Assembly: GCF_028275115.1 (NCBI RefSeq)
Contig: NZ_JAQCNH010000078.1
Location: forward strand, 1 to 64,000
From: Halorientalis sp.
GTDB lineage: Archaea > Halobacteriota > Halobacteria > Halobacteriales > Haloarculaceae
Direction: 5' to 3'
DNA length: 64,000 bases
Of the stretch, positions 1-64,000 are shown in pieces. How positions within the stretch are numbered: position 1 is the stretch's first letter; each line of letters begins with the position of its first letter. A program made the position numbers and the translations under genes. The notes under the pieces were generated by a model. It was not told where the DNA came from. It did no database searches and saw only the letters and a program-made list of their open reading frames with translations.

Positions 1-262
1 GTGTATCTGTGCCGACTGCTCGAAGCGAACCAGACGATATCCCCGAGTCTGCTGACGCCTGCTGGCGTCCCTGTGGCACAAACAACACCGGGACGCCGTA
101 CACGGTCGAAAATAGGGGTAACGGCCACTTGGCATGGCCAGCAGTCCACCAGTCCGACACTGTGGGACTACCCGCGCCCGAAAGGACTGGTAGTCTGCCG
201 GTTGGACTACGAACCTGAAACTCCCACCACTCGGGATTCCTCCGCCTGAAGCCGGAGGAGGA
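1..262 (+). mobile_element. Right-end scar of an IS605/TnpB-type element
   Basis: No frame encodes a recognisable protein here. The stretch ends in a short hairpin, CCTCCG/CGGAGG around 240-258, followed by GAGGATATCAAC. This is the look of right ends of haloarchaeal IS1341/IS605-type tnpB elements, where a palindrome lies just past the tnpB stop. The upstream part may be decayed tnpB 3' sequence, but no RuvC or zinc-ribbon residues can be seen. The element body, if there is one, lies to the left of the window. Confidence 0.4.
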
Positions 263-264
263 TA

Positions 265-393
265 TCAACCGTTTCCTTTCCCCTCGTTCATCCCCTTTTT
301 GAGCGCCGTGGCTGTCCGGCGGAAAAACAAGTAGACGAGGAAGACGAAGCCGAGCATAACGGCGACCATCCCCCAGAGTACGAGTTCGGCCAT
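265..393 (-). CDS. Small single-pass membrane protein (42 aa)
   Basis: The protein begins MAELVLWGMVAVML, has one hydrophobic helix (about residues 3-23), then a basic and polar tail (RRTATALKKGMNEGKG). The ATG at 393 is preferred over an upstream in-frame ATG because an A/T-rich TATA-like stretch (about 412-422 on the minus strand) sits about 26 bp upstream, as expected for a leaderless haloarchaeal message. Such micro-proteins are common in haloarchaea. No function can be assigned. Confidence 0.6.
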   Translation of the reverse strand: MAELVLWGMVAVMLGFVFLVYLFFRRTATALKKGMNEGKGNG

Positions 394-492
394 ATTCCGA
401 GGTGACTCCCGGGGGCAAAAATCCTTTTCCTCGGCCCGTCTCCGGCAGGACGTAACAAAGTTGATACCGGTCGCTATCATAGCCGGCGAACA

Positions 493-1326
493 ATGTCGCT
501 GTTGCCCTCCGAACCCGACACGTCCGCGGCCGAGGAGGCCGGGCCGCGCGTCATCGGCGTCGACTCAGAGGACGCCGACGACGTGCTGTCGGCACTGACC
601 TCCGAGACGGCCCGGCTCGTCCTGTCGGAGCTTCACGACGAACCCGCCCCGCCCGCCGCCCTCTCCGAGCGGGTCGACACCTCCCTCCAGAACGTCCAGT
701 ACCACCTCAACAATCTGGAAGACGCCGGTGCTATCGAGGTGATCGACACGATTTACTCCGAGAAGGGTCGCGAAATGAACGTCTACGCCCCCGCGGACCG
801 TCCGCTGGTCATCATGGCCGGTGGTGACGACGACGACAAGTCCACACTCCGGACCGCCCTGTCGCGCTTTCTCGGCAGCCTCGGGCTCATCGGCATCGCC
901 AGCCTCGCGATTCAGGCGGCCGTCGGTACCGGTGGCTTCCTGAACCCGACCGGAAGTCGGTCGCCAGGTGGTGCCGACTCCGGCGGTGCGCCAGCCGCGG
1001 GCAACGAAACCGCGACGCCGACGCCGGAACCGGAACCGGAACCGGAGGAGTCCCCACCAGCCGACGACGGCGGTGGCGGCATGGAAGTGGCAGACGTGAC
1101 GGGCAGCAACGCCACCGACGCACCCGTAGAGGCCCGACCCGAGGCCACCGAGGGCGGGACCGCCGACGTCGCCACCGAGGCTGCACGGACGGCGACCGAG
1201 ACGGCAACGTCGGGGGCCAGCGACGCCGTGGCCGGCGCGCTCTCGCTCCCGCCGGGACTCCTCTTTTTTCTCGGCGGGCTGACCGCACTGGCCGTCGTGG
1301 CCGGCGTCCGGTCCCTCACGGACTGA
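493..1326 (+). CDS. Membrane-anchored winged-helix (ArsR-like) regulator
   Basis: A 277-aa protein. Residues about 30-100 form a winged-helix HTH of the ArsR type (LTSETARLVLSELHDEP...LQNVQYHLNNLEDAGAI). A hydrophobic stretch follows at about 120-140, then a long Pro/Glu/Thr/Ala-rich low-complexity linker with tandem PEPEPE, and a C-terminal transmembrane helix (LPPGLLFFLGGLTALAVVAG). The layout suggests a DNA-binding domain tethered to the membrane, a recurrent haloarchaeal architecture. The signal it senses and its targets are unknown. It is divergent from the 42-aa membrane protein upstream, so the two may share a promoter region. Confidence 0.8.
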   Translation: MSLLPSEPDTSAAEEAGPRVIGVDSEDADDVLSALTSETARLVLSELHDEPAPPAALSERVDTSLQNVQYHLNNLEDAGAIEVIDTIYSEKGREMNVYAPADRPLVIMAGGDDDDKSTLRTALSRFLGSLGLIGIASLAIQAAVGTGGFLNPTGSRSPGGADSGGAPAAGNETATPTPEPEPEPEESPPADDGGGGMEVADVTGSNATDAPVEARPEATEGGTADVATEAARTATETATSGASDAVAGALSLPPGLLFFLGGLTALAVVAGVRSLTD

Positions 1327-1508
1327 TCCGGCCGCACCCTCCCGGTTTCTCCGTATCTAAAACGACTGTTTGAGTTTCCGCTGGCCCTAATCGTACAGGG
1401 AGTCTACGATTCGATGCGCCTGCTCGCTCCGGCCCTCCCGACGAGACCGTGTTCGCCTCCGACTCGGCTCCGAAGCCCTCCGGACTCCCCTCGGGCGCGC
1501 CCGCCCAA

Positions 1509-2012
1509 CTATATCCTAAACTCCTCGAACACAGTGCCGTCCGGGTCGATTAGTCGGCCCCCGATGGCGTCCCCGTTGTGCTCCAGTTCCGCGTGCGCCG
1601 ACCGGTGTCGGCGGGGTTGGGCGTGACTGCCGGGATTCAGCAGCGTCACGCCGTCGCCCTCGTGGACGCCGGGCCGGTGGGAGTGACCGAAGACCACGAG
1701 GTCGGCGGCTTCCTGCCGGCCTAACAGTGAGAGGGTGGTTTCGGTGTGTTCGTGACCGTGGACGACGACTAACCGGATTCCTGCGTGTTCGACGACGCGC
1801 TTGGCCGGCAAACGGTTCCGGACGGCGGGCCGGTCGTTGTTGCCGATGACGCCGTACAATCGTCTGGCCTCGGACTGGAAGGCGTCGAGTACCGACTCGG
1901 TCGTGAAGTCCCCTGCGTGGACGACAGCGTCGGCCTCACGGACGGCCTCGCGGGTTCGGCCGGAGAGCCGGTGGGTCCCGGTGCCGTGTGTGTCGGAGAC
2001 GACGGTAAGCAT
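1509..2012 (-). CDS. YfcE/MJ0936-type metallophosphoesterase
   Basis: A 167-aa calcineurin-like phosphoesterase. The metal-binding motifs are in order: SDTHG (residues 6-10), HAGDF (about 32-36), GNND (about 57-60), VVHGHEH (about 83-89) and FGHSHRP (about 108-114). The family hydrolyses phosphodiesters with two divalent metals; the physiological substrate of archaeal members is mostly unknown. Length and motif spacing match the small single-domain class. It ends against a gene-free stretch at 1327-1508 in which I see nothing recognisable, and is divergent from the cation efflux gene. Confidence 0.85.
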   Translation of the reverse strand: MLTVVSDTHGTGTHRLSGRTREAVREADAVVHAGDFTTESVLDAFQSEARRLYGVIGNNDRPAVRNRLPAKRVVEHAGIRLVVVHGHEHTETTLSLLGRQEAADLVVFGHSHRPGVHEGDGVTLLNPGSHAQPRRHRSAHAELEHNGDAIGGRLIDPDGTVFEEFRI

Positions 2013-2115
2013 ACGGTTGGTACGACGGGGCTGGGTAAACCTCCGACGGATTCGGTGGCGAGACGGACTGGTTGTTCCAGAACAGCTTTGGGTCTACCGG
2101 GGGAGCCACCCCGTA

Positions 2116-3072
2116 ATGGCAGGGAACAGCAAGGGGGTCGTCATCGCGGCGCTGATCGCAAACGGGGCCATCGCGATCATGAAGTTCGTGGGGTATCTGC
2201 TGACGCTCAGCCCGGCGATGCTCTCCGAGACGTACCACTCCATCTCGGACACGGGCAACCAGGTGTTCCTGCTGATCGGTATCCGCTACGGTGCACAGGA
2301 GGCCGACCGACGCCACCCCTTCGGCTACGGGAAGGCCCAGTTTTTCTACAGCTTCCTCGTCTCCGTCCTGCTCTTCGGCATCGCGGGCTGGGAGTCGGCC
2401 AAACACGGCTACGACGCCCTGGCACACGGGACCCACGAGTCGGCCCGCCAGCCGACGGTCCCCTTCACCGACATCACCCTCTCGTTTCCGCCCGTCTATA
2501 TCAACTACGCCGTCCTGATTGGGGCCATCGTCTTCGAGACCTACGCGTTCTACAAGGCCCGGGCGGAACTCAAACGCCAGATCGACACACACGACTGGAG
2601 CGGCTACCGCGAGGCGTTCCGGAAGACCTCCGACGTGACCACCCTCACGGCGTTCACCGAAGACTTCATCGCGCTCGCGGGCGCAGGAATCGCGCTGTTC
2701 GGCATCTATCTCTCCAGAGTCACCGACAACCCGGTCTTCGACGCGGCCTCGGCGCTCATCATCGGGCTCATGCTGATGGGCTTTGCCATCGCGCTGGCCT
2801 GGGAGAACAAACGGCTCCTGCTCGGCGAGAGCATGCCACACGAGGACGAACGCGAGCTACGGAACGTAGTCGCCGGCTGGAACGGCGTCGACGAACTCGT
2901 CGGCTTCCGCACCGTGTACTTCGGCCCGGGCGAGGTGCTGGTTGCCACCGAGGTGGCTTTCGCCGACGACCTCACCGCCGACGTGCGCCCCGACGTGATC
3001 GACGACATTGAGGCCGCCATCCGCGAGGCCAAACCCCACGTCAACCGGATCTACGTCGAGCCGGTCGACTGA
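2116..3072 (+). CDS. Cation diffusion facilitator (CDF) metal transporter
   Basis: A 318-aa membrane protein. The N-terminus has several transmembrane helices, and the CDF signature begins in the second helix region (LSPAMLSETYHSISDTGNQ, about residues 30-50), followed by HPFGYGKAQFFYSFL. The C-terminal cytosolic domain (about 230-318) has the usual ferredoxin-like fold pattern ending VNRIYVEPVD. CDF proteins export Zn, Fe, Mn, Cd or Co by proton antiport. The metal-site residues in helix 2 read E-T-Y-H-S-I-S-D rather than the classical HxxxD pair, so specificity is not clear. The ATG at 2116 is chosen because the hydrophobic N-terminus begins there. Confidence 0.85.
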   Translation: MAGNSKGVVIAALIANGAIAIMKFVGYLLTLSPAMLSETYHSISDTGNQVFLLIGIRYGAQEADRRHPFGYGKAQFFYSFLVSVLLFGIAGWESAKHGYDALAHGTHESARQPTVPFTDITLSFPPVYINYAVLIGAIVFETYAFYKARAELKRQIDTHDWSGYREAFRKTSDVTTLTAFTEDFIALAGAGIALFGIYLSRVTDNPVFDAASALIIGLMLMGFAIALAWENKRLLLGESMPHEDERELRNVVAGWNGVDELVGFRTVYFGPGEVLVATEVAFADDLTADVRPDVIDDIEAAIREAKPHVNRIYVEPVD

Positions 3073-3073
3073 G

Positions 3074-4306
3074 CTACCGGAACGCCGAGTACCACGTCTC
3101 CGCGTGCATCACCGCGACGACGAGTCGGTCGGCCGTCGGATCGGAGAGGGCCGGCCGGAGTGTCTGCTCCGGCCCGCCGCCCGAGCTGTACCTGACCGGT
3201 GCGCCGCGGCTGGCGACGGCCACGTTCGCGTCCGCGTCCAGCGAGGTGTTCAGCGGCAGGTACGTCTGGAGCGACTCGTTGTAGACGAACACGGCGAGAC
3301 CCCCCTCCTCGGCCCCGTTGGGAAGCGCGGCGGGGTCGTAGCCGACCCTGACGGTCGCGTTCGAGATCTGCCCCTCGATATCCAGGTCGATCAGCGGCGA
3401 CGCCCGCGACTCGTCGACGTGGTCGCTCCCGAGTACCGCATCGTTGCGGAGGCGCTCGACGCTCGCGTCCACGTTGGTCCCCGTCACCCGAAAGCGCGTG
3501 TCGAGGTCCGCGTGGTCGACGACGGTCGTCACCGGCCCGGCCGAGTCGGTCGTCCGGAGGTCGGTCAGCCAGTCGGGCTCGTCGACCGTCGTCGCCCCGA
3601 CGTTCGAGAGGTCGAACCAGCGCGAGACGAGAAACCCCTCGGTCGGCCGCTCGCTCTCGGGTGGGATGTACTCCCCGCTCGTGTAGTTGTGGATCAGGCC
3701 GCGCTCGTCCACGACTGCTCGGCGATAGGGGAGCGTCCGGTCCGCGCTCTCGTAGTCGAGTCCGGCGGTGAGGACGTACCGTCGCTCACCGTCCTGCTGG
3801 AGCGTGTCGGTGACCGTCAGCGTCCGCGTTCCGACCAGCGCCTGCCGGCCCGTCGGCACCGCGGTCCGGTTGGGCTGGGCGACCGTCCTCGTCACCGGCC
3901 CGTCCTCGAACCGGACGTACTCGCGCCTATCGCGGGCGTACAGCGCCGTGGCCTCGCCGCGGAGTGGGTGGTACTGGAAGCGTTCGATCTCGAACAATCC
4001 GTCCTCGGCCCTGACGACCGTCGACGCACGCTCCCGTGCGCCAGAAGGCAGGCCGAAGCCCGAGCGGAACACGTAGCTCTCGTCTGCCAGTGCGGTCTCG
4101 TGGGCCCGCACGAGTGCGGCCGCCTCCATCTCCGCACCGACCGAGAGGTCTAACCCCGTCGTCTCGGTCGGTTCGCCGTCGCCGTTCGCGGGTGTCGTCG
4201 TTGGGTTCGCGTCGTCGGCCACCGGTGTCGGACCGCCAGCGCCGCCGGAACAGCCCGCCAGCGCGACCAGCGCCAGACAGCACGCGACCAGCAGTCTCCG
4301 TCCCAT
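3074..4306 (-). CDS. Secreted lipoprotein, haloarchaeal outer-leaflet type
   Basis: A 410-aa protein with a signal peptide and lipobox (LVALAGCSGG, Cys about residue 19), a Thr/Pro/Asp-rich linker, then a long beta-rich extracellular domain. Haloarchaeal genomes carry many such lipoproteins of unknown role. It converges on the CDF gene with one base between the stops. A canonical promoter with TATA box TATATAAG lies at about 4362-4371 on the minus strand, about 60 bp from the start, giving a leader of roughly 35 nt. No catalytic residues can be recognised. Confidence 0.75.
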   Translation of the reverse strand: MGRRLLVACCLALVALAGCSGGAGGPTPVADDANPTTTPANGDGEPTETTGLDLSVGAEMEAAALVRAHETALADESYVFRSGFGLPSGARERASTVVRAEDGLFEIERFQYHPLRGEATALYARDRREYVRFEDGPVTRTVAQPNRTAVPTGRQALVGTRTLTVTDTLQQDGERRYVLTAGLDYESADRTLPYRRAVVDERGLIHNYTSGEYIPPESERPTEGFLVSRWFDLSNVGATTVDEPDWLTDLRTTDSAGPVTTVVDHADLDTRFRVTGTNVDASVERLRNDAVLGSDHVDESRASPLIDLDIEGQISNATVRVGYDPAALPNGAEEGGLAVFVYNESLQTYLPLNTSLDADANVAVASRGAPVRYSSGGGPEQTLRPALSDPTADRLVVAVMHAETWYSAFR

Positions 4307-4361
4307 AGACTGTCACAACGAGCACGGGAAAATCAGTGCTGTGGGTGTACACACGTCCGCT

Positions 4362-4371
4362 TATATAGAGG
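4362..4371 (-). promoter_or_regulatory. TATA box for the 3074-4306 lipoprotein gene
   Basis: On the minus strand the sequence reads CTCTATATAAGCGG, a near-consensus archaeal TATA element. It lies inside the 3' end of the decayed lipoprotein relic, so the relic's stop codon (TATATAA) forms part of this promoter. Confidence 0.6.
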
Positions 4372-4745
4372 ACGTGCCGTTTTCGTCGGACCCGTCGACG
4401 AACACCGTACCCGACTGCACTCTGACAGTCAAGAAATCCCCAGGGCACTCCTCCAGGCCACAGTTCAGTACGAATCGACTCTCTGTCATCTCGCCGTTGT
4501 TGTAGCCCCTCGCCGTCAACTCAGTGTCCTGTTTTATTCCGAATCGAATCTGGTCTCCACTCTGGCATCGGATACCGACTCCGGCGGTAGCGTCACGTTC
4601 CGTTCGAACACGCTCAACTCGTCGTTCACAAGCACGACACGGACTTCTTCGGTTGTGTTGCGGCTATATCGCGGCTTCGTCGCCCGAGACAACCGCCTGC
4701 GAAAACTGCAAATCCGAGTAACGACCCCTTCTCGATGAACCCTCC
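4365..4745 (-). pseudogene. Decayed lipoprotein gene with two frameshifts
   Basis: On the minus strand three frames read as one protein. First comes a lipobox signal peptide (SLLGFAVFAGGCLG, about 4712-4671). After a shift comes RNTTEEVRVVLVNDELSVFE and VTLPPESVSDARVETRF (about 4660-4530). After a second shift comes IKQDTELTARGYNNGE through CGLEECPGDFLTVRVQSGT (about 4535-4365) to a stop. Each piece has the style of a small secreted haloarchaeal lipoprotein. No intact start is visible, although a GGAGG lies at about 4741. It is a relic, or a gene damaged by sequence errors. It sits next to an intact lipoprotein gene. Confidence 0.55.
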
Positions 4746-4858
4746 TGTATCATCTGCTCTTACTGGACAACGTCGGACAGGAAATTACTGCTCTTTTTTT
4801 GCCGCGACCTCGCTGTGGACGGCGAGACTTTTTATTTGGGAGCGAACAAAGAACGCGT

Positions 4859-7060
4859 GTGTCGAGCGACGGAGACGCGGCCGGTTACACGCGATTTTTT
4901 CCATACGGCGAGCCATACGACCACCAGCGTGACGCGATGGACCGCATCCACGACGCGCTGGGCGAGGGATCCGACGTGCTGTTCGAGGGGGCGACCGGGA
5001 CGGGCAAGACCCTGGCCGCGCTGGTGCCGGCCCTGGAGTACGCCCGCGAGGCAGACAAGACGGTCGTCATCACGACGAACGTCCACCAGCAGATGCGCCA
5101 GTTCGTCCAGGAGGCCCGCGCCATCACAGAGCAGGAGTCGATTCGCGCGGTCGTCTTCCGGGGGAAGGGGTCGATGTGTCACATCGACGTGGGCTACGAG
5201 GAGTGTCAGGCCCTGCGGGACACAACCCACGAGATCGTCGAGAAAGAACAGGATCTCGCGGAACTGAACGAACGGGAGTCGACGCTCCTGGAGGACAGTC
5301 AGGCCGGGAGCGAGGAGGCCGCTGAGGCCCGCGGAGCGGTGCTGGAGGAACTCGACGCCGTCGAGGACGAACTCGAGGACCTGCGCGAGAACGGCAACAC
5401 CTGCGACTACTACTACCAGAACCTCACCGGCGACACCGACGCCTTCTACGAGTGGCTGTTCGCGGACGTTCGCGACCCCGACGACATCTACGAGTACGCC
5501 GAGATGGAGGGGCTCTGTGGCTACGAACTCCTCAAAGAGGGGATGGAGGGCGTCGACCTCGTCGTCTGCAACTACCACCACCTGCTTGACCCGGACATCC
5601 GTGAACACTTCTTCCGGTGGCTCGGTCGGGACCCGGAGGACGTGATCACGGTCTTCGACGAGGCCCACAACGTTGAGGACGCGGCCCGGGACCACGCGAC
5701 CCGGACGCTCACGGAGACCACGCTGGACAGCGCACTGGACGAACTCGCCGAACGGGACGACCCGGCGGCCGAGGCCGCGGTGAACGTCGTCCGGGCGTTC
5801 CGGTCGGCGCTGGCCGAAACCTACGACGACGCGCTCGATTTCGGCGAGCGCGAGCGCATCGAGGAGAACTGGGAGGACTGCTCCATCACCAACGAGGACG
5901 GCCGGGACGACCTGACGATCAACTTCCTCCGGGCGTACACCGGGCCGGGCTACGGTGTCGACCTCCAGGCCGCGCTCACGTTCGGCCGCGCTCTCGACCA
6001 GAAGTACGAGGAGGCGTACAAGAACGGCGAGGCCAGTACACGACAGGAGTGTCAGACCCTCCAGGCCGTACGGTTCGTCCAGACGTGGATGGACGAGGGC
6101 GACACGCAGGGCCACTACCCGGTCGTGAGCGTCCGCCGGGACGAGGGACGCGGCGATGTGTACGGCCGGGCCGAACTCTACCGATGCATTCCACAGGAGG
6201 TGACCCGCTCGCTGTTCGACGAACTTCACGCGAGCGTCCTGATGAGCGCGACGTTGCGCCCTTTTCCGGTCACCGAGGACGTGCTGGGACTCGACGACCC
6301 CGAGACGATGGCCTACGGCGCGCAGTTCCCCAAGGAGCGCCGGCGCACCTACGCCGTCGAGGCACCGGCGCTTTTCTCGAGCGAGCGCGACGATCCGAGG
6401 GTTCAGGACACCGTGACGGGCGTGCTGGAGGACGCAGTCGAGTTCACACCGGGTAACACGCTGGCTTTCCTCCCGAGTTACAGTGAGGCCGAACGCTACC
6501 ACGACCGAGTCCGGACCGACGCCGAGCGGTATCTGGACAGACCCGCGACGAGCGCCAGGGAACTCCGTGAGGAGTTCACCGACAGCAAAAACGCCATCCT
6601 GTTCACCTCGCTATGGGGCACCCTTACCGAGGGGGTGAGTTTCGACGACGGCGACGCCCGGACGGCAGTCGTCGTCGGCGTCCCGTACCCGCACCTGGAC
6701 GACCGGCTGGACGCGGTTCAGGAGGCGTACGACGAGACGTTCGGCGACGACGGTGGCGAGTGGAACGGGACCGAGGACGCGGGTTGGGCCTACGCCGTCG
6801 AGATTCCGACCGTTCGCAAAACCCGGCAGGCACTGGGACGGGTAGTGCGCTCGCCGGCGGACTTCGGGACGCGGGTGCTGGTGGACAAACGGTACACGCA
6901 ACTCGGCGAACAGGAACTGGGCAACTACACGGTCCGGGAGAGCTTCCCGCCGGAGGAACGGGCGGAGATGATCGACATCGCCCCCGAGAAGCTGAAGTTC
7001 GCGATGCTGAACTTCTACGGCGATATGGACGCCTGGGACGGCACGCCACCGAACCCGTGA
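4859..7060 (+). CDS. XPD/Rad3-type Fe-S DNA helicase
   Basis: A 733-aa superfamily 2 helicase. Walker A is ATGTGKT near residue 43 and the DEAH box is VFDEAHN near residue 268. Between them lie four cysteines that should bind a 4Fe-4S cluster (GSMCHIDVGYEEC, then NTCDYYYQN and GLCGYELL), plus a coiled-coil-rich arch region. C-terminal motifs include SLWGTLTEGVSF and QALGRVVRSPADFG. XPD-family enzymes unwind DNA 5'-3' in repair. The GTG at 4859 is chosen because a TATA stretch (CTTTTTATTTGGG, about 4826-4838) lies about 26 bp upstream, giving a leaderless transcript. A second, shorter XPD relative is at 26612-28342. Confidence 0.9.
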   Translation: MSSDGDAAGYTRFFPYGEPYDHQRDAMDRIHDALGEGSDVLFEGATGTGKTLAALVPALEYAREADKTVVITTNVHQQMRQFVQEARAITEQESIRAVVFRGKGSMCHIDVGYEECQALRDTTHEIVEKEQDLAELNERESTLLEDSQAGSEEAAEARGAVLEELDAVEDELEDLRENGNTCDYYYQNLTGDTDAFYEWLFADVRDPDDIYEYAEMEGLCGYELLKEGMEGVDLVVCNYHHLLDPDIREHFFRWLGRDPEDVITVFDEAHNVEDAARDHATRTLTETTLDSALDELAERDDPAAEAAVNVVRAFRSALAETYDDALDFGERERIEENWEDCSITNEDGRDDLTINFLRAYTGPGYGVDLQAALTFGRALDQKYEEAYKNGEASTRQECQTLQAVRFVQTWMDEGDTQGHYPVVSVRRDEGRGDVYGRAELYRCIPQEVTRSLFDELHASVLMSATLRPFPVTEDVLGLDDPETMAYGAQFPKERRRTYAVEAPALFSSERDDPRVQDTVTGVLEDAVEFTPGNTLAFLPSYSEAERYHDRVRTDAERYLDRPATSARELREEFTDSKNAILFTSLWGTLTEGVSFDDGDARTAVVVGVPYPHLDDRLDAVQEAYDETFGDDGGEWNGTEDAGWAYAVEIPTVRKTRQALGRVVRSPADFGTRVLVDKRYTQLGEQELGNYTVRESFPPEERAEMIDIAPEKLKFAMLNFYGDMDAWDGTPPNP

Positions 7061-7063
7061 GCG

Positions 7064-7600
7064 TCAGGCCGGAAGCGCAACACTGCTGACCTGCTTGATT
7101 CGCTCGGAGTCCCAGAAAACGAGTTCGTCGACGGCCCACTCCGTTGTGTCGATCTCTCGCTCGGCCATGCGCTGGGCGGCCGACAGATCCCCGCCGCGAG
7201 CGATAGTGACGTGGGGGCTGTAGCCGTCGCCTTCGATGTCGTCGACGGGTTCGAACTCCTCACAGAGGCCAGTGTGGAGTTCCCGGAGGGCGGCGCTCTC
7301 GACGGCCAGGTGAATAACGGGTGAACTGCCGACGGGAGCCCGCTCGAACACCTCGATACCGGTGATCCGGACGTCGAACGGGGCGGTGCCGGCGAGGACT
7401 TCCCGGGTTCGCGCTTCGAGACGGGGGTAGTCGCTGGGACCGTCGCCGCCGAGGCGTTTGACGCCGAGGGTGTGACGGCCGCGTGACCGGACACGTGCGG
7501 TCGGGAGTTCCGTCGCCAACCGACTCGCGAGGGCGGCGACCGACGACGGGACCGGAACGTTCAGACTGTACACGCCTTGTTTCGACCACGACTCCGGCAA
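7064..7600 (-). CDS. 2H phosphoesterase (2'-5' RNA ligase/cyclic phosphodiesterase family)
   Basis: A 178-aa protein with the paired histidine motifs of the 2H superfamily: HTLGVKR (about residues 43-49) and SPHVTIAR (about 127-134). Family members open 2',3'-cyclic phosphates on RNA ends or ligate 2'-5' tRNA halves in vitro. It converges on the helicase gene with only a few bases between the stops. The length is normal. The biological RNA substrate is not predictable from sequence. Confidence 0.8.
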   Translation of the reverse strand: MPESWSKQGVYSLNVPVPSSVAALASRLATELPTARVRSRGRHTLGVKRLGGDGPSDYPRLEARTREVLAGTAPFDVRITGIEVFERAPVGSSPVIHLAVESAALRELHTGLCEEFEPVDDIEGDGYSPHVTIARGGDLSAAQRMAEREIDTTEWAVDELVFWDSERIKQVSSVALPA

Positions 7601-7625
7601 TCAAAGAACTGCTGGTCGCGACCGG

Positions 7626-7841
7626 TCAGAAGTTCGCGATGAACAACAGCCCAGCCGATACGAATCCGAGCAGAATAAACAGGAGTGGAAACACCGGAAT
7701 CGTGACACCCCAGTACTGGGCCATGCCCTCGAAGACGACCATCAACTGGAGCAGCCCCAGTCCGAGGAAAATAAAGAGGTTTCTGACCTTCGTCGCCGTG
7801 ACCCGGCCCTCGGTGGCCGCCGTGACTCGCCCCTCACTCAT
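7626..7841 (-). CDS. Small membrane protein, two transmembrane helices
   Basis: A 71-aa protein. A soluble N-terminus with a repeated RVTA motif (GRVTAATEGRVTATKV) is followed by two hydrophobic helices (NLFIFLGLGLLQLMVVFEGM and VTIPVFPLLFILLGFVSAGL). The ATG at 7841 is preferred to one five codons upstream because TATA-like ATTTAAG (about 7863-7872, minus strand) lies about 26 bp before it, fitting a leaderless message. No function is known. Confidence 0.65.
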   Translation of the reverse strand: MSEGRVTAATEGRVTATKVRNLFIFLGLGLLQLMVVFEGMAQYWGVTIPVFPLLFILLGFVSAGLLFIANF

Positions 7842-7900
7842 GTGAGTAGTGTTCATCGGTTTTCGCTTAAATCCAATGGTCCGACAGTCGACACGGACGG

Positions 7901-8083
7901 TCAGATGCGGTCGAGGAAGTAGCGGGCGATGAGCGCGACGACGAGTAGTGCGAGGACGGGGGCGGCCAGACCGACGACGAAGCCGACGACCGCTTCGAGG
8001 AGTTCGACGACGAGTAAGACGACCACCAGCACCAGCACGACTTTGAGCAGGTCGTCGGTGTCGAGCGCGCCGCGACAGTTCAT
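7901..8083 (-). CDS. Small hydrophobic membrane protein (60 aa)
   Basis: It begins MNCRGALDTDDLLK and then has about 45 almost wholly hydrophobic residues forming two helices, ending RYFLDRI. It resembles a family of short haloarchaeal membrane proteins of unknown function. The start at 8083 avoids an upstream extension that has no promoter of its own. It is co-oriented with the 71-aa membrane protein downstream. Confidence 0.55.
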   Translation of the reverse strand: MNCRGALDTDDLLKVVLVLVVVLLVVELLEAVVGFVVGLAAPVLALLVVALIARYFLDRI

Positions 8084-8209
8084 GCTCACTGGTGTGACCG
8101 GCGGAAGGAAATGGATTGTGGCCGTCACGGCGTGGACGTGGCGTGTGACCCCCCGCGACCACTACCCGAGGTGTGTCATCGCACGCCACGGAGTCCGAAT
8201 CTCGGAAGG

Positions 8210-8217
8210 TTTTAATA
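8210..8217 (+). promoter_or_regulatory. TATA box of the argG leader transcript
   Basis: TTTTAATA is centred about 28 bp before the ATG at 8242, so transcription should begin at or next to that ATG. This places 250 nt of transcribed leader before argG. There is no other convincing TATA box between here and argG. Confidence 0.65.
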
Positions 8218-8241
8218 CGAATCCGCGGTAGTAGCAGGTAC

Positions 8242-8391
8242 ATGACACAGACCTACGGTACCGGCCCGCTGCCGAGCGAGGCCGGAGGGTCTGTCCACAT
8301 TCTCCCACAATCGCGAGAGCACCAGCCGTCGGCTGGTGACACGTCTGAACGTCGGGCACTCCGACGGCGTTTCCGACGACGGGGCCGTTAG
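8242..8391 (+). CDS. Arginine-rich leader peptide ORF upstream of argG
   Basis: A 49-codon ORF starting MTQTYGTGPLPSE and ending SERRALRRRFRRRGR. Nine of its last 13 codons are arginine, in CGT, CGG and CGA. Its ATG sits at the expected leaderless start of the argG transcript. Its stop codon lies in a small hairpin (GGGCC/GGCCC, 8382-8395) that precedes a longer one before argG. Arginine codons clustered before a hairpin, ahead of arginine genes, are the classical layout of an attenuation leader. Arginine-rich frames also arise by chance in GC-rich DNA, so translation is unproven. The peptide itself need not have a function. Confidence 0.45.
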   Translation: MTQTYGTGPLPSEAGGSVHILPQSREHQPSAGDTSERRALRRRFRRRGR

Positions 8392-8461
8392 GCCCACCTC
8401 ACTCCCACTTCATACCACGGTCGTTTCGTCTCGAACCGCCCACCGACTGGTGCTGGGCGGT
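8320..8461 (+). promoter_or_regulatory. Four-hairpin structured leader of argG (candidate attenuator)
   Basis: Four perfect hairpins follow one another: CACCAGCC/GGCTGGTG (8320-8338, loop 3), CGTCGG/CCGACG (8350-8366, loop 5), GGGCC/GGCCC (8382-8395, loop 4) and ACCGCCCA/TGGGCGGT (8435-8461, loop 11). The left arm of the first (CACCAG) can also pair with CTGGTG in the loop of the fourth, giving a possible competing fold. The first three overlap the arginine-rich ORF, so ribosome position could choose between folds. No known riboswitch class is recognised. Confidence 0.45.
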
Positions 8462-8492
8462 CCGCACCGCCTCGACTCATCACACAACACAC

Positions 8493-9803
8493 ATGCCAGA
8501 ACCCAACGACACCGAAGGAACGGTCGCGCTCGCCTTCTCCGGCGGGCTCGACACGACAGTCTGTGTACCGCTACTGAAAGACGAGTACGGCTACGACGAC
8601 GTGATCGGCGTCACCGTCGACGTCGGCCAGCCGGCCGAGGAGTTCGACGAGGCCGAGGAAACCGCCGAGGCACTGGGCCTCGATCACTACGTCGTCGACG
8701 CGAAAGCCGAGTTCGCCGACCTCTGTATGGATGCCGTCAAGGCAAACGCCACGTACCAGGGCTACCCGCTCGGGACCGCGCTGGCCCGCCCGGTCATCGC
8801 CGCCGCGATTCTCGGAGTCGCTGAGGAGCAGGACTGTACCGCCCTGGCTCACGGCTGTACCGGGAAAGGCAACGACCAGCTCCGCTTCGAGACGGTCTGG
8901 CGCGACTCGGACATGGACGTCCACGCGCCCGTTCGCGAACTCGGCCTGACCCGCGAGTGGGAACAGGAGTACGCCGAGGAAAAGAACCTGCCCGTCGAAG
9001 GTGGCGACGGCGGCCGCTGGAGCATCGACACGAACCTCTGGAGCCGTTCGGTCGAGGGCTCGGAACTGGAAGACCCCAGCCACGTTCCCGGCGACGAAAT
9101 ATACGAGTGGACGGCGAGTCCCAGCGGCAAAGCGGCCGAACTCGTCGACGTCGAGTTCGAGGAGGGCGAGGTCGTCGCCATCGACGGCGAGGCGCTGAGC
9201 CCCGTCGCGGTCATCGAACAACTGAACGAGCAGGCCGGCGCACACGGCATCGGGCGCACCGACACGATGGAAGACCGGATGCTCGGGCTCAAGGTACGCG
9301 AGAACTACGAACACCCCGCGGCCACGGTACTCCTGGCGGCCCACGACGCTCTCGAAGGACTCGTCCTCACCGAGGAAGAGCGGAGTTTCAAAACAGGAAT
9401 CGATCAGGAGTGGGCCGAGAAGGGGTACCAGGGGCTGGTGAACGCCCCTCTCTTCCGCGCGCTCGAAGGGTTCATCGAAGAGACCCAGACACGCGTCACC
9501 GGCACCGTTACGGTCAAACTCGAGGGCGGGCAGGCCCGTCCGGTCGCCCGCGAGAGCGAGTACGCCTGCTACGCGGAGGGACAGGCCTCGTTCAATACCG
9601 AAGCGGTCACAGACGACATCGAACAGGCCGACGCGACCGGCGTCGCCAAGTACCACGGCTTCCAGGAACGCCTGGCAAACACGGTCAGCGAGGCCGTCGA
9701 CAGCGCGGCCGCCGAGGCCGTGACGGACGGGGGTCCTGCGAACGACGCGAGCGGGACGTCGTCGGACGGACCGTCCGACGGAAGCGCCGAACCCGAGGAG
9801 TAG
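8493..9803 (+). CDS. argG: Argininosuccinate synthase
   Basis: A 436-aa enzyme that joins citrulline and aspartate using ATP, the penultimate step of arginine synthesis. The ATP-pyrophosphatase P-loop is AFSGGLDT (residues 14-21). Other family blocks include AHGCTGKGNDQLRFE and RWSIDTNLWSRSVEG. Length to about residue 400 is typical; the last 40 residues are a low-complexity Ala/Gly/Ser/Asp/Glu tail. It is followed after 4 bp by argH. It has a 250-nt leader with its own arginine-rich ORF and hairpins, suggesting feedback on arginine supply. Confidence 0.97.
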   Translation: MPEPNDTEGTVALAFSGGLDTTVCVPLLKDEYGYDDVIGVTVDVGQPAEEFDEAEETAEALGLDHYVVDAKAEFADLCMDAVKANATYQGYPLGTALARPVIAAAILGVAEEQDCTALAHGCTGKGNDQLRFETVWRDSDMDVHAPVRELGLTREWEQEYAEEKNLPVEGGDGGRWSIDTNLWSRSVEGSELEDPSHVPGDEIYEWTASPSGKAAELVDVEFEEGEVVAIDGEALSPVAVIEQLNEQAGAHGIGRTDTMEDRMLGLKVRENYEHPAATVLLAAHDALEGLVLTEEERSFKTGIDQEWAEKGYQGLVNAPLFRALEGFIEETQTRVTGTVTVKLEGGQARPVARESEYACYAEGQASFNTEAVTDDIEQADATGVAKYHGFQERLANTVSEAVDSAAAEAVTDGGPANDASGTSSDGPSDGSAEPEE

Positions 9804-9807
9804 ACTC

Positions 9808-11370
9808 ATGACCGAGGAACCCACCGACGGCGAGGCGGACGAGACCGGCGACACCGTCGGGGTAGGCTCCGACGAGCCCCCGGTCGCTGACGCTCCTGGA
9901 GACGTGGTCCGCCGGGACCGGTTCAGCGGTGGCCCCGCCCGTGGGTTCCTCTCCTCGCTCGCGGCCGACGAGCGCATCTTCGCCGCGGACCTGGCGGTCG
10001 ACCGCGCCCACGTCGTGATGCTGGCCGAGCAGGGCATCGTCGATACTGGCGACGCCGGCGCCATTCTCGCGGCGCTGGACGACATCGAAGCGGCAGGACA
10101 CGGTGCCCTCCCCCAGGGCGAAGACGTTCACGCGGCCATCGAGACGGCAGTAATCGAACGCGTCGGGCCCGAGGGTGGCCGAATGCACACTGCCCGGTCG
10201 CGCAACGACGAGGTGGCAACCTGTATCCGCTACCGCCTGCGCGGGGACCTACTCAACGCGATTGCGGCCGTCGTCGGCGCACGTGAACAACTGCTCGACG
10301 AGGCCGACGAGCACGCGGCGACGCTGATGCCTGGGTTCACCCACCTCCAGTACGCTCAGCCGACGACGGTGGGCCACTACCTGCTCTCCTACGAGCGGTC
10401 GCTGGCCCGCGACACCGAGCGGTTGTTCGACGCGTACGCGCGAACGAACCGCTCACCGCTGGGTGGGGCGGCGTTCGCCGGGACGCCGTTCGGTATCGAC
10501 CGCGAGCGGACCGCCGAGCTACTCGGCTTCGATTCGGTACTGGCCAACTCGATGGACGGCGCGTCCGCACGCGACTTCCTGCTGGAGGCGACGACGGCGC
10601 TCTCGAACCTGGCGACGACGCTCTCGGGACTCAGCGAAGACGTCGTAATGTTCGCCAGTGACGGGTACCTCGACCTGAGCGACGACTACGCCTCTACGTC
10701 GTCGATCATGCCGCAAAAAAAGAACCCGGACACGCTGGAGCTAGTGCGGGCACGGGCCGGCGACGCACACAGCGCGGTTTCGGGCCTGCTGACGACGCTG
10801 AAGGGCCTGCCACGTGCTTACAACCGCGACCTCCAGCGGGCGGGCCAGTACGGCTGGGACGCCGTCGACGCGGTGATCGGGGCCACCGAGGTCGCGGCCG
10901 GCGCGGTCGCGACCGCCGACTGGAACGTCGAGAGACTCGCCGAGGAGGCCAGTGCAGGCTTCTCGACGGCGACGGGCGTCGCGGACCTGCTGGCGATGGA
11001 GGGGCTTCCCTTCCGGACAGCACACGAACTCGTGGCCAATGCCGCGGACCGGTCGGCCGACCCTGACTACGAGACGCTGGACGCAGCGGCACAGGCGCTT
11101 CTCGGCGAGTCGCTGTCGGCGTTCGTCGACGGCGAGGCCTCGGAACAGGCGAGCGACGAGAGCCGCGCAGCCGTCGAAGCCGCTCTTGACCCCGCCGAGA
11201 GCGTGGCGAGTCGTGACTCGGCCGGCGGGCCAGCACCCGGCGCGGTGGCCGACCAGTTGGCCTCGGCACGGGGCGACCTCGACGCCGACCACGATGCGCT
11301 GGGGGAGCGCCGGGCCGCGCTGGCCGACGCCGAGGACCGACTCCGCGACGAGGTGGCCGGCTATGTCTGA
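9808..11370 (+). CDS. argH: Argininosuccinate lyase
   Basis: A 520-aa fumarase/aspartase-superfamily lyase that splits argininosuccinate into arginine and fumarate. Visible blocks are HTARSRNDEVATC (about residues 128-140), THLQYAQPTTVGHYLL (about 175) and the signature SSIMPQKKNPD (about 298-308), which carries the catalytic serine loop. The first 25 residues are an acidic extension typical of halophiles. It follows argG directly and is probably co-transcribed. The next genes of the pathway have their own promoter region at about 11566. Confidence 0.96.
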   Translation: MTEEPTDGEADETGDTVGVGSDEPPVADAPGDVVRRDRFSGGPARGFLSSLAADERIFAADLAVDRAHVVMLAEQGIVDTGDAGAILAALDDIEAAGHGALPQGEDVHAAIETAVIERVGPEGGRMHTARSRNDEVATCIRYRLRGDLLNAIAAVVGAREQLLDEADEHAATLMPGFTHLQYAQPTTVGHYLLSYERSLARDTERLFDAYARTNRSPLGGAAFAGTPFGIDRERTAELLGFDSVLANSMDGASARDFLLEATTALSNLATTLSGLSEDVVMFASDGYLDLSDDYASTSSIMPQKKNPDTLELVRARAGDAHSAVSGLLTTLKGLPRAYNRDLQRAGQYGWDAVDAVIGATEVAAGAVATADWNVERLAEEASAGFSTATGVADLLAMEGLPFRTAHELVANAADRSADPDYETLDAAAQALLGESLSAFVDGEASEQASDESRAAVEAALDPAESVASRDSAGGPAPGAVADQLASARGDLDADHDALGERRAALADAEDRLRDEVAGYV

Positions 11371-11565
11371 GTTCCGACCCGTTCGCAGGCGACGCGAACG
11401 TCCACGACGTCGGGACGTAGCGGCCCCCCCGCCGCGACCGCGACCCCCGCGAGGGGAAAAAATACCAGAACCATGATACAGCGTTCATGAAATGCCGCTC
11501 AGAAGGATTACGAAGCGGTTAGAAGGTAGTTTGGGTCGTTAATTCTGCTCGACAAGTCCGAAGGG

Positions 11566-11570
11566 TTTAA
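11566..11570 (+). promoter_or_regulatory. TATA element before argW
   Basis: GGGTTTAAGTGG lies about 32 bp before the argW ATG and 230 bp after argH. It suggests that argW-X-C-B-D-E-F forms a second transcription unit, separately controlled from argGH. The rest of 11371-11565 holds a GC-rich run and an AT-rich stretch (GGGGAAAAAATACC at about 11454), with no gene that I can support. Confidence 0.45.
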
Positions 11571-11599
11571 GTGGTAACGAGCGTGAGATGGAGGTACCA

Positions 11600-11764
11600 A
11601 TGACCGAATGCATCGAGTGCGGGGCCGACGTGTCTCTGCACGACGACTTGGAAGTGGGAGAGATCGTCGACTGTTCGACCTGCGGTGCAGAACTGGAAGT
11701 CGTCGACACCGACCCGGTCGAGCTGGACTCGGCACCCGAGCTCGAAGAGGACTGGGGCGAGTAA
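11600..11764 (+). CDS. argW: ArgW/LysW amino-group carrier protein
   Basis: A 54-aa acidic carrier. It has a zinc ribbon with two CxxC pairs (CIECG and CSTCG) and ends in the diagnostic EDWGE, whose terminal glutamate accepts the substrate alpha-amino group. In haloarchaea lysine comes from diaminopimelate, so the partners here make ornithine and the arginine name fits. A second in-frame ATG at 11588 would add four residues (MEVP); the chosen ATG lies directly after GAGGTACCA. It heads the argWXCBDEF group. Confidence 0.93.
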   Translation: MTECIECGADVSLHDDLEVGEIVDCSTCGAELEVVDTDPVELDSAPELEEDWGE

Positions 11765-11796
11765 CGTGGTGACGGCCGCTGCCGGCCGGTGAAAAT

Positions 11797-11918
11797 ATGA
11801 ACACGATAACAGCAGCACTGTCATCAGCACGACACCGCGACCAGAGGTGGCTCGGTTGAACACCGTCGCACGCAGAGCGAGCAACGTGCTCGCGTTCATG
11901 CCGGAGGGATTCACGTGA
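11797..11918 (+). other. Two tiny overlapping ORFs between argW and argX
   Basis: An ATG at 11797, after an AAAATATG stretch, opens a 20-codon frame ending HRDQRWLG. Its TGA overlaps a TTG that opens a second 20-codon frame (LNTVARRAS...EGFT), whose TGA overlaps the GTG of argX. The chain of overlaps could translationally couple argX, but TTG starts are weak and the peptides have no recognisable features. The same gap has a GGCCG/CGGCC hairpin at about 11773-11787. Confidence 0.2.
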
Positions 11919-12829
11919 ATTTCGGAATACTCTATTCGCGCATCCGCAAAGACGAGAAGCTCCTCCTCTCGGAGCTTCGTGACCGGGGCCACGACGTCAC
12001 GAAAATCGACGTTCGCAACCAGCAGTTCGGACTGTCCGAGTCGCCCGCTGACTTCGCTGGCGTCGACCTCGTGGTCGACCGGTGTCTCGCGACCAGTCGG
12101 AGTGTCTACGCCACACAGTTCGTCGACGCCGACGACGTCCCCATCGTCAACCATCCCGACACCGCCGAACTGTGTGCCGACAAGGCGAAAACCAGCCTCG
12201 CTCTGGCCGAGAACGACGTGCCCACGCCAGAGACGACCGTCGCGTTCACCACGGACGCGGCCATGGCGGCCATCGAGGCGTTCGGGTATCCCTGCGTTCT
12301 CAAGCCGGTCGTCGGCTCGTGGGGCCGCCTGATGGCCAAGATCGACAGCCGGACGGCCGCCGAGGCCATCCTCGAACACAAGGAGACGCTGGGCCACTAC
12401 GAACACAAGGTGTTCTACGTCCAGGAGTACGTCGAGAAAGGCGGCGAGGACATCCGCGTTCTCGCCACTGACGGCGACCCCGTCGCCGCGATGGTCCGCT
12501 CCTCGGACCACTGGATCACCAACGCTGCCAAAGGGGCCGAGACCGACGCGTTCGGCCTCGACGACGAGGCACTCGACCTGGTCGAACGCGCCTCTGACGC
12601 CGTAGGTGGCGGCCTGCTCGGCGTGGATCTGATGGGAACTGGAGCCGGTCCCGAGGACGGGTCGGGGAGTAACCAGATGGAGTCTGGCCCGCGGTACACC
12701 GTCCACGAGGTCAACCACACCGTCGAGTTCAAGGCGCTGAACGAGGCGACGGACGTGGACGTGCCCGCTCGCGTCGTCGACTGGCTGGAGACGAAGGCCG
12801 AGCAACAACAGGGGGTGAACGCCCGATGA
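11915..12829 (+). CDS. argX: Glutamate-ArgW ligase (LysX/ArgX, ATP-grasp)
   Basis: A 304-aa RimK/LysX-type ATP-grasp ligase that attaches glutamate to the terminal carboxylate of ArgW, protecting its amino group. Visible are NHPDTAELCADKAKTS (about residues 77-92), KPVVGSWGRLMAKI (about 131-144), QEYVEKGGEDIRV (about 170) and the metal-binding end VHEVNHTVEFK. The GTG at 11915 is chosen because GGAGGG lies 7 bp upstream. It overlaps argC by ATGA. Confidence 0.93.
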   Translation: MNFGILYSRIRKDEKLLLSELRDRGHDVTKIDVRNQQFGLSESPADFAGVDLVVDRCLATSRSVYATQFVDADDVPIVNHPDTAELCADKAKTSLALAENDVPTPETTVAFTTDAAMAAIEAFGYPCVLKPVVGSWGRLMAKIDSRTAAEAILEHKETLGHYEHKVFYVQEYVEKGGEDIRVLATDGDPVAAMVRSSDHWITNAAKGAETDAFGLDDEALDLVERASDAVGGGLLGVDLMGTGAGPEDGSGSNQMESGPRYTVHEVNHTVEFKALNEATDVDVPARVVDWLETKAEQQQGVNAR

Positions 12830-13875
12830 GTACGGATTCCTCGCTGACCGCCTCCGTCGTGGGCGGCACCGGCTTCACTGGCGGTGAACTCCTGCGCCTG
12901 CTGGCCGGGCACCCCGAGTTCGAGGTCGTCCAGGCGACGAGTCGCTCCAAAGCCAACAAAACGGTCGGGCACCAGCACCCCAACCTGCGACATCTGGACC
13001 TGCGCTTCTCCGAACCCGACGATCTGGAGTCGGTCGACGCGCTGTTCGCCGCGACGCCCCACGGCGTCACGATGGAACAGATCGACGAGTTCCGCGACGC
13101 CGCTGGCACCGTCGTCGACCTGTCGGCGGATTTCCGACTCGACACCGAAGCGCAGTACGACGAGTGGTACGACGGCCACAGCCGGTCCGAACTGCTTGAA
13201 AAGGCCGAGTACGCTCTCCCCGAACTGAACCGAGAGCGCCTCGAAGGAGCCGAAATCGTCGCCTCGGGCGGCTGTAACGCCACCGCGACGATTCTCGGAC
13301 TCCTGCCCCTGTTCGAACAGGGCGTGCTGGACGGCGACGAGCGGATCGTCGTCGACGTGAAGGTCGGGTCCTCTGAGGGTGGTGCCGGCGGCGGGGAGGC
13401 CTCCAGCCACCCCGAGCGGTCCGGCGTTGTCCGGCCGTACGCGCCGACGGGCCACCGGCACGAGGCCGAGATCCAGCAGTTCCTCGGCGTCGAGGTGTCC
13501 TTTACCGTTCACGCGGTGGAGATGACCCGCGGCGCGAGCGCGACCTGCCACGTCTTCCCCGACGGTCCCGTCTCGAAGGGCGACCTGTGGGGGGCGTATC
13601 GCAGCCAGTACCAAGACGAACCGTTCGTCGAACTCGTCGCGGGTGGGGGTGGCGTCTACCGCTACCCCGAGCCCAAAGCTGTCGCGGGGACGAATCGTGC
13701 GGAGGTCGGCTTCGAACTCGACCCCGGCAACGGGCGGCTGGTCGTGTTTTCGGCTATCGACAACATGATGAAAGGCTCGGCCGGCCAGGCCGTCCACGCC
13801 GCGAACGTCGCGCTTGGCCTCGACGAGACGGCGGGCCTTTCGTTTCAGGGCCTGCATCCCGTGGGTTCCCCGTAG
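12826..13875 (+). CDS. argC: [ArgW]-glutamyl-phosphate reductase (ArgC/LysY)
   Basis: A 349-aa NAD(P)-dependent semialdehyde dehydrogenase-type reductase. The Rossmann glycine motif is VVGGTGFTGGELLRLL (about residues 11-26). The catalytic cysteine is in ASGGCNATATILGL (about residue 149). The conserved basic motif is RPYAPTGHRHEAEI, and HAVEMTRG follows. It reduces the carrier-bound glutamyl phosphate to the semialdehyde. It begins inside the argX stop and is followed after 18 bp by argB. Confidence 0.94.
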   Translation: MSTDSSLTASVVGGTGFTGGELLRLLAGHPEFEVVQATSRSKANKTVGHQHPNLRHLDLRFSEPDDLESVDALFAATPHGVTMEQIDEFRDAAGTVVDLSADFRLDTEAQYDEWYDGHSRSELLEKAEYALPELNRERLEGAEIVASGGCNATATILGLLPLFEQGVLDGDERIVVDVKVGSSEGGAGGGEASSHPERSGVVRPYAPTGHRHEAEIQQFLGVEVSFTVHAVEMTRGASATCHVFPDGPVSKGDLWGAYRSQYQDEPFVELVAGGGGVYRYPEPKAVAGTNRAEVGFELDPGNGRLVVFSAIDNMMKGSAGQAVHAANVALGLDETAGLSFQGLHPVGSP

Positions 13876-13893
13876 CCCGGAGGTAGATTTTTC

Positions 13894-14721
13894 ATGAGAG
13901 TAACTATCAAAGTCGGTGGCGCTCGCGCGGTCAACCCCGCAGGTGCCCTTTCGGATGTCGCATCACTGTACGACGACGGTGAGGACGTGGCGGTCGTCCA
14001 CGGCGGGTCGACCGCCGTCGACGACACGCTGGAACGACTCGGTATCGAACCGGAGTACGTCGAGACCCCGAGCGGCGTCGTCGGTCGGTTCACCGACGCC
14101 GAGACGATGGAGGTGTTCGAGATGGTCTTCGGCCACCTCAGTACGCAGCTGGTCGCGGGCCTGCAGAGCCTCGACGTGGATGCCGTCGGACTCAACGGCG
14201 TCGACGGGAAGCTCCTCCACGGTCCCCGGAAGTCCGCCGTTCGGGTCGTCGAGGACGGCAAAAAAAAGATCAGGCGAGGCGACCACTCCGGGACGATCGA
14301 ACAGGTCAACGGCGACCTGCTCGAGTCGCTCCTCTCGGACGGCTACGTCCCGGTTGCGGCCCCGCCGATGGCCGGCGCCGATGCCGAGGATGTACTCCCC
14401 GTCAATACGGACGCCGACCGGTCGGCGGCGGCCATCTCGAGCGAACTCGGTGGCACCCTCCTCCTGCTGACGGACGTGGCGGGCGTCTTCGAGGACCCCG
14501 ACGACCCCGACACGCTGATCGAGACCGTCGAGACGGGCGAGGAGTGGGCCGGGTTGGAGACGGCCGCCGAAGGCTTCATGAGCCGGAAGATTATGGCGGC
14601 GGAGGAGGCCCTCGACGGCGGGGCCGACGAGGTCGTAATCGCGGACGCCAACACCGACGAGCCGGTCCTCTCGGCTCTCTCCGGTGGCGGCACACACCTG
14701 TACCAGGAGGCACTACAATGA
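13894..14721 (+). CDS. argB: [ArgW]-glutamate kinase (ArgB/LysZ)
   Basis: A 275-aa amino-acid kinase. It begins with the lysine-glycine motif VTIKVGGARAVNP (about residues 3-15), then VVHGGSTAVDDTLERLG (about 34-50), the substrate loop VVGRFTDAETM, and PVNTDADRSAAAIS (about 170). It phosphorylates the gamma-carboxylate of carrier-bound glutamate. An AT-rich AGATTTTTC sits directly before the start. It overlaps argD by ATGA. Confidence 0.94.
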   Translation: MRVTIKVGGARAVNPAGALSDVASLYDDGEDVAVVHGGSTAVDDTLERLGIEPEYVETPSGVVGRFTDAETMEVFEMVFGHLSTQLVAGLQSLDVDAVGLNGVDGKLLHGPRKSAVRVVEDGKKKIRRGDHSGTIEQVNGDLLESLLSDGYVPVAAPPMAGADAEDVLPVNTDADRSAAAISSELGGTLLLLTDVAGVFEDPDDPDTLIETVETGEEWAGLETAAEGFMSRKIMAAEEALDGGADEVVIADANTDEPVLSALSGGGTHLYQEALQ

Positions 14722-15857
14722 GTGGATTCGTCTTCAACGAGAAACCAATCCAGATTGAACGCGGCGAAGGAGCGTACCTCTACGGCGACGATGGCACCGA
14801 GTACCTCGACATGGGGGCCAGTTACGCCTGCGTCCCGCTGGGGCACAACCACCCTGCAGTCAACGAGGCCGTTCGCGAGCAGTTCGCGGACCTGACCTAC
14901 GTGCAGGCGTCATACCCCGTCGAGACCCGGACTCGGCTGTACGACCTGCTGGCCGACACTGCGCCCAGCGACGTCGACTACACGTGGCTCTGTAACTCGG
15001 GGACGGAAGCCAACGAGGCGGCGCTGAAGTTCGCCCGCTCGGCCACGGGCAACTCCAAAATCGTCGCGACGATGCAGGGCTTCCACGGCCGGACGATGGG
15101 CGCGCTGGCGACCACCTGGAAGAACAAGTACAAAAAGCCGTACGAGCCACTGATGGGCGACGTGGAGTTCGTCCCCTACGACGACCCGGAGGCGATGGCC
15201 GAAGCCATCGACGACGAGACTGCGGCGGTCATCGTCGAACCGGTACAGGGTGAGGGCGGCATCAACCCCGCGACCCGGGAGTTCCTCCAGACCGCGCGGG
15301 TCGAGACCGCCCAGCAGGGTGCGGCGCTGATCTTCGATGAGGTCCAGACCGGCATGGGCCGGACGGGCAGTCTGTGGGCTTCGGAGTGGACCGACGTGGT
15401 GCCCGATATGATAACGAGCGCCAAGGGCTTGGGCAACGGCCTGCCAATCGGCGCGACGCTGTGTCGGGAGTGGATCGCAAAGAACTACGGCTCTCACGCC
15501 TCGACATTCTCAGGTGGTCCCGTCGTCTCGGCCGCCTCCGAGGCGACCGTCGAGACGATTCTCGACGAGGCAGTCACCGAGAACGCGGCCCAGGTCGGGT
15601 CGTACATCCAGGAGCGCCTCCACGCCGAACTCGACGACCACGTTCGCGAGGTTCGCGGCGAGGGTCTGATGATCGGCGTCGAGGTCGGTCGCGGCGCCAA
15701 CCGCGTCCTGAAGGAACTGGCGTTGAACCACGGCGTGCTAGCGCTGCCGGCCGGACGGACGGTGGTCCGGTTGCTCCCGCCGTTGACGATCACCGAGGAC
15801 CACGCCGACGAGGTCGTCGAGGCGCTGGTCGCTACGGTTGCGGAGGACGACGGATGA
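14718..15857 (+). CDS. argD: [ArgW]-ornithine aminotransferase (ArgD/LysJ)
   Basis: A 379-aa class III PLP aminotransferase that converts carrier-bound glutamate semialdehyde into carrier-bound ornithine. Visible are the cofactor-phosphate region CNSGTEANEAALKFAR (about residues 95-110), IFDEVQTGMGRTG (about 205-217) and the Schiff-base lysine in TSAKGLGNGLPIGA (about residue 236). The ATG at 14718 overlaps the argB stop, and a GGAGG lies 8 bp upstream. The 3' end overlaps argE by ATGA. Confidence 0.94.
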   Translation: MSGFVFNEKPIQIERGEGAYLYGDDGTEYLDMGASYACVPLGHNHPAVNEAVREQFADLTYVQASYPVETRTRLYDLLADTAPSDVDYTWLCNSGTEANEAALKFARSATGNSKIVATMQGFHGRTMGALATTWKNKYKKPYEPLMGDVEFVPYDDPEAMAEAIDDETAAVIVEPVQGEGGINPATREFLQTARVETAQQGAALIFDEVQTGMGRTGSLWASEWTDVVPDMITSAKGLGNGLPIGATLCREWIAKNYGSHASTFSGGPVVSAASEATVETILDEAVTENAAQVGSYIQERLHAELDDHVREVRGEGLMIGVEVGRGANRVLKELALNHGVLALPAGRTVVRLLPPLTITEDHADEVVEALVATVAEDDG

Positions 15858-16939
15858 GCGGGACACAGTTCACCAGCCAGAGCAGCATCGACGTGGACGG
15901 GGAGGCCCGACAGTTGCTCGTGGACCTGGTTTCGACGCCGTCCGTGTCGGGCGAGGAGCGCCGCTGTGCCGAGGTGCTGGTCTCCTACTTCGAGGAACAC
16001 GACCGCGAGGTCTGGGTCGACGAGGCCGGTAACGTCCGCGCGCCAGCCGATGATGGCGTCCTGCTGACCTCGCACATCGACACCGTTCCCGGGGACATCC
16101 CCGTCGAGATTCGCGACGCCCGAGACGACGACGTCGACGCGCTCTGGGGTCGCGGGAGCGTCGACGCCAAGGGCCCGCTGGCGGCGATGGCCGTCGCGGC
16201 CGTCAGTACGGGGGCCTCGTTCGCCGGTGTCGTCGGCGAGGAAGTCGACTCTCGTGGTGGGCTCCACCTCGTCGAGGACAGGGCGTCGGCACCCGACGCC
16301 GTTATCAACGGCGAGCCCTCCGGTTGGCAGGGGATTACGCTGGGGTACCGCGGTCTGGTCGGCGGCACCTACGTCGCAACCAGCGAATCGGGCCACACCT
16401 CTCGCCCGGAGAACAACGCCGTGCAGGACGCCATTGCCTGGTGGTCGAACGTCGAACAGGAGTTCGCGACCGACGAGTGGGAGGCCATCTTCGAGCGGGT
16501 GACGGCCAAGCCAACGAAAATCGAGGGCGGCCTCACTGACGACGGGCTCTCCGTCGAGGCGACGATGGCGGTGCAGTTGCGGGTCCCTCCGAGCATGAAC
16601 ACCGAGGAGGTTATCGAGATCACAGAGGGGTATCTGGACGTGGCCGACCGCGTTCACTGGAAAGACAAGGTCGAACCCGTGATGATGTCGCCCCGGACCG
16701 ATGTGGCGCGGGCGTTCCGCGCAGCGATCCGACAGGCCGGGGGCGATCCCCGCATGCTCCGGAAGACGGGCACAAGCGATATGAACGTGTACGCACAGGC
16801 ATGGGACTGTCCCATGGTCACGTACGGTCCCGGCGACTCAGACCTCGACCACGCGCCCAACGAGCACCTGAAACTCGACGAGTACGACCGCTCTCTCGAG
16901 GTGCTCGAAACGGTCACTCGACGGCTTCTGGAGGACTGA
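15854..16939 (+). CDS. argE: [ArgW]-ornithine hydrolase (ArgE/LysK)
   Basis: A 361-aa M20-family zinc peptidase that releases ornithine from the carrier. Metal ligands are visible in LLTSHIDTVPG (His and Asp, about residues 71-79), GRGSVDAKGPLAAM (bridging Asp, about 100), VVGEEVDSRGG (Glu pair, about 127) and INGEPSGWQG. TSDMNVYAQAWDCPMVTYGPG near the end is also typical. It follows argD in a 4-bp overlap and is followed one base later by argF. Confidence 0.93.
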   Translation: MSGTQFTSQSSIDVDGEARQLLVDLVSTPSVSGEERRCAEVLVSYFEEHDREVWVDEAGNVRAPADDGVLLTSHIDTVPGDIPVEIRDARDDDVDALWGRGSVDAKGPLAAMAVAAVSTGASFAGVVGEEVDSRGGLHLVEDRASAPDAVINGEPSGWQGITLGYRGLVGGTYVATSESGHTSRPENNAVQDAIAWWSNVEQEFATDEWEAIFERVTAKPTKIEGGLTDDGLSVEATMAVQLRVPPSMNTEEVIEITEGYLDVADRVHWKDKVEPVMMSPRTDVARAFRAAIRQAGGDPRMLRKTGTSDMNVYAQAWDCPMVTYGPGDSDLDHAPNEHLKLDEYDRSLEVLETVTRRLLED

Positions 16940-16940
16940 C

Positions 16941-17831
16941 ATGGTGCGCGCGCTGCTAGACGTCGACGACCTGACCGGCGAGGAGCTGACCACCGTTCTC
17001 GACCGCGCCGCCGAACTGAAGACGGCCGACGACGGTCGGCAACCGCTGGTCGACCGGACGCTCGGGATGATCTTCGAGAAGCCGTCGACCCGGACTCGCG
17101 TCTCCTTCGAGACCGGGATGACCAAGCTCGGTGGTCACGCCATCTTCCTCGGCCCGGACGACATCCACCTCGGACACGGCGAGCCGATCAGAGACACGGC
17201 CCGCGCAGTGTCACGGTACGTCGACTTCATTATGGCCCGCGTGTTCGACCACGCAGACGTCGTGGAACTGGGCGAGTACGCGACCGTGCCGGTCATCAAC
17301 GGGTTGACCGACGACGCCCACCCGTGCCAGACTCTCGCAGACCTGCTGACGATCCGCGAGCGGTTCGGCGACTTCGACGTGGACGTCGCCTGGGTCGGCG
17401 ACGGCAACAACGTCGCCCAGTCGTTCGTGCTGGGCGCGGCGATGGCCGGCGTCGACCTGACGGTCGCCACGCCGGCGGGGTACGGTATCGACGACGGCGT
17501 CCGCAAACGCGCGGCCGGCCTCGGCGGCGTACCCGAGACGACGACGGACCCCGAGGCGGCGGTCGAAGACGCCGACGTGGTGTACACGGACGTGTGGGTC
17601 AGCATGGGCCAGGAGGACCAGCGCGAGCAGAAACTCGCCGACTTCGACGGCTTTCAGGTCACATCCGACCTGCTCGGTGACCGGCCGCTGATGCACTGCC
17701 TGCCGGCCCACCGCGGCGAGGAAGTGACCGACGAGGCCCTGGAAAGCGAGAACGCGATCGTCTGGGACCAGGCGGAGAACCGGATGCACGCCCAGAACGG
17801 ACTGTTAGTCTGGCTGTCCGAGCAGAACTGA
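16941..17831 (+). CDS. argF: Ornithine carbamoyltransferase
   Basis: A 296-aa transferase making citrulline from ornithine and carbamoyl phosphate. The carbamoyl-phosphate motif is EKPSTRTRVSFE (about residues 43-54), with HPCQTLADLLTI (about 128-139), VSMGQE (about 216) and HCLPAHRGEEVTDE (about 250). Length is slightly short of bacterial enzymes. It closes the arginine cluster. Together with ArgG and ArgH it completes the path from glutamate to arginine without leaving this locus. Confidence 0.95.
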   Translation: MVRALLDVDDLTGEELTTVLDRAAELKTADDGRQPLVDRTLGMIFEKPSTRTRVSFETGMTKLGGHAIFLGPDDIHLGHGEPIRDTARAVSRYVDFIMARVFDHADVVELGEYATVPVINGLTDDAHPCQTLADLLTIRERFGDFDVDVAWVGDGNNVAQSFVLGAAMAGVDLTVATPAGYGIDDGVRKRAAGLGGVPETTTDPEAAVEDADVVYTDVWVSMGQEDQREQKLADFDGFQVTSDLLGDRPLMHCLPAHRGEEVTDEALESENAIVWDQAENRMHAQNGLLVWLSEQN

Positions 17832-17833
17832 GG

Positions 17834-18099
17834 GCCGTGGGTCACGAACCAGAGAGCGGATTCGACGATTCCTCGTCGCGTTCAGTTCGGTCGCTGTCGG
17901 AGTGGCTACGATTGGCGGTGCGATCGTGCTCAGCCCGAACTCTCGGACTGTCCTCCCTACGGACGGTTCAGCCGTCTGTTCACGCCGTGGACGTGGGCGG
18001 CGACGGTCGACGCGCTGCTCATGTTCGGGGGTGTTCGTGACCGTGTTGTTCCCGATCCGGATCTGCATCGGTCTCCTGTCGGCGGCCCGGGAGGGGTGA
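17834..18099 (+). pseudogene. Relic of a small membrane protein gene
   Basis: One frame gives RERIRRFLVAFSSVAVGVA and IGGAIVLSPNSRTVLPT (to about 17960), a hydrophobic start. The next frame gives YGRFSRLFTPWTWAATVDAL with LMFGG (to about 18030). The first frame then resumes with VFVTVLFPIRICIGLLSAA and a TGA at 18099. Joined, the pieces read like a two- or three-helix membrane protein with two compensating frameshifts. No start codon is clear. It lies just after argF. Chance hydrophobic frames cannot be excluded. Confidence 0.4.
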
Positions 18100-18149
18100 G
18101 GTAATATGGGAGAGTCCCGAGGGCTCGTCTCCCGTCTTCAACCCGGTCG

Positions 18150-18374
18150 TCACCCGTGATCGCTCGCAGTCGTCTCGGGGTCGATATCGGGGTGAAAGAG
18201 GTCCTCAACGGAACACTCGAAGAAAGCGGCGAGTGTGAACACGAGTTCGACGGAGGGGTCGTAGCGGTTGCCTTCGACGGCATTGATCGTCTGTCGCGTA
18301 ACGCCGACGTGTTCGGCCAGTTCGCGCTGGCTCAGCCCGTGGCGTTCGCGGTACGTCTGCAGCGAATTTTTCAT
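18150..18374 (-). CDS. XRE-family HTH regulator (YozG-like)
   Basis: A 74-aa single-domain Cro/cI HTH: MKNSLQTYRERHGLSQ, LAEHVGVTRQTINAVEGNRY, then SVELVFTLAAFFECSVEDLF. This short class is usually encoded beside a membrane protein and represses its own operon. Here it overlaps the 133-aa membrane protein by ATGA. Dyads in the upstream promoter region (18908-18959) are plausible operators. Confidence 0.88.
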   Translation of the reverse strand: MKNSLQTYRERHGLSQRELAEHVGVTRQTINAVEGNRYDPSVELVFTLAAFFECSVEDLFHPDIDPETTASDHG

Positions 18375-18772
18375 GCCGACCGCCGCCGTCCGAGCGCGAA
18401 CGAGAGCGTACCGTAGGTCAGGTACAACACCGCGACGAACAGCGCGATGGCGACGCTCCAGGGTTGCCACTCGAACAGGCCGAGGCCCCACGCGACGGTC
18501 AGGGCGGGGAAGACGCCGGCCGATGCCCAGCCGAAGATAGCGAGGGTCCAGCGCGCGGCGTCGCGGGAGATGTCGGCGTCCCGTTCGTCGAAGACGGGGG
18601 CGTCGGCGGTCGCCTGGAGTCCCACTGCGCCCGCCAGCGCGACGGCGTAGATGCCGACGGCGACGAACGGCCGGTTCAGGACGGTGAACGCGGCGAGGCC
18701 GAGTCCGGAGACAGCGGCCAGTCCCGCGACCGCCGAGCGAACCCGGCCCGTGCGGTCGAGCAGTGCCGTCAC
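18371..18772 (-). CDS. DUF2178-like four-helix membrane protein
   Basis: A 133-aa protein with four hydrophobic helices and a central polar segment (FDERDADISRDAARWT) resembling the ERD-containing loop of DUF2178-type membrane proteins, which are partners of YozG-type regulators. The GTG start at 18772 overlaps the stop of a 36-codon upstream ORF (GTGA). The 3' end overlaps the regulator gene (ATGA). The three frames therefore look translationally coupled. Confidence 0.75.
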   Translation of the reverse strand: MTALLDRTGRVRSAVAGLAAVSGLGLAAFTVLNRPFVAVGIYAVALAGAVGLQATADAPVFDERDADISRDAARWTLAIFGWASAGVFPALTVAWGLGLFEWQPWSVAIALFVAVLYLTYGTLSFALGRRRSA

Positions 18773-18879
18773 GTCTCGACACCCCGGGTTAGCTGTCGAA
18801 ACCGGATCGGGACAGCGCCGAGCAGGAGGCCAGCGCCGGTCTGTGCGTTCGCGTCGGGGGAGTGCTGTGTCGTCGTCAT
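18769..18879 (-). CDS. 36-aa ORF leading the XRE/membrane-protein operon
   Basis: It reads MTTTQHSPDANAQTGAGLL... ending RFRQLTRGVET. Its TGA overlaps the GTG of the membrane-protein gene. No domain is recognised. Its position at the head of the operon and the GTGA overlap favour a translated coupling ORF over chance, but there is no composition or homology evidence. Confidence 0.4.
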   Translation of the reverse strand: MTTTQHSPDANAQTGAGLLLGAVPIRFRQLTRGVET

Positions 18880-18907
18880 GTGTGTCACCTGGTCAAACGC
18901 TCTTGTC

Positions 18908-18959
18908 GTAAAGAGCGTTTTACAGTAAAACGTCTTTGACGTAGTAAAATAACTTTTAC
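18908..18959 (-). promoter_or_regulatory. Operator/promoter dyads of the XRE operon
   Basis: An AT-rich island holds several GTAAA/TTTAC half-site pairs: GTAAA-GAGCG-TTTTAC at about 18908-18922, an imperfect dyad AAAGAGCGTTTTA...TAAAACGTCTTT (18910-18937), and GTAAAATAACTTTTAC (18944-18959). They lie 30-80 bp upstream of the first ORF of the operon, where a Cro-like repressor would bind. The minus strand also offers TATA-like AGTTATTTTAC. Confidence 0.5.
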
Positions 18960-19090
18960 GTCCGGTGGCGTGGCTGGCGAGAACACCGGTATCAGAGGCT
19001 CAAAACTGCATTTTGACACGGTTGGCCGAGAAAAATTGGAGTGCGGTGCGGGTTTTGTGCGAGTGCGGTCCACACACCGCGTTGTACCGA

Positions 19091-19181
19091 GCGCGCGCCG
19101 TCGGGGCGCGCTCGGCCTTTTTCGCCCACGTTTTTGCCGCGAGTGGTGGCCGCAGGCCACCCGAGCGAGAAAAAGGTGGTG
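19091..19181 (-). terminator. Structured terminator after radA (repeat copy 1)
   Basis: Read from the radA stop on the minus strand, it opens with CCACCACCTTTTTCTCGC. A perfect hairpin follows (GGTGGCC, 3-nt loop, GGCCACC; 19145-19161), then AAAAACGTGGG pairing with the opening bases, and a second T/A-rich and GC-rich hairpin block. Matching copies lie after two other genes in this window (57783-57872 and 60852-60940), in the same orientation relative to the upstream stop codon. Confidence 0.55.
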
Positions 19182-19186
19182 GGTGG

Positions 19187-20224
19187 CTATTCGTTCATCA
19201 GGCCGCCTTCTTCGACGCGCATGACGCCCTCGCCGTCAGGGAGGTTGGGGGCGTCGACGAGTTTGACGATCCGTTTGTTGCCTTTGGATTTCCGGAGGTA
19301 GATGCGGAAGGTCGAGGTGTGGCCCAGAATGTTGCCGCCGATGGGCTGAGTGGGGTCGCCGAAGAAGGAATCGGGGTTGGAGGCGACCTGGTTGGTGACG
19401 ACGACGGCGGTGTTGTTGAGGTCGCCGACGCGCATCAGGTCGTGGAGGTGCTTGTTGAGCTTCTGCTGGCGTTCGGCCAGTTCGCCACGGCCGACGTACT
19501 CGGCGCGGAAGTGCGCGGTCAGGGAGTCCACACAGAGCAGGCGGACGGGGAACTCGTCGTCCTGGCTCTCGCTGGCGATCTCTTTGGCCTTCTCGGCGAG
19601 CAGGATCTGGTGGTTCGAGTTGAACGCCTTCGCGACGTGGATTCGGTCAAGAAACTCTTCGACCAGTTCCTCCAGATCCGCCTCACTGTCGACGCTGGCG
19701 TCCTCCATGCCGAACGACTCCATCGTGTCCGCCAGCACGTCGTCGTCGTGGCCACGGACCATCTGGTCGATTCGCTCGGGTCGGAACGTGTCCTCGGAGT
19801 CGACGAAGATGGCGCTCCCTTCGAGACCGCCGTGCTCCTTCGGGAGCTGGACGGTGACCGCGAGCTGGTGGGTGACCTGTGACTTCCCGGCCCCGAACTC
19901 GCCGTACACCTCGGTAATCGACTGCGTCTCGACACCGCCACCGAGCAACTCGTCGACCTCTTCGACGCCCCACGTCAGCTTCCCGATCTGTTCGCGGCGT
20001 TCCAGCACCTGCGCGCCGGACTCGAAGCCGCCGATGTCGGCGGCGTCCCGAGCGGCCTGGATGATGTCGGCGGCACTCGACTCGCCGATGTCGGCAGTGT
20101 TCGACAGTTCGCCGGGACTGGCGACCGCGATGCCCTGGTACCCGTCGAATCCGTTGTCTTTCAGTTTCTCTGCCGTCGCCGGTCCCACACCCGGCAACTC
20201 TTCGAGGTCTTCGTTTGTCGCCAT
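19187..20224 (-). CDS. radA: DNA repair and recombination protein RadA
   Basis: A 345-aa archaeal RecA/Rad51 recombinase that forms filaments on single-stranded DNA and catalyses strand exchange. An N-terminal helix-hairpin-helix domain ([17 protein letters not shown], about residues 6-22) is followed by Walker [10 protein letters not shown] (about residue 107) and Walker [16 protein letters not shown]. The ATG at 20224 is chosen over one nine codons upstream because GTTTATGT lies about 26 bp before it and RadA proteins normally begin near this point. A structured terminator follows the stop within 6 bp. Confidence 0.97.
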
Positions 20225-20370
20225 ACGCCTTTTTTCTGCTCCCTTCCACATAAACCCTCGTTAACACCGTGGTGAAAGTGAAAATGGGGGTCGGCGGCCG
20301 GCCGGCACGGAGTGTTACCCGTAGCTTGAGGTGTCAAGAATCGCGTCAGAGGTTCACATAACAATTGCAA

Positions 20371-20380
20371 TATTTATATG
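20371..20380 (+). promoter_or_regulatory. TATA box of the truncated sensor gene
   Basis: ATATTTATAT is a strong TATA-like element 37 bp before the GTG at 20417. AAGGGGGA at about 20403-20410 would serve as ribosome binding site. The truncated gene therefore keeps intact expression signals. Confidence 0.5.
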
Positions 20381-20416
20381 CGTGACTACTGATAGTGGTA
20401 TCAAGGGGGATTCGGT

Positions 20417-21094
20417 GTGGAAATTGCACTAACACCATACACGATACCGCTGTGGGTCGTCGCCATCGTGGGGAGCGGACTCGCAGCACTGACCGCGTAC
20501 TATCACGAACAGAAGGGCGCGTACGCGCTATTTGCCGTGTTCATCGGCGCCGTCTTCTGGGCGGGCGGGTACGCCATGGAAATGAGTTCGTCACCGTCAC
20601 AGGCCGCGATCTTCTGGTACAAGATCCACTTCATCGGGAGCGCCATCGTTCCGACCGCAATCCTGGTCATGGCGTTGCGGTTCACCGGTCGGGACGACCT
20701 GATACGACTTCGGAATGTCGCGTTGCTGGCCGCCGTACCGGTCGTGACGACCGTGATGATCATCACCAGCCACGACATCTGGATTCGGGGGCACATCGCG
20801 AACACCGGGGCGGACGCGGTACTCCCATTGACCTACCAGTTCGGGCCGTGGTTCCAGGTCTACGCGTACTACTCGCTCGGAATCGCGCTCGTCGCGATTG
20901 GGATGTTCACACAGGCGGCAATCGAACGCAGCGACGAATCGTGGGTCAACACGACCACCGCGTTCCTCGTCGCCACCATCCTCCCGACGGTCGGGACCGG
21001 AATCTACGTGATCGGTGACACGACTATCGATTACGGCCCCTTTGCCTTCCTGGCCTCCGGGGTGTGCATCATGGCCGCGATGTTCTATCTCTAG
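20417..21094 (+). CDS. 7TM sensor domain, truncated histidine kinase N-terminus
   Basis: A 225-aa protein with seven hydrophobic helices, starting MEIALTPYTIPLWVVAIVGS. It resembles the N-terminal 7TM sensory module of haloarchaeal histidine kinases (FWYKIHFIGSAIVPTAIL, FGPWFQVYAYYSLGIAL, TTIDYGPFAFLASGVCI). It stops abruptly at MFYL, just where such kinases continue into PAS and kinase domains. Neither H-box nor ATPase motifs follow. The stop codon overlaps the end of the pspAB relic on the other strand, so the kinase half was probably lost in a rearrangement. A free-standing sensor is less likely. Confidence 0.65.
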   Translation: MEIALTPYTIPLWVVAIVGSGLAALTAYYHEQKGAYALFAVFIGAVFWAGGYAMEMSSSPSQAAIFWYKIHFIGSAIVPTAILVMALRFTGRDDLIRLRNVALLAAVPVVTTVMIITSHDIWIRGHIANTGADAVLPLTYQFGPWFQVYAYYSLGIALVAIGMFTQAAIERSDESWVNTTTAFLVATILPTVGTGIYVIGDTTIDYGPFAFLASGVCIMAAMFYL

Positions 21095-21657
21095 TCCCAG
21101 GGGTGGCCCCCTGGCGACGCGGGCCAGAGCGGGTACCAGAAGCGTTCGTCGTCCTCGACGTCGAGGACGCTCGCGAGTTTGAACTCCACGCTGTCGTCGC
21201 GTTCGCGGTCGCCCGCCGGGGCGGAGGGATAGTACGCGCCGCGCCGGAACGAGTACACCCAGTACAGCGGGCGGTCTGCGGCGTCGTCGGCGAGCGTGTT
21301 CTCGACCCGCTCGAAGGCAAAGAGCACGGCGAGCAACCGGGAGCCGTAGCCCCGTTCGACGAGAGTGTCGGCGGTGAAGTGGACGCTCGTCAGGAGGGCT
21401 TCCACGTCGTCGTCGAGGACGACCCAGTCGTAGCCGTGCCGGTCCGCACGAAACTGCTCGGCGGTGCCAGTCTCGGCTTCGCCGGCGTCGGCGAAGTCGG
21501 CGCTGTCGCCGCTCGCGAAACAGAGGGCAGCGACGCCAGCCGACTCGAACCCCCAGGTCGGCTGCCATCGTGACGTAGGCGGTACTCATGCCGAACAAGT
21601 CCTCGGGGTCGGCCGGCGGGTGGCAGCGGCTTCTGCCCCGAACCACAACACTCCCGG
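21091..21657 (-). pseudogene. PspAB-like gene, N-truncated, two frameshifts
   Basis: Minus-strand pieces join into a protein of the haloarchaeal PspA-associated PspAB type. GAEAAATRR (about 21630) shifts into ADPEDLFGMSTAYVTM with AADLG (about 21615-21560), then shifts into SAGVAALCFASG, VVLDDDVEALLTSVHF, RGYGSRLLAVLFAFE, YWVYSFRRGAYYPSAPAG and FWYPLWPASPGGHPWD to the natural stop. The first residues are missing and the upstream edge meets an IS-end scar at 21661. In relatives, as I recall, this gene neighbours htpX, and an htpX stub lies at 23999-24097. Confidence 0.6.
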
Positions 21658-21660
21658 GAG

Positions 21661-21720
21661 GCTATCTTGATACAGCGAGAGAACCCCGCCATTCACGGTG
21701 GGCGTGAATCGCGTCCATTT
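21661..21720 (+). mobile_element. IS-end scar, inverted copy A
   Basis: This 60-bp sequence (CTATCTTGATACAGCGAGAG, a CCCGCC/GGTGGG hairpin, then CGCGTCCATTT) recurs in opposite orientation at 24098-24157 with about 85 percent identity by eye. Both have the look of right ends of haloarchaeal tnpB elements. No transposase lies between the two. Confidence 0.55.
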
Positions 21721-21938
21721 CAGGAACCATTCACCACAGTGTTTCCACCCTGAAATTTATTTTTCTCAACACATAACATGACATACACCGAAGCGGTCTG
21801 ACCGCCCAATTAAACGGACAATATCGGATTCATAGGAATCTACATTCGAAGGAATCCTCTCCGGGTCGCTGGATTCCCAGTCCGGTAACTCTGAATCCCA
21901 CTGTGGAATAGGAGTAACGGCGGTCTGGCCCCGCCAGG

Positions 21939-22056
21939 AGACCGGTCATGCCGACCGGTCTGCAAACCAGTAAATATCTCACCGCTTGCGGTGCGGTTCG
22001 GGAAGCCTCGCCGTCGTCGGGCTACGCCCGACTGCTTGAGGGAGCTTCGCTCCCTC
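21939..22056 (+). ncRNA. Four-hairpin structured intergenic element
   Basis: Four perfect hairpins in 118 bp: AGACCGGTC/GACCGGTCT (21939-21961, loop 5), CACCGC/GCGGTG (21980-21993, loop 2), GTCGGGC/GCCCGAC (22016-22032, loop 3) and GAGGGAGC/GCTCCCTC (22038-22056, loop 3). No open frame spans them. They precede the histidine kinase gene. The element could be a structured RNA, a regulatory leader or mobile-element residue; there is no family match I can name. The rest of 21721-21938 is AT-rich, with nothing recognised. Confidence 0.35.
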
Positions 22057-22198
22057 TCCGTTTATGACGAGGAGGAGGTCACCCAGCAGTCCCGTACCCT
22101 CACCGCGGGCGCGGACGCTCTTTGCTTTGCTCACTGCCGTTTCGGCTATCGTTTCTCGACTCGGATTTAAACCCTACCGGTCCCGGGTTGTTGATAGC

Positions 22199-24001
22199 AT
22201 GACTGCCCAGGCTGGCCCGGTAGTGACGGCGCTGTTTGGAGTGAGCGCCGTCGTGTTCGGGGCTGTCGGGGTCTGGACCGCCAGCCGCCGGCCAGGGCCT
22301 GGTGCGCGGTGGTTCGCGGCGACGATGGGAGCGCTGGCGCTGGGTGCGGCCGGGTCGAGCGTGGCCTACCACCTCTCCGGGAGCGTCGAGTTGGCGACGG
22401 GAATCTATCCATTAGTCGTCATCGTGATGCCGGTCGTCTGGGCCCGCTTCGCCTTCGAGTACTACGGCCTGTTCGAGTTCACCTCCCGACGGCGCACGGT
22501 AGCGCTGATTACGCCGGCCGCCTTCGCCGCACTGGCCGGGACCTGGGTCGGCCTCGTCGAGTCCGGCCTCATTACGGCCGTCTCCGAGCCCCTCGTCGTC
22601 GGTGTCTACAGCGGCTACGTCGCGATGCACTTCTACTCGGCGACCGTCCTGCTCGTCGCCGTCGGCCTGCTCGTCCGCACGGGGCTCCGTCGGGACCACC
22701 TTGGCCCGTCACTCGGGGTCGCACTGGCGCTGATCGTCGTGGCTCCGTGGGTCGGAAACTTCGTCAACGGTGCACTCCGGGTCAGCGGCGCGTCCGTGCC
22801 AGGCTTTGCCGACGAGATGGTCCGTGCTGGTGGTATCTTCGTGGGCGCTGTCGCCGCCGCCGCAGCCGTCTCCCGATACCGGTTGTTCGAGGGGTTACCC
22901 GCCGCCGGCACCATCGGTCCCGAAACCGTCCTCGAAGAGATGGACGACCTCGTGATCGTCACCGACAGCGCCGGGCGAATCGTCCGACTCAACGAGCGGG
23001 CGCGCCAGGCGTTTGCCGACGACGAGGAGCCCGTCGACCGACCTCTCGACGACGTGGTGGGTACGTCGGTCGGCGGCCTGTCCGACCGGGACGGCGTCCG
23101 CCTCGACACCGCCACCGGTCCCCGCCAGTACGACCCATCGGTGTCCGGGCTGACCAATGAGCAGGACCAGTGTATCGGGCACACGCTCGTTCTCCGCGAC
23201 GTGACCGAGCGATACACCCGGCGCCAGCGCCTCTCGGTCCTCAACCGCGTCCTGCGGCACAACCTCCGCAACGAGACCGCGACCATCGTCACTCGGGCCG
23301 AAGTGATCGCCGAGCAGGCCGAGACGGACACCGCCGAGATTGCGGACGAGGTCGTCGACACCGCGCTGTCGATCGCCGAGACCGGTGACAAGGCCCGCCG
23401 CATCGAGCGGATGATGGCTGTCCCGGTGACACCCGACCCACGGACCGACGTGACCAGGGTCGTCAGCGACGTCGTCGACACGGTTCGGGGGGAGACGGGC
23501 TGTGACGTCTCCTGGTCGGCCCCCGACCAGGTCCTCGCCCGGGCCGACCACCGGGTCCTGCACCCCGTCGTCGAGGACCTCGTGGAAAACGCCGTCGAAC
23601 ACAACGACGCGGCCGACCCGACCGTCGACGTGTCCGTCACCGTCGACCCGGAGGTAGAACTCCCGGTCGAGATCACCGTCACGGACGACGGTCCCGGTAT
23701 CCCCGACTCCGAGCGCTCGCCGGTCGTCGCCGGCGACGAGGCCCCGCTCGAACACGGGAGTGGGCTGGGACTCTGGGGTGTCAAGTGGGGCGTCACCAGG
23801 ATCGGTGGCTCGCTCGCCTTCGAGGAGCACGAGCCACGCGGGACGGTCGTCCGCGTTCGGATACCGACGCCAGCCGACGTGGACGAGGCGGCGGTAGCCG
23901 ACGAGGCGGCCCTGAAGACCGAGGATCCACCACGGGCGCCACCGGCGGTCCCGCCGGGCGTCATCCGGGATTTCGACGCCACCTCCGACCAGTCGTCCTA
24001 G
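22199..24001 (+). CDS. Membrane histidine kinase with 7TM sensor and PAS-like domain
   Basis: A 600-aa sensor kinase. Seven hydrophobic helices fill residues 5-230, a PAS-like domain follows (about 245-340, ending TLVLRDVTERYTRRQR), then the phospho-acceptor H-box VLRHNLRNE (about 355) and an ATPase domain with N-box ENAVEHND, G1 DDGPGIPD and G2 GSGLGLWGVKWG. The ATG at 22199 is used because GGATTTAAACC lies about 32 bp upstream and the first helix starts there. Its stop shares bases with the stop of an htpX stub on the other strand, and IS-end scars lie on both sides. No response regulator is adjacent. Confidence 0.88.
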   Translation: MTAQAGPVVTALFGVSAVVFGAVGVWTASRRPGPGARWFAATMGALALGAAGSSVAYHLSGSVELATGIYPLVVIVMPVVWARFAFEYYGLFEFTSRRRTVALITPAAFAALAGTWVGLVESGLITAVSEPLVVGVYSGYVAMHFYSATVLLVAVGLLVRTGLRRDHLGPSLGVALALIVVAPWVGNFVNGALRVSGASVPGFADEMVRAGGIFVGAVAAAAAVSRYRLFEGLPAAGTIGPETVLEEMDDLVIVTDSAGRIVRLNERARQAFADDEEPVDRPLDDVVGTSVGGLSDRDGVRLDTATGPRQYDPSVSGLTNEQDQCIGHTLVLRDVTERYTRRQRLSVLNRVLRHNLRNETATIVTRAEVIAEQAETDTAEIADEVVDTALSIAETGDKARRIERMMAVPVTPDPRTDVTRVVSDVVDTVRGETGCDVSWSAPDQVLARADHRVLHPVVEDLVENAVEHNDAADPTVDVSVTVDPEVELPVEITVTDDGPGIPDSERSPVVAGDEAPLEHGSGLGLWGVKWGVTRIGGSLAFEEHEPRGTVVRVRIPTPADVDEAAVADEAALKTEDPPRAPPAVPPGVIRDFDATSDQSS

Positions 24002-24097
24002 CGTCCGGCCAGTTCGCGCTCGAGTGTCCGGAGCCGCTCGATACGGCGCTCGGTCTCGGGGTGGGTCCGGGCCAGGCGGCCGATGAATCCGCGAGTG
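23999..24097 (-). pseudogene. C-terminal stub of an HtpX/M48 protease gene
   Basis: The minus strand keeps only the last ~33 codons of a gene: TRGFIGRLARTHPETERRI, ERLRTLERELAGR, stop. This matches the conserved HP-x-x-x-x-RI-x-x-L tail of M48 membrane proteases. The catalytic HExxH part is gone. The 5' edge coincides with IS-end scar copy B. Confidence 0.55.
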
Positions 24098-24157
24098 AAA
24101 GTGGACGCGATTCGCGCCCGCCGTGAACGGCGGGATTCTCTCGCTGAATCAAGATAG
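24098..24157 (-). mobile_element. IS-end scar, inverted copy B
   Basis: The minus strand reads ACTATCTTGATTCAGCGAG, then the hairpin CCCGCC-GTTCAC-GGCGGG, then CGCGAATCGCGTCCAC. It is the inverted partner of 21661-21720. It abuts the htpX stub directly, which suggests an element whose end once joined, or cut into, that gene. Confidence 0.55.
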
Positions 24158-24263
24158 TGAGTACGTGCTCAGCGTAATTAATCGCCGCGTGGCCCGGGGT
24201 GTGGCCGAGGGCTCGCGACACAGAACGCGAGGCTTAACCGACCGAGTCGAGTACGATGGACCA

Positions 24264-25409
24264 ATGAGTGAGTCACGCGAGTTCTGTCCGCGCTGTGGGG
24301 AGACCATCCCGGAGCGGCCGGAACCCCGTCCCGGCGAGCCAAGGGACCCCGACCGCGTGCTCTGTAACGACTGTTACTTCGAGGAGTTCGACCTCGTCGA
24401 CGCGCCCGAGCGCATCGAGATCCGGGTCTGTGCCCAGTGTGGCGTGGTCCACCGGGGGAACCGCTGGGTCGACGTGGGGGCCGACGACTACGTCGACGTG
24501 GCCGTCGAGGAGGTCAGCGAGGCTCTCGCCATCCATCTGGAAGCCGAGGCCGTCGACTGGGAAGTCGCGCCCGAGCAGGTCGACCCCACGACGGTCAAGA
24601 TGCACTGTCGCTTCTCCGGTATCGTCCGGGACACGCCCGTCGTCGAGGAGGTGCTCGTGCCCGTGAAAATTTCCCGGGAGACCTGCAGGCGCTGTGGCCG
24701 TATCGCCGGGGGCTCCTACGCCGCAACCGTCCAGGTCCGGGCCGACGAGCGCGACCCGAGCGACGACGAACTGGCGCGGGCCGAACGGATCACCAACGAG
24801 TACGTCGCGGACCGCGAGGACGACGGCGACCGTGCGGCGTTCGTCACCGAGGCGAAACGGACCGAGGGCGGCTTAAATATGCGACTCTCGACCACGAAGC
24901 TGGGGAACGGCGTCGCCGAGCGAATCGTCCGCCAGCTCGGGGGCAGCTACGAGAGCGCCGAGACGCTGGTCACCGAGGACAGTGACGGGAACGAGGTTTA
25001 CCGGGTGACATACGCTATCCGCCTGCCCCGGTACCGCCCCGGCGAAGTGATCGACCCCAGAGACGACGACGGTCCCGTCCTCGTCCGCAGCGTGCAGGGC
25101 AACCTGAAGGGCCGGCGCATCACGACCGGCGAGCCCTTCGAGGCGAGTTTCGAGGACGAGAACGCTCCGGACGCCCGGCGACTGGGGACCCGTGAGGAGG
25201 CCGACCAGACGACACTCGTCGCCGTCGAGGACGACCGGGCCGTGCAGGTACTGGACCCCGAGACCTACGAGGCCAAAACAATCGCCCGCCCCGACTATCT
25301 GAACCCAGACGCCGACACCGTCCCCGTCCTCAAGAGCCGGGCCGGCCTGCACGTCCTGCCCGAGGACGACGGTTCGGGTGCCCCTGCGGGCGGAACCGAG
25401 AGCGCATGA
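24264..25409 (+). CDS. NMD3-related ribosome biogenesis protein
   Basis: A 381-aa protein of the archaeal NMD3 type. N-terminal zinc-binding pairs are CPRCGETIPE and CNDCYF (residues 8-41), then CAQCGVVHRGNRW, and later HCRFSG and CRRCGRIAGGSYAATVQVR. In eukaryotes NMD3 escorts 60S subunits out of the nucleus; in archaea a role in large-subunit maturation is inferred. The ATG at 24264 follows GGCTTAACC by about 30 bp (leaderless). It overlaps the Taw2 gene by ATGA, linking ribosome and tRNA maturation in one operon. Confidence 0.85.
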   Translation: MSESREFCPRCGETIPERPEPRPGEPRDPDRVLCNDCYFEEFDLVDAPERIEIRVCAQCGVVHRGNRWVDVGADDYVDVAVEEVSEALAIHLEAEAVDWEVAPEQVDPTTVKMHCRFSGIVRDTPVVEEVLVPVKISRETCRRCGRIAGGSYAATVQVRADERDPSDDELARAERITNEYVADREDDGDRAAFVTEAKRTEGGLNMRLSTTKLGNGVAERIVRQLGGSYESAETLVTEDSDGNEVYRVTYAIRLPRYRPGEVIDPRDDDGPVLVRSVQGNLKGRRITTGEPFEASFEDENAPDARRLGTREEADQTTLVAVEDDRAVQVLDPETYEAKTIARPDYLNPDADTVPVLKSRAGLHVLPEDDGSGAPAGGTESA

Positions 25410-26482
25410 CGGCAGACGAGACCGAGAACACACCGGCGACCGACGCCGACCCCCTCGCAGCGGTCGTCGCCAGAGGCCGCGCCGAGACCGCGGCCGACGC
25501 GCTCCGGGCGGAAGGGGTCTACGACCCCGACCGCAGTATCAGACCGTTCGGCGAGGACGCCGTCGCGCTGCCAGTGACGGTCCCGCCCGAGGAGACCGCG
25601 GTCCGGGAAGTCGTCCGGCAGGAAGCCGAACCACGCCTCCGGAACCTGGACGACCACCTCCGCGAGCGGGGCTGGAGCGAGGCCGAGCGCGAGCGAGCGC
25701 CGAGTTCCTGGGCGGTCATCGGTACCGTCGTCCTCGTCGACGTCGGGGACGCGCCGCGACCCGCAGAAATCGGCGACGCCCTGCTCGACCTCCACGCGAA
25801 CGCCGACACCGTGCTGGCGCGCCACGGGATCGACGGCACTCAACGCCGCCCCGACGCGACGGTGATCGCGGGCGTGGGCGACACCGAGACGGTTCACACG
25901 GAGCACGGGACCCGCTACGCGCTCGACCTGGCCGAGGTGATGTTCTCGCCGGGGAACAAGACCGAGCGCAGGCGGATGGGAGACGTGGTCCGTTGTGACG
26001 AGCGGTGCGAGTCGCCGGACCGGACGAGCGACGACGACCGCGTCTTCGACATGTTCGCTGGCATCGGTTACTTCACGCTCCCGATGGCCCGGGCCGGCGC
26101 GCGCGTCACGGCGACAGAAATCAACCCCGATTCCTTCCGCTACCTGCTGGAGAACGCCAGGCTCAACGGCGTTCACGAGCGAGTCGACCTCTACCGGGCC
26201 GACTGCCGTGACGTGGCCGAGACTGTCGACGCCGACAGAGTGGTCATGGGCTACTACGAGGCCCACGACTACCTCGACGCGGCGTTGTCCGCCCTCGTTC
26301 CCGGCGGCGTCGTCCACATGCACGAGGCCACACCGGAGACGCTGGTGTACGACCGGCCCGTCGAGCGACTGACGTCGGCCGCCGCCGAGCGCGGCCGGGA
26401 AGCCGAGATTCTGGCCCGGCGCACCGTCAAAGGGTACAGCGAAGGCGTCGCCCACGTCGTCGTGGATGCACGGGTCGAGTAA
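25406..26482 (+). CDS. taw2: tRNA wyosine aminocarboxypropyltransferase Taw2 (Trm5/Tyw2 family)
   Basis: A 358-aa class I Rossmann methyltransferase-fold enzyme. The SAM-binding motif is VFDMFAGIGYFTLPMA (about residues 213-228), and ATEINPDSFRYLLENARLNG follows. The motif DRVVMGYYEAHDYLDAAL, in place of the Trm5 NxP(P/K) motif, points to Tyw2/Taw2, which transfers the aminocarboxypropyl group of SAM to the wyosine base at tRNA-Phe position 37. EVMFSPGNKTERRRMG is shared by both subfamilies, so a Trm5 assignment is the main alternative. Confidence 0.83.
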   Translation: MTADETENTPATDADPLAAVVARGRAETAADALRAEGVYDPDRSIRPFGEDAVALPVTVPPEETAVREVVRQEAEPRLRNLDDHLRERGWSEAERERAPSSWAVIGTVVLVDVGDAPRPAEIGDALLDLHANADTVLARHGIDGTQRRPDATVIAGVGDTETVHTEHGTRYALDLAEVMFSPGNKTERRRMGDVVRCDERCESPDRTSDDDRVFDMFAGIGYFTLPMARAGARVTATEINPDSFRYLLENARLNGVHERVDLYRADCRDVAETVDADRVVMGYYEAHDYLDAALSALVPGGVVHMHEATPETLVYDRPVERLTSAAAERGREAEILARRTVKGYSEGVAHVVVDARVE

Positions 26483-26528
26483 CCTGTGAGTGCGAAAGCT
26501 CTAATCCCCGGGGTCACGAATCTGGGGC

Positions 26529-26615
26529 ATGGACCGAAAACAGATCATCGCGATTATCTTCACGATCCTGATGGTCGGATCGCCGATCGCGTACGCGACG
26601 GTGTCGTTCTTCTAG
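26529..26615 (+). CDS. 28-aa single-helix membrane micro-protein
   Basis: It reads MDRKQIIAIIFTILMVG... ending YATVSFF: two or three charged residues and then one hydrophobic helix. A CTCTAATCC stretch about 28 bp upstream could be its TATA element for a leaderless start. Similar tiny proteins are conserved in haloarchaea. The stop overlaps the end of the opposite helicase gene by four bases. No function is known. Confidence 0.5.
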   Translation: MDRKQIIAIIFTILMVGSPIAYATVSFF

Positions 26616-28342
26616 CTGTCCCAGACGTCCGACAGGGGGTGAGAGCCGTCGGAGTCACGGGTCGTCGAGCGATGCGACCTCGACCGACTCCGAGAGTTCG
26701 CCTCGCCGACGGCGGCGCCGGCATCCAGTTCCGGCAGTTCGGGCGTCGACATCCGGTCGACCTGCTCGGCGAACCAGCCGGGCATGTCCGTTTGCGCCCG
26801 CTCGAAGAGGTCGAGCAGCGAGGAGTCGCCGAGATACGTCGCCCCGTAATCGTCGGGGGCGCGGACCACCCGGCCACAGGCTTGGACCACCGTCCGGAGC
26901 GCGGTCCGGTAGTACCAGCCCCACTGGCCGTTTTCGAGTCGCTGGGCCACCCGCGAGTCACGCGTGTTGGGGTAAGGGGCTTTACACAGCAGTTGCCAGC
27001 GCGCGAGGTCGCCCTCCAGGTCCAGGGCCTCCTCCATCTTGACCGAGCAGAAGACCGCGTTGCCGTCCCCCCGCCTCCACGTTGAGAGGACGGCGTCGCG
27101 GTTCTCGCGGTCGTGTGCACGCACTCGCTCGTCGACGCCGTACTCCGAGAGCAGGTCGACCAGTCGTTCCTGAATTCCGTATGAGTGGCAGTGAACCAGT
27201 CCCTTTTCACCGGGGTGGGCCTGCATGATCCGGACCAGCGTTTCGGCCATGCGCGGGAGGGTCCGGTCGCGCTCCTCGTAGGTCATCTTCCCCTGTGTCA
27301 CGTCGTACAGCGGGCGGTTCTCGACGGGGAAGGTGTGGTCGACTTCCACCAGCGCCACCCGCGAGGGGTCCAGCCCCGCGCCGGCACAGAAGGCGTCTTT
27401 GCTGAGGATGGTCGCCGACAGCAGGGCGAACTTCTGGCCGCGGTCCCAGACCGTGTGCGTGAGATACCGCTCGGGGTTCATCGGCTTGATTGTGACGGCG
27501 GTCCCCGCCCCGTCGGGTTGGTCGACGACCCACGTCGTCACGCTGTCGGGGTCCCGGTAGTCCTCGAGGAACCACTGCAACTCCGAGCCGAGTTCGGTGA
27601 GTCGGTCGCGCTCGACCACCTCTTCGGGGTCGAGTTCGGCGTTGCCCCGCAACTCCTCCTGGCGGCGCGAGGCGATCCGCATCACCCGCTCGGCGTACCC
27701 TTCGGCCCGGTCGGGACCGTCGATGTCCGGCGGTTCCACGTCGCCCCAGACGGGGACCCGCCGGGGCGAGAGGTCGATGGTCGCGTACATCTCGGCCCAC
27801 TCGGCGAGGCCGTGGGCCTCGTCGATGACCACCACGTCGCGCTGGCCGAACACGTCCGAGCCGGCAGTCTGCATGAAGTACGCCAGCGTCATCGCGGCGA
27901 TGGGGCGGTTGGCGGCGATGGACCGGTCGGAGAAGTACGGACAGCGGTGTTTGACCTGGCAGTCGAACATCCGCTCACGGGCACAAGGGGCCTGATCGAC
28001 AGGGGTGTCAGTTTCGCCCGGGAGGATACAGGAGTAGTTGTTTTTGCCGCGGATGAGTTCGAGGTCCTCGAGCAGGTCGTCGGCAGCCACGTCGTCCAAC
28101 TGTGAGACCTGTGGAGTCGTGTAGTACGCGCCGATGGGCTCGCCTGCCTCGGCCTCGCTGGCGGTGCGGGCCGACCCGGCGATGGCACGGGCGAGCAGGG
28201 ACTTCCCGCTCCCGGTCGGGGCGCGCACTAGCACCACGTCGTTGCCGCCCTCGAACGCGGCGCGGATGTCCGCGAGCGCTTGTTCTTGGTTCCCACGGTA
28301 GGCGGGCGCGGGAAACTCCGTCTCGATCCGGGCGGGCTTCAC
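26612..28342 (-). CDS. Short XPD/DinG-like Fe-S helicase
   Basis: A 576-aa superfamily 2 helicase distinct from the one at 4859. Walker A is APTGSGKSLLAR (about residues 40-51) and the DEAH box is VVIDEAHGLAEWAEM (about 171). Between them lie cysteines in NYSCILPGE and CARERMFDCQVKHRCPYF, a likely Fe-S site. C-terminal motifs include VFCSVKMEEALDLEGD and QACGRVVRAPDDYG. A conserved paralogue in haloarchaea; its substrate is unknown. The last ~30 residues are a Ser/Arg-rich tail. Confidence 0.87.
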   Translation of the reverse strand: MKPARIETEFPAPAYRGNQEQALADIRAAFEGGNDVVLVRAPTGSGKSLLARAIAGSARTASEAEAGEPIGAYYTTPQVSQLDDVAADDLLEDLELIRGKNNYSCILPGETDTPVDQAPCARERMFDCQVKHRCPYFSDRSIAANRPIAAMTLAYFMQTAGSDVFGQRDVVVIDEAHGLAEWAEMYATIDLSPRRVPVWGDVEPPDIDGPDRAEGYAERVMRIASRRQEELRGNAELDPEEVVERDRLTELGSELQWFLEDYRDPDSVTTWVVDQPDGAGTAVTIKPMNPERYLTHTVWDRGQKFALLSATILSKDAFCAGAGLDPSRVALVEVDHTFPVENRPLYDVTQGKMTYEERDRTLPRMAETLVRIMQAHPGEKGLVHCHSYGIQERLVDLLSEYGVDERVRAHDRENRDAVLSTWRRGDGNAVFCSVKMEEALDLEGDLARWQLLCKAPYPNTRDSRVAQRLENGQWGWYYRTALRTVVQACGRVVRAPDDYGATYLGDSSLLDLFERAQTDMPGWFAEQVDRMSTPELPELDAGAAVGEANSRSRSRSHRSTTRDSDGSHPLSDVWDS

Positions 28343-28429
28343 GTCACTCGATGGGCACCTCCGGGGCTAAAATCGTTCGGCTCGCAGTACCCACCGGAGT
28401 TAAGTTACAGCTAACCATCACGTTTGGCC

Positions 28430-29722
28430 ATGGACGAGTCCCAACGACGCCACGTCCTTCGGACGGGCGGCACCCTCCTCGCCGGCGGCCTGACGGTGGG
28501 CCTCGGCGGCTGTCTACAGAGTGACGGCACCGACACGCCGACCGACGACGGCGACGACGGTGGCGGTGGCGGAGCGGTCCCCGCCTTCGCCGACTGGTTG
28601 CCCGCGCCGGCCGCGATGGGCACCGACCACTACGAGTTCACGGCGGCCGATCCCGCTGAAATCTTCGAACACGAGTCGGCCGTGGAGGGGAGCGCCTTCG
28701 GCGGGCTGACGGGTGCGACGAGGCAACTGGAGGGGATCACGCTGTCCGCCCTCTCCGGTCTGTACCTGATCGGCGGCGGGATCGTCCTGACCGGCGACAT
28801 CGACGCCGAGGCGTTCCGGTCGTTCCTGCGGGCCAATGGGTACACCGAGGGCCGGACGTACAACGGCTTCAGCTTCTACACGGGTGGGCCGGGCGGTACC
28901 GCCGCCGTCTCGTCGAGCACGGCTGTTCGGACTGGCTCTCTCGATGACGCCGCGGAGAACGTCGAAGCTATCATCGACGCACAGCGCCGTGCGGCCGACC
29001 GCTATGTCGACACAAACGCCGACTGCGGGACGCTGCTGTCGCAACTCGGCTCGGGCGCTGTCGTCGGCGGACGGACCCACGACGAGGCCCCGTTCCTCGA
29101 CGGCGTGGTCGCCGACGGCTTCCGCTGGCGACTCGACGGTAGCTCCGCGTCGTTCAGGGGCGCGCTCGTGTTCGAGAGCCAGTCGGTGGTCGACACCGCG
29201 GCGGTCGAGACCTTCGTCAGCGAGCAAACCTTGTTCGACCCGCTCTCCTCGCCGTCGGTCAACGCGGTCGGCCGGACCGCCGTCGTCGACGGCACGGCCG
29301 ACACCGGCTCGGTCCAGATGCTGGGCCCGCAGTACGGGTCCTCGGGCGGCGAGCGCGACCGCCCGCCACAGGTGTCGTTCTCGTGGGACTACGAGCGCCG
29401 CGGCGACGGGGTGGGCATCACGACCGTCTCTCACGACGGCGGGGATTCGGTCAGGGCGAGCGAACTCGTCTTCCGCGGGGACGGGTTCGTCGGTGCCGGA
29501 TCGATTCCCGAGACGGTGGCCGGCGAACTGGACGTAACAGAGAGCGGTGAGCAGTGGCCGGCCGCGTTCGCCTCCGGGAACGTCGGCAGCGACGCCGCCG
29601 TCGTCGCGGGCGATCAGGCTCGCCTCGGCGTCGCCAGCGACGCGAAGATTTCGCTGGTCTGGGGGTCGGCAGACAGCGACGTGTCCGCGACGCTGTCGGC
29701 GTACGGAGGGCCGGACGGCTAA
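28430..29722 (+). CDS. Tat-exported lipoprotein
   Basis: A 430-aa protein. It starts MDESQRRHVLRTGGTLLAGG with a twin-arginine-like motif, and the lipobox is GLGGCLQS (Cys about 27). An Asp/Gly/Thr-rich linker follows, then a large extracellular domain without recognisable catalytic residues. Tat export of folded lipoproteins is the haloarchaeal norm. GAGTTAAGTTAC lies about 28 bp upstream of the ATG (leaderless). Function unknown. Confidence 0.75.
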   Translation: MDESQRRHVLRTGGTLLAGGLTVGLGGCLQSDGTDTPTDDGDDGGGGGAVPAFADWLPAPAAMGTDHYEFTAADPAEIFEHESAVEGSAFGGLTGATRQLEGITLSALSGLYLIGGGIVLTGDIDAEAFRSFLRANGYTEGRTYNGFSFYTGGPGGTAAVSSSTAVRTGSLDDAAENVEAIIDAQRRAADRYVDTNADCGTLLSQLGSGAVVGGRTHDEAPFLDGVVADGFRWRLDGSSASFRGALVFESQSVVDTAAVETFVSEQTLFDPLSSPSVNAVGRTAVVDGTADTGSVQMLGPQYGSSGGERDRPPQVSFSWDYERRGDGVGITTVSHDGGDSVRASELVFRGDGFVGAGSIPETVAGELDVTESGEQWPAAFASGNVGSDAAVVAGDQARLGVASDAKISLVWGSADSDVSATLSAYGGPDG

Positions 29723-29922
29723 AGTTCTTCCACGTCGTCGGCCGTCGCGTCGCGGTCGTCGGGCAACCGGTCGATGCACTCCGAACAGAGGAGCCACTCC
29801 GAGCCGTCGGCCAACTCCAGCGCTAGCCCCACGGCGCGGTCGCCGCCGAACGACCAGATGTCCGCGATGCCACCCGCCACCTCGACGCGCTCCCCGCAGC
29901 CGTCACAGGGCTCGTGTGCCAT
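29719..29922 (-). CDS. Small zinc-ribbon protein (67 aa)
   Basis: It starts MAHEPCDGCGERVEVAGG and has a second pair, LLCSECIDRLPDD, so the four cysteines make one treble-clef or ribbon-like zinc site. The middle carries IWSFGGDRAVGLALELADG. This is a conserved haloarchaeal family of unknown function. It overlaps the end of the opposite lipoprotein gene by four bases. Confidence 0.7.
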   Translation of the reverse strand: MAHEPCDGCGERVEVAGGIADIWSFGGDRAVGLALELADGSEWLLCSECIDRLPDDRDATADDVEEL

Positions 29923-29960
29923 GGTGGCTGTTGGGCCGCCCGTGGCTTGGCGGTTCCGGC

Positions 29961-30680
29961 CTACAGCAGTCCCTCCTCCGGGAAGTTCAGTTCCAGATCG
30001 GTGCCCAGCACCCGCTCTACGGCGACTGCGACCGCGGGCGCGAACTCGGTGTCGGGGTCGGCACAGACAGGCAGGTCCGCCACTGTCCGCACGTCGCTCT
30101 CGGGGATGGTGGCGTCGGCGGCTTCGACGGCCCCGACCGCCCGGGTCGCGACGACGGCGTCGACCGGTGCGCCGAGGTCGTGGAGGCGGTCACGCATGGT
30201 CGGGAGTCGGTCCAGTCCGCGCTCGCTGTCGGGCGCGACGAGAGCCACGCGGTCGGCGCTCGTGACCGCTGCGACGGCCTGGTTGGTCGCGACTGGCGGC
30301 GTATCCACGAGAACGTGATCGAACCGCCGTGCCGCCGAATCGAGCAGGCTCTCGAACCGCCGCGCTGCTTCGGGTGTCTTCGCTCGTGCGAGTCGCTCGA
30401 ACGGGGCCCGAGCGGCGCAGGCGGCAAGCCGGCCCGGCACGTCGACGGCGAGGTCGACGAGTCCGTCGGACAGTTCACCCGGCCCGGTACAGAGGGCGGT
30501 CAGGTCCGGGTTGATGCGACCGGGGACGTGCGCCGCCAGCCCCTGCGTGGCGAAGGCAGCGTCCAGCAGGGCCACGTCTCGGCCGGCCCGCGCCAGGGTC
30601 GCGCCGAACTCGACGGTCGTCCGCGTCGTGCCCGCACCGCCGGCCGTCCCGGCGAGCGCGAGCATCGATCTGCTGGTCAC
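29961..30680 (-). CDS. MinD/ParA-like protein with degenerate P-loop
   Basis: A 239-aa protein with the overall order of the SIMIBI MinD/ParA family: MLALAGTAGGAGTTRTTVEFG at the N-terminus, then DVALLDAAF (A' region, about 36-45), and Walker B FDHVLVDTPPVATN (about 137-150). The P-loop region reads TAGGAGTTRTT where active members have KGGxGKTT, so both the signature lysine and the general P-loop lysine are missing. It may bind nucleotide without hydrolysis or act as a pseudo-ATPase. There is no MinE- or ParB-like neighbour. Confidence 0.72.
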   Translation of the reverse strand: MTSRSMLALAGTAGGAGTTRTTVEFGATLARAGRDVALLDAAFATQGLAAHVPGRINPDLTALCTGPGELSDGLVDLAVDVPGRLAACAARAPFERLARAKTPEAARRFESLLDSAARRFDHVLVDTPPVATNQAVAAVTSADRVALVAPDSERGLDRLPTMRDRLHDLGAPVDAVVATRAVGAVEAADATIPESDVRTVADLPVCADPDTEFAPAVAVAVERVLGTDLELNFPEEGLL

Positions 30681-30727
30681 GGTTGGGCCTGGTTCCCCTC
30701 TAGAATAAAAACCTACGTACCGACGAC

Positions 30728-31162
30728 TCAGTGCTGCGCCGCGATGTCGTCGGCGATGTCGGCCAGTTCCGCGTCGTCGAGGTCGGGCGCGCTGCCGCCG
30801 ACGGCGTGGATGGAACCGCCGCCATCGTCGGCGAAACGTGGGACGACGTGGCCGTGGACGTGTGGTACTTCCTGTCCGCTCTCCTCGCCGTTGTTGAATC
30901 CGACGTTGCTCGCCGGGGCGTCGACGGCGGCCTCGGCAGCCGGCACGAGGTCGTGGACGGCGGCGTACAGCGCCTCCGCCGTGTCGTCCGATAGGTCGTT
31001 CAATCGCTCGTGGTGGTCTCTCGGGATGACCAGCGTGTGACCCGGCGCGAGTGGATTCGCATCGAGGAAGGCGAACACTTGGTCGTCCTCGTAGACGGTG
31101 TGGCTCGGAATCTCCCCCGCGACGATCTGGCAGAAGATACAGTCGTTATCTGAACCTGACAT
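30728..31162 (-). CDS. HIT-family nucleotide hydrolase
   Basis: A 144-aa histidine-triad protein. It has an N-terminal zinc-type pair CIFCQIVAGEIPS, DANPLAPGHTLVIPRDHH, and the catalytic HVHGHVVPRF (about residues 113-122). HIT hydrolases cleave phosphoramidates such as AMP-lysine or dinucleoside polyphosphates. The ATG at 31162 is used rather than one four codons upstream, because family members start near CIFC. Confidence 0.9.
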   Translation of the reverse strand: MSGSDNDCIFCQIVAGEIPSHTVYEDDQVFAFLDANPLAPGHTLVIPRDHHERLNDLSDDTAEALYAAVHDLVPAAEAAVDAPASNVGFNNGEESGQEVPHVHGHVVPRFADDGGGSIHAVGGSAPDLDDAELADIADDIAAQH

Positions 31163-31734
31163 ACGATCTATCACCTGTTAGCACCGTTTGATGCCATTCC
31201 AAACTAACACTGCCGAGAACAAGAGTTTGGTGTCAAATGTTCGATTAATCGGCCTATCTGAACTGTGCGTGCCCGTGCTGTACTGTGCTGTAGTATACAC
31301 CACTCGTGTACACTAACACGGAGGCGACTGCGTACAAGCACGGGAGCGAGTGAGCCACAGGCTCTAAATCGTCAAAGTTCCGGGCGTAATCCTGAGACTG
31401 CGACAGTCCCCGAACAGTTACCAAGAGCATCATTCTTAAAAGTCGTCGAGGGACCGAAACAGGCGCTCATCGCCTCCTGGACAGTGTAATAGTGCCAAAC
31501 CTGGCGCGTCGCTGTCGGTACATACGGAATGCCACGACCGTGCGCTCGCCACACGAACAGGGGGCCAGCCATGAGCCGACAGCGGGGTGGACTCCGTACA
31601 GTTCACGACAAAAAACATAAGATTTATTCTGTTGATTATACGTATATAATGCGTCGAATGCGTAGACATATTGGCCTCCATGTGGTCGGACTGGGACGGA
31701 ACGAACGACGAACCCAGACCGATGGGTGGAACCG
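31163..31734. other. 570-bp gene-poor stretch with AT-rich island
   Basis: No convincing gene in any frame. GTATACACCACTCGTGTACAC near 31292-31312 is a loose dyad. An AT-rich island (about 31610-31655, with TATACGTATATAATG) is probably the promoter region for the membrane protein at 31735. The GC content is lower than in the neighbouring genes, which fits decayed mobile DNA, but no transposase motif is seen. Confidence 0.4.
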
Positions 31735-32430
31735 ATGAACGGCTTCGATACGATTCTCCAGACGGCTGGTGGGCAGCAACCGCTCGGTGGTGTATTACAA
31801 GGAATTATCAACTTGATCCTGTTCCCGGTGCAGCTCATTCTGGCAGTCGTCCTGCCGCTTCTCGGGCTGTACGTCATAGGGCCACGGGTCGGGAAGCGCA
31901 TCACGGCGGTCGGTCGGCGCGTCGCGTTCGGCGAAGCACTCATGGAGACGCCGCTGGGGGCGTTCTTCCGAGACGAGGGCGAGGTTGACGACGCTATCAC
32001 GAAACTCATTTCATACTTTTTATTTATCGTCGCGCTCGTGTTCTCCTTCGGTATCCTCGGGTCGAATCGGATTATCAACTACATCGCTGCCGGCGCCAAC
32101 TACTACCCCTCGTTTTTTGGCGGGGTACTGATGCTACTCGTTGGGTTCGTAATCGCCGGGTACGTCGCTCGGAATATCAAGCAGTCCGAGACTGTCGGGA
32201 GCACCAAGCTCACGCCGGTCCTCTCGCTGACGGCGAAGATGGTGATATACTTCGTCTCGATTACGCTCGCGCTCGACGCCTTCGGTTACAGCACGACTAT
32301 CCTGAATACGCTGGCTCAGGCGGTCGCCATCGGACTCGGCCTCGGCATTGCGCTGGCCGTCGGCATCAGCGTCGGGTTGGGCGGCCAGGACTATGTTGCC
32401 AGCAGAATCGACGACTGGCTCGCGGAGTGA
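31735..32430 (+). CDS. MscS-like conserved TM-helix channel protein
   Basis: A 231-aa membrane protein with five hydrophobic segments. The final pore-like helix is rich in small residues (GLGLGIALAVGISVGLGGQ) and resembles the conserved TM-helix domain that precedes the beta domain in small mechanosensitive channels. The protein ends soon after (DYVASRIDDWLAE), so no MscS beta domain is present. GGTGG lies a few bases before the ATG at 31735; a GTG three codons upstream is possible. Confidence 0.7.
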   Translation: MNGFDTILQTAGGQQPLGGVLQGIINLILFPVQLILAVVLPLLGLYVIGPRVGKRITAVGRRVAFGEALMETPLGAFFRDEGEVDDAITKLISYFLFIVALVFSFGILGSNRIINYIAAGANYYPSFFGGVLMLLVGFVIAGYVARNIKQSETVGSTKLTPVLSLTAKMVIYFVSITLALDAFGYSTTILNTLAQAVAIGLGLGIALAVGISVGLGGQDYVASRIDDWLAE

Positions 32431-32433
32431 ACG

Positions 32434-32811
32434 CTACCCGAACAACAGGGCCGCATTGACCAGCGTCGCACCGAGCCACGGGAGTGCGAGTCCAAGCGGG
32501 ACGACGACGCGTTCGTGCTCGGGCATCGCGAGCCAGGTCGTCAGGCCGAGACCGACGGCGACACCCTTCAGCGCGCCTAACATGCCGATGCCGCCGTCGG
32601 CGATGGCCGTCCGAACTATCGGGTTGCCTTCGGTCAGTCCCTGCGTGAGCCCCTGTCGCGTCAACACGATGTCGCCCAGTAAGGTGACGGCGACCAGTGC
32701 CCACAACCACTGCTCCCGGCGACTGGCCGCCAGTACTATCCGTTCGACGTAGCCGCTGTGCGCCTGTTGCTCGTCGGGTACCCCACCCGTGTCGTACGCG
32801 TCTGTTGCCAT
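32434..32811 (-). CDS. DUF5658-like membrane protein
   Basis: A 125-aa protein with a polar N-terminus and about four helices. VTLLGDIVLTRQGLTQG, then EGNPIVRTAI, matches the D-x-x-LT ... E-x-NP pattern of DUF5658-type proteins. Function unknown. The ATG at 32811 is preferred to one six codons upstream. Its stop lies three bases from that of the converging channel gene. Confidence 0.65.
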   Translation of the reverse strand: MATDAYDTGGVPDEQQAHSGYVERIVLAASRREQWLWALVAVTLLGDIVLTRQGLTQGLTEGNPIVRTAIADGGIGMLGALKGVAVGLGLTTWLAMPEHERVVVPLGLALPWLGATLVNAALLFG

Positions 32812-33013
32812 GTCCGTCGACCCCACCACATCGCCGCGACCGCCCCACTAGTGCAGGCCGCGACGCCAGGTGCCGTACTGTGTTCTTTACTTACCGATCT
32901 TTCGGAAATAAGCTTTCGATCCGCTTCACCGGACCGAACGACGTCATTACCGCGGACTAGCCTCGTTCAGTGTGCTGAGGCAAACAGTTAATACCAATTC
33001 GTCTGAAAACTGT

Positions 33014-33442
33014 ATGAGAATGACTCGCAGTGTTGGGCGTCCGATACGGACGGCCGCCCTCGGATTCGGGCTGCTCTGGATGGCAAGTGTCGTGTTCACC
33101 GCGCCCGTACTGGCACAGAGCGGCAGTGCAGGGACGGGCGGCCCCAGTTTCTGGTACGTGACGAGTCTCATCGCACAGGTGATGCTCTCTATTGGTGCGG
33201 TCGGATTCGTCGTCCAGGCCGCACGAGCGTACGGCGGTGAGATCGGCAAGGCGCTCTACGTCGCTGGCGGGGGCGTCATCGTCTTCGCCGTCTGGCGACT
33301 GCTCGACGGCGCGGTCAAGATCATGGACCTCCAGAGCCCCGGCGAAAGCATCGAGAGTGCGGTGTATCTCGTGACGACGGCGCTCCTCCTCGCCGGCTTC
33401 TACATGCTCTGGGAGACGATGAGCGAACACAGCCCGGCTTGA
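33014..33442 (+). CDS. Small membrane protein with signal peptide
   Basis: A 142-aa protein. The N-terminal helix ends in a signal-peptidase-like APVLAQS (about residues 29-35), followed by three transmembrane helices, one carrying RRLL-type polar residues (VFAVWRLLDGAVKIMD). The ATG at 33014 lies about 26 bp after CAGTTAATACC, so the message is probably leaderless. The next gene starts one base after its stop, so the two are likely co-transcribed. No function recognised. Confidence 0.65.
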   Translation: MRMTRSVGRPIRTAALGFGLLWMASVVFTAPVLAQSGSAGTGGPSFWYVTSLIAQVMLSIGAVGFVVQAARAYGGEIGKALYVAGGGVIVFAVWRLLDGAVKIMDLQSPGESIESAVYLVTTALLLAGFYMLWETMSEHSPA

Positions 33443-33443
33443 G

Positions 33444-34145
33444 ATGACCAGCTACGAACGACTCGCCGAGCGGCTGATCGAGACCCAGCGGACCATGATC
33501 GGCAGGCGCGCCGTCGACATCGCTCGCTCTGTCGACGGACTGTCCGTGACCGACGACGGCGCAGTCGCGGACATCGCCGACGACGACCGGACGGTTATCG
33601 ACGAACTGGTCGAATCTTACACCGACGTAATGGGTGACTCGGCCCGCACCAGACTCACAGACGTGGCGAGCGAGTACGACGACCTCACGCTTCCCGAGAC
33701 CCTGGACGGGCCGGCGACCGCCGACGATGCGGCGTCCAACGGGGAGGCCACTGCCGCGGACGTGGACGAAGCCGTCTCGGCGGCCGAGGACGACACACGG
33801 AGCGAGGACGTGGTCACGGACATCTGGGGCGAGGACGCGACAGCCGAGACCGAGGCGGCCGCCGACCCCTCCCCCATCGACGTGGTCGACGGGTCGTTCG
33901 CTACCATCTACATCAGCGCCACGGGCGCTCGCGGTCAGGGCCCCGTTCCGGTCGGCCGGCTCATCGTCGATACCGTCCTCGCCGAGACGGAACTCGAACC
34001 GGACGACCTGGAGCATCTGTCGACGTACGTTTCCGCCGACGAGGTCGTCGCACTCGCCGAGGACGACGACCGGACGTCGCTTTCTTTTGCTATCGAACAC
34101 TACGAAGTCCGCCTCGACGAAGACGGGTCGGTCACCGTGATGTGA
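33444..34145 (+). CDS. Acidic protein with HalOD1-like C-terminus
   Basis: A 233-aa very acidic protein. Residues 1-75 are helical, 80-140 a low-complexity Asp/Glu/Ala linker, and 145-233 a small alpha/beta domain (VDGSFATIYISATGARGQGP, then LSFAIEHYEVRLDEDGSVTV) resembling haloarchaeal output domains of the HalOD1 type. HalOD1 assignment is a weak inference from the DG-x-V end pattern. It is coupled to the upstream membrane protein gene. Confidence 0.6.
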   Translation: MTSYERLAERLIETQRTMIGRRAVDIARSVDGLSVTDDGAVADIADDDRTVIDELVESYTDVMGDSARTRLTDVASEYDDLTLPETLDGPATADDAASNGEATAADVDEAVSAAEDDTRSEDVVTDIWGEDATAETEAAADPSPIDVVDGSFATIYISATGARGQGPVPVGRLIVDTVLAETELEPDDLEHLSTYVSADEVVALAEDDDRTSLSFAIEHYEVRLDEDGSVTVM

Positions 34146-34198
34146 CCGCACGAGACGGGAGAAACAACTATTGGTCTCGACCCGATACCAAGTGTCAT

Positions 34199-35350
34199 AT
34201 GAGAGATGCACTCATCGTCGACGCGGTACGGACGCCCTTCGGCAAACAGAACGGCTCGTTCAGGGACACGCACCCACAGGACCTGGCGGCGGAGCCGCTG
34301 ACAGCGCTGGCGGAACGGAACGAGTTCGACGGCGAGGAGACCGTTGAGGACGTCGTCTACGGCTGTGTCACGCCAGTCGACGAGCAGGGACTCAATATCG
34401 CTCGCCTCGCACCGATGGTCGCCGGTTGGGGCGACCGGGTGCCCGGCGTCCAGCTGAACCGGATGTGTGGCTCGGGCCAGCAGGCGGTCAACTTCGCCGC
34501 GACGAACGTCATGGCCGGGCAACACGACGTACTCGTCGCCGGTGGGGTCGAACACATGACCCGTGTGCCGATGGGCTCGGACGGAAACAGTGTCACGGAG
34601 ACCTACTTCGAGGAGTTCGACGAGGTGACGACGCAGGGCGAGGGTGCCGAACGTATCGCCGAGGAGTACGGCTTCAGCCGGCAGGAACTGGACGGACTCG
34701 CCGCCGACTCCCAACAGCGCTGGGGCGACGCCTGGGAGGCCGGCCACTACGACGACCAGATCACGCCGGTCGAGACGGAGCTCGACGGCGAGGCTGTCAC
34801 CGTCGAGCAGGACGAGCACCCACGCCCCGAAACCGACGCGGAGACTCTCTCCGGGCTCCCCCTCTCGTTCCGTCAGGAGGGCAACGGCGTCCACCACGCC
34901 GGCAACTCCTCGGGCATCGTCGACGGCGCCGCGGGCCTGCTGGTTGCCAGCGAGGACGCCGTCGAGGAACACGACTGGGACCCGATGGCTCGTATCGTCG
35001 CCACCGATGTCGTCGGCGTCGACCCGATTACGATGCTGAAAGGCCCCATTCCGGCGACGGAGGGGGTTCTCGAGAAGGCCGAGATGGCCGTCGAAGACAT
35101 CGACATCTTCGAGGTCAACGAGGCGTTCGCCGCCGTCGTCGCCGCGTGGCTCGAAGAGACCGGCGCGTCCTGGGAGGACACCAACGTCAACGGTGGCGCC
35201 ATCGCCCACGGCCACCCGCTGGGCGCGACCGGCGGTGCCCTGCTGACGAAACTCGCCCACGAACTCCAGCGGACGGGTCAAGACTACGCGCTGTCGACCA
35301 TGTGCATCGGGTTCGGGCAGGGCGTGGCGACGATAATCGAGCGAGTGTAA
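34199..35350 (+). CDS. Acetyl-CoA acetyltransferase (thiolase)
   Basis: A 383-aa thiolase. The N-terminal catalytic cysteine is in LNRMCGSGQQAVNFAA (about residue 89). Near the C-terminus are the histidine of NGGAIAHGHPLGATGG (about residue 341) and the second cysteine in STMCIGFGQG (about residue 371). It condenses or cleaves acyl-CoA with acetyl-CoA, in fatty-acid breakdown or at the entry to polyhydroxyalkanoate or mevalonate synthesis; the sequence does not say which. Length and active-site set are normal. Confidence 0.93.
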   Translation: MRDALIVDAVRTPFGKQNGSFRDTHPQDLAAEPLTALAERNEFDGEETVEDVVYGCVTPVDEQGLNIARLAPMVAGWGDRVPGVQLNRMCGSGQQAVNFAATNVMAGQHDVLVAGGVEHMTRVPMGSDGNSVTETYFEEFDEVTTQGEGAERIAEEYGFSRQELDGLAADSQQRWGDAWEAGHYDDQITPVETELDGEAVTVEQDEHPRPETDAETLSGLPLSFRQEGNGVHHAGNSSGIVDGAAGLLVASEDAVEEHDWDPMARIVATDVVGVDPITMLKGPIPATEGVLEKAEMAVEDIDIFEVNEAFAAVVAAWLEETGASWEDTNVNGGAIAHGHPLGATGGALLTKLAHELQRTGQDYALSTMCIGFGQGVATIIERV

Positions 35351-35497
35351 GCCTACGCTCTTCGCCAGTGGGTACGCGACGCGCAACCGTTAAAAAAGCC
35401 GGGCGTGCAATCGGCGTGTGCCCTGTGCGACACGGACGGCGCGCCGCTCTTGCCCGCTTCACCGCACCGTCGAACTGCTCTTTGACCGCTACACGGT

Positions 35498-35590
35498 CAG
35501 GAAAACCGCCGGCACCCCGATGAGCGTGAGCCGGAGCCAGCGAAGCACGGTCGGCGTCGCGTGTAGCTGTTTCGGTGAGTGCCCGGTCCC
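35498..35590 (-). pseudogene. C-terminal fragment of a membrane protein, probable transporter relic
   Basis: Directly after the TetR gene, on the same strand, one frame reads HSPKQLHATPTVLRWL, RLTLIGVPAVFLTV, stop. This looks like the last helix of a transporter. No body of the gene remains before the thiolase. The fragment could be chance. Its position behind a broken TetR gene fits a regulator-pump pair that has decayed. Confidence 0.25.
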
Positions 35591-35595
35591 AGGGC

Positions 35596-36194
35596 TCAGT
35601 CGTTCGAGGCCACCAGGGAATCGACGTAACGGTCGGCGACTCCCGGAAGCGACTCGCCGACGTCCATCCCGAGCGAGAGGTAGAAGCCGGTCGCGCCGTC
35701 GGCCGCTGCGAGCAGGAAGGCGGCGGTTGGCCGCGGGTCCACGTCCTCCTCGAAGGTGCCGTCCGCGACACCGGCTTTGACAATCTCGGCCAGCACGTCT
35801 ATCGTGTTCCCTTCGAGTGCCAGCAGTGGGTCTCGGAGTGTCTCGTTAGGGGTGCGTGGGCGAGCAACTCCATGACGGCGACGTCGACGCCGCGGCGTTC
35901 GGTGTCGTCGCGGTCGGTAAAGAGGAGGTCACACGCTTCTCGAAGCCGGGACTCGGGGTCGTTCGCGTCGAGTGCGTCGAGTTCACGACTCAGGAAGCCG
36001 GCCGCCGCCTCGAGAAAGGCCACGACCATCTCGTCTTTCGAGTCGTAGTGGTAGTACAGCCCGGCCCCGCTCAACTCGCTTTCGGCGGCGATTTTCGCCG
36101 TGGTGAGCCGGGCGTACCCGTGTTCGGCGAGCGCCTCTCTGACCGCACCCGCGACCGCTGCCGTCGTGTCGGGCGGAACGGGCTCCTCTTCCAT
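35596..36194 (-). pseudogene. TetR-family regulator with one frameshift
   Basis: The first part (36194 to about 35840) has a clear TetR HTH: LTTAKIAAESELSGAGLYYH, then YDSKDEMVVAFLEAA. Near 35845 the frame ends in an unrelated tail, while the next frame continues naturally with NETLRDPLLALEGNTIDVL, then AEIVKAGVADGTFEED and the ligand-domain end FYLSLGMDVGESLPGV...SLVASND. A one-base loss in CCCCTAACGAG explains it. Restored length is about 199 aa, normal for TetR. It is either a very young pseudogene or a sequence error. Confidence 0.75.
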
Positions 36195-36258
36195 GCCCAC
36201 GAGTGAGTGTTCAGTTGTATGCCCCTTTCGCTCCGAACCGGCTGACATACGCGGGCCG

Positions 36259-38079
36259 CTATCCCCCGCTCGCGTTCAGTAGGTCGGTCTCGATGGTCGA
36301 CTGCTGGCCGAGCGAGTCGAGCGCGACGCGGTCGCGCTGACCGATGACGGCCACGGTAGCTTCGACGTCCACGTCGAAAGTGGACTGCTCGCCGTTCCGG
36401 ACGTGGCGCACCCACCAGCGGTCCATCTTCGAGTTGTCGAGTACCAGGCGCGCTGTGATGATGTCGCTCGACCCGGAGTCGATCACCTGCTCGACGCGCG
36501 TGCTCCGGTCGGCCAGCGTGACACCGGCGGCTGTCACGGTGTAATCGATCGACTCCACCGTCACTGGCGTCGTGAGCTCGTTTCGGACTGACGTGCGCGT
36601 CCGGACGGGGGCCGTGTCGGGGGCGGCCCGTCCCCAGGAGGAACTGACGCCGGTGACGACCAGTGCCGTCTGCCCCTGTACTTCGACCTCCTCGTTCCGG
36701 TCGCCGTTCATACCGGCGAGCAGGTCCGTCGTGACGATGCTCTCACGGGTCCCGAGTTCGGCGTCGAACTTCGTCGCGCCCACGTCGGCCGTCGCGGTTG
36801 GCGTCGTCACCACCTGCGAGCGTTCGTCGCCGTTGAGATGGCGCGCCCACCACTGAGGCACCTCGCCGTTGTCTTTCAGGCTGGTCAGCGAGAGCGTATC
36901 GCTTCCCGGTTCGACCGTATCGAGGACAGTCGACCCGTCTGCGACCGGGACGCCGTTGATAGTCGTCGTCTGGCGGACGTCGAGCGACATCAGTGCGACC
37001 AGCCCCGGGTCGTCGGGCGTGTCGACGCTGGCGTCGGTTCGGATTTCGGTCGTGTCGTCGGTGACGGTGCCCCACTCCTGGTCTGTGTCGGTGACCGACG
37101 GCGGCTCGAAGGGGTCTGTCCGCTGTGACGTCTCGACCGGTTCGACGCTCGTCTCACCGCTGCCGAGCATGTCCGTCTGCAACCGGATGGTTCGGTCGAA
37201 CACGCGCATGGGAACGCGCTGGCGCTCGCCGTCTCGGACGACGTAGCCGTACATCCGGACCGTCAGATTGCTCACCTCGTCGTCGGTGACGTGTTTGCGC
37301 CACCAGTCGGCCATCTTCGGCGTGTCCAGCCCGACTGTGACGTCGATACTGCCGGACTCGCCGGGCGCGACGTTCAGTCCCGCCTCGCGCTGACCGGTCC
37401 CGAGTTCGACGCCGTTCATCTCGACGACGTACTCGACGCCGGCCAGCCTGACGTCGTAGTCGTGAACGTTCTCCACGTCGGCCGAAAACAACAGCGGCGT
37501 CGTCTCCGCGTCGGCCGCGCCCCAACTGGCTCGCTGGTTCCGGAGCGTCAGGAGCGGGTCGCCCTGGAACGCGACCTGCCGAGCACCTTCGGTCCTGAAC
37601 CCACCGAGGATCTCCGTCTCGACGGTCGAGGACTTCGCGGGAAGCTCCCGGGAGAACCCGGGCGCGTTCACCGTCGCATCGACGGTGAGTGCCGACTGCT
37701 CGTCGCCGTTGACGTGTGTTACCCACCAGTCGGCGATCTTCGAGTTCTGCATCGCTGCCGTGAGGCTGATGCTGTTCCGCCCGGGACCGAAGCCGACGCC
37801 GGACCGCTCGCCGCGGGCCAGCGTCACGTCGTTCAACCGCGCGGTGTAGGACACGTCCACCACGCCCGGCACGCCGACGGGATTGGGGTTGTCGACCGTG
37901 ACGCTCGTGACGATCTCGGTACTCTCGTCGGTGATCGCACCCCACTCGTAGCTGGTCGAGCTGACCGTCGGCGCGGCGAACGCACCGGTCGCCGCCAGCA
38001 CGCCGACCGTCACCACACCGAGGACGAGAACGACTGCGACGACGCCACCGAGTTTCAGCGCGACCTCACGTAGCTCCAT
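36259..38079 (-). CDS. Membrane-anchored protein with four LEA/WHy repeats
   Basis: A 606-aa protein. One N-terminal transmembrane helix (VVAVVLVLGVVTVGVLAATG) is followed by four tandem domains of about 140 residues of the LEA14/water-stress-hypersensitive type. Each has a W-x-W signature in the same place: NSKIADWWVTHVNGDEQS, TPKMADWWRKHVTDDEVS, NGEVPQWWARHLNGDERS and NSKMDRWWVRHVRNGEQS. Such domains are linked to desiccation and stress in plants. Four in a row on a membrane anchor is unusual. It probably lies outside the membrane. Confidence 0.8.
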   Translation of the reverse strand: MELREVALKLGGVVAVVLVLGVVTVGVLAATGAFAAPTVSSTSYEWGAITDESTEIVTSVTVDNPNPVGVPGVVDVSYTARLNDVTLARGERSGVGFGPGRNSISLTAAMQNSKIADWWVTHVNGDEQSALTVDATVNAPGFSRELPAKSSTVETEILGGFRTEGARQVAFQGDPLLTLRNQRASWGAADAETTPLLFSADVENVHDYDVRLAGVEYVVEMNGVELGTGQREAGLNVAPGESGSIDVTVGLDTPKMADWWRKHVTDDEVSNLTVRMYGYVVRDGERQRVPMRVFDRTIRLQTDMLGSGETSVEPVETSQRTDPFEPPSVTDTDQEWGTVTDDTTEIRTDASVDTPDDPGLVALMSLDVRQTTTINGVPVADGSTVLDTVEPGSDTLSLTSLKDNGEVPQWWARHLNGDERSQVVTTPTATADVGATKFDAELGTRESIVTTDLLAGMNGDRNEEVEVQGQTALVVTGVSSSWGRAAPDTAPVRTRTSVRNELTTPVTVESIDYTVTAAGVTLADRSTRVEQVIDSGSSDIITARLVLDNSKMDRWWVRHVRNGEQSTFDVDVEATVAVIGQRDRVALDSLGQQSTIETDLLNASGG

Positions 38080-38156
38080 TGTGAGAAACTATGGACAACT
38101 TAAGAATAGTTCCATCGACCAGATCGACGACCGATTTCGGTCGCGGTGGCGGGCGG

Positions 38157-38644
38157 TTAGCCCAGCGACACGTCCAAGTACAACGTGACGATGACGCCGA
38201 GCATGGTTCCGAGTGTGGCGATCCGTTCGTTGCCCCGGACGTGTGTCTCCGGGACGATTTCGTCGGAGATGACGAACAACATTGCACCGGCGGCAACGCC
38301 CGTAGCGTACGGGAGCAGCGGTTCGCTGCCCGACTGGAGGCCGGCGACGACCGCGTAGAGGCGCCGGTCGAGGCCGGCGTTGATCGCCGCGACCGACACC
38401 GCCAGCCCCTCCGGGACGTTCTGGATGCCGATTGCGAGCATGAGTGAGATGGCCTCCTCGGGTCGGCGGCGTCGGTCCGTCGCTCGCCGGTCAGCAGGTA
38501 GTGAGCGTGGGGCACCAGCCGGTCGGCCTGGTCGAGAAGAAGGACGCCCAGTGAGAGGCCGGCGATGACGAGGCCGCCGACCAGCCCCATCACGACCGGG
38601 TTCGTCCGGACGACGCTCCGGAACAGTTCGGCGACTGCGCTCAC
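38157..38644 (-). pseudogene. ZIP metal transporter, internally deleted and frameshifted
   Basis: It begins (GTG 38644) with a ZIP-like start fused early to LLLDQADRLVPHAHYLLTGE, so the first helices are shortened. The frame then runs off, while the next frame carries the ZIP core EEAISLMLAIGIQNVPEGLA (helix 4 metal site), then SDEIVPETHVRGNERIATLG to the stop. LQSG-SEPLLPYATG also looks like a deletion joint. Intact relatives are about 280 aa. This copy can hardly transport metal. Confidence 0.7.
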
Positions 38645-38668
38645 CGTTCGCCCGTTCGACGAACACGG

Positions 38669-39304
38669 CTAAATTAGTTCCTCGACCGCACACCCGATTG
38701 CGTCGACGTACTCCTCGCGCGTATACCCCAGCCGCGAGAGCCATACGTCCTGGTACGAGGGGTGTAACAGCGGCAGGACCGTCGTGTCGAGCGCGGGCCA
38801 CGGGACGGGGTCGAGCACCGCGTCGAGGAAGCCGTCCAAGCCACGGCCGACCATCGAGAGTACTGACTCCGTGGCGTGTCTTCCGGTCGCGACCACGACA
38901 CGGGGCGTGACTGCCTCGACCTCCTCGCGGAGGTACGGCCGACAGTTCGCCCGCTCTCCCTCTGCAGGCTCGCGATTCGTCGTCGACTCGTCGGGGTCGG
39001 CCGGAAAACACTTTACAGCGTTGGTAAAATAACAGTCGTCGTGCCCGTAACCGGCGTCGGCGAGCAGTTCGCGGATCCGTCGGCCGGAGTGTCGGGACGT
39101 GTAGGCCATCCCGGTCCAGTTGCCTCCCTGCCAGCGGTCGGCCTCGGGGTCGCCGTAGCCCGGTGCCTCACCGACGACGACCAGATCGGCGTCGAGCGGT
39201 CCGTTCCCCCACGAGAGACACTCCCGGGATTCGACGAGGGCGGAACAGCGTTCGCAGGTTTCGGCGAGCGGATTTCGGTCGTCGCCGTCCGGGAACTCGG
39301 GCAT
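38669..39304 (-). CDS. Uracil-DNA glycosylase, Fe-S type (family 4-like)
   Basis: A 211-aa glycosylase that removes uracil from DNA. Fe-S cysteines are seen in CERCSALVESREC (about residues 17-29). Motif A is VVGEAPGYGDPE (about 42-53) and motif B is LLHPSYQDVW (about 180). It follows the ZIP relic on the same strand. Haloarchaea often carry several such enzymes. Confidence 0.87.
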   Translation of the reverse strand: MPEFPDGDDRNPLAETCERCSALVESRECLSWGNGPLDADLVVVGEAPGYGDPEADRWQGGNWTGMAYTSRHSGRRIRELLADAGYGHDDCYFTNAVKCFPADPDESTTNREPAEGERANCRPYLREEVEAVTPRVVVATGRHATESVLSMVGRGLDGFLDAVLDPVPWPALDTTVLPLLHPSYQDVWLSRLGYTREEYVDAIGCAVEELI

Positions 39305-39350
39305 CGGGTCGTGTTATTGGCGGGTCGCACTCCACGCTGGCGATTCGCCG

Positions 39351-39881
39351 TCAGTTCGCGGTGAGTCGCTCCTCGACGAGAACGGCCCCGGAAGGGGTGT
39401 GGACGACCCGGATTGTAAGCCGATCGCCGGGGTTGAGTTCACAGGCACCGCTGACCAACCGGAAGTCGAACACGTCGCCGGCCCGGTACACCTCGTCCCG
39501 GAGTGCGCCCTCTGCCTGTCCGTTCCGTCCGTCGAAGATGTCCGCCCCTCTGACGTTCTCGTCCGCGTCGATGGTGTTCGTCGGGAGGCCGACGATCCGT
39601 CCTCGCTTCCCACAGGCGTCGTTGGCGTCGACGGCAATCTCGACGTTCGTCACCCGAACGGGGTCACCCGCCTGGTGGTAGATTCTGACGCGCTGGTTGT
39701 TGAACCCGCCGTCGTCGGCGACGAGTTCGCCGCTGGACTCGGCGACCACCGGTGCGGGGTCGTCGACCTCCTCGCCGAACCCGAACGCGCCGACCGACAG
39801 GACGGCGGCGACGACGACGGCGACGCCGACCAGCAACACCTCGCCGAGTACTTCCGACTGGCCGCGGTTACCTCCCAGCAC
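39351..39881 (-). CDS. Type IV pilin-like protein
   Basis: A 176-aa protein with an archaeal class III signal: a short basic N-terminus, then GQSEVLGEVLLVGVAVVVAA, a hydrophobic helix that would pack in the pilus core after cleavage by a PibD-type peptidase. A beta-rich acidic head follows. The GTG at 39881 is chosen because TTATATTGG (about 39903-39912, minus strand) lies about 26 bp upstream and because pilins begin a few residues before GQSE. No assembly genes are nearby. Confidence 0.72.
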   Translation of the reverse strand: MLGGNRGQSEVLGEVLLVGVAVVVAAVLSVGAFGFGEEVDDPAPVVAESSGELVADDGGFNNQRVRIYHQAGDPVRVTNVEIAVDANDACGKRGRIVGLPTNTIDADENVRGADIFDGRNGQAEGALRDEVYRAGDVFDFRLVSGACELNPGDRLTIRVVHTPSGAVLVEERLTAN

Positions 39882-39983
39882 ATCTCTAATTTGCCGTTCG
39901 TCCAATATAAGTGGATGGTTGGGCCTGCGCTGTCGTGGCGCGGGACCGATTTGCATTTAGTCCCGGCGGCGAATTGAAACTAC

Positions 39984-42900
39984 ATGAGCAGGTTCGATCC
40001 GGTGGACGACCAGTACGAGCCTCGCGCGCTCGAAGAGAACGTCTTCGAGTACTGGGACGCGGTCGACGCCTACGAACAGACGACGGAACACCGGGCCGAC
40101 GGCGAGCGGTACTTCTTCGTCGACGGACCGCCCTACACCTCCGGGTCGGCGCATATGGGGACGACCTGGAACAAGACCCTGAAAGACTGTTATATCCGCT
40201 ATCTTCGCATGCAGGGGTACGACGTGACCGACCGCCCGGGTTACGACATGCACGGGCTCCCAATCGAGACGAAAGTCGAGGAGAAACTCGGCTTCGAGAA
40301 CAAGAAAGACATCGAGGAGTTCGGCGAGCAGAAGTTTATCGACGAGTGCAAACAGTTCGCCGAGGAGCAACTCGAGGGCCTGCAGGAGGACTTCAAATCC
40401 TTCGGCGTCTGGATGGACTGGGACGACCCCTACAAAACTGTCCGCCCCGAGTACATGGAAGCGGCGTGGTGGGGGTTCGAGAAAGCCCACGAACGCGGCC
40501 TGGTCGAACAGGGGAAACGGTCGATCAACCAGTGTCCCCGGTGTGAGACCGCTATCGCCAACAACGAGGTGGAGTACCACCAAGTCGGCAAACCCTCTAT
40601 CTACGTGAAGTTCCCGCTCCGTGAGCCCTCGGAACGAGCGAGCGGCGAAGCCGCGAGCCGTGAGGGGAGCCTCGTCATCTGGACCACCACGCCCTGGACC
40701 ATCGTCGCCAACACATTCGTCGCGGTCGACGGCGACCTCAAGTACGTCGGTGTCGACGCGGAAAAAAACGGCGAGACCGAGCGCCTCTACGTCGCCGAGG
40801 CCTGCGTCGAGGACGTGCTGAAAGCGGGCCGCTACGACGACTACGAGGTCGTCGAAAGACTCGAGGGCGAGGAGATGGTCGGTTGGGCGTACGACCACCC
40901 GCTCGCGGAGCAGGTGCCAGACCACGCACAGGCCGAGGGGTCCCAGCAGGTCTACACCGCCGACTACGTGGAGGCCGACCGAACTGGCCTCGTACACTCC
41001 GCGCCCGGCCACGGTGAGGAGGACTTCGAGCGCGGGCAGGAACTCGACCTGGAGATGTTCTGCCCGGTCGGCAGCGATGGCGTCTACACCGACGTGGCCG
41101 GCGCGTACGAAGGCGAGTTCGTCCGTGACGCCAACGACGAGATCATCGGTGACCTCGACGCGTCGGGCCACCTGCTGTCGAGCGAGCAGGGACACTCCGT
41201 CCGCGAGGGGCAGTGCTGGCGGTGTGATACGGACATCGTTCGCCTCGTTACCGACCAGTGGTTCATTACGGTTACCGACATCAAGGACGAACTGCTCGAC
41301 AACATCGAGGACAGCGAGTGGTACCCACAAGAGGCGCGAGACAACCGCTTCCGGGACTTCGTGGAGGACTCGCCGGACTGGAACGTCTCCCGCCAGCGGT
41401 ACTGGGGCATCCCGATTCCGATCTGGACGCCGGACAGCGAGGCTTCAGCCTCGAACGGAGGCGGCGAAGCCGCCGGAGGTGACGGGGAGTGGAGCGGCAA
41501 CATGGACGACGCCATCGTCGTCGGCACCCGCGAGGAACTGGCCGAACGCGTCGACCAGGCAATCGACCCGGAGCGCGTCGACCTTCACAAGGGCACCGTC
41601 GACGAATTGACCATCACCGAGGACGGCACCACCTACACCCGCGTCGGCGACGTGTTCGACGTGTGGCTGGACTCCTCGGTCGCGACGTGGGGCACCATGA
41701 ATTTCCCCGAGCAGGAAAGCGAGTTCGAGGAACTGTGGCCGGCCGACCTCATCATCGAGGCCCACGACCAGACCCGCGGCTGGTTCTGGTCGCAACTCGG
41801 GATGGGCACCGCTGCGCTCGGGGACGTGCCCTACGAACAGGTCATGATGCACGGCTGGGCGCTCGACTCCGACGGCCGCAAGATGTCGAAGTCAATCGGG
41901 AACATCGTCGAACCCGGCGAGGCCATCGAGCGCCACGGCCGGGACCCGATGCGGTTGTTCCTGCTGTCGGTGACGGGCCAGGCCGACGATATGAAGTTCT
42001 CCTGGGAGGAGATGGCCGAGATGCAGCGCCGGCTCAACATCCTCTGGAACGTGTTCCGGTTCCCGCTGCCGTACATGCGGATGGACGAGTTCGACCCCGA
42101 CAGTGTGGCCCTCACCGAGGCCGAGACGGAGCTGGTCGACGAGTGGATTCTCTCGCGGCTCCAGTCGGTCGAGGAGCGCATGACCGAACACTTCGAGAAC
42201 TTCGAGCAGGACAAAGCACTCGACGCCCTGCTCGAGTTCGTCGTCGAGGACGTGTCCCGGTTCTACGTGCAGGTCGTCCGCGAGCGGATGTGGGCGGAGG
42301 ACGACAGCGCGTCCAAACGGACTGCCTACGCCACGCTCTACCGCGTGCTGAAGGAGACGGTCGCGCTGATCGCGCCCTTCGCGCCGTTCGTCGCCGAAGA
42401 AATCTACGGCATCCTCACCGGTGAGGCGGGCCACGACACCGTCCACATGTGTGACTGGCCCGAACCCGACACGTTCTGGCACGATCCCGCTCTGGAGGGC
42501 GAGGTCGAGGTCGCCCGGGCTGTCGAGGAAGCCGGCTCGAACGCCCGCCAGCAGGCCGAACGAAGCCTCCGGTGGCCGATCACGCGGGTCGTCGTCGCGG
42601 CCGACGACGCGGAGACCGCCGCTGCGGTCGAGAGCCAGCGCGCCCTCCTGACCGAGCGGCTCAATGCCCGGGAACTCGAACTGGTCGAACCCGGCCAGAG
42701 TTGGGGCGAACTCGCGTACTCCGCCGAGGCCGATATGAGCCTGTTGGGGCCGGAGTTCGGTGACGACGCCGGCCGGATTATGAACGCTCTGAACGAGGCC
42801 AGCGTCGAGGAACCGACCGTCGAGGCGCTGGAAGCCGCGGTCGAAGACGCGCTCGGGGACCCCGTCGACCTGACCGAGGAGATGGTCGAGTTCGTCACGC

Positions 42901-43268
42901 AGACGCCCGACGACGTGACGGGTGTGGCCTTCGACGTGGCCGGCGACGAGATGGGCGTCGCCTACATCGACGCCGGCCTGACCGAGGACATCGAGAGCGA
43001 GGGGTACGCCCGCGAGGTGATCCGTCGAGTGCAGGAGATGCGCAAAGACCTCGACCTCGATCTGGAGGCGCGGATCCGTGTCGACCTCGACATCGACGAC
43101 GACCGCGTGGCCGACCTCGTGGCCGACCACGAGGACCTGATCGCCGGGGAAGTCCGGGCCGACGAGTTCGGACCGGTCGAGGACGGCCACCGCAGGGAGT
43201 GGGATGTCGACGGTATCGTCATGGAGATTGCGGTCGAGGCGGTCCCGGCGGTGGAAGCGTCTGACTGA
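39984..43268 (+). CDS. ileS: Isoleucyl-tRNA synthetase
   Basis: A 1094-aa class Ia synthetase charging tRNA-Ile. The HIGH motif is in YTSGSAHMGTTWNKT (about residues 51-65), followed by an editing domain, and KMSKS is in GRKMSKSIGN (about 631). Zinc-type cysteines are in NQCPRCETA and QCWRCDTD. Two Ala/Ser/Gly/Glu-rich inserts, near residues 217-228 (SERASGEAASRE) and 486-500 (ASNGGGEAAGGDGE), look added, and both DNA inserts contain GCGGCGAAGCCGC. The C-terminus ends in an acidic anticodon-binding region. Confidence 0.97.
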   Translation: MSRFDPVDDQYEPRALEENVFEYWDAVDAYEQTTEHRADGERYFFVDGPPYTSGSAHMGTTWNKTLKDCYIRYLRMQGYDVTDRPGYDMHGLPIETKVEEKLGFENKKDIEEFGEQKFIDECKQFAEEQLEGLQEDFKSFGVWMDWDDPYKTVRPEYMEAAWWGFEKAHERGLVEQGKRSINQCPRCETAIANNEVEYHQVGKPSIYVKFPLREPSERASGEAASREGSLVIWTTTPWTIVANTFVAVDGDLKYVGVDAEKNGETERLYVAEACVEDVLKAGRYDDYEVVERLEGEEMVGWAYDHPLAEQVPDHAQAEGSQQVYTADYVEADRTGLVHSAPGHGEEDFERGQELDLEMFCPVGSDGVYTDVAGAYEGEFVRDANDEIIGDLDASGHLLSSEQGHSVREGQCWRCDTDIVRLVTDQWFITVTDIKDELLDNIEDSEWYPQEARDNRFRDFVEDSPDWNVSRQRYWGIPIPIWTPDSEASASNGGGEAAGGDGEWSGNMDDAIVVGTREELAERVDQAIDPERVDLHKGTVDELTITEDGTTYTRVGDVFDVWLDSSVATWGTMNFPEQESEFEELWPADLIIEAHDQTRGWFWSQLGMGTAALGDVPYEQVMMHGWALDSDGRKMSKSIGNIVEPGEAIERHGRDPMRLFLLSVTGQADDMKFSWEEMAEMQRRLNILWNVFRFPLPYMRMDEFDPDSVALTEAETELVDEWILSRLQSVEERMTEHFENFEQDKALDALLEFVVEDVSRFYVQVVRERMWAEDDSASKRTAYATLYRVLKETVALIAPFAPFVAEEIYGILTGEAGHDTVHMCDWPEPDTFWHDPALEGEVEVARAVEEAGSNARQQAERSLRWPITRVVVAADDAETAAAVESQRALLTERLNARELELVEPGQSWGELAYSAEADMSLLGPEFGDDAGRIMNALNEASVEEPTVEALEAAVEDALGDPVDLTEEMVEFVTQTPDDVTGVAFDVAGDEMGVAYIDAGLTEDIESEGYAREVIRRVQEMRKDLDLDLEARIRVDLDIDDDRVADLVADHEDLIAGEVRADEFGPVEDGHRREWDVDGIVMEIAVEAVPAVEASD

Positions 43269-43442
43269 CGTGTCCTACCGGGGCCGAATTTAGCTGAACG
43301 TAGGCGCTGAACCCCCTTCCTCAGCGAGCGCCGACCGAACGGGGGGCGCGAGCAGGGAGCGGATACGGCGCCGCACAGTTCTCGTACACGGTCCGAGGCC
43401 CACAGGCCCACGCAGTCACAACGTTCCTGCGTAGGGTGGTAT

Positions 43443-43773
43443 ACTATTGACCGAACCCACAGTATACGACCTCGACCCGGGAGCGCACTCGACGTACTCC
43501 CTGGACTACCACCTGATACTCACCGTGAAGTATCGGCACGGAGTGCTAACCGAGGAGCGAACACAATCCATCCACGAGGTCATCAGCGGCTCACGGACAA
43601 CTACGGTGTCGAACTGACCACCCTCGACGGCGAGGACGACCACGTACACATCCTCTTCCGAGCGAAGCCAACCACAGACCTCCTGAGGCGAGGCGTATCA
43701 ATGTCTTTAATCGCGTGGGAGAGTCAAAAATGTCGGTCAGAGTGGGACGTGTCATGGGCTTACGCGCTCCCTC
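43443..43773 (+). pseudogene. Degenerate IS200-type transposase TnpA
   Basis: Starting from a TTG at about 43447 the frame reads TYSLDYHLILTVKYRHGVL, then TEERTQSIHEVISG. A frameshift leads to LTDNYGVELTTLDGEDDHVH with ILFRAKPTTDLLR. DHVHILF holds the HUH histidines of Y1 transposases. After TTDL the catalytic-tyrosine half is missing and the frame runs into an element end. The rest of 43269-43442 has nothing recognised. Confidence 0.75.
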
Positions 43774-43791
43774 CCACCCCTGACGGGATGG
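43759..43791 (-). mobile_element. Left-end copy of the TnpB element family
   Basis: TTACGCGCTCCCTCCCACCCC with TGACGGGATGG matches, in reverse orientation, the left end of the intact TnpB element at 48427-48460 (AGGGGTGGGAGGAAGCGCGTAA), with the hairpin slightly decayed. The tnpA relic reads towards this end, as in IS605 elements with divergent tnpA and tnpB. The two elements look like separated halves of one family. Confidence 0.55.
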
Positions 43792-43839
43792 CCTTCGGCG
43801 CTGTTACCGCTGTGAGCGAGTAGGGTAGGGTATGGCAGG

Positions 43840-44688
43840 TCACAGTTTTGTCGCGATGACGGGCGCGGCGCTGACGGTGCTGGCGGCCCGTTCCAGCGTG
43901 TCGGTCCCGTAGATGGCTTCGATGCCGGCGCGGGCGAGTTTCGTCGTCGCGTCGCCGGTCAGCATCGGGTGAACGCAGGTGACGTACACCCGGGCGGCAC
44001 CCATGTCGTCAAGCGCGGCGACCGATTCGGCCATCGTCGACCCGGTCGCCACGATGTCGTCTGTCAGCACCACGTCCCGCCCGTCCACGTCGGCGTCGCG
44101 GGGTCGAATCTCGACTTCCGAACCGGAGAGTCGGGTCTTCTCGAAGTAGTCCGTGCGGCCGCGCCCGTATGCGCCCTGCACCGTGTCGGCGATGTTGACC
44201 GCGCCCTCGTCGGGCGAGAGAAAGACTGGTTCGGTCAGGTCTTCAGGAAGCGGGTCGGCCAACTGGGCGGCGGCGTCGACGGCCTCGGCCGGCACGTCGA
44301 AGTAATCGACGACTGTCGGCTCGTGGGGGTTGACGGTCAGCACGCGGTCGGTGCCGGGACTCAGCGCCTTTGCCATCGCGCGGGCCGAGACTGGTTGGCC
44401 GGGCTCGAAGGCCTCGTCCTGCCGGGCGTAGCCCATGTAGGGGATGACGGTCGTGACGTGACTGGCACCGGCCTCGCGCACGGCGTCCTGAAGCTGGAGC
44501 AACTCGACGTGTGTGTCGCTCGAGTCCGTTGCGGCGATGATTACCGCTTCGTCGGCGTCGAAGTACGGAACCTGTGCCATGTGCTCCCCGTCGGGGAACC
44601 GCTCGAAAGAGACGGGCGCGAGGTCCGCGTCGGTCGCCGCGGCGACGGACGCGGCCAGCGACTGGGAACTGGAGCCACTGACGATCAT
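43840..44688 (-). CDS. prs: Ribose-phosphate pyrophosphokinase
   Basis: A 282-aa PRPP synthase making phosphoribosyl pyrophosphate for purine, pyrimidine, His and Trp synthesis. Visible are FERFPDGEHMAQVP (about 28-41), the ATP-binding TVIPYMGYARQDEAFEPGQP (about 80-99), TVNPHEP and the PRPP loop VLTDDIVATGSTMAES (about 207-222). The archaeal class is short like this one. Confidence 0.95.
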   Translation of the reverse strand: MIVSGSSSQSLAASVAAATDADLAPVSFERFPDGEHMAQVPYFDADEAVIIAATDSSDTHVELLQLQDAVREAGASHVTTVIPYMGYARQDEAFEPGQPVSARAMAKALSPGTDRVLTVNPHEPTVVDYFDVPAEAVDAAAQLADPLPEDLTEPVFLSPDEGAVNIADTVQGAYGRGRTDYFEKTRLSGSEVEIRPRDADVDGRDVVLTDDIVATGSTMAESVAALDDMGAARVYVTCVHPMLTGDATTKLARAGIEAIYGTDTLERAASTVSAAPVIATKL

Positions 44689-44805
44689 AGTCGAGTCGTC
44701 GCTACGGCGACTCTAAAACCCATCTCTTTGGTCCGTCCGCCGGTCACCGCGGACCCGGAGTGCCGGAGCGCAACCGCTTAGTGTCGACTGGCTGTACGCT
44801 CGCCT

Positions 44806-45138
44806 GTGAACCCGTACGCCCTCCTCGCCGCGGCAATCGCGTCCGAGCTGGTCGCCACGGTGTCGCTCAAGCTCTCGCAGGGCTTCTCGAAGCCCCTGCC
44901 CAGTCTCGGGGTCGTCGTCGGCTACGGCGTGGCCTTCGCCCTGCTCTCGCTGGTCCTGGAAGAGCTCCCAATCGGTATGGTCTACGCGACGTGGGCCGCG
45001 CTCGGCATCGTCGGTATCGCGGCCGTCGGCGTCGTCGCCTTCGGCGAACGGCTCGACCCCGCCGGGGTGGCCGGTATCGCCTGTATCGTCCTCGGCGTCG
45101 TCCTGCTGAACGTCGTCTCTGAGACGTCCGCCCACTGA
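44806..45138 (+). CDS. SMR-family multidrug efflux pump
   Basis: A 110-aa four-helix protein with the membrane glutamate of EmrE-type pumps in AAAIASELVATVSLKLS (Glu 14), PIGMVYATWAALGIVG in helix 3, and GERLDPAGVAGIACIVLGVV in helix 4. It exports cationic drugs or guanidinium-like compounds by proton exchange, as a dimer. The GTG at 44806 is the only start giving a full first helix. No second SMR gene is adjacent, so it is probably a homodimer. Confidence 0.9.
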   Translation: MNPYALLAAAIASELVATVSLKLSQGFSKPLPSLGVVVGYGVAFALLSLVLEELPIGMVYATWAALGIVGIAAVGVVAFGERLDPAGVAGIACIVLGVVLLNVVSETSAH

Positions 45139-45144
45139 TTCGAT

Positions 45145-45942
45145 TCACGAACTGGGGGCGACGGCGAGTCCACACGCGCCGGACAGGCCGAGCGCCCGGG
45201 TGCGCCAGCCGTCGCCGGCGTCGACAAGCAGCGTCCCGCTCTCGGTGACGCCGTAGACACCGTCACCGTGGGCGACCGCCACGACCGACTCGTCGGCCGG
45301 GACCCCGCATTCGCGCCAGTCGTCCCCGTCGCCCGTGTAGAGCGCGTCGGCACTCGCGGCGTAGCCCCGGCCGGGACTGCTGGCGACCGCGGTGAACGCG
45401 CCGTCGCTGGCTTTCGCCCAGCCTGGGCCGAGGTAGTACAGGCCGTCGTCGGTCGCGGCCAGCGGCGTTCCGCCGGTCGCCACGTCCCGGGTGTCCGCAA
45501 GGCCGACGTGACCGGGGCCGTCGCCGACGCGGTAGACGCCCCCGGCCGCCCCCAGCAGGTCACCGTCGATAGCCCGCACGCCTTCGACCGTGCCCAGTGT
45601 CGTCCAGCCCCCGTCGTCTCGACGGGCGACCCGGCCGTCGGGCCCCGCCGCCAGGAGGGCGTCGCCGTCGAACCCGACCGCGACGGCGGGGCCGAAGCCG
45701 GTCGGGTCGTACCCCCCGTCGGAACTGACGAGTACGTCGTCGTCGGTCGCGACGGCCAGAAAGTCGGGACCGGCGGCCACGTCCTGAGCGGCACAGCGGT
45801 GAGCCAGCGAGAACTCGCCGACGATGTCGGCCGAGACGGCGACGACGGCCACGCCGAGGTCGGCGGCGACGTACAACTCCGTCGTTCCAGTTTTTTCACC
45901 GTAGACCCGCTTCTCGTTGAGACTGGTGTCCGCGTCGCTCAT
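45145..45942 (-). CDS. Beta-propeller-like cytosolic protein, HVO_0234 type
   Basis: A 265-aa protein built from repeating short strands with Gly/Asp/Ala turns (DDDVLVSSDGGYDPTGFG, DGDALLAAGPDGRVARRDDG, and so on), the pattern of a beta-propeller. It has no signal peptide, and the N-terminus EKRVYGEKTGTTELYVAADL is conserved in a haloarchaeal family of unknown function. The ATG at 45942 lies about 26 bp after CTTTCAATC, fitting a leaderless start. Confidence 0.7.
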   Translation of the reverse strand: MSDADTSLNEKRVYGEKTGTTELYVAADLGVAVVAVSADIVGEFSLAHRCAAQDVAAGPDFLAVATDDDVLVSSDGGYDPTGFGPAVAVGFDGDALLAAGPDGRVARRDDGGWTTLGTVEGVRAIDGDLLGAAGGVYRVGDGPGHVGLADTRDVATGGTPLAATDDGLYYLGPGWAKASDGAFTAVASSPGRGYAASADALYTGDGDDWRECGVPADESVVAVAHGDGVYGVTESGTLLVDAGDGWRTRALGLSGACGLAVAPSS

Positions 45943-46022
45943 AGGTGTCACTGGTTCGCGCGAGATTGAAAGCGTACCGACTGACCGGTCCACCCGAGTG
46001 CTGCTGGCGCGCAGTGCCGACG

Positions 46023-46853
46023 CTACCGACGCTCGGTGCTGCTATCGCCGCGGTCGCCATCGTCGTTCGCTGTCACGGACTCCGTCGACGACGCCGCGGC
46101 CGCTTCCGTCATCGTCACCGCGGTCGCGCCGTCGGGTTCCCAGACGACCCGGACGGCGAACGCCGCGTCGACCCCGACGGTGAGGCTGTCGCCGGCGACA
46201 ACGGCCGCCGTGCCGTCGCGTTCATCGCTCGCCTCCCCGCCGAGGGCGGCCCACGAACCCGTCGCGTCCAGTCCGTCCCCGCGAACGAACAGTGCGTCGG
46301 CACGGACGCGGTCACCTCCCTGGTGGCTGATCGTCGCCGTCTCACCGGCGTGGTCGACCTCGAACACTGCCCCCGGCGCGATACTCGACTCACCACGCGG
46401 GGTGCTCGACCGCGACCAGACCCGCCACTCGCCGTCCTGAACCCGCAGTTCGAGGGTCTGTGACACCGCCGCGGCGCCGGCCTCGACCATGTCCCCCGTT
46501 CTGAACAGCACCTCGACGGTCGCCTCCTCTTGACCCGACTCGACGGTTTCGGTCCGCTCGACCGTTATCGACCTGGACGCCAGTTCCTGCGCCTCCGACG
46601 ACGCAACCTCCTCGACTGGCCCCTCGTCGTGCATGAGTTCGTTGATTCTGGCCGCGTCGCCGCTGGTGAACGCGTCGAGAAACGTCTCCGCAGTCGCTTC
46701 GGGCCCCCGACTGGGGTCGTCGTCCTCGTCGGTCACCGCCTCGTCGGTCGTAGTCCCGTTCCCCTCCTCGGTTGGGTCCTGTTCGCTCAGACAGCCTGCA
46801 GCCGTGGCCGTTCCGGCCGCCGCCAGCGCCGATAGCAGCGTGCGTCGTTCCAT
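46023..46853 (-). CDS. Lipoprotein with acidic linker
   Basis: A 276-aa protein. MERRTLLSALAAAGTATAAG precedes the lipobox Cys (AAGCLSEQ, about residue 21). A Thr/Asp/Glu linker comes next, then a SnoaL/NTF2-like stretch (FLDAFTSGDAARINELMHDE) and a beta-rich domain with FEVDHAGETATISHQGGDRV. It is probably anchored to the outer face of the membrane. Function unknown. Confidence 0.72.
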   Translation of the reverse strand: MERRTLLSALAAAGTATAAGCLSEQDPTEEGNGTTTDEAVTDEDDDPSRGPEATAETFLDAFTSGDAARINELMHDEGPVEEVASSEAQELASRSITVERTETVESGQEEATVEVLFRTGDMVEAGAAAVSQTLELRVQDGEWRVWSRSSTPRGESSIAPGAVFEVDHAGETATISHQGGDRVRADALFVRGDGLDATGSWAALGGEASDERDGTAAVVAGDSLTVGVDAAFAVRVVWEPDGATAVTMTEAAAASSTESVTANDDGDRGDSSTERR

Positions 46854-46938
46854 ACGGCGTGCCGACGGCCGGCAGGTAAAAAGGGGCGCTGGAGAGTAAA
46901 ACAGCTGTTTTATCCACGCGGCCACACGGCCGTGCCAG

Positions 46939-48279
46939 TCACAGCGCCTGCTTGTACGCCTCTAGGGTTTCGTCGACGTCCTCCTCGGTGTGGGCGTACG
47001 TGACGAACTGGGACTCGAACTGGTTCTGTGAGAGGAACACGCCCTGGTCTTTCATCTTCGGCCAGAAAACGCGCCGCCACCGGTCGGTCTCGCCGCCGGC
47101 CACGTCCGAACCGGTTTTCGGGCAGCGGTCGTAGCGCGGACAGCTCTCGCGCTGCTGACAGCCGCCCTCGCAGTGGCCCTCGAAACTGCCGGGTGCCTCG
47201 CGGGTGAACACGAGTTTGAACATCCCGTCGGTGCCGGTGATGGTGTAGGCCGGGGCCTGGTCTTCGACGATTTCGCCGACGCCGAGCCGGAGTCGCTCGC
47301 CGAGGTCGTGGATATGGTCGTGGACGTCGTGTTCGGCGGCGTAACGCAGTGACTCGAGCCCGGCGGCCATCGTGACGGGGTGGCCGGAGAAGGTGCCAGC
47401 CTGGAACACGTCGCCGGAGGGAGTGAACCGCTCCATGAGCTGGGCGGAACCACCGATGGCACCGACCGGGAATCCGCCGCCGATGAGCTTGCCGAAGGTC
47501 GTCAGATCGGGTTCGATGCCGAACTTTCCCTGGGCACACTGGAGGCCGCCGACCCGGAAGCCAGTGATGACCTCGTCGAAGATCAGCAGTGCGTCGTGGG
47601 CTTCGGTGAGGTCGCGGAGAGCCTCGTGGTAGCCGTCGACGGGTTCGATGATACCGTAGTTGGCGAGGATTGGTTCGACGAGGACGCCCGCGATTTCGTC
47701 GCCGTAGTCCTCGAAGACGCGGTGGGCGGCCTCCTCGTCGTTGAACGGAATGGCGAGCGTCTCGTCGGCGAAGGACTGGGGGATGCCCGGGCTCGACGGT
47801 CTGGTGTCGTCGTACTCGCCCTCGACGAGGGTGCTCTCCTGTGCGCCGTGGTAGCCGCCCTGCATCACGACGATCTTGTCGCGACCCGTGTGGGCGCGGG
47901 CGAGGCGGCAGGCCGAGACCGTGGCCTCGGTACCGGAGTTGACGAACCGCAGCATCTCGACGCTCGGGACATGACGGGCGACGAACTCGGCGTGTTCGAC
48001 CTCGATCTCGGTCGGCATCCCGTACATCGGCCCTTCGCTAGCGTGGGACTGAATGGCCGACTCCACGGGCTGGGGGGTGTCGTGGCCGTACAGGAGCGGC
48101 CCGAGGCCCATCAGCCAGTCGACGTAGCGGTTGCCGTCGACGTCGACGACGTGGCCGCCGTCGCCCCGCTCGATGAAGGGCGGGTAGGGCTCGATTGCCG
48201 CCCGCACCGCGGAGTTGACGCCGCCAGGCAACACCGACAGTGCCCGGTCGTACAGGTCGCGCGACTGCTCGTGAGTCAT
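46939..48279 (-). CDS. hemL: Glutamate-1-semialdehyde 2,1-aminomutase
   Basis: A 446-aa PLP enzyme making 5-aminolevulinate for heme, siroheme and cobamide synthesis; HemB, the next enzyme, is at 55869. Visible are [20 protein letters not shown] (about 113-132), [12 protein letters not shown] (about 230) and the Schiff-base lysine in [18 protein letters not shown] (about residue 262). An insert of about 30 residues near 360 carries four cysteines ([20 protein letters not shown]), which bacterial enzymes lack. The ATG at 48279 fits the usual N-terminus. Confidence 0.95.
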
Positions 48280-48359
48280 ACCATCTCTTGGCCCGCCCGC
48301 ACCAAAGACCTGACTCACTCGCCCCGGACGCACCCCCACACGCCGCCGGTGATGAGGTT

Positions 48360-48407
48360 TTACTCGGTCGCGGCCGCGACGTGCCTGCGGGCCTCCTCGC
48401 GGGTCAT
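48360..48407 (-). pseudogene. C-terminal 15 codons of the gene split by the TnpB element
   Basis: It reads [15 protein letters not shown], stop. Joined to the N-terminal part (49808-50056) it continues VRG-MTREEA in frame with no base missing or added. See the entry at 49808. Confidence 0.75.
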
Positions 48408-49807
48408 AGCGGATACAGCGCGGAAACCCACCCCTTCAGGGGTGGGAGGAAGCGCGTAATCTCCGGGGACCAAACCACCACACAACAGCCCGGCCTACTC
48501 CCCGACGTATTTCAACCACCAGCAACACATATGAAGTATGGATGTGCGGCGCACTGTTCCGGTCAAACTCGACGTGGATAATGATGGTGCCGCGCTCCTG
48601 CGTGAGACGGTAGACGAGTTCCTGTGGGCGGCAAACTACGTCGTAGACCACACCTTCGACGGCGAATACGTCGAAACCAGCAAGACCACGTTGCACGAGG
48701 AAACCTACGACGAGATACGTGACCGAACACGGCTCCACAGCCAACACGTCCAAGCCGCCCGGAACAAAGCCGCCGATACGCTCAAAGGCGTCGTCGCGCG
48801 GTGGCAACAGGGCGAGTACGCCGGAAAGCCCCACTTCTCGACGCCGACTGTCGTGTACGACAAGCGGTGTGCCACTTTCCACGACGACTACGCTTCCCTC
48901 GCCACGATAGACGGACGAATCGACGCCCAGTACGTTCTGCCCGACGACGAGCGGGACACGCCCCACGCCGAGTACCTGTTCGCCGACGACTACGAGGTGA
49001 CAGGGGCGGAGCTACACCACAGAGATGGCGAGTGGTTCCTTCACATCCGCACAAAGGCGGAGGTGGAGTCTGACACACCGGCACAGGCAACGACCGGGCA
49101 CCAAACCCTAACGGTCCTCGGCGTTGACCTCGGTGTGAACCAACTCGCCGTCACCAGCACAGGGATGTTCTGGACGGGCGACGAGTTCGACCACTGGCGG
49201 CGTGAGTACGAACAGCGGCGTGGCGACCTCGGGCAGTGCGATACGCGGTGGGCACACGAGAACATCCAGTCTGTCGGTCGCACAGAGACAGGGCGGTTGA
49301 CACAGATGCTCCATCGTATCGCTAACGAAATCCTCGCTGAAGCCGACGAGAACGGCTGTACGGTAATAGCGTTTGAGCAACTGACTGGTATCCGCGACCG
49401 GCTTCCCGGTGCGTCGTGGGGGCACAAGTGGGCGTTCGAGCGTCTGTACCAGTACGTCGAGTACAAAGCCGAGCTACGCGGTATCGACGCGGAACAGGTA
49501 GACCCCGAGAACACGTCGCGGCGGTGTTCGACGTGTGGATTCACCCACCCCGACAACCGCGACGGCGAGGCGTTCGAGTGCCTGAAATGCGGCTACCAGA
49601 ACCACGCCGACTACAATGCCGCGAAGAATATCGGACTGCGGTATCTCCGCCGGAACCAAACTGGGGACGGCGGAGGCGCACCCGTAGGCGTGCGCTTAAA
49701 CAGCGGGATGTTGAACGCGAACGGAGAGTATGAACCTCCTGCCGAGGATTCGGCCCGAGCGGGAGTCCACGCTGAAAGCCCACCCCTTTAGGGGTGGGTT
49801 AGCTTAC
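48408..49807 (+). mobile_element. Complete IS605-family TnpB element (about 1.4 kb)
   Basis: The boundaries follow from the interrupted gene: outside sequence ends ...GGGTCAT and resumes GCCGCGAACG. Both ends carry the same hairpin CCCACCCCT/AGGGGTGGG (48427-48446, loop TC; 49779-49798, loop TT). Only tnpB is present, with no tnpA, so movement needs a TnpA elsewhere. There is no target duplication, as expected. The 3' end of tnpB plus the right end should encode the omega-RNA, whose guide would be the flank GCCGCGAACGCCACAG. Confidence 0.82.
48538..49791 (+). CDS. tnpB: RNA-guided nuclease TnpB
   Basis: A 417-aa TnpB. RuvC motifs are complete: the aspartate in [14 protein letters not shown] (about residue 199), the glutamate in [13 protein letters not shown] (about 280) and the last aspartate in [12 protein letters not shown] (about 361). 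The zinc ribbon lies between them ([10 protein letters not shown] and CLKCGYQN). TnpB cuts DNA next to a short motif (TAM) using a guide RNA made from the element's right end, favouring retention of the element. The frame is intact, so it may be active. The tail after residue 370 is low-complexity. Confidence 0.93.
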
Positions 49808-50056
49808 GCCGCGAACGCCACAGACACAGGCTAACAGTTCCGGGTCTCCGAAGTCGTCGACCTGCTCCCGCCGGTCCCGTTCCAACGCGTCTGCCTCCGG
49901 CTCGTACGTAAAATACACCCGGTAACTACTCTGTACCACGCCCTCGATTCGGTGGTCCTCGTCCGGATTGGGCCCGGCGATCTGGGTCTCGCGTTCCGCC
50001 TGCATCTCGGCTTTCCAGTCTTCCAGCGTCTTCCCAGGGTCCCGCTCGTCGGTCAC
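49808..50056 (-). pseudogene. N-terminal 83 codons of a small gene split by the TnpB element
   Basis: It starts MTDERDPGKTLEDWKAEMQA, with SSYRVYFTYEPEADALERDR, and ends ELLACVCGVRG before the element adds V-S-stop. The remaining 15 codons lie at 48360-48407. The reconstructed 98-aa acidic protein is soluble, with a CxC pair. As the gene stands, an 85-aa product lacking the tail could still be made. Function unknown. Confidence 0.78.
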
Positions 50057-50158
50057 GGGCGTGTCGTCACGCTCTCAGAATAAAAATGCTCCCCCGGACT
50101 CAATTCCCGTCGAACGAGCGTCAGAAAACAGCGAACCGCGCACCGGTACCGTCCGGCG

Positions 50159-50623
50159 TCAGTCCTCGGTTTCGAGGTCGATCGCGAACTGCGCGTTCTC
50201 CCGGACGACGTCGAGGACGACGCTCGTGTTCGCCGCCTCCACGTCGGGGTCGGTCAGCAGGTCCTTTATTTTGCGGTTCATCTCGTCGGTGTTTCTGAAC
50301 TTCCCGACCGTAACCACGTCGTGACTGCCGGTCACCTCGTAGACGCTGACCATCCGCTCGTGGTCACGCAGGCGGTCGATGACTGCTTTGAGACCGTTGC
50401 CATCCACACTGAGGTGGAAGACCGCGGTCACGTCGTAGCCCAGTCGGTCGTAGTCGACTACCGGTCGGTAGCTCTCGATGATCCCGTCCTCCTCGAGAGC
50501 AGACAGCCGCTTCGAAACCGTCGTCGCTGCGAGACCGGTTTCGCTGGCAATCTCGCGCGCGCTGGCCCGGCCGTCCGAGAGCAGCGCGTTCACGATGCGA
50601 CGGTCTGTGTCGTCGACTGCCAT
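50159..50623 (-). CDS. Lrp/AsnC-family regulator
   Basis: A 154-aa protein. The HTH is ADDTDRRIVNALLSDGRASA followed by IASETGLAATTVSKRLSALE (residues about 5-45). The RAM/ligand domain carries VYEVTGSHDVVTVGKF, typical of Lrp. It lies 3 bp after glnK in the amt-glnK-lrp group, so it probably responds to nitrogen status or amino acids such as glutamine. It may control this operon or glutamine synthetase. Confidence 0.9.
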   Translation of the reverse strand: MAVDDTDRRIVNALLSDGRASAREIASETGLAATTVSKRLSALEEDGIIESYRPVVDYDRLGYDVTAVFHLSVDGNGLKAVIDRLRDHERMVSVYEVTGSHDVVTVGKFRNTDEMNRKIKDLLTDPDVEAANTSVVLDVVRENAQFAIDLETED

Positions 50624-50626
50624 TCG

Positions 50627-50992
50627 TCAGACCGCGTCTCGACCACGTTTGTCGGTGCGGATCTGGATGGCGTTGTCGACGTCGAGGACGAAGATTTTGC
50701 CGTCACCGGGGTCACCGGTGTGGGCGGCGTTCTGGATTGCGTCGACGACGTCGTCCGCCGGCACGTCGGCGACGACCGTTTCCAGTTTGACCTTCTCGTG
50801 GAGGTCGACGACGTACTCTTCGCCGCGCCACTGTCCCTTCTTGACCGGCTGGCTCCCGCGGCCGCGGACGTTGGTTACCGTCAGCGAGGGCGCGCCGACT
50901 TCGGCGAGGCCTTTTTTTACATCCGATAGCTTACCGGGCCGGATGAACGCGATCACCATCTTGATATCGCCGTCGTTGGGTGTGTCACTCAT
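50627..50992 (-). CDS. glnK: Nitrogen regulatory protein P-II
   Basis: A 121-aa PII protein. [20 protein letters not shown] starts the fold, the T-loop region is [20 protein letters not shown] with the tyrosine near residue 55, and the C-terminal signature is [18 protein letters not shown]. Trimers bind ATP, ADP and 2-oxoglutarate and plug the ammonium channel when nitrogen is plentiful. It overlaps amt by ATGA. Confidence 0.95.
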
Positions 50993-52374
50993 TGCTTCTC
51001 ACCTTCCGTGTTGACATGACCGCCGTCAGTTTCGAACGCTGGGCCGCTACCGCCGTCGGTAACTGCCGTCTCGTCACCACGGTTGAATTCGGGGTAGGTC
51101 TCGACGCCGTGCTCGGAGATGTCGAGGCCTTCGCGCTCGTGACTCTCGGCGACACGGACCTGGCCGACGAGCTTGAACAGGCCGAAGACCCCGGCCGTCG
51201 CCAGGATGGTCCAGGCACCGATGATCGTCACGCCGACGATCTGTGCGGCGAGAACGTTCGCCGAGAAGCCGTTGACCGAGACGAACGGGAGCAGGATTGC
51301 GCCCATCGCACCGGCACTCCCGTGAACCGGGTAGACCGCACAGACGTCGTCGATCTTGAGCCGCTTCTCGATGAAGCTGAACACGATGGGGAGCTGACCG
51401 CCGGCCAGCAGACCGACCGCGAGCGCGCCCCACCACGTCGAGAGATGCGTGATGCTCGTGATGCCGACGAGGCCCGCGAGCATCCCGTTTGCGACGTACA
51501 GCGTGTCGACTTTCCCGCTCTGCAGCAGGGAGACACCGGCTGCCCCGATGGCACCGGCACCCATCGCGAGCGTCGTCGTCATTGCGACGCGGCCGACCGA
51601 ACCGGCGGCCGTCATCGACGTTCCGAACGCACCGAGCGCCAGCGCACCGCCCTCGGTGGTCGTGAACACTGTCGCGGCTGTCCCGACATTGAATCCGTAC
51701 CAGCCGAAACAGAGAATCAGCGTCCCTAGCACGGCGAAAGTCATCGAGTGACCGGGAATGACGTTGACGCTGCCGTCACCGTTGTATCGGTCCATGCGCG
51801 GACCGATGATGTACGCTGCCGTCAGGCCGGCGACACCACCCATGCCGTGGACAATCATCCCGCCCGCGAAGTCGTTGAAACCGACGCCTAGCACGTTGGC
51901 GAGGAAGCCACCACCCCAGGTCAGCCCGGTGACGACGGGGTAGATGACTGCCGCCAGCATGATAGTGTAGCTAACGTACGCACGGAGTTTTGCGCGGCCG
52001 GCCACTGCCCCGGAGACGATGGTCGCCGCCGTCATGGCGAACACCGCACCGAACAACCAGCTGACCCACCCGTCCGTGTTTTCGGGCGAGATGGTACTCT
52101 GGAACGCACTCGCGAAGTCGACCGCCCCGCCGCTGGTCAGTGCGGCGACGATCGTCGATACTGCAGCCCCGACCAGGAAAAACATGATGACCCCAACAGA
52201 CCACGTCAACATGTTCTTTGTCAGCTGGTTGGCGACGTTTTTCGCACGTACCTGTCCGGCCTCCAGCATCGCAAAGCCCGCGTGCATGAAGAAAATCAGG
52301 AACGTGACTGTCAACACCCACATCGTGTTGACGCCGTCGATAATCGTCGCGGGGTCTGCCTGTAGCAGGGTCAT
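50989..52374 (-). CDS. amt: Ammonium transporter
   Basis: A 461-aa Amt/Rh channel with about 11 helices. Visible are [19 protein letters not shown] (about 30-48), [20 protein letters not shown] with the first pore histidine (about 167), FGWYGFNVG, and the second histidine region in [16 protein letters not shown] (about 340). It is controlled by GlnK encoded next. The ATG at 52374 is four codons inside the longest frame, and GGTGGGTGG lies just upstream. Confidence 0.95.
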
Positions 52375-52819
52375 GCAGCCACCCACCGTACACCAACGGG
52401 CAGACTACCCGTGTGGTTGTCTAACTTTTCACCGAAGCACGCTATGTTTGTTTGGTATTTCACGAGAGAACATCATGGAATCCCACTACATAAGCGTTAG
52501 GTTAAAAGATAGATTATTTTTGGAGGATAGATAGACGAACGTTCGGATTACAAGCAACTATTATGGATATAAGGTTGTATTCCGTCCAGTCTCTCGGTAA
52601 CTGTGGTCTACATTTCCAAACGTTCGTGAACCCACATTTCGCCGGATGACCCGCTTGTAGCCGGTGCGCGAGCAGATAGTGCCGACTCTCAGAGTTTTGT
52701 GCCCATTTGGTACCGACTCGTCTCGACGGCCCGGCGTACTGTCGCATCTGTGTCGATGGTCGCCGCTTACCGACCGTTCGACCAGTTATTGCGACGAATC
52801 GACCGAGGGACTCACGTGG
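52375..52819. other. Gene-free stretch upstream of amt
   Basis: About 445 bp. GTGAAAAGTTAGAC (about 52417-52430, minus strand) is a possible TATA element for amt, with CGGGTAGTCTGCCCG, a short dyad, between it and the gene. A more AT-rich block at 52480-52590 (GATTATTTTTGG and so on) holds no frame I can support. I see nothing recognisable in 52600-52819. Confidence 0.4.
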
Positions 52820-53317
52820 TTACGCTTCAGGCGCGAGTGCCAGTGCAGTCGTCAGACAGATTCCGCCGACCAGCAGGAGGCCGACTCCGACCGGTTCGGC
52901 CTCGACCGACAGCAGTGTCGGTGTGACTGCGACCCCAGCTGCCGCCAGCGCCACCGCAGTGACCCCGGCGGCGTGGGTCGCTTCCAACCGACGGGTGTCG
53001 GCCGCCTCGTCGAGCGACGCCCGGAGCTCCGCGGCCGTTCGGCCGACCGTCCAGGCGACGACGACGGCCGCGCCGGCCCCCACGAGTTGTGCGGTTCCGG
53101 CGCCCGATACGCCGCCGGCCACGACGGCGCCGAACTGCCCGAGACACCCACCCGTGACGAGGGCCGCTCGGCCACGGACCGACCCCGCGGCGAGTCCGAA
53201 CAGCCCGAACGCCCCAAAGACCGTGGCGAGAGGCCCGACACCGGCGAGGACGAACGCCACGATGCCCGCGCCCGTGGCGTAGCAGGCGGCCAGTCGTCCG
53301 ACCCTCACCGCGACCAC
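52820..53317 (-). CDS. DUF7519-like membrane protein
   Basis: A 165-aa protein with about five Ala/Gly/Val-rich helices and one polar segment (RTAAELRASLDEAADTRRLE). It is the last gene of the DUF4129-DUF7269-DUF58 operon and overlaps the DUF58 gene by 13 bp. Proteins of this kind accompany MoxR/DUF58 systems in haloarchaea. Function unknown. Confidence 0.65.
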   Translation of the reverse strand: MVAVRVGRLAACYATGAGIVAFVLAGVGPLATVFGAFGLFGLAAGSVRGRAALVTGGCLGQFGAVVAGGVSGAGTAQLVGAGAAVVVAWTVGRTAAELRASLDEAADTRRLEATHAAGVTAVALAAAGVAVTPTLLSVEAEPVGVGLLLVGGICLTTALALAPEA

Positions 53318-54588
53318 CCGGCGGTCGCGAATGCGCGCTCGATCCGCTCGTCCGGCCCCAGCTCAACGACCGGGACGCCGCTGGCGCGAACGTCGGCCAG
53401 CCGGTCCCGGCGCTCGAACCGCGCGAGCGTCCGACCGGCCGTGTTCTCGACGGTCGGGTTCGGACTGACGACGCTGACCGGCCTCCCCAGCGCGGCCAGC
53501 CCCTCTATCAGCGTCACGGCAGCGTCGTCGACCGCCGGCGTCAACACGATCACTTCGGCGGTCGCGGGGAGGCGTTCGCGGAGCCACTCGCGACCGGCGT
53601 CGGCTCCGGCGCCCGCCACGTCATCGTCCTCGCCATCCGGTCCCTGCTCGACGGACCGTGCAAACAGTTCCCGTGCGCGCTGCTCGTGTGCGCGCCCGCG
53701 ACCGGGCGGAAGCCACGCTCGACCGGGCCCCATCGTCGCGACGCCGACGCGGTGATCGTCGGCCGAGAGGCCGCCGAACAGCGCGTCGGCCCCCGACAGC
53801 GACCGCTCGACTGCGGTTTCGCCCTCCGGGGTCGGTGCAACCGCCGCGACGGACCGGGTGTCGACTACGAGGACGACCGGGAGCGACCGCTCCGGGTGGA
53901 ACTCGACGGTCGCCAGTTCGCCCGTTCTGGCCCGTCGTCGCCAGTCGACGCGACTCAGCGGGTCGCCCCGTCGGTACTCACGAATCGTCCGGAACGTCAG
54001 GCCGCTCCCGGAGCCATCGACCGTCTGTCGGCCGGCGAAGCGGGCGTTCGCGGCTCGGAGTGGGAGCCGCTGGCCGTCGTTGAGCCCCGGTGGCTCACCC
54101 ACGTCCGTCGCGTCGTCGGCCTCGACCTCTGCCCGGCGCTCGATCACGCCCGCGGCGTCCCGGAGGAGCGCCGTCGCGGGCTGGAACTCGTGAGCACCGG
54201 AGGCGGCCTCGACCGAGTACGACAGCCTGGCCGTCCCACCGGGCCGCAGGCTCGTCCCGAGACTCGGCGCCCCGTCGACGACCCCGAGTGCAGGCGGCAC
54301 GCCGTCGACCAGTCTGAGTTCCGGAATCGTCCGGTCGCCGACGTTCTCGACCGCGAGCCGGACCGTCACCTCCTCGCCGGGGTCCGGCTCTGGCTCGCTC
54401 ACCGTCCGGGTGAGCGCCAGCGTCCCGTCCGGCGGCGCGACCACACGACCGTACGCCAGCAGTGCGACCGCGAGGGCGGCGACGGGCAACAGTGCCGGCG
54501 TCCAGGTGAGGAGGCCGAGCGCGCCGGCGAGCAACGCCGCGGCGCTCAGCCCACGCCACCGCTCGGTCCGCTGGACCGTCCCGGTCAC
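53305..54588 (-). CDS. DUF58 domain protein (MoxR-system vWA-like)
   Basis: A 427-aa protein. Two N-terminal helices (LSAAALLAGALGLLTWTPAL and LLPVAALAVALLAYG) are followed by an extracellular-like beta domain and the DUF58 core with the signature FRTIREYRRGDPLSRVDWRR (about 210-230), then a von Willebrand-like fold (VVLVVDTRSVAAV). DUF58 proteins work with MoxR ATPases in envelope protein maturation. The GTG at 54588 overlaps the upstream stop (GTGA). Confidence 0.85.
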   Translation of the reverse strand: MTGTVQRTERWRGLSAAALLAGALGLLTWTPALLPVAALAVALLAYGRVVAPPDGTLALTRTVSEPEPDPGEEVTVRLAVENVGDRTIPELRLVDGVPPALGVVDGAPSLGTSLRPGGTARLSYSVEAASGAHEFQPATALLRDAAGVIERRAEVEADDATDVGEPPGLNDGQRLPLRAANARFAGRQTVDGSGSGLTFRTIREYRRGDPLSRVDWRRRARTGELATVEFHPERSLPVVLVVDTRSVAAVAPTPEGETAVERSLSGADALFGGLSADDHRVGVATMGPGRAWLPPGRGRAHEQRARELFARSVEQGPDGEDDDVAGAGADAGREWLRERLPATAEVIVLTPAVDDAAVTLIEGLAALGRPVSVVSPNPTVENTAGRTLARFERRDRLADVRASGVPVVELGPDERIERAFATAGWSR

Positions 54589-55115
54589 GCCGCCACCTCC
54601 CGCAGTGCCGCCAGCGCCGCGCGGGCCCGCCGCGAGAACGTCGGCTCGCCCCGAAGGAGCGTCCGCAGCCGGTCCCGGCGCGAAGGCGGGCGCGCCTGAA
54701 AAAAGGCCTGTGCGGCGTCGTCGTCCGTCCAATCGCTCGCCACGAGTCGCTCGCGCGCCGTCGACCGCGAGCAGTCCAGCTGGTCGGCGAGGACCCCGAC
54801 GCCGACGGCTTCGATTCGCGCCCGCAACCGCTCCTGTGTTTCCTCGTCCCGCGTCGAGAGGCCGGCCAGTTCCCGGTCGACCTCGTCGCCGGGGACCGAC
54901 CGTCCCCTGTCACTCGGGTCGGGGAGCGACCCGTCGGCCACCGTCACCGACGACCGGCTGAGCGCCGCCAACCCGCCGACGCCACCGGCCAGCAGCGCCG
55001 AGCCGACGAGGACGACCACCGTGAGCCCACCCCCGCTCACCGACAGCGGTGTGAACACCAGTACGGCCCCAGCGGCCGTCGACGCGAACCCGACCACGAG
55101 CAGAAGTCGCCGCAT
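54585..55115 (-). CDS. DUF7269-like membrane protein
   Basis: A 176-aa protein with two N-terminal helices (LLLVVGFASTAAGAVLVFTP and VVLVGSALLAGGVGGLAAL) and a cytosolic helical domain (RLRARIEAVGVGVLADQLDC, then RLVASDWTDDDAAQAFF). The four-gene order matches haloarchaeal MoxR-linked operons. It overlaps the DUF4129 gene by one base and the DUF58 gene by four. Confidence 0.72.
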   Translation of the reverse strand: MRRLLLVVGFASTAAGAVLVFTPLSVSGGGLTVVVLVGSALLAGGVGGLAALSRSSVTVADGSLPDPSDRGRSVPGDEVDRELAGLSTRDEETQERLRARIEAVGVGVLADQLDCSRSTARERLVASDWTDDDAAQAFFQARPPSRRDRLRTLLRGEPTFSRRARAALAALREVAA

Positions 55116-55780
55116 CAGTCCTCACCCTCGCTGTCGAGCGCGGCCAAGGCGTCGCGGGCGCTGTCCTCGCACTCCTCGGTCGGCTCGGTCGCGCCGTAGC
55201 GCACCCGACCGAACAGGTCGGTCAGCCGCTCGACCGGGCCGGTGGCCGCGCCGGCACGGACCGCCTCGCGGGCGAACTCCCGTGGCGTGGTCGACTCGCC
55301 GAACGGAGCGTCGAGCCCCTGCACCATCGCGCGCCATGCGCGGTACACCTCGTTGTCCACCGGTGCGTCCGAAACGGTCGGGCCTGCACGGCTCACGCCG
55401 TCGTCGTCGGCGTCGCGGTCGACCGCCACTGCCGGTTCCGGGGAGCCGCCGGACTCGTCCCCCCGACGTCGCAGTCCAGTCAGTCCGAGTCCGGCGACGA
55501 CCACCGCAGTGACGACCAACAGCAGCATCGGACTCACCGGAGGGAGCGACCCCGCGACAACGCCGTAAACTCCACCGATGGGCCCGAGCAGGCCGACTCC
55601 ACCGGGGCCGCCGCCTCCGGGGGCCCCACTGCCAGCCGTGTTCGCGCTCGCATTCGTCGTGTCTACCGGGCCGCTCGCGACGTTCGACGGGTCGAGGTCG
55701 GTGACGGCGGTGGCACCGACGGCGAACGCGAGCGCGGCTGCGAGGGCGACCAGGGCGACGAGCGGCGGACGTCTCTGCAC
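55115..55780 (-). CDS. DUF4129 domain protein
   Basis: A 221-aa protein with a signal-like first helix, a Gly/Pro-rich spacer, a second helix (MLLLVVTAVVVAGLGLTGL) and a C-terminal DUF4129 domain (EVYRAWRAMVQGLDAPFGES, then TPREFAREAVRAGAATGPVE, RLTDLFGRVRYG). The DUF4129 end has the usual W-x-M ... T-P-x-E-F ... L-T-x-L-F-x-x-x-R-Y pattern. It is the first gene of the operon. No MoxR ATPase gene lies before it. Confidence 0.82.
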   Translation of the reverse strand: MQRRPPLVALVALAAALAFAVGATAVTDLDPSNVASGPVDTTNASANTAGSGAPGGGGPGGVGLLGPIGGVYGVVAGSLPPVSPMLLLVVTAVVVAGLGLTGLRRRGDESGGSPEPAVAVDRDADDDGVSRAGPTVSDAPVDNEVYRAWRAMVQGLDAPFGESTTPREFAREAVRAGAATGPVERLTDLFGRVRYGATEPTEECEDSARDALAALDSEGED

Positions 55781-55868
55781 GACTGCTGGTTCGACCTCGT
55801 GGGGCTTGAAAACTGGCCGGTTTTTCAGCGTCAGAAACCGACCGAAACCGGTGGCTTATGTCGACCCG

Positions 55869-56852
55869 TTACAGCCGTCGGGCCACGTCCTCGGCGAAAT
55901 ACGTCAGGATGAGGTCCGCACCGGCGCGCTTGATCGACAACAGCGACTCGTGAGCGACCGCTTCCAGATCCAGCCACCCCTTTTCAGCGGCGGCGTGGAG
56001 CATGGCGTACTCCCCGGAGACGTTGTACGCTGCGATGGGACGGTCGAACTCCTGACCGACCGCGCTCACGACGTCGAGATACGGGAGTGCCGGCTTGATC
56101 ATCAGTACGTCCGCGCCCTGCTCCACGTCCAGTTCGACCTCGCGCATAGCCTCGCGGGCGTTCGCAGGGTCCATCTGGTAGTGGCGACGGTCACCGAAGG
56201 CGGGCGCGCCGTCGGCGGCGTCCCGGAACGGACCGTAGAAGCCGCTCTCGTACTTCGCGGCGTAGGACATGATGGGCACCTCGGTGTGCCCCGCGTCGTC
56301 CAGTCCCTCCCGGATCGCGCCGACCATTCCGTCGGTCATCGACGAGGGTGCGACCATGTCCGCGCCGGCCGCGGCGTGGGAGACCGCTGTCTCCGCCAGC
56401 AACTCTAGGGTCTCGTCGTTTTTTACTGTGAGGGTGGGGTCGTCGTCGGCCCTGTCCTCGATTACACCACAGTGACCGTGATCTGTGTACTCGCACATGC
56501 ACACGTCGGTGATAACGTATGCGTCGGTCTCCTCGCCGATGGCCCGGACCGCGCGCTGGACGACGCCGTCTTCGGCCCAGGCCCGCGAGCCCTGGGCGTC
56601 CTTGGAGTCGGGGATACCGAAGAGAATGACGGCTTCGACACCGGTCTCGCGGATCTCCTCGACGCGGGCGACGGCATCGGAGACGGGGACGCGCTCGTGG
56701 CCCGGCATCGAGGGGATCGGCTGGCGGTCGTCGGTCGTCGCGTCGACGAATACAGGCGCGACGAGGTCGTCGGTCGAGAGGTCGACCTCGCTGACGAGCG
56801 ACCGGACTCCGTCCCGTCGGAGCCGACGGGGCCGGTGCGTGAGGTGGTCCAT
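55869..56852 (-). CDS. hemB: Porphobilinogen synthase (ALA dehydratase)
   Basis: A 327-aa enzyme condensing two 5-aminolevulinate molecules into porphobilinogen. The zinc site is [14 protein letters not shown] (three cysteines, about 117-130). The Schiff-base lysines are in [15 protein letters not shown] (about residue 197) and [11 protein letters not shown] (about 250). The ATG at 56852 lies nine codons inside the longest frame, at [13 protein letters not shown], which is the usual family start. Confidence 0.96.
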
Positions 56853-56891
56853 GCCTGTCAGTACCGGCGGTGTAGGCAAAAACGCACTGTT

Positions 56892-57662
56892 CTACAGGGT
56901 GACGACATCTAGTTCGACCAGCAGCCACGCGCTGATCATAATAAGCGAGTTGTAGAGGCCGTGAACTCCGATCGGGACCCAGATCGACCCGGTTCGGTGG
57001 TAGCTGTACCCGAACCCGAGACCGACGAGGAACACGATTACGAGCATCACGGCCGCCCAGAACGGCGAGTAGCCCAGATACGAGGGGAGATGCAGCAGCG
57101 CGAAGAGGACGCCCGCACCGATGATCGCGACGGCACTCGATGCCACCTCCCCGAGGTACTGCTGGATGACGCCCCGGAACAGCGCCTCCTCACAGGGCGC
57201 GACGACGAACAGCGACAGCGGGATCATCGCGAGCATGAGCGCCTGCGGGTCGATCCCCGTCTCCGTGACGCGAACCGGCAGTAGTGGGCCACCCAGCGCG
57301 TGGGCGGCGAGGACGGCGACCGACCGGACGGCGAACAACGCCACCGCGCCGCCGACGACCCACGCCACTAGCCGGCCGCGACCCGGAACGTCGAGTCCCA
57401 CGTAGCCGACGCCGCGGTCGGTTGCCTTGACGAACGTCAGCGCGGCCACACCGAAGCCCAGTTCGGCGAGTCCGAGCGCGAGGGCGACCGTCGGGACCGT
57501 CGCCGGCAGAAAAAACGTGGGCACGATCAACACGGCGCTGCTGATGGCGGCGAATATGGTCAGGCCGACTGCGACCACACTGCGTTTCAGGCGTGGCCAG
57601 TCACGTCGCTCCGCGAGCGATCCGGCGTCGGTCCGGTCCGGCCGGTCGATTGGGTCGGACAT
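56892..57662 (-). CDS. CPBP-family intramembrane metalloprotease
   Basis: A 256-aa protein with about eight helices. Abi/CaaX-protease motifs are present: APCEEALFRGVIQQYLGE (EExxxR, about 163-180) and FALLHLPSYLG (second motif histidine, about 204). Haloarchaeal members are numerous and mostly uncharacterised; some act in bacteriocin resistance or prenyl-protein processing elsewhere. GAAAACTGTATTTCAG upstream (about 57680-57695) may hold its promoter. Confidence 0.85.
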   Translation of the reverse strand: MSDPIDRPDRTDAGSLAERRDWPRLKRSVVAVGLTIFAAISSAVLIVPTFFLPATVPTVALALGLAELGFGVAALTFVKATDRGVGYVGLDVPGRGRLVAWVVGGAVALFAVRSVAVLAAHALGGPLLPVRVTETGIDPQALMLAMIPLSLFVVAPCEEALFRGVIQQYLGEVASSAVAIIGAGVLFALLHLPSYLGYSPFWAAVMLVIVFLVGLGFGYSYHRTGSIWVPIGVHGLYNSLIMISAWLLVELDVVTL

Positions 57663-57782
57663 GTGTCTCTACCTTCACCACCGACTGAAATACAGTTTTC
57701 TCCACACGAGACGGTCCGCGGTGCGGGACCGAGGCGGGGCTGTGCGGTTTGTGGCGGCGGTCCGGGGACGAGCACAGCAACC

Positions 57783-57872
57783 GTGAGCGCGTCACCGACG
57801 CGCTCGCGGCTTTTTCCCCACGTTTTTGCTCGGGGGTGCGCGGAGCGCACCCCCCCGATGGAAAAAGTGGGT
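57783..57872 (-). terminator. Structured terminator after the HdrD-like gene (repeat copy 2)
   Basis: Read downstream from the 57874 stop: CCCACTTTTTCCATCG, then the perfect hairpin GGGGGTGCGC/GCGCACCCCC (57832-57854, loop 3 nt), then GAGCAAAAACGTGGGG and a GC hairpin block. The outer T/A arms are as in copies 1 and 3. The inner stem differs in sequence but is fully paired, i.e. covarying. Confidence 0.55.
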
Positions 57873-57873
57873 T

Positions 57874-60078
57874 CTAGTCGTCTGCGGGCGCCGACTCGCC
57901 GCCAGTCGTCGCGCCGGCCTCGACGCCGTCGTGTTCGACGGCTTCGACGAGCAACTCGGCCACGTCGACGACCTCGATGTCGTCCTCGAAGTCGCCGGTC
58001 TTGCGGCCGTCCTCGTACATCGTCATACACATCGGGCAGGCGACGACGAACTTTTCGATGGCGTTGCCGGCCTCGGTGTCCTCCAGCGCCTCCCGGAGCC
58101 GTTCCTCGCTGGGTTTCTCCTCTTCGTCCATCTCCATCCAGAGGCCGCCGCCACCGCCACCGCAACAGAACGAGTCGTCGCGGTTGCGCGGCATCTCGTT
58201 GAGGTTACAACCCGTCGCACGGATCAACTCGCGCGGGGCCTCGTACTCACCGTTGTACCGGCCGAGGTGACACGGGTCGTGGTACGTGACGGTGTAGTCG
58301 AGTTCGTTGCCACGCAGGCCCAGTTTCCCGCGGTCGACGAGTTCCTCGACAGCCTGGGTCCAGTGGTAGATTCCCGCGTCGGGGTTCCAGTCGTCGTCCT
58401 CGATGTCGAAGTCCATCATCGGGTCGTCGGCGAACTCCGCGAAGTCGACTTCCGGATACTCGTTTTTGAACGTGTTGAACGAGTGGGGGTCGGTGCAGAC
58501 AATCTTCTCGAACTCGACATTCTGGAAGTTCTCGACCATCGTCGCGGCCTGTTCGACGAACAGGAACTCCTCGCCGACTCGCCGGATGTCGTTGGCGTCG
58601 TACACCTCGTCCTCGTAGAGGATGCCGAAGGTCACGTCGGCCTCCTGGAACAGTTTGGCGAGGGACCTCGCGACCTGCTTGTTCCGGTCGTCGAAAGACG
58701 GGTAATCGCCGACGTACCAGAGGAACTCGACTTCCTCCTCGCGAGCGTCGGTCACGTCGAACCCGAGGTCTTCGGTCCAGTCGCCACGAGACCGCTGGCT
58801 GTTGCCGAAGGTATTGCCTTTCTGCATGACGTTCTGGAACACGTCCTGCAGGCTGGGCTGGATCTCGCCCTCGTCGGTGAGCTGGCGGTTCAGCCGGGTG
58901 AACGTTTTGAGATGCTCGATCTCGACCGGACAGGCGTCCATACAGGCCATGCAGGCCATACAGGACTCCATCGTCTCGGCCTGGATCACCGCGTCGTCGG
59001 AATCGGCGACGATATCTCTCTCCTCACCGCCGTTGTCGACGTGCTCGCGGTAGTTCTTCAGGTCGAGGATTACGTCCCGGGGCGAGAGGTTGCGTCCGGA
59101 GGCGTTGGCCGGACAGACCGAGGTACAGCGGCCACACTTCGTACAGGCGTCCTGGTCGAGGATCTCCTTCCAGGAGAACGAATCCATCGACTCCGCGCCG
59201 GTGTCGGCGTCCAGGTCGGCAGGGATGCCCGGGAGCCGCTTGCCGGCCTTCTTATCTCGCGTGACGACGTTGGCGAACGACGAGATCATGTGGAACGGCT
59301 TTGCGTACGGGATGGCCGCAATGAAGACGAACGCGATGATGGAGTGTGACCACCACGCGAGCGGGTACGCCGCCGTCGCCATCGCGGGCGTCATCCCGGC
59401 AGCCGCGAACACGTCTTTGAGGAACCAGCCGACGAAACTGACGGTCTCGAAGGACACGTCACGGGTGGCGCTGGTCCCCAGAATGCGGATCGCCTCGGTG
59501 ACGAACCCGCCGACGCCGAGCAGGAACAGCGACCAGATGAAGAGGTGGTCCTCTAGGCTGGAGTTGGGGCCCCAGAGCCGTTCGTTCCGGACGACGTAGC
59601 GGCGGTGCAGCGCCATGCCGATTCCGACGACGAACAGTAGACCCATGAAGTCCATCACCAGCGAGTACGAGAGATAGAAGTTGCCAGTGAAAATAGAGAA
59701 GCTCTCACCCGTCAGCAGCTTTCCCCCCTTCTCCAGAATGTCCATATCGATGGCCAGGATAGTCGTCCCGATGAGCAGTGTCAGAAAGCCCCAAACAATA
59801 AACGAGTGCATCAGTCCGGCGTAGAGGTCACGGTCGAACTGCTTTTGATTGGTGAACACGATCGTCGATGCCTCACTGATCCGATTCCGCAGGTCGTCCG
59901 TGCGGTCAAACCAGTCCTCATCACCCTGTGTGTACCGGTCGAATCGGCTGTAGACACCCCAGATCAGCACTGCGATGGTCACGGCGGCGAGGTAATAAAA
60001 GACGACCTCGCCAATGTGGCTGATCTGCCACATCGTGGGACGCGTGACGGTTTCACCCGCCTGCAACGGAAGTACCAT
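57874..60078 (-). CDS. Membrane Fe-S oxidoreductase, HdrD/GlpC-like
   Basis: A 734-aa fusion. An N-terminal NarI-like membrane domain with about six helices (residues 15-290, with candidate heme histidines) is followed by two 4Fe-4S motifs (CTKCGRCTSVCP near 320 and CMACMACMDACP near 385). Two CCG domains come next (DPCHLGRYNGE and DSFCCGGGGGGLW, with a final CPMCMTMYED near 700). The arrangement passes electrons between membrane quinones and a soluble partner, as in HdrDE or glycolate/lactate oxidoreductase systems. The ATG at 60078 lies about 26 bp after ACTTAAGCG (leaderless). A flavoprotein partner is not adjacent. Confidence 0.87.
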   Translation of the reverse strand: MVLPLQAGETVTRPTMWQISHIGEVVFYYLAAVTIAVLIWGVYSRFDRYTQGDEDWFDRTDDLRNRISEASTIVFTNQKQFDRDLYAGLMHSFIVWGFLTLLIGTTILAIDMDILEKGGKLLTGESFSIFTGNFYLSYSLVMDFMGLLFVVGIGMALHRRYVVRNERLWGPNSSLEDHLFIWSLFLLGVGGFVTEAIRILGTSATRDVSFETVSFVGWFLKDVFAAAGMTPAMATAAYPLAWWSHSIIAFVFIAAIPYAKPFHMISSFANVVTRDKKAGKRLPGIPADLDADTGAESMDSFSWKEILDQDACTKCGRCTSVCPANASGRNLSPRDVILDLKNYREHVDNGGEERDIVADSDDAVIQAETMESCMACMACMDACPVEIEHLKTFTRLNRQLTDEGEIQPSLQDVFQNVMQKGNTFGNSQRSRGDWTEDLGFDVTDAREEEVEFLWYVGDYPSFDDRNKQVARSLAKLFQEADVTFGILYEDEVYDANDIRRVGEEFLFVEQAATMVENFQNVEFEKIVCTDPHSFNTFKNEYPEVDFAEFADDPMMDFDIEDDDWNPDAGIYHWTQAVEELVDRGKLGLRGNELDYTVTYHDPCHLGRYNGEYEAPRELIRATGCNLNEMPRNRDDSFCCGGGGGGLWMEMDEEEKPSEERLREALEDTEAGNAIEKFVVACPMCMTMYEDGRKTGDFEDDIEVVDVAELLVEAVEHDGVEAGATTGGESAPADD

Positions 60079-60240
60079 GCTGTATCGTTCCGGGAGTTAC
60101 GCGCTTAAGTCTTGCCAAGCGCCAGCATACCTACATTAGACAGTTTTCCGACCGCTCACAGCATCTGTGGCGTCCGGGCAACTGACCCCGGCTATCGCCG
60201 GCAGTACATTTTTATACCCGCGTCTACCGATTCGGGCACG

Positions 60241-60849
60241 ATGGACGAGAAAACCGAGGAACTCCGGGACATCTTCGTCGAACTCACCGACGAGGAGACG
60301 GTGACCGAACGCCAGAAGGAAGGGCCTGGTTCGCTCACCGACGCCGACGAGGCCGCCGTCACCGACCGGGTCGCGACCGTGGTCACGACCATGCGGGAGC
60401 GCTACGACTTCGTGACAGACCTCGACGACGACACCCTCGGAACTGTCGTTCGCGGGTTCTACGACGGGACAGACGACGCCACCATCGCCGAGACCGTCGG
60501 TGAGACTCCCGAGACGGTCTTTCGCGCTCGCATGGATCTCCACCTGCTCGACGACGACGACACACAGTTCCCCTTCGCGCTGTCCGCGCTCCGCGACGCC
60601 CACGCCGACACGGACGAACCCGACTCCGCGGCGCTGGCCGATGCGTTCGATGCCGACCCCGAGACCGTCGAGCGTGCCCTGCTCGTCGCCGAGACCCAGG
60701 AGGCAATCCGCCGCGTCAGTGGCCGCTTCCGGAGCGAGTTCGAGGACGCCATCCCCGACGCCGCCCTCTCGACCCACCTGACCGAATCCGCTCAGGAGGA
60801 CGGCCTGCAGGAGGCCGCCGAGGACATCGAGACGGATACCAAGTTCTGA
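60241..60849 (+). CDS. Conditioned medium-induced protein 4 (Cmi4) family
   Basis: A 202-aa acidic, helical protein starting MDEKTEELRDIFVELTDEET. It matches my recollection of the haloarchaeal Cmi4 family, named for induction by spent medium. DDATIAETVGETPETVFRAR looks like an HTH, and a second similar unit follows (DSAALADAFDADPETVERAL), so it may bind nucleic acid. TTTTTATACCC lies about 28 bp before the ATG (leaderless). A structured terminator follows three bases after the stop. Confidence 0.75.
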   Translation: MDEKTEELRDIFVELTDEETVTERQKEGPGSLTDADEAAVTDRVATVVTTMRERYDFVTDLDDDTLGTVVRGFYDGTDDATIAETVGETPETVFRARMDLHLLDDDDTQFPFALSALRDAHADTDEPDSAALADAFDADPETVERALLVAETQEAIRRVSGRFRSEFEDAIPDAALSTHLTESAQEDGLQEAAEDIETDTKF

Positions 60850-60851
60850 GA

Positions 60852-60940
60852 CCACCTTTTTTCCGCTCGGGTGGCCGGAGGCCACCTCTCGCGAGAAAAA
60901 CGTGGGTCAAAAAGGCGGGATTCGCGCCAACGGCGCGAAT
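60852..60940 (+). terminator. Structured terminator after the Cmi4 gene (repeat copy 3)
   Basis: ACCACCTTTTTTCCGCTCG, then the hairpin GGTGGCC-GGA-GGCCACC (60870-60886), then GCGAGAAAAACGTGGGT closing the outer stem, and a second hairpin ATTCGCGCC/GGCGCGAAT (60920-60940). By eye it is over 80 percent identical to the reverse complement of copy 1. Confidence 0.55.
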
Positions 60941-60983
60941 TCCCGGGATACCCGCGAGTGACCGCAGGGAACGAGGGGGTGCT

Positions 60984-61027
60984 CGTCGGAGCGACGCTCC
61001 GACGGTGACCGGCGGCCTGCGGCCGCC
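60984..61027 (+). repeat. Two further perfect hairpins
   Basis: CGTCGGAGCG/CGCTCCGACG (60984-61004, centre A) is followed by GGCGGCC/GGCCGCC (61011-61027, loop TGC). With the terminator just upstream this makes four hairpins in 160 bp without an open frame. Whether they belong to the same repeat unit is unclear. Confidence 0.45.
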
Positions 61028-61092
61028 GGACGCTTGTGGTGTCCGCACCGCGACCGCACCGTCCGGCACAGCACTCTTTTTTAGGCGACTGA

Positions 61093-61295
61093 ATGTCCGC
61101 GCAAATGTCTGCCTTCGCGCCCTCGAACCGGTTCCCGGACGAACGACCGGGCGAACCGGAGATCGCCATCGCGGCGGTCGTATCGCTGCCCTCCCGGCCC
61201 CCTCGACGCCTGTGACCAGTGCCGCTGACGGATTCTTGTTCGCTGTAGCCGTCGTCATCGCGGCACGGATAATCCACGCGCGACCCGTCGACTGA
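61093..61295 (+). pseudogene. Frameshifted small membrane protein gene
   Basis: One frame starts MSAQMSAFAPSNRFPDERPG, then EPEIAIAAVVSLP, and soon stops. The other frame picks up TPVTSAADGFLFAVAVVIAA, RIIHARPVD, stop. Joined they give a short soluble start and two hydrophobic segments. CTTTTTTAGG (about 61075) sits 26 bp before the second ATG (61105). One frameshift near 61190 would explain it. Confidence 0.4.
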
Positions 61296-61334
61296 TCCGT
61301 ACTCTCAAGTACTAGTCCGGGTCCAGTCCTGGCC

Positions 61335-61982
61335 ATGCACACGTTCCGTGACGTGGAGACGGCCGCGTACTGTCCCCGCAAACTGTACTACCGCCGCCGC
61401 GCCGGCCCGCCGGACGTACCCGACGAGGTCGCCGCCTGCCGGAGTCTGGCCTTCGAGTACGAGCGCCTGCTCGATTCCGACGCCGACCTGTTGGCCGCCC
61501 CAATCGAGGTTTCCCCAACGCAGTTCCGCTCCCGGTTGGGGCGGGCCAAGGCCCGACTGGACGCCTGGGACGCGCTGGCCGACCCACCGGCCCGCGAGCA
61601 GATGCTGGAGGGCCGGGAGTGTCGCGGCGTCGCCCACAAGATTCTCGAAGAACCGCTGACCCCGTCGCTCGTGTTCGCCGGCCGGCCACCGGACGAAGGG
61701 GTCTGGGAGCCACAGACCGCGCGACTGGTCGCGGCCGCGAAGGCGCTGTCCTGGGAGCGCGAGACGGCGGTCGAGCGCGCATACGCGGAGTACCCGGCAT
61801 ACGGCGTCGTCCGGACCGTGCCGCTGACGACCCGCCGGAAAGCCGCTTACCGGCGTGCCGTCCGGACGGCCGACGCTGTCGACGGACCACCGAGTCGGGT
61901 CGACAACAACGCGAAGTGCTCCCCCTGCGAGTTCCGCGAGCAGTGTGGTGTCCGCACTCGGTCACTCCGGTCACTGCTCTAA
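61335..61982 (+). CDS. Cas4/Dna2-like Fe-S nuclease-fold protein, no CRISPR nearby
   Basis: A 215-aa protein. The N-terminal AAYCPRKLYYRRR (Cys 13) and C-terminal KCSPCEFREQCG (Cys about 195, 198, 204) make the four-cysteine Fe-S set of Cas4/AddB-type nucleases. The middle (VWEPQTARLVAAAKALSWER) is conserved in haloarchaeal relatives, but the usual D ... ExK nuclease residues cannot be placed with confidence. No CRISPR repeats or cas genes occur in the window, so a repair or DNA-processing role is likelier than spacer acquisition. Confidence 0.72.
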   Translation: MHTFRDVETAAYCPRKLYYRRRAGPPDVPDEVAACRSLAFEYERLLDSDADLLAAPIEVSPTQFRSRLGRAKARLDAWDALADPPAREQMLEGRECRGVAHKILEEPLTPSLVFAGRPPDEGVWEPQTARLVAAAKALSWERETAVERAYAEYPAYGVVRTVPLTTRRKAAYRRAVRTADAVDGPPSRVDNNAKCSPCEFREQCGVRTRSLRSLL

Positions 61983-62075
61983 CTATTTATATAGCGTGGC
62001 GGCCGTCAGCTACCCGTCTGACGTGGGTCATATGCGGCCGCTGTAACGCGTTTCTTCCGCGCTCGAATGTCCGCG

Positions 62076-62123
62076 GGCTTTAAGTATCTCTGGAGTGCGT
62101 GTAAAAACGCAGTCACACGCTCC
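62076..62123 (+). promoter_or_regulatory. TATA-like element and dyad upstream of ilvA
   Basis: CTTTAAGTAT (about 62077-62086) is followed by the dyad GGAGTGCGTGT...ACACGCTCC (62091-62122) and a T-run. This may be a small transcript with its own terminator, or the relic of an operator. A separate TATA-like GGGAAATACC (about 62165-62174) lies about 30 bp before ilvA and is the likelier promoter of that gene. Confidence 0.35.
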
Positions 62124-62201
62124 ATTCCGTTTTTGTAGACTGACAGGCGGTGCGGCCACCGGCCGGGAAATACCTAACTCCGCGTAGCGGAAAGACCGGG
62201 C

Positions 62202-63413
62202 ATGCTCGAACTCGCCGACGTGGAGGCCGCCAGCGAACGGGTCGCAGAGACGGCCAGACACACACCGCTCGAGTACTCTCACAGTTTCTCGTCGCTGACC
62301 GGCGCAGCGGTCCACCTGAAACTGGAGACGTTCCAGCGGACAGGTGCGTTCAAGATTCGTGGCGCGACCAACCGCATCGCGACGTTGTCAGGGGACGAGC
62401 GCGATGCCGGTGTCGTGACGGCCAGCGCCGGCAACCACGCTCAGGGTGTCGCGCTGGCGGCCACGCGGACCGGTGTCGACTCGACGATCGTCATGCCCGA
62501 ACCCGCGCCAATCTCGAAGGTGAAAGCGACCCGGAACTACGGAGCCGAGGTCGTCCTCCACGGTGAGGACTACAGCGAGGCCGCCGACCACGCCCACGAA
62601 ATCGAACGCGAGCAGGGCCGCACCTACGTCCACGCCTTCGACGACCCAATGGTGATGGCCGGGCAGGGGACCATCGGCCTCGAGATAATCGAGGACTGCC
62701 CCGAGGTCGAGACGGTCGTCGTCCCCATCGGTGGCGGTGGTCTCATCAGCGGCATCGCGACCGCGATAAAAGGGCGAAAGCCCGACGTGCGCGTAATCGG
62801 CGTCCAAGCCGAGGGAGCCGAGAGCGCCGCCCAGTCGCTGGCGACGGGCGAAATCGTCGAGCGTGACAGTGTCAACACCATCGCCGACGGGATCGCGACC
62901 CGGCGAATCGGCGACGAGACGTTCCCGATCATTCAGGAACGCGTCGACGAGGTAGTCACGGTCGGTGACGAGGAGATCGCGGTCGCACTGACCCAACTCC
63001 TGGAGCGGTCGAAGACCCTCGTCGAGGGCGCCGGCGCTGTGTCGCTGGCGGCGATCCTCGAAGACCGGTTCGACTACGACGACGACGAGACGATCGTCCC
63101 GGCGCTCTGTGGCGGAAACATCGACCTCAACACGCTCACGACGGTCATCCTCAGGGGACTGGTCCGGACCGGCCGCTACCTGCGACTGCGGACGGTCCTG
63201 CAGGACCGACCCGGCACACTAAAAGAACTGACGAACATCCTCTCGCGGCACCGCGCGAACATCTACGCCATCCGCCACGACCGCACGTCTCGGGACGTGG
63301 CAATGAACGACGCCGAGGTCGAACTCGACCTGGAAACGCGAGGCCACGACCACGTCGAGACCGTGCTGGACGCTCTGGAGGACGCGGGGTACGAGACGGA
63401 CGTCCTCCTCTGA
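62202..63413 (+). CDS. ilvA: Threonine ammonia-lyase with ACT domain
   Basis: A 403-aa PLP enzyme deaminating threonine to 2-oxobutyrate, the first step to isoleucine. The PLP lysine is in QRTGAFKIRGATNR (about residue 51). The serine loop is TASAGNHAQGVALAA (about 73-87), and the glycine loop is PIGGGGLISGIAT (about 180-192). The last ~75 residues form an ACT domain (VLQDRPGTLKELTNILSRHR), suggesting feedback control by an amino acid; a catabolic enzyme with a similar ACT tail is the alternative. The ileS gene in the same window uses its end product. Confidence 0.93.
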   Translation: MLELADVEAASERVAETARHTPLEYSHSFSSLTGAAVHLKLETFQRTGAFKIRGATNRIATLSGDERDAGVVTASAGNHAQGVALAATRTGVDSTIVMPEPAPISKVKATRNYGAEVVLHGEDYSEAADHAHEIEREQGRTYVHAFDDPMVMAGQGTIGLEIIEDCPEVETVVVPIGGGGLISGIATAIKGRKPDVRVIGVQAEGAESAAQSLATGEIVERDSVNTIADGIATRRIGDETFPIIQERVDEVVTVGDEEIAVALTQLLERSKTLVEGAGAVSLAAILEDRFDYDDDETIVPALCGGNIDLNTLTTVILRGLVRTGRYLRLRTVLQDRPGTLKELTNILSRHRANIYAIRHDRTSRDVAMNDAEVELDLETRGHDHVETVLDALEDAGYETDVLL

Positions 63414-63463
63414 CTCTCGGAGGCCGTCCAGAAACGCCAATACCTGCTCGTGACCGGCCTCGG
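63405..63463 (-). pseudogene. C-terminal fragment of a winged-helix regulator
   Basis: The minus strand reads QVGLTEAGHEQVLAFLDGLR with ES, the usual last helix of PadR/MarR-type regulators (L-T-x-x-G-...). It runs without a stop into the ilvA antisense strand, and upstream it changes frame into the patatin relic. Too short to be sure. Confidence 0.25.
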
Positions 63464-64000
63464 TCAGACCAACCTGGGACTGCGGTCGAGTTTCGAGGCG
63501 TCGCCCGGGTCGCCGTCGATCTCGACGGCCGGAAACGGCTGCGGGACGGCCGCTGACGACAGCACCGCCTCGGCCGTCAGGTCGGCGTTGGTGAACGTCT
63601 CGAACGTCCCGGCTCCGACATCGACCGTGCCGACCACCAGTTCCGGAGCCGCGGCGGTCGCCAGTCCGGGCATCGCCTCGAAGTCGACGGCTGACTCCAG
63701 TATATCCCGCAACCGGTCCTGTCCCAACCCGGCGAACGGGTACCGATGTGGGCCAGTCTCCGGGAACGGGACGCCCATGTTCTCCAGCCGGGTGGTCTAG
63801 ACCAGCGTATCGTTACTCGCTGTGCCGGTGAAACTGGACGCCGTCAACTCCGTTCAGAGGTCAAAAGACACTGCCGGTGCAGTCGTGTCGTCGGCGAGGC
63901 GGCCGTACCAGCCGGCGACCGCCGCGAACGAACCCGTAGAGGCACCGCTGAGGCCGACCAGCCGGTCGGTTCGGTCGTCGATAGGCGGGAGCAGTTCGCC
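63464..64000 (-). pseudogene. Patatin-like phospholipase, broken and running off the window
   Basis: At the window edge the minus strand reads ELLPPIDDRTDRLVGLSGAS, then TGSFAAVAGWYGRLADD, with a patatin nucleophile elbow (GLSGAS), and stops near 63860. After a gap with stops, a second frame reads TTRLENMGVPFPETGPHRYP, then LVVGTVDVGAGTFETF and LSSAAVPQPFPAVEIDG, the patatin core leading to the catalytic DG. It then diverges and stops at 63464. The 3' third is lost. The 5' end lies outside the window. Confidence 0.6.

Follow-up and report, generated by a model that had tools for sequence, protein, structure and literature searches.

Leader-peptide attenuators of bacteria also use rare codons, and rare codons are a mark of sensitive attenuators. 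In the Rho-dependent tnaC system, whether a termination factor can reach the unstructured RNA beyond the stop codon depends on a ribosome located at the leader's end, as is proposed here for an archaeal leader. However, in tnaC the amino acid is sensed by an arrested peptide and a catabolic operon is induced, and archaea use FttA rather than Rho. The fungal arginine attenuator peptide is encoded by an upstream ORF (uORF) that controls an arginine gene, and it acts through its conserved peptide sequence. In contrast, the peptide body of the haloarchaeal argG leader is free to vary, and it is the codons and a hairpin that are kept.

The bacterial trp, his, leu and ilv attenuators and the Corynebacterium ilvB-II motif (extracts of PMC10272879) resemble the argG leader in having an upstream leader ORF that contains codons for the product amino acid, and in having a hairpin near its stop codon. 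The argG leader differs from these systems in being archaeal, with a TATA promoter and a start codon that is probably at the start of the transcript. Moreover, its stop codon lies inside the hairpin, a G-free tract takes the place of a U-tract terminator, and a clear terminator/antiterminator pair is not seen across all loci. Leaderless Cys-rich uORFs of mycobacteria, for which attenuation has been proposed, likewise end in codons for the regulated amino acid (extracts of PMC4633059). These uORFs are bacterial, and the extracts describe neither a stop-codon hairpin nor a G-free tract. A literature search that covered few subscription journals found no attenuator of the leader-peptide type in archaea, haloarchaea included. 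Attenuation is also unmentioned in extracts of a study from 2023 on arginine genes in haloarchaea (PMC10433800), of a review on archaeal coupling (PMC8116511) and of a study of the Methanosarcina small proteome (PMC11456600). Because most subscription papers lie outside this search, its negative outcome is weak evidence of novelty.

The argG leader lies within a 64,000-nucleotide stretch of Halorientalis DNA (the window), ahead of a cluster of arginine genes (Table 1). The nearest named relatives of this argG are those of Halorientalis, with 93% identity. An earlier note had pointed to a TATA box, an ATG at 8242, a 49-codon ORF that ends SERRALRRRFRRRGR with 9 Arg codons among its final 13, and four perfect hairpins at 8320-8338 (8 bp), 8350-8366 (6 bp), 8382-8395 and 8435-8461 (8 bp), and all of these are present base for base. 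The sequence CACCAG at 8320-8325 is complementary to CTGGTG at 8447-8452. The region 8242-8420 folds with z = -3.04, and equal stability was reached by 2 of 200 shuffles. The leader ORF has no match in Pfam. No Rfam family matches the window at its gathering score, and on this ground a riboswitch or T-box of an Rfam type was rejected. Separately, argH and argW are divided by a gap of ~217 nt (11371-11587), and argWXCBDEF may use a separate promoter beyond the reach of the leader. No second leader was found in this gap by the residue-blind scan described below.

Table 1. Features of the leader element and of the arginine gene cluster in the window.
Feature	Position	Strand	Basis
TATA box of the leader promoter, TTTTAATA	8210-8217	+	read from sequence
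Leader ORF, 49 codons, probably leaderless	8242-8391	+	frame conserved, Arg/CGA enriched
Sensor tail with Arg codons	8350-8388	+	end of leader ORF
Leader stop codon, TAG	8389-8391	+	stem B loop and first base of right arm
Stem A, whole	8247-8294	+	codon-permutation and arm-permutation tests
Stem A, left arm, ACAGACCT	8247-8254	+	
Stem A, right arm, GGGTCTGT	8287-8294	+	
Hairpins 1 and 2 of the earlier note, lineage-specific insertion, not core	8320-8366	+	
Stem B, GGGCC-GTTA-GGCCC	8382-8395	+	conserved across argG loci
G-free tract, 23 nt	8396-8418	+	read from sequence; conserved after stem B
Segment C, potential partner of Arg codons at 8375-8380	8420-8425	+	pairing test
Stem D (hairpin 4 of the earlier note)	8435-8461	+	permutation test, near-type loci
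argG, argininosuccinate synthase	8493-9803	+	TIGR00032 and NF010392 over cut-off
argH, argininosuccinate lyase	9808-11370	+	TIGR00838 over cut-off
argW	11588-11764	+	NCBIfam match
argX	11915-12829	+	NCBIfam match
argC	12826-13875	+	NCBIfam match
argB	13894-14721	+	NCBIfam match
argD	end 15857	+	NCBIfam match; ORF-list start too far upstream
argE/lysK	end 16939	+	NCBIfam match; ORF-list start too far upstream
argF	16941-17831	+	NCBIfam match

Regions upstream of argG were collected from 30 loci found by searching 58 whole genomes, 64 named loci and 40 further stretches, one of which is a placeholder. Among the first 94 (L001-L094), repeats (L031-L034), one region that is too short (L053), two with no start (L087 and L092) and two duplicates (L062 and L072) were left out, leaving 85. 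Removal of the placeholder (L131), two duplicates (L105 and L129) and L122, whose start was missed by the script, from the remaining 40 (L095-L134) gave 121 loci in total. The leader of L122 is visible by eye, although it is left out of the counts.

The leader element is judged present in 113 of these 121 loci, which come from haloarchaea and their relatives, and the start codon, frame, Arg codons and stop of the Arg-rich ORF are kept. Its conservation in close relatives, on which the earlier note had staked its proposal, was thus found. All 113 loci share a layout that consists of an AT box, a start codon ~33 nt on, an ORF whose last codons are rich in Arg, a GC hairpin (stem B) and a near-G-free tract. 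The start codon is ATG in 104 loci and GTG in 9. The leaders are 18-53 amino acids long (median 29), and their stop codons lie 71-184 nt upstream of argG. The AT-rich 8-mer has a median position of -33 relative to the start codon, a spacing that would put the start codon at the transcript's 5' end. The leader transcript thus probably starts at or near the start codon and would be leaderless.

The eight loci classed as lacking the element (L077, L079, L086 and L109-L113) include five from GTDB families coded f2, f9 and f11. One of the eight, L079, is an unclear case, with an Arg-rich ORF but without the stop-bearing hairpin. In L077 and L086, argG begins 3-6 nt after an upstream ORF and the Arg leader is absent, so it seems that argG has moved into a different operon.

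Nine Halorientalis sequences conserve the TATA box, the ATG, the Arg-rich end, the stop codon and the GGGCC/GGCCC hairpin, and the middle of the ORF is variable. More generally, the body and length of the leader vary and only an Arg/Pro tail is retained, typically ending in RRRRPGR, PRPRPGL, RRRGR or RRRAL just before the stop codon. No peptide conserved over the whole leader ORF was found beyond this tail. Hairpins 1 and 2 of the earlier note lie in an insertion (8310-8366 in the window) that is shared by only two of the nine Halorientalis sequences, the window and G006. In G006 (locus L005) the insertion occupies the same place, and in both sequences these two hairpins lengthen the leader with its frame and stop intact. 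The proposed switch between CACCAG and CTGGTG fares no better, since G006 has AACCAG and a different hairpin 4 loop, and the pairing is lost. Because the insertion is lineage-specific, hairpins 1 and 2 and this switch were rejected as the core of the mechanism. Two conserved parts, a 5' stem (stem A) and the G-free tract, are absent from the earlier note's list.

The reading frame of the leader is tied to stem B. When the start codon was picked solely by how far it lies from the best AT box, stem B contained the end of the resulting ORF in 84 of 112 loci, and in 7 others the ORF ended at most 12 nt beyond it (91/112 in total), with the remaining loci having no start codon (13) or an end elsewhere (8). 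The +1 and +2 frames ended in or just after stem B in 1 and 9 of the 112 loci, respectively. This 112-locus set excludes L038, whose hairpin does not contain the stop codon. Across all 113 loci the stop lies within the stem B hairpin in 102, and in 10 of the 11 exceptions, partly read by eye, it is just a few bases past the hairpin; L038 is the other exception. Where the phase between the Arg codons and stem B has shifted, a change in the loop often accompanies it and the stop is still in the hairpin (L002, L037, L042, L058 and L067).

Arginine makes up 44% of the final ten residues, compared with 13% elsewhere in the leaders of the 113 loci, and tails with just 2 Arg in ten residues occur in 7 loci. 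The choice of codon is also distinctive: CGA accounts for 65.6% of tail Arg codons (n=494), but only 16% in the rest of the leader (n=290) and 2.6% in argG bodies (n=1579). The final 13 codons of the window's leader contain three each of CGA, CGG and CGT, so that CGA provides 3/9 of the tail Arg codons, and argG, argH, argX and argC of the window together use CGA for 7 of 86 Arg codons. CGA could be retained partly for base pairing.

The element appears to be specific to argG. A sequence model of 50 positions (R1), which scores sequence only because its alignment gave no base pairs, was searched in 58 genomes. Its 43 strongest matches (E <= 0.0014) are one per genome and all lie directly before argG. 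The next match is not at argG (E 0.0018), and a further argG leader, in G045, follows at E 0.0033. The model overlooks members that were seen by direct reading in G018, G036, G044 and G052. A chance test required at least 3 Arg in the final 10 codons, together with an AT box and a stop placed in a GC hairpin. Of 121 argG upstream regions, 96 show this combination, compared with 7 of 1210 shuffles that preserve dinucleotides and 9 of 1836 slices of 400 nt from elsewhere in these loci. A residue-blind scan asked for an AT box, a short ORF and a hairpin of five or more GC pairs that holds the stop, followed by 15 nt with no more than one G. On both strands of the window, its sole match is the argG leader. 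In 86 further loci it returned ilvB leaders only, and in 400 kb of another genus it returned the argG and ilvB leaders, whose regions had been deliberately included, and one spurious match. Its sensitivity is 93/113 for argG leaders and 19/28 for clear ilvB leaders.

Alignment of the argG upstream regions, as the earlier note had suggested, revealed compensating changes in RNA helices. Stem B has GGGCC/GGCCC arms in 87 of 112 loci, and the other arms are mostly compensated (GGGGC/GCCCC, GGGTC/GACCC, GGCCC/GGGCC and ACCCC/GGGGT). Stem A differs in sequence between lineages and its pairing is retained. It beat all 20 codon permutations in 28 of 112 loci, where ~5 are expected, and its matched arms surpassed permuted arms in all 5000 trials, a test in which kinship is not corrected for. 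RNAalifold returned no structure for 52 diverse leaders.

For pairing further downstream, loci were divided into 65 near-type loci, in which the leader stop is at most 125 nt from argG and to which the window belongs, and 47 far-type loci. The region of the Arg codons can pair with a segment behind the tract (segment C), and in contiguous-helix tests without correction for kinship, permuted partners did as well in 2 of 5000 trials for near-type loci, 2223 of 5000 for far-type loci and 47 of 5000 for all 112. A previous test of pairing between the Arg tail and downstream sequence, in which the coordinates of stem B were wrong in some loci, was not significant (478/5000). Strong examples of the helix are CGCGACCG/CGGTCGCG in L029 and CGCGACG/CGTCGCG in L078. 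The corresponding helix in the window, GACGAC/GTCGTT, is weak, and it is stronger in relatives.

The tract that follows stem B is almost devoid of G. Over its first 17 nt, G occurs at 0-5% at 16 positions and at 12% at one (112 loci), compared with 32% upstream of the promoter, and a G-free run of at least 12 nt is present in 91 of 112 loci. A T stretch is the usual intergenic terminator motif in Haloferax, in which one tested hairpin also ended transcription, with 59% termination (extracts of PMC7237163). No T-stretch terminator is present in the tract, which is C-rich and in the window has a longest T run of 2. Of the 47 far-type loci, 34 have another AT-rich box (7-8 of 8) that precedes the argG ATG by 18-42 nt, versus 6 of 65 near-type loci. 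Far-type argG genes, such as those of L098 and L127, may therefore have an additional promoter of their own that yields a short-leader transcript. If so, the leader in those far-type species would govern the upstream promoter only.

The same leader layout is found upstream of ilvB in all eight Halorientalis genomes. For a wider survey of ilvB, 30 among the matches listed were taken as loci, and overall the leader is clear in 28 of 32 loci, weak in 1 and absent from 3. The window's own genome carries one (L140, on contig C56 of G000), and others are in L135-L142 and L176-L196. Most ilvB leader ORFs end in (I)IVGA followed by one residue or none. A hairpin of the GGGGC/GCCCC type carries the stop codon in its loop, and a G-poor tract comes next. 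In the tails, Ile is encoded by ATT in 70% of cases (n=46) versus 4.7% in ilvB bodies (n=661), and Val by GTA in 77% (n=35) versus 0.6% (n=1212). These codon counts cover 27 of the 32 loci, with L173-L175 (no leader), L187 (weak) and L189 (pattern missed) left out. The GTA codon of the ilvB leader doubles as part of the stem. No stem A was detected in ilv leaders, in which 0 of 27 beat all permutations.

Alignments of the regions before carA, hisG, trpC and thrC in the eight Halorientalis genomes contain no such leaders, and none was found upstream of leuA by the residue-blind scan, which is not fully sensitive. Other conserved features are present near some of these genes. At the start of leuA (L197-L204), a conserved 24-25-codon ORF, MSN..EGTS.SPADRVLPGHTGFHF followed by a stop, begins ~35-40 nt after a TATA box and overlaps leuA in a different frame. 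In L203 no ATG, GTG or TTG start is available to leuA in its own frame ahead of the overlapping ORF, which ends TTC TGA, and a +1 shift there would enter leuA. A programmed frameshift or an unusual start is possible for leuA. At the start of trpC, the eight genomes (L145-L152) share a strongly conserved block, CGCAAG.CTTATGTGCA...GT.CGT.A.TGTACAGTAATGGACG, that looks like a promoter with an operator. A conserved block upstream of carA, ACTTGAGGATT.CGAAATTCGTA (eight genomes, L165-L172), lies between carA and a conserved coding-like stretch of opposite orientation, and looks like an operator.

The promoter, the frame, the choice of codons, stem B with its stop codon, the G-free tract, the single argG-only copy and the ilvB twin provide sequence-level support for an attenuator. 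We estimate a probability of roughly 0.75 that the argG leader is a ribosome-sensing attenuator of arginine genes that works as follows; the start of transcription, leader translation, arginine sensing, the direction of the switch and termination are what we infer from sequence. RNA polymerase would start at or just before the leader ATG, and a ribosome would load at the 5' end and translate the leader. Sensor codons, stop codon and hairpin are brought together at one site in this design. When charged Arg-tRNA is ample, the ribosome would pass the Arg codons, most of which are the rare CGA, melt stem B, stop inside it and depart. Stem B and the helix between the Arg codons and segment C would then form and leave the G-free tract bare, a fold that would be the off state in which argG expression from the leader transcript is cut off. 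When Arg-tRNA is scarce, the ribosome would halt over the Arg codons, a few bases short of stem B, covering the partners of segment C and blocking the ribosome-free fold, so that the arg genes are read. The ribosome-free fold is assigned to the off state because this is the simplest reading that fits a biosynthetic operon. Given an attenuator, we lean somewhat toward factor-dependent termination by FttA/aCPSF1 at or after the tract as its output. That a coupled ribosome excludes FttA is a published hypothesis, and no C-rich preference of FttA is named in the extracts of that work (PMC11616081). Several observations count against the attenuator as formulated here: the helix with segment C lacks support in far-type loci and is weak in the window, the tract is without a T stretch, many far-type loci have a candidate second promoter, a few tails are poor in Arg, CGA could owe part of its retention to pairing, and CGA is not the predominant Arg codon in the window's tail.

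The same sensor could instead have a different output, either on initiation at argG (through stem D and re-initiation) or by cutting of the mRNA at the tract, with no termination. Stem D, which is the hairpin 4 that the earlier note had included in its switch, lies near argG and is retained in part of the near-type loci and not beyond them; permutations were as good in 8 of 5000 trials on 41 near-type loci, uncorrected for kinship. This and the missing T stretch for intrinsic termination favor such an output, whereas the parts conserved over the whole set end ~17 nt past stem B, and folding downstream over the whole set is only weakly non-random (mean z -0.46). We regard this alternative as unlikely, though worth keeping in view. 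It is quite improbable that arginine, rather than Arg-tRNA, is sensed by the nascent peptide within the ribosome, with arrest at the end of the leader. Many leaders do end in RPGR or similar, but the final residue is variable across the 113 loci (R 64, L 21, F 6, E 5, P 4, A 3 and others), a peptide sensor would be indifferent to the choice of rare codons, and the ilv twin combines this layout with a peptide of unrelated sequence.

Other explanations assign the conserved sequence to a protein or to DNA. The ORF is conserved, and its product could be a small trans-acting protein rich in Arg. However, the body and length of the ORF vary while the tail alone is kept, it resembles no Pfam family, and its stop is tied to a hairpin, which makes this explanation very improbable. 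The prevalence of a single pair of arms suggests that stem B might be an operator palindrome in DNA, bound by a repressor, with an incidental ORF. Loop lengths between 3 and 8 nt disfavor a protein-binding palindrome, and the compensatory changes in the arms and the conservation of frame and stop also argue against it; we find an operator hardly credible. Finally, Arg-rich out-of-frame ORFs are frequent in GC-rich DNA, and spurious ORFs are numerous in the region, but the rarity of comparable arrangements in shuffles and other slices makes the probability of chance practically negligible.

The best reading of the sequences is that the ribosome-sensing argG leader is one of at least two haloarchaeal attenuators (arg and ilv). 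The odds seem even that these represent a family in which a leaderless ORF ends in synonymous codons seldom used in the operon, set at the base of a stop-bearing hairpin, and in which the G-free tract is a site for the archaeal termination factor. Because the layout can be searched for without knowledge of the amino acid, it offers a route to additional leaders, of which the one at ilvB is an example. Coupling of transcription to translation and factor-dependent termination in archaea have been posed as a hypothesis for testing (extracts of PMC11616081), and the argG leader, if it works as proposed, would provide a compact natural test of both. The family, if real, would provide the first known case in Archaea of ribosome-mediated attenuation by amino-acid supply, coupling translation to FttA-dependent termination, and with a working argG switch amino-acid attenuation would not be exclusive to bacteria.
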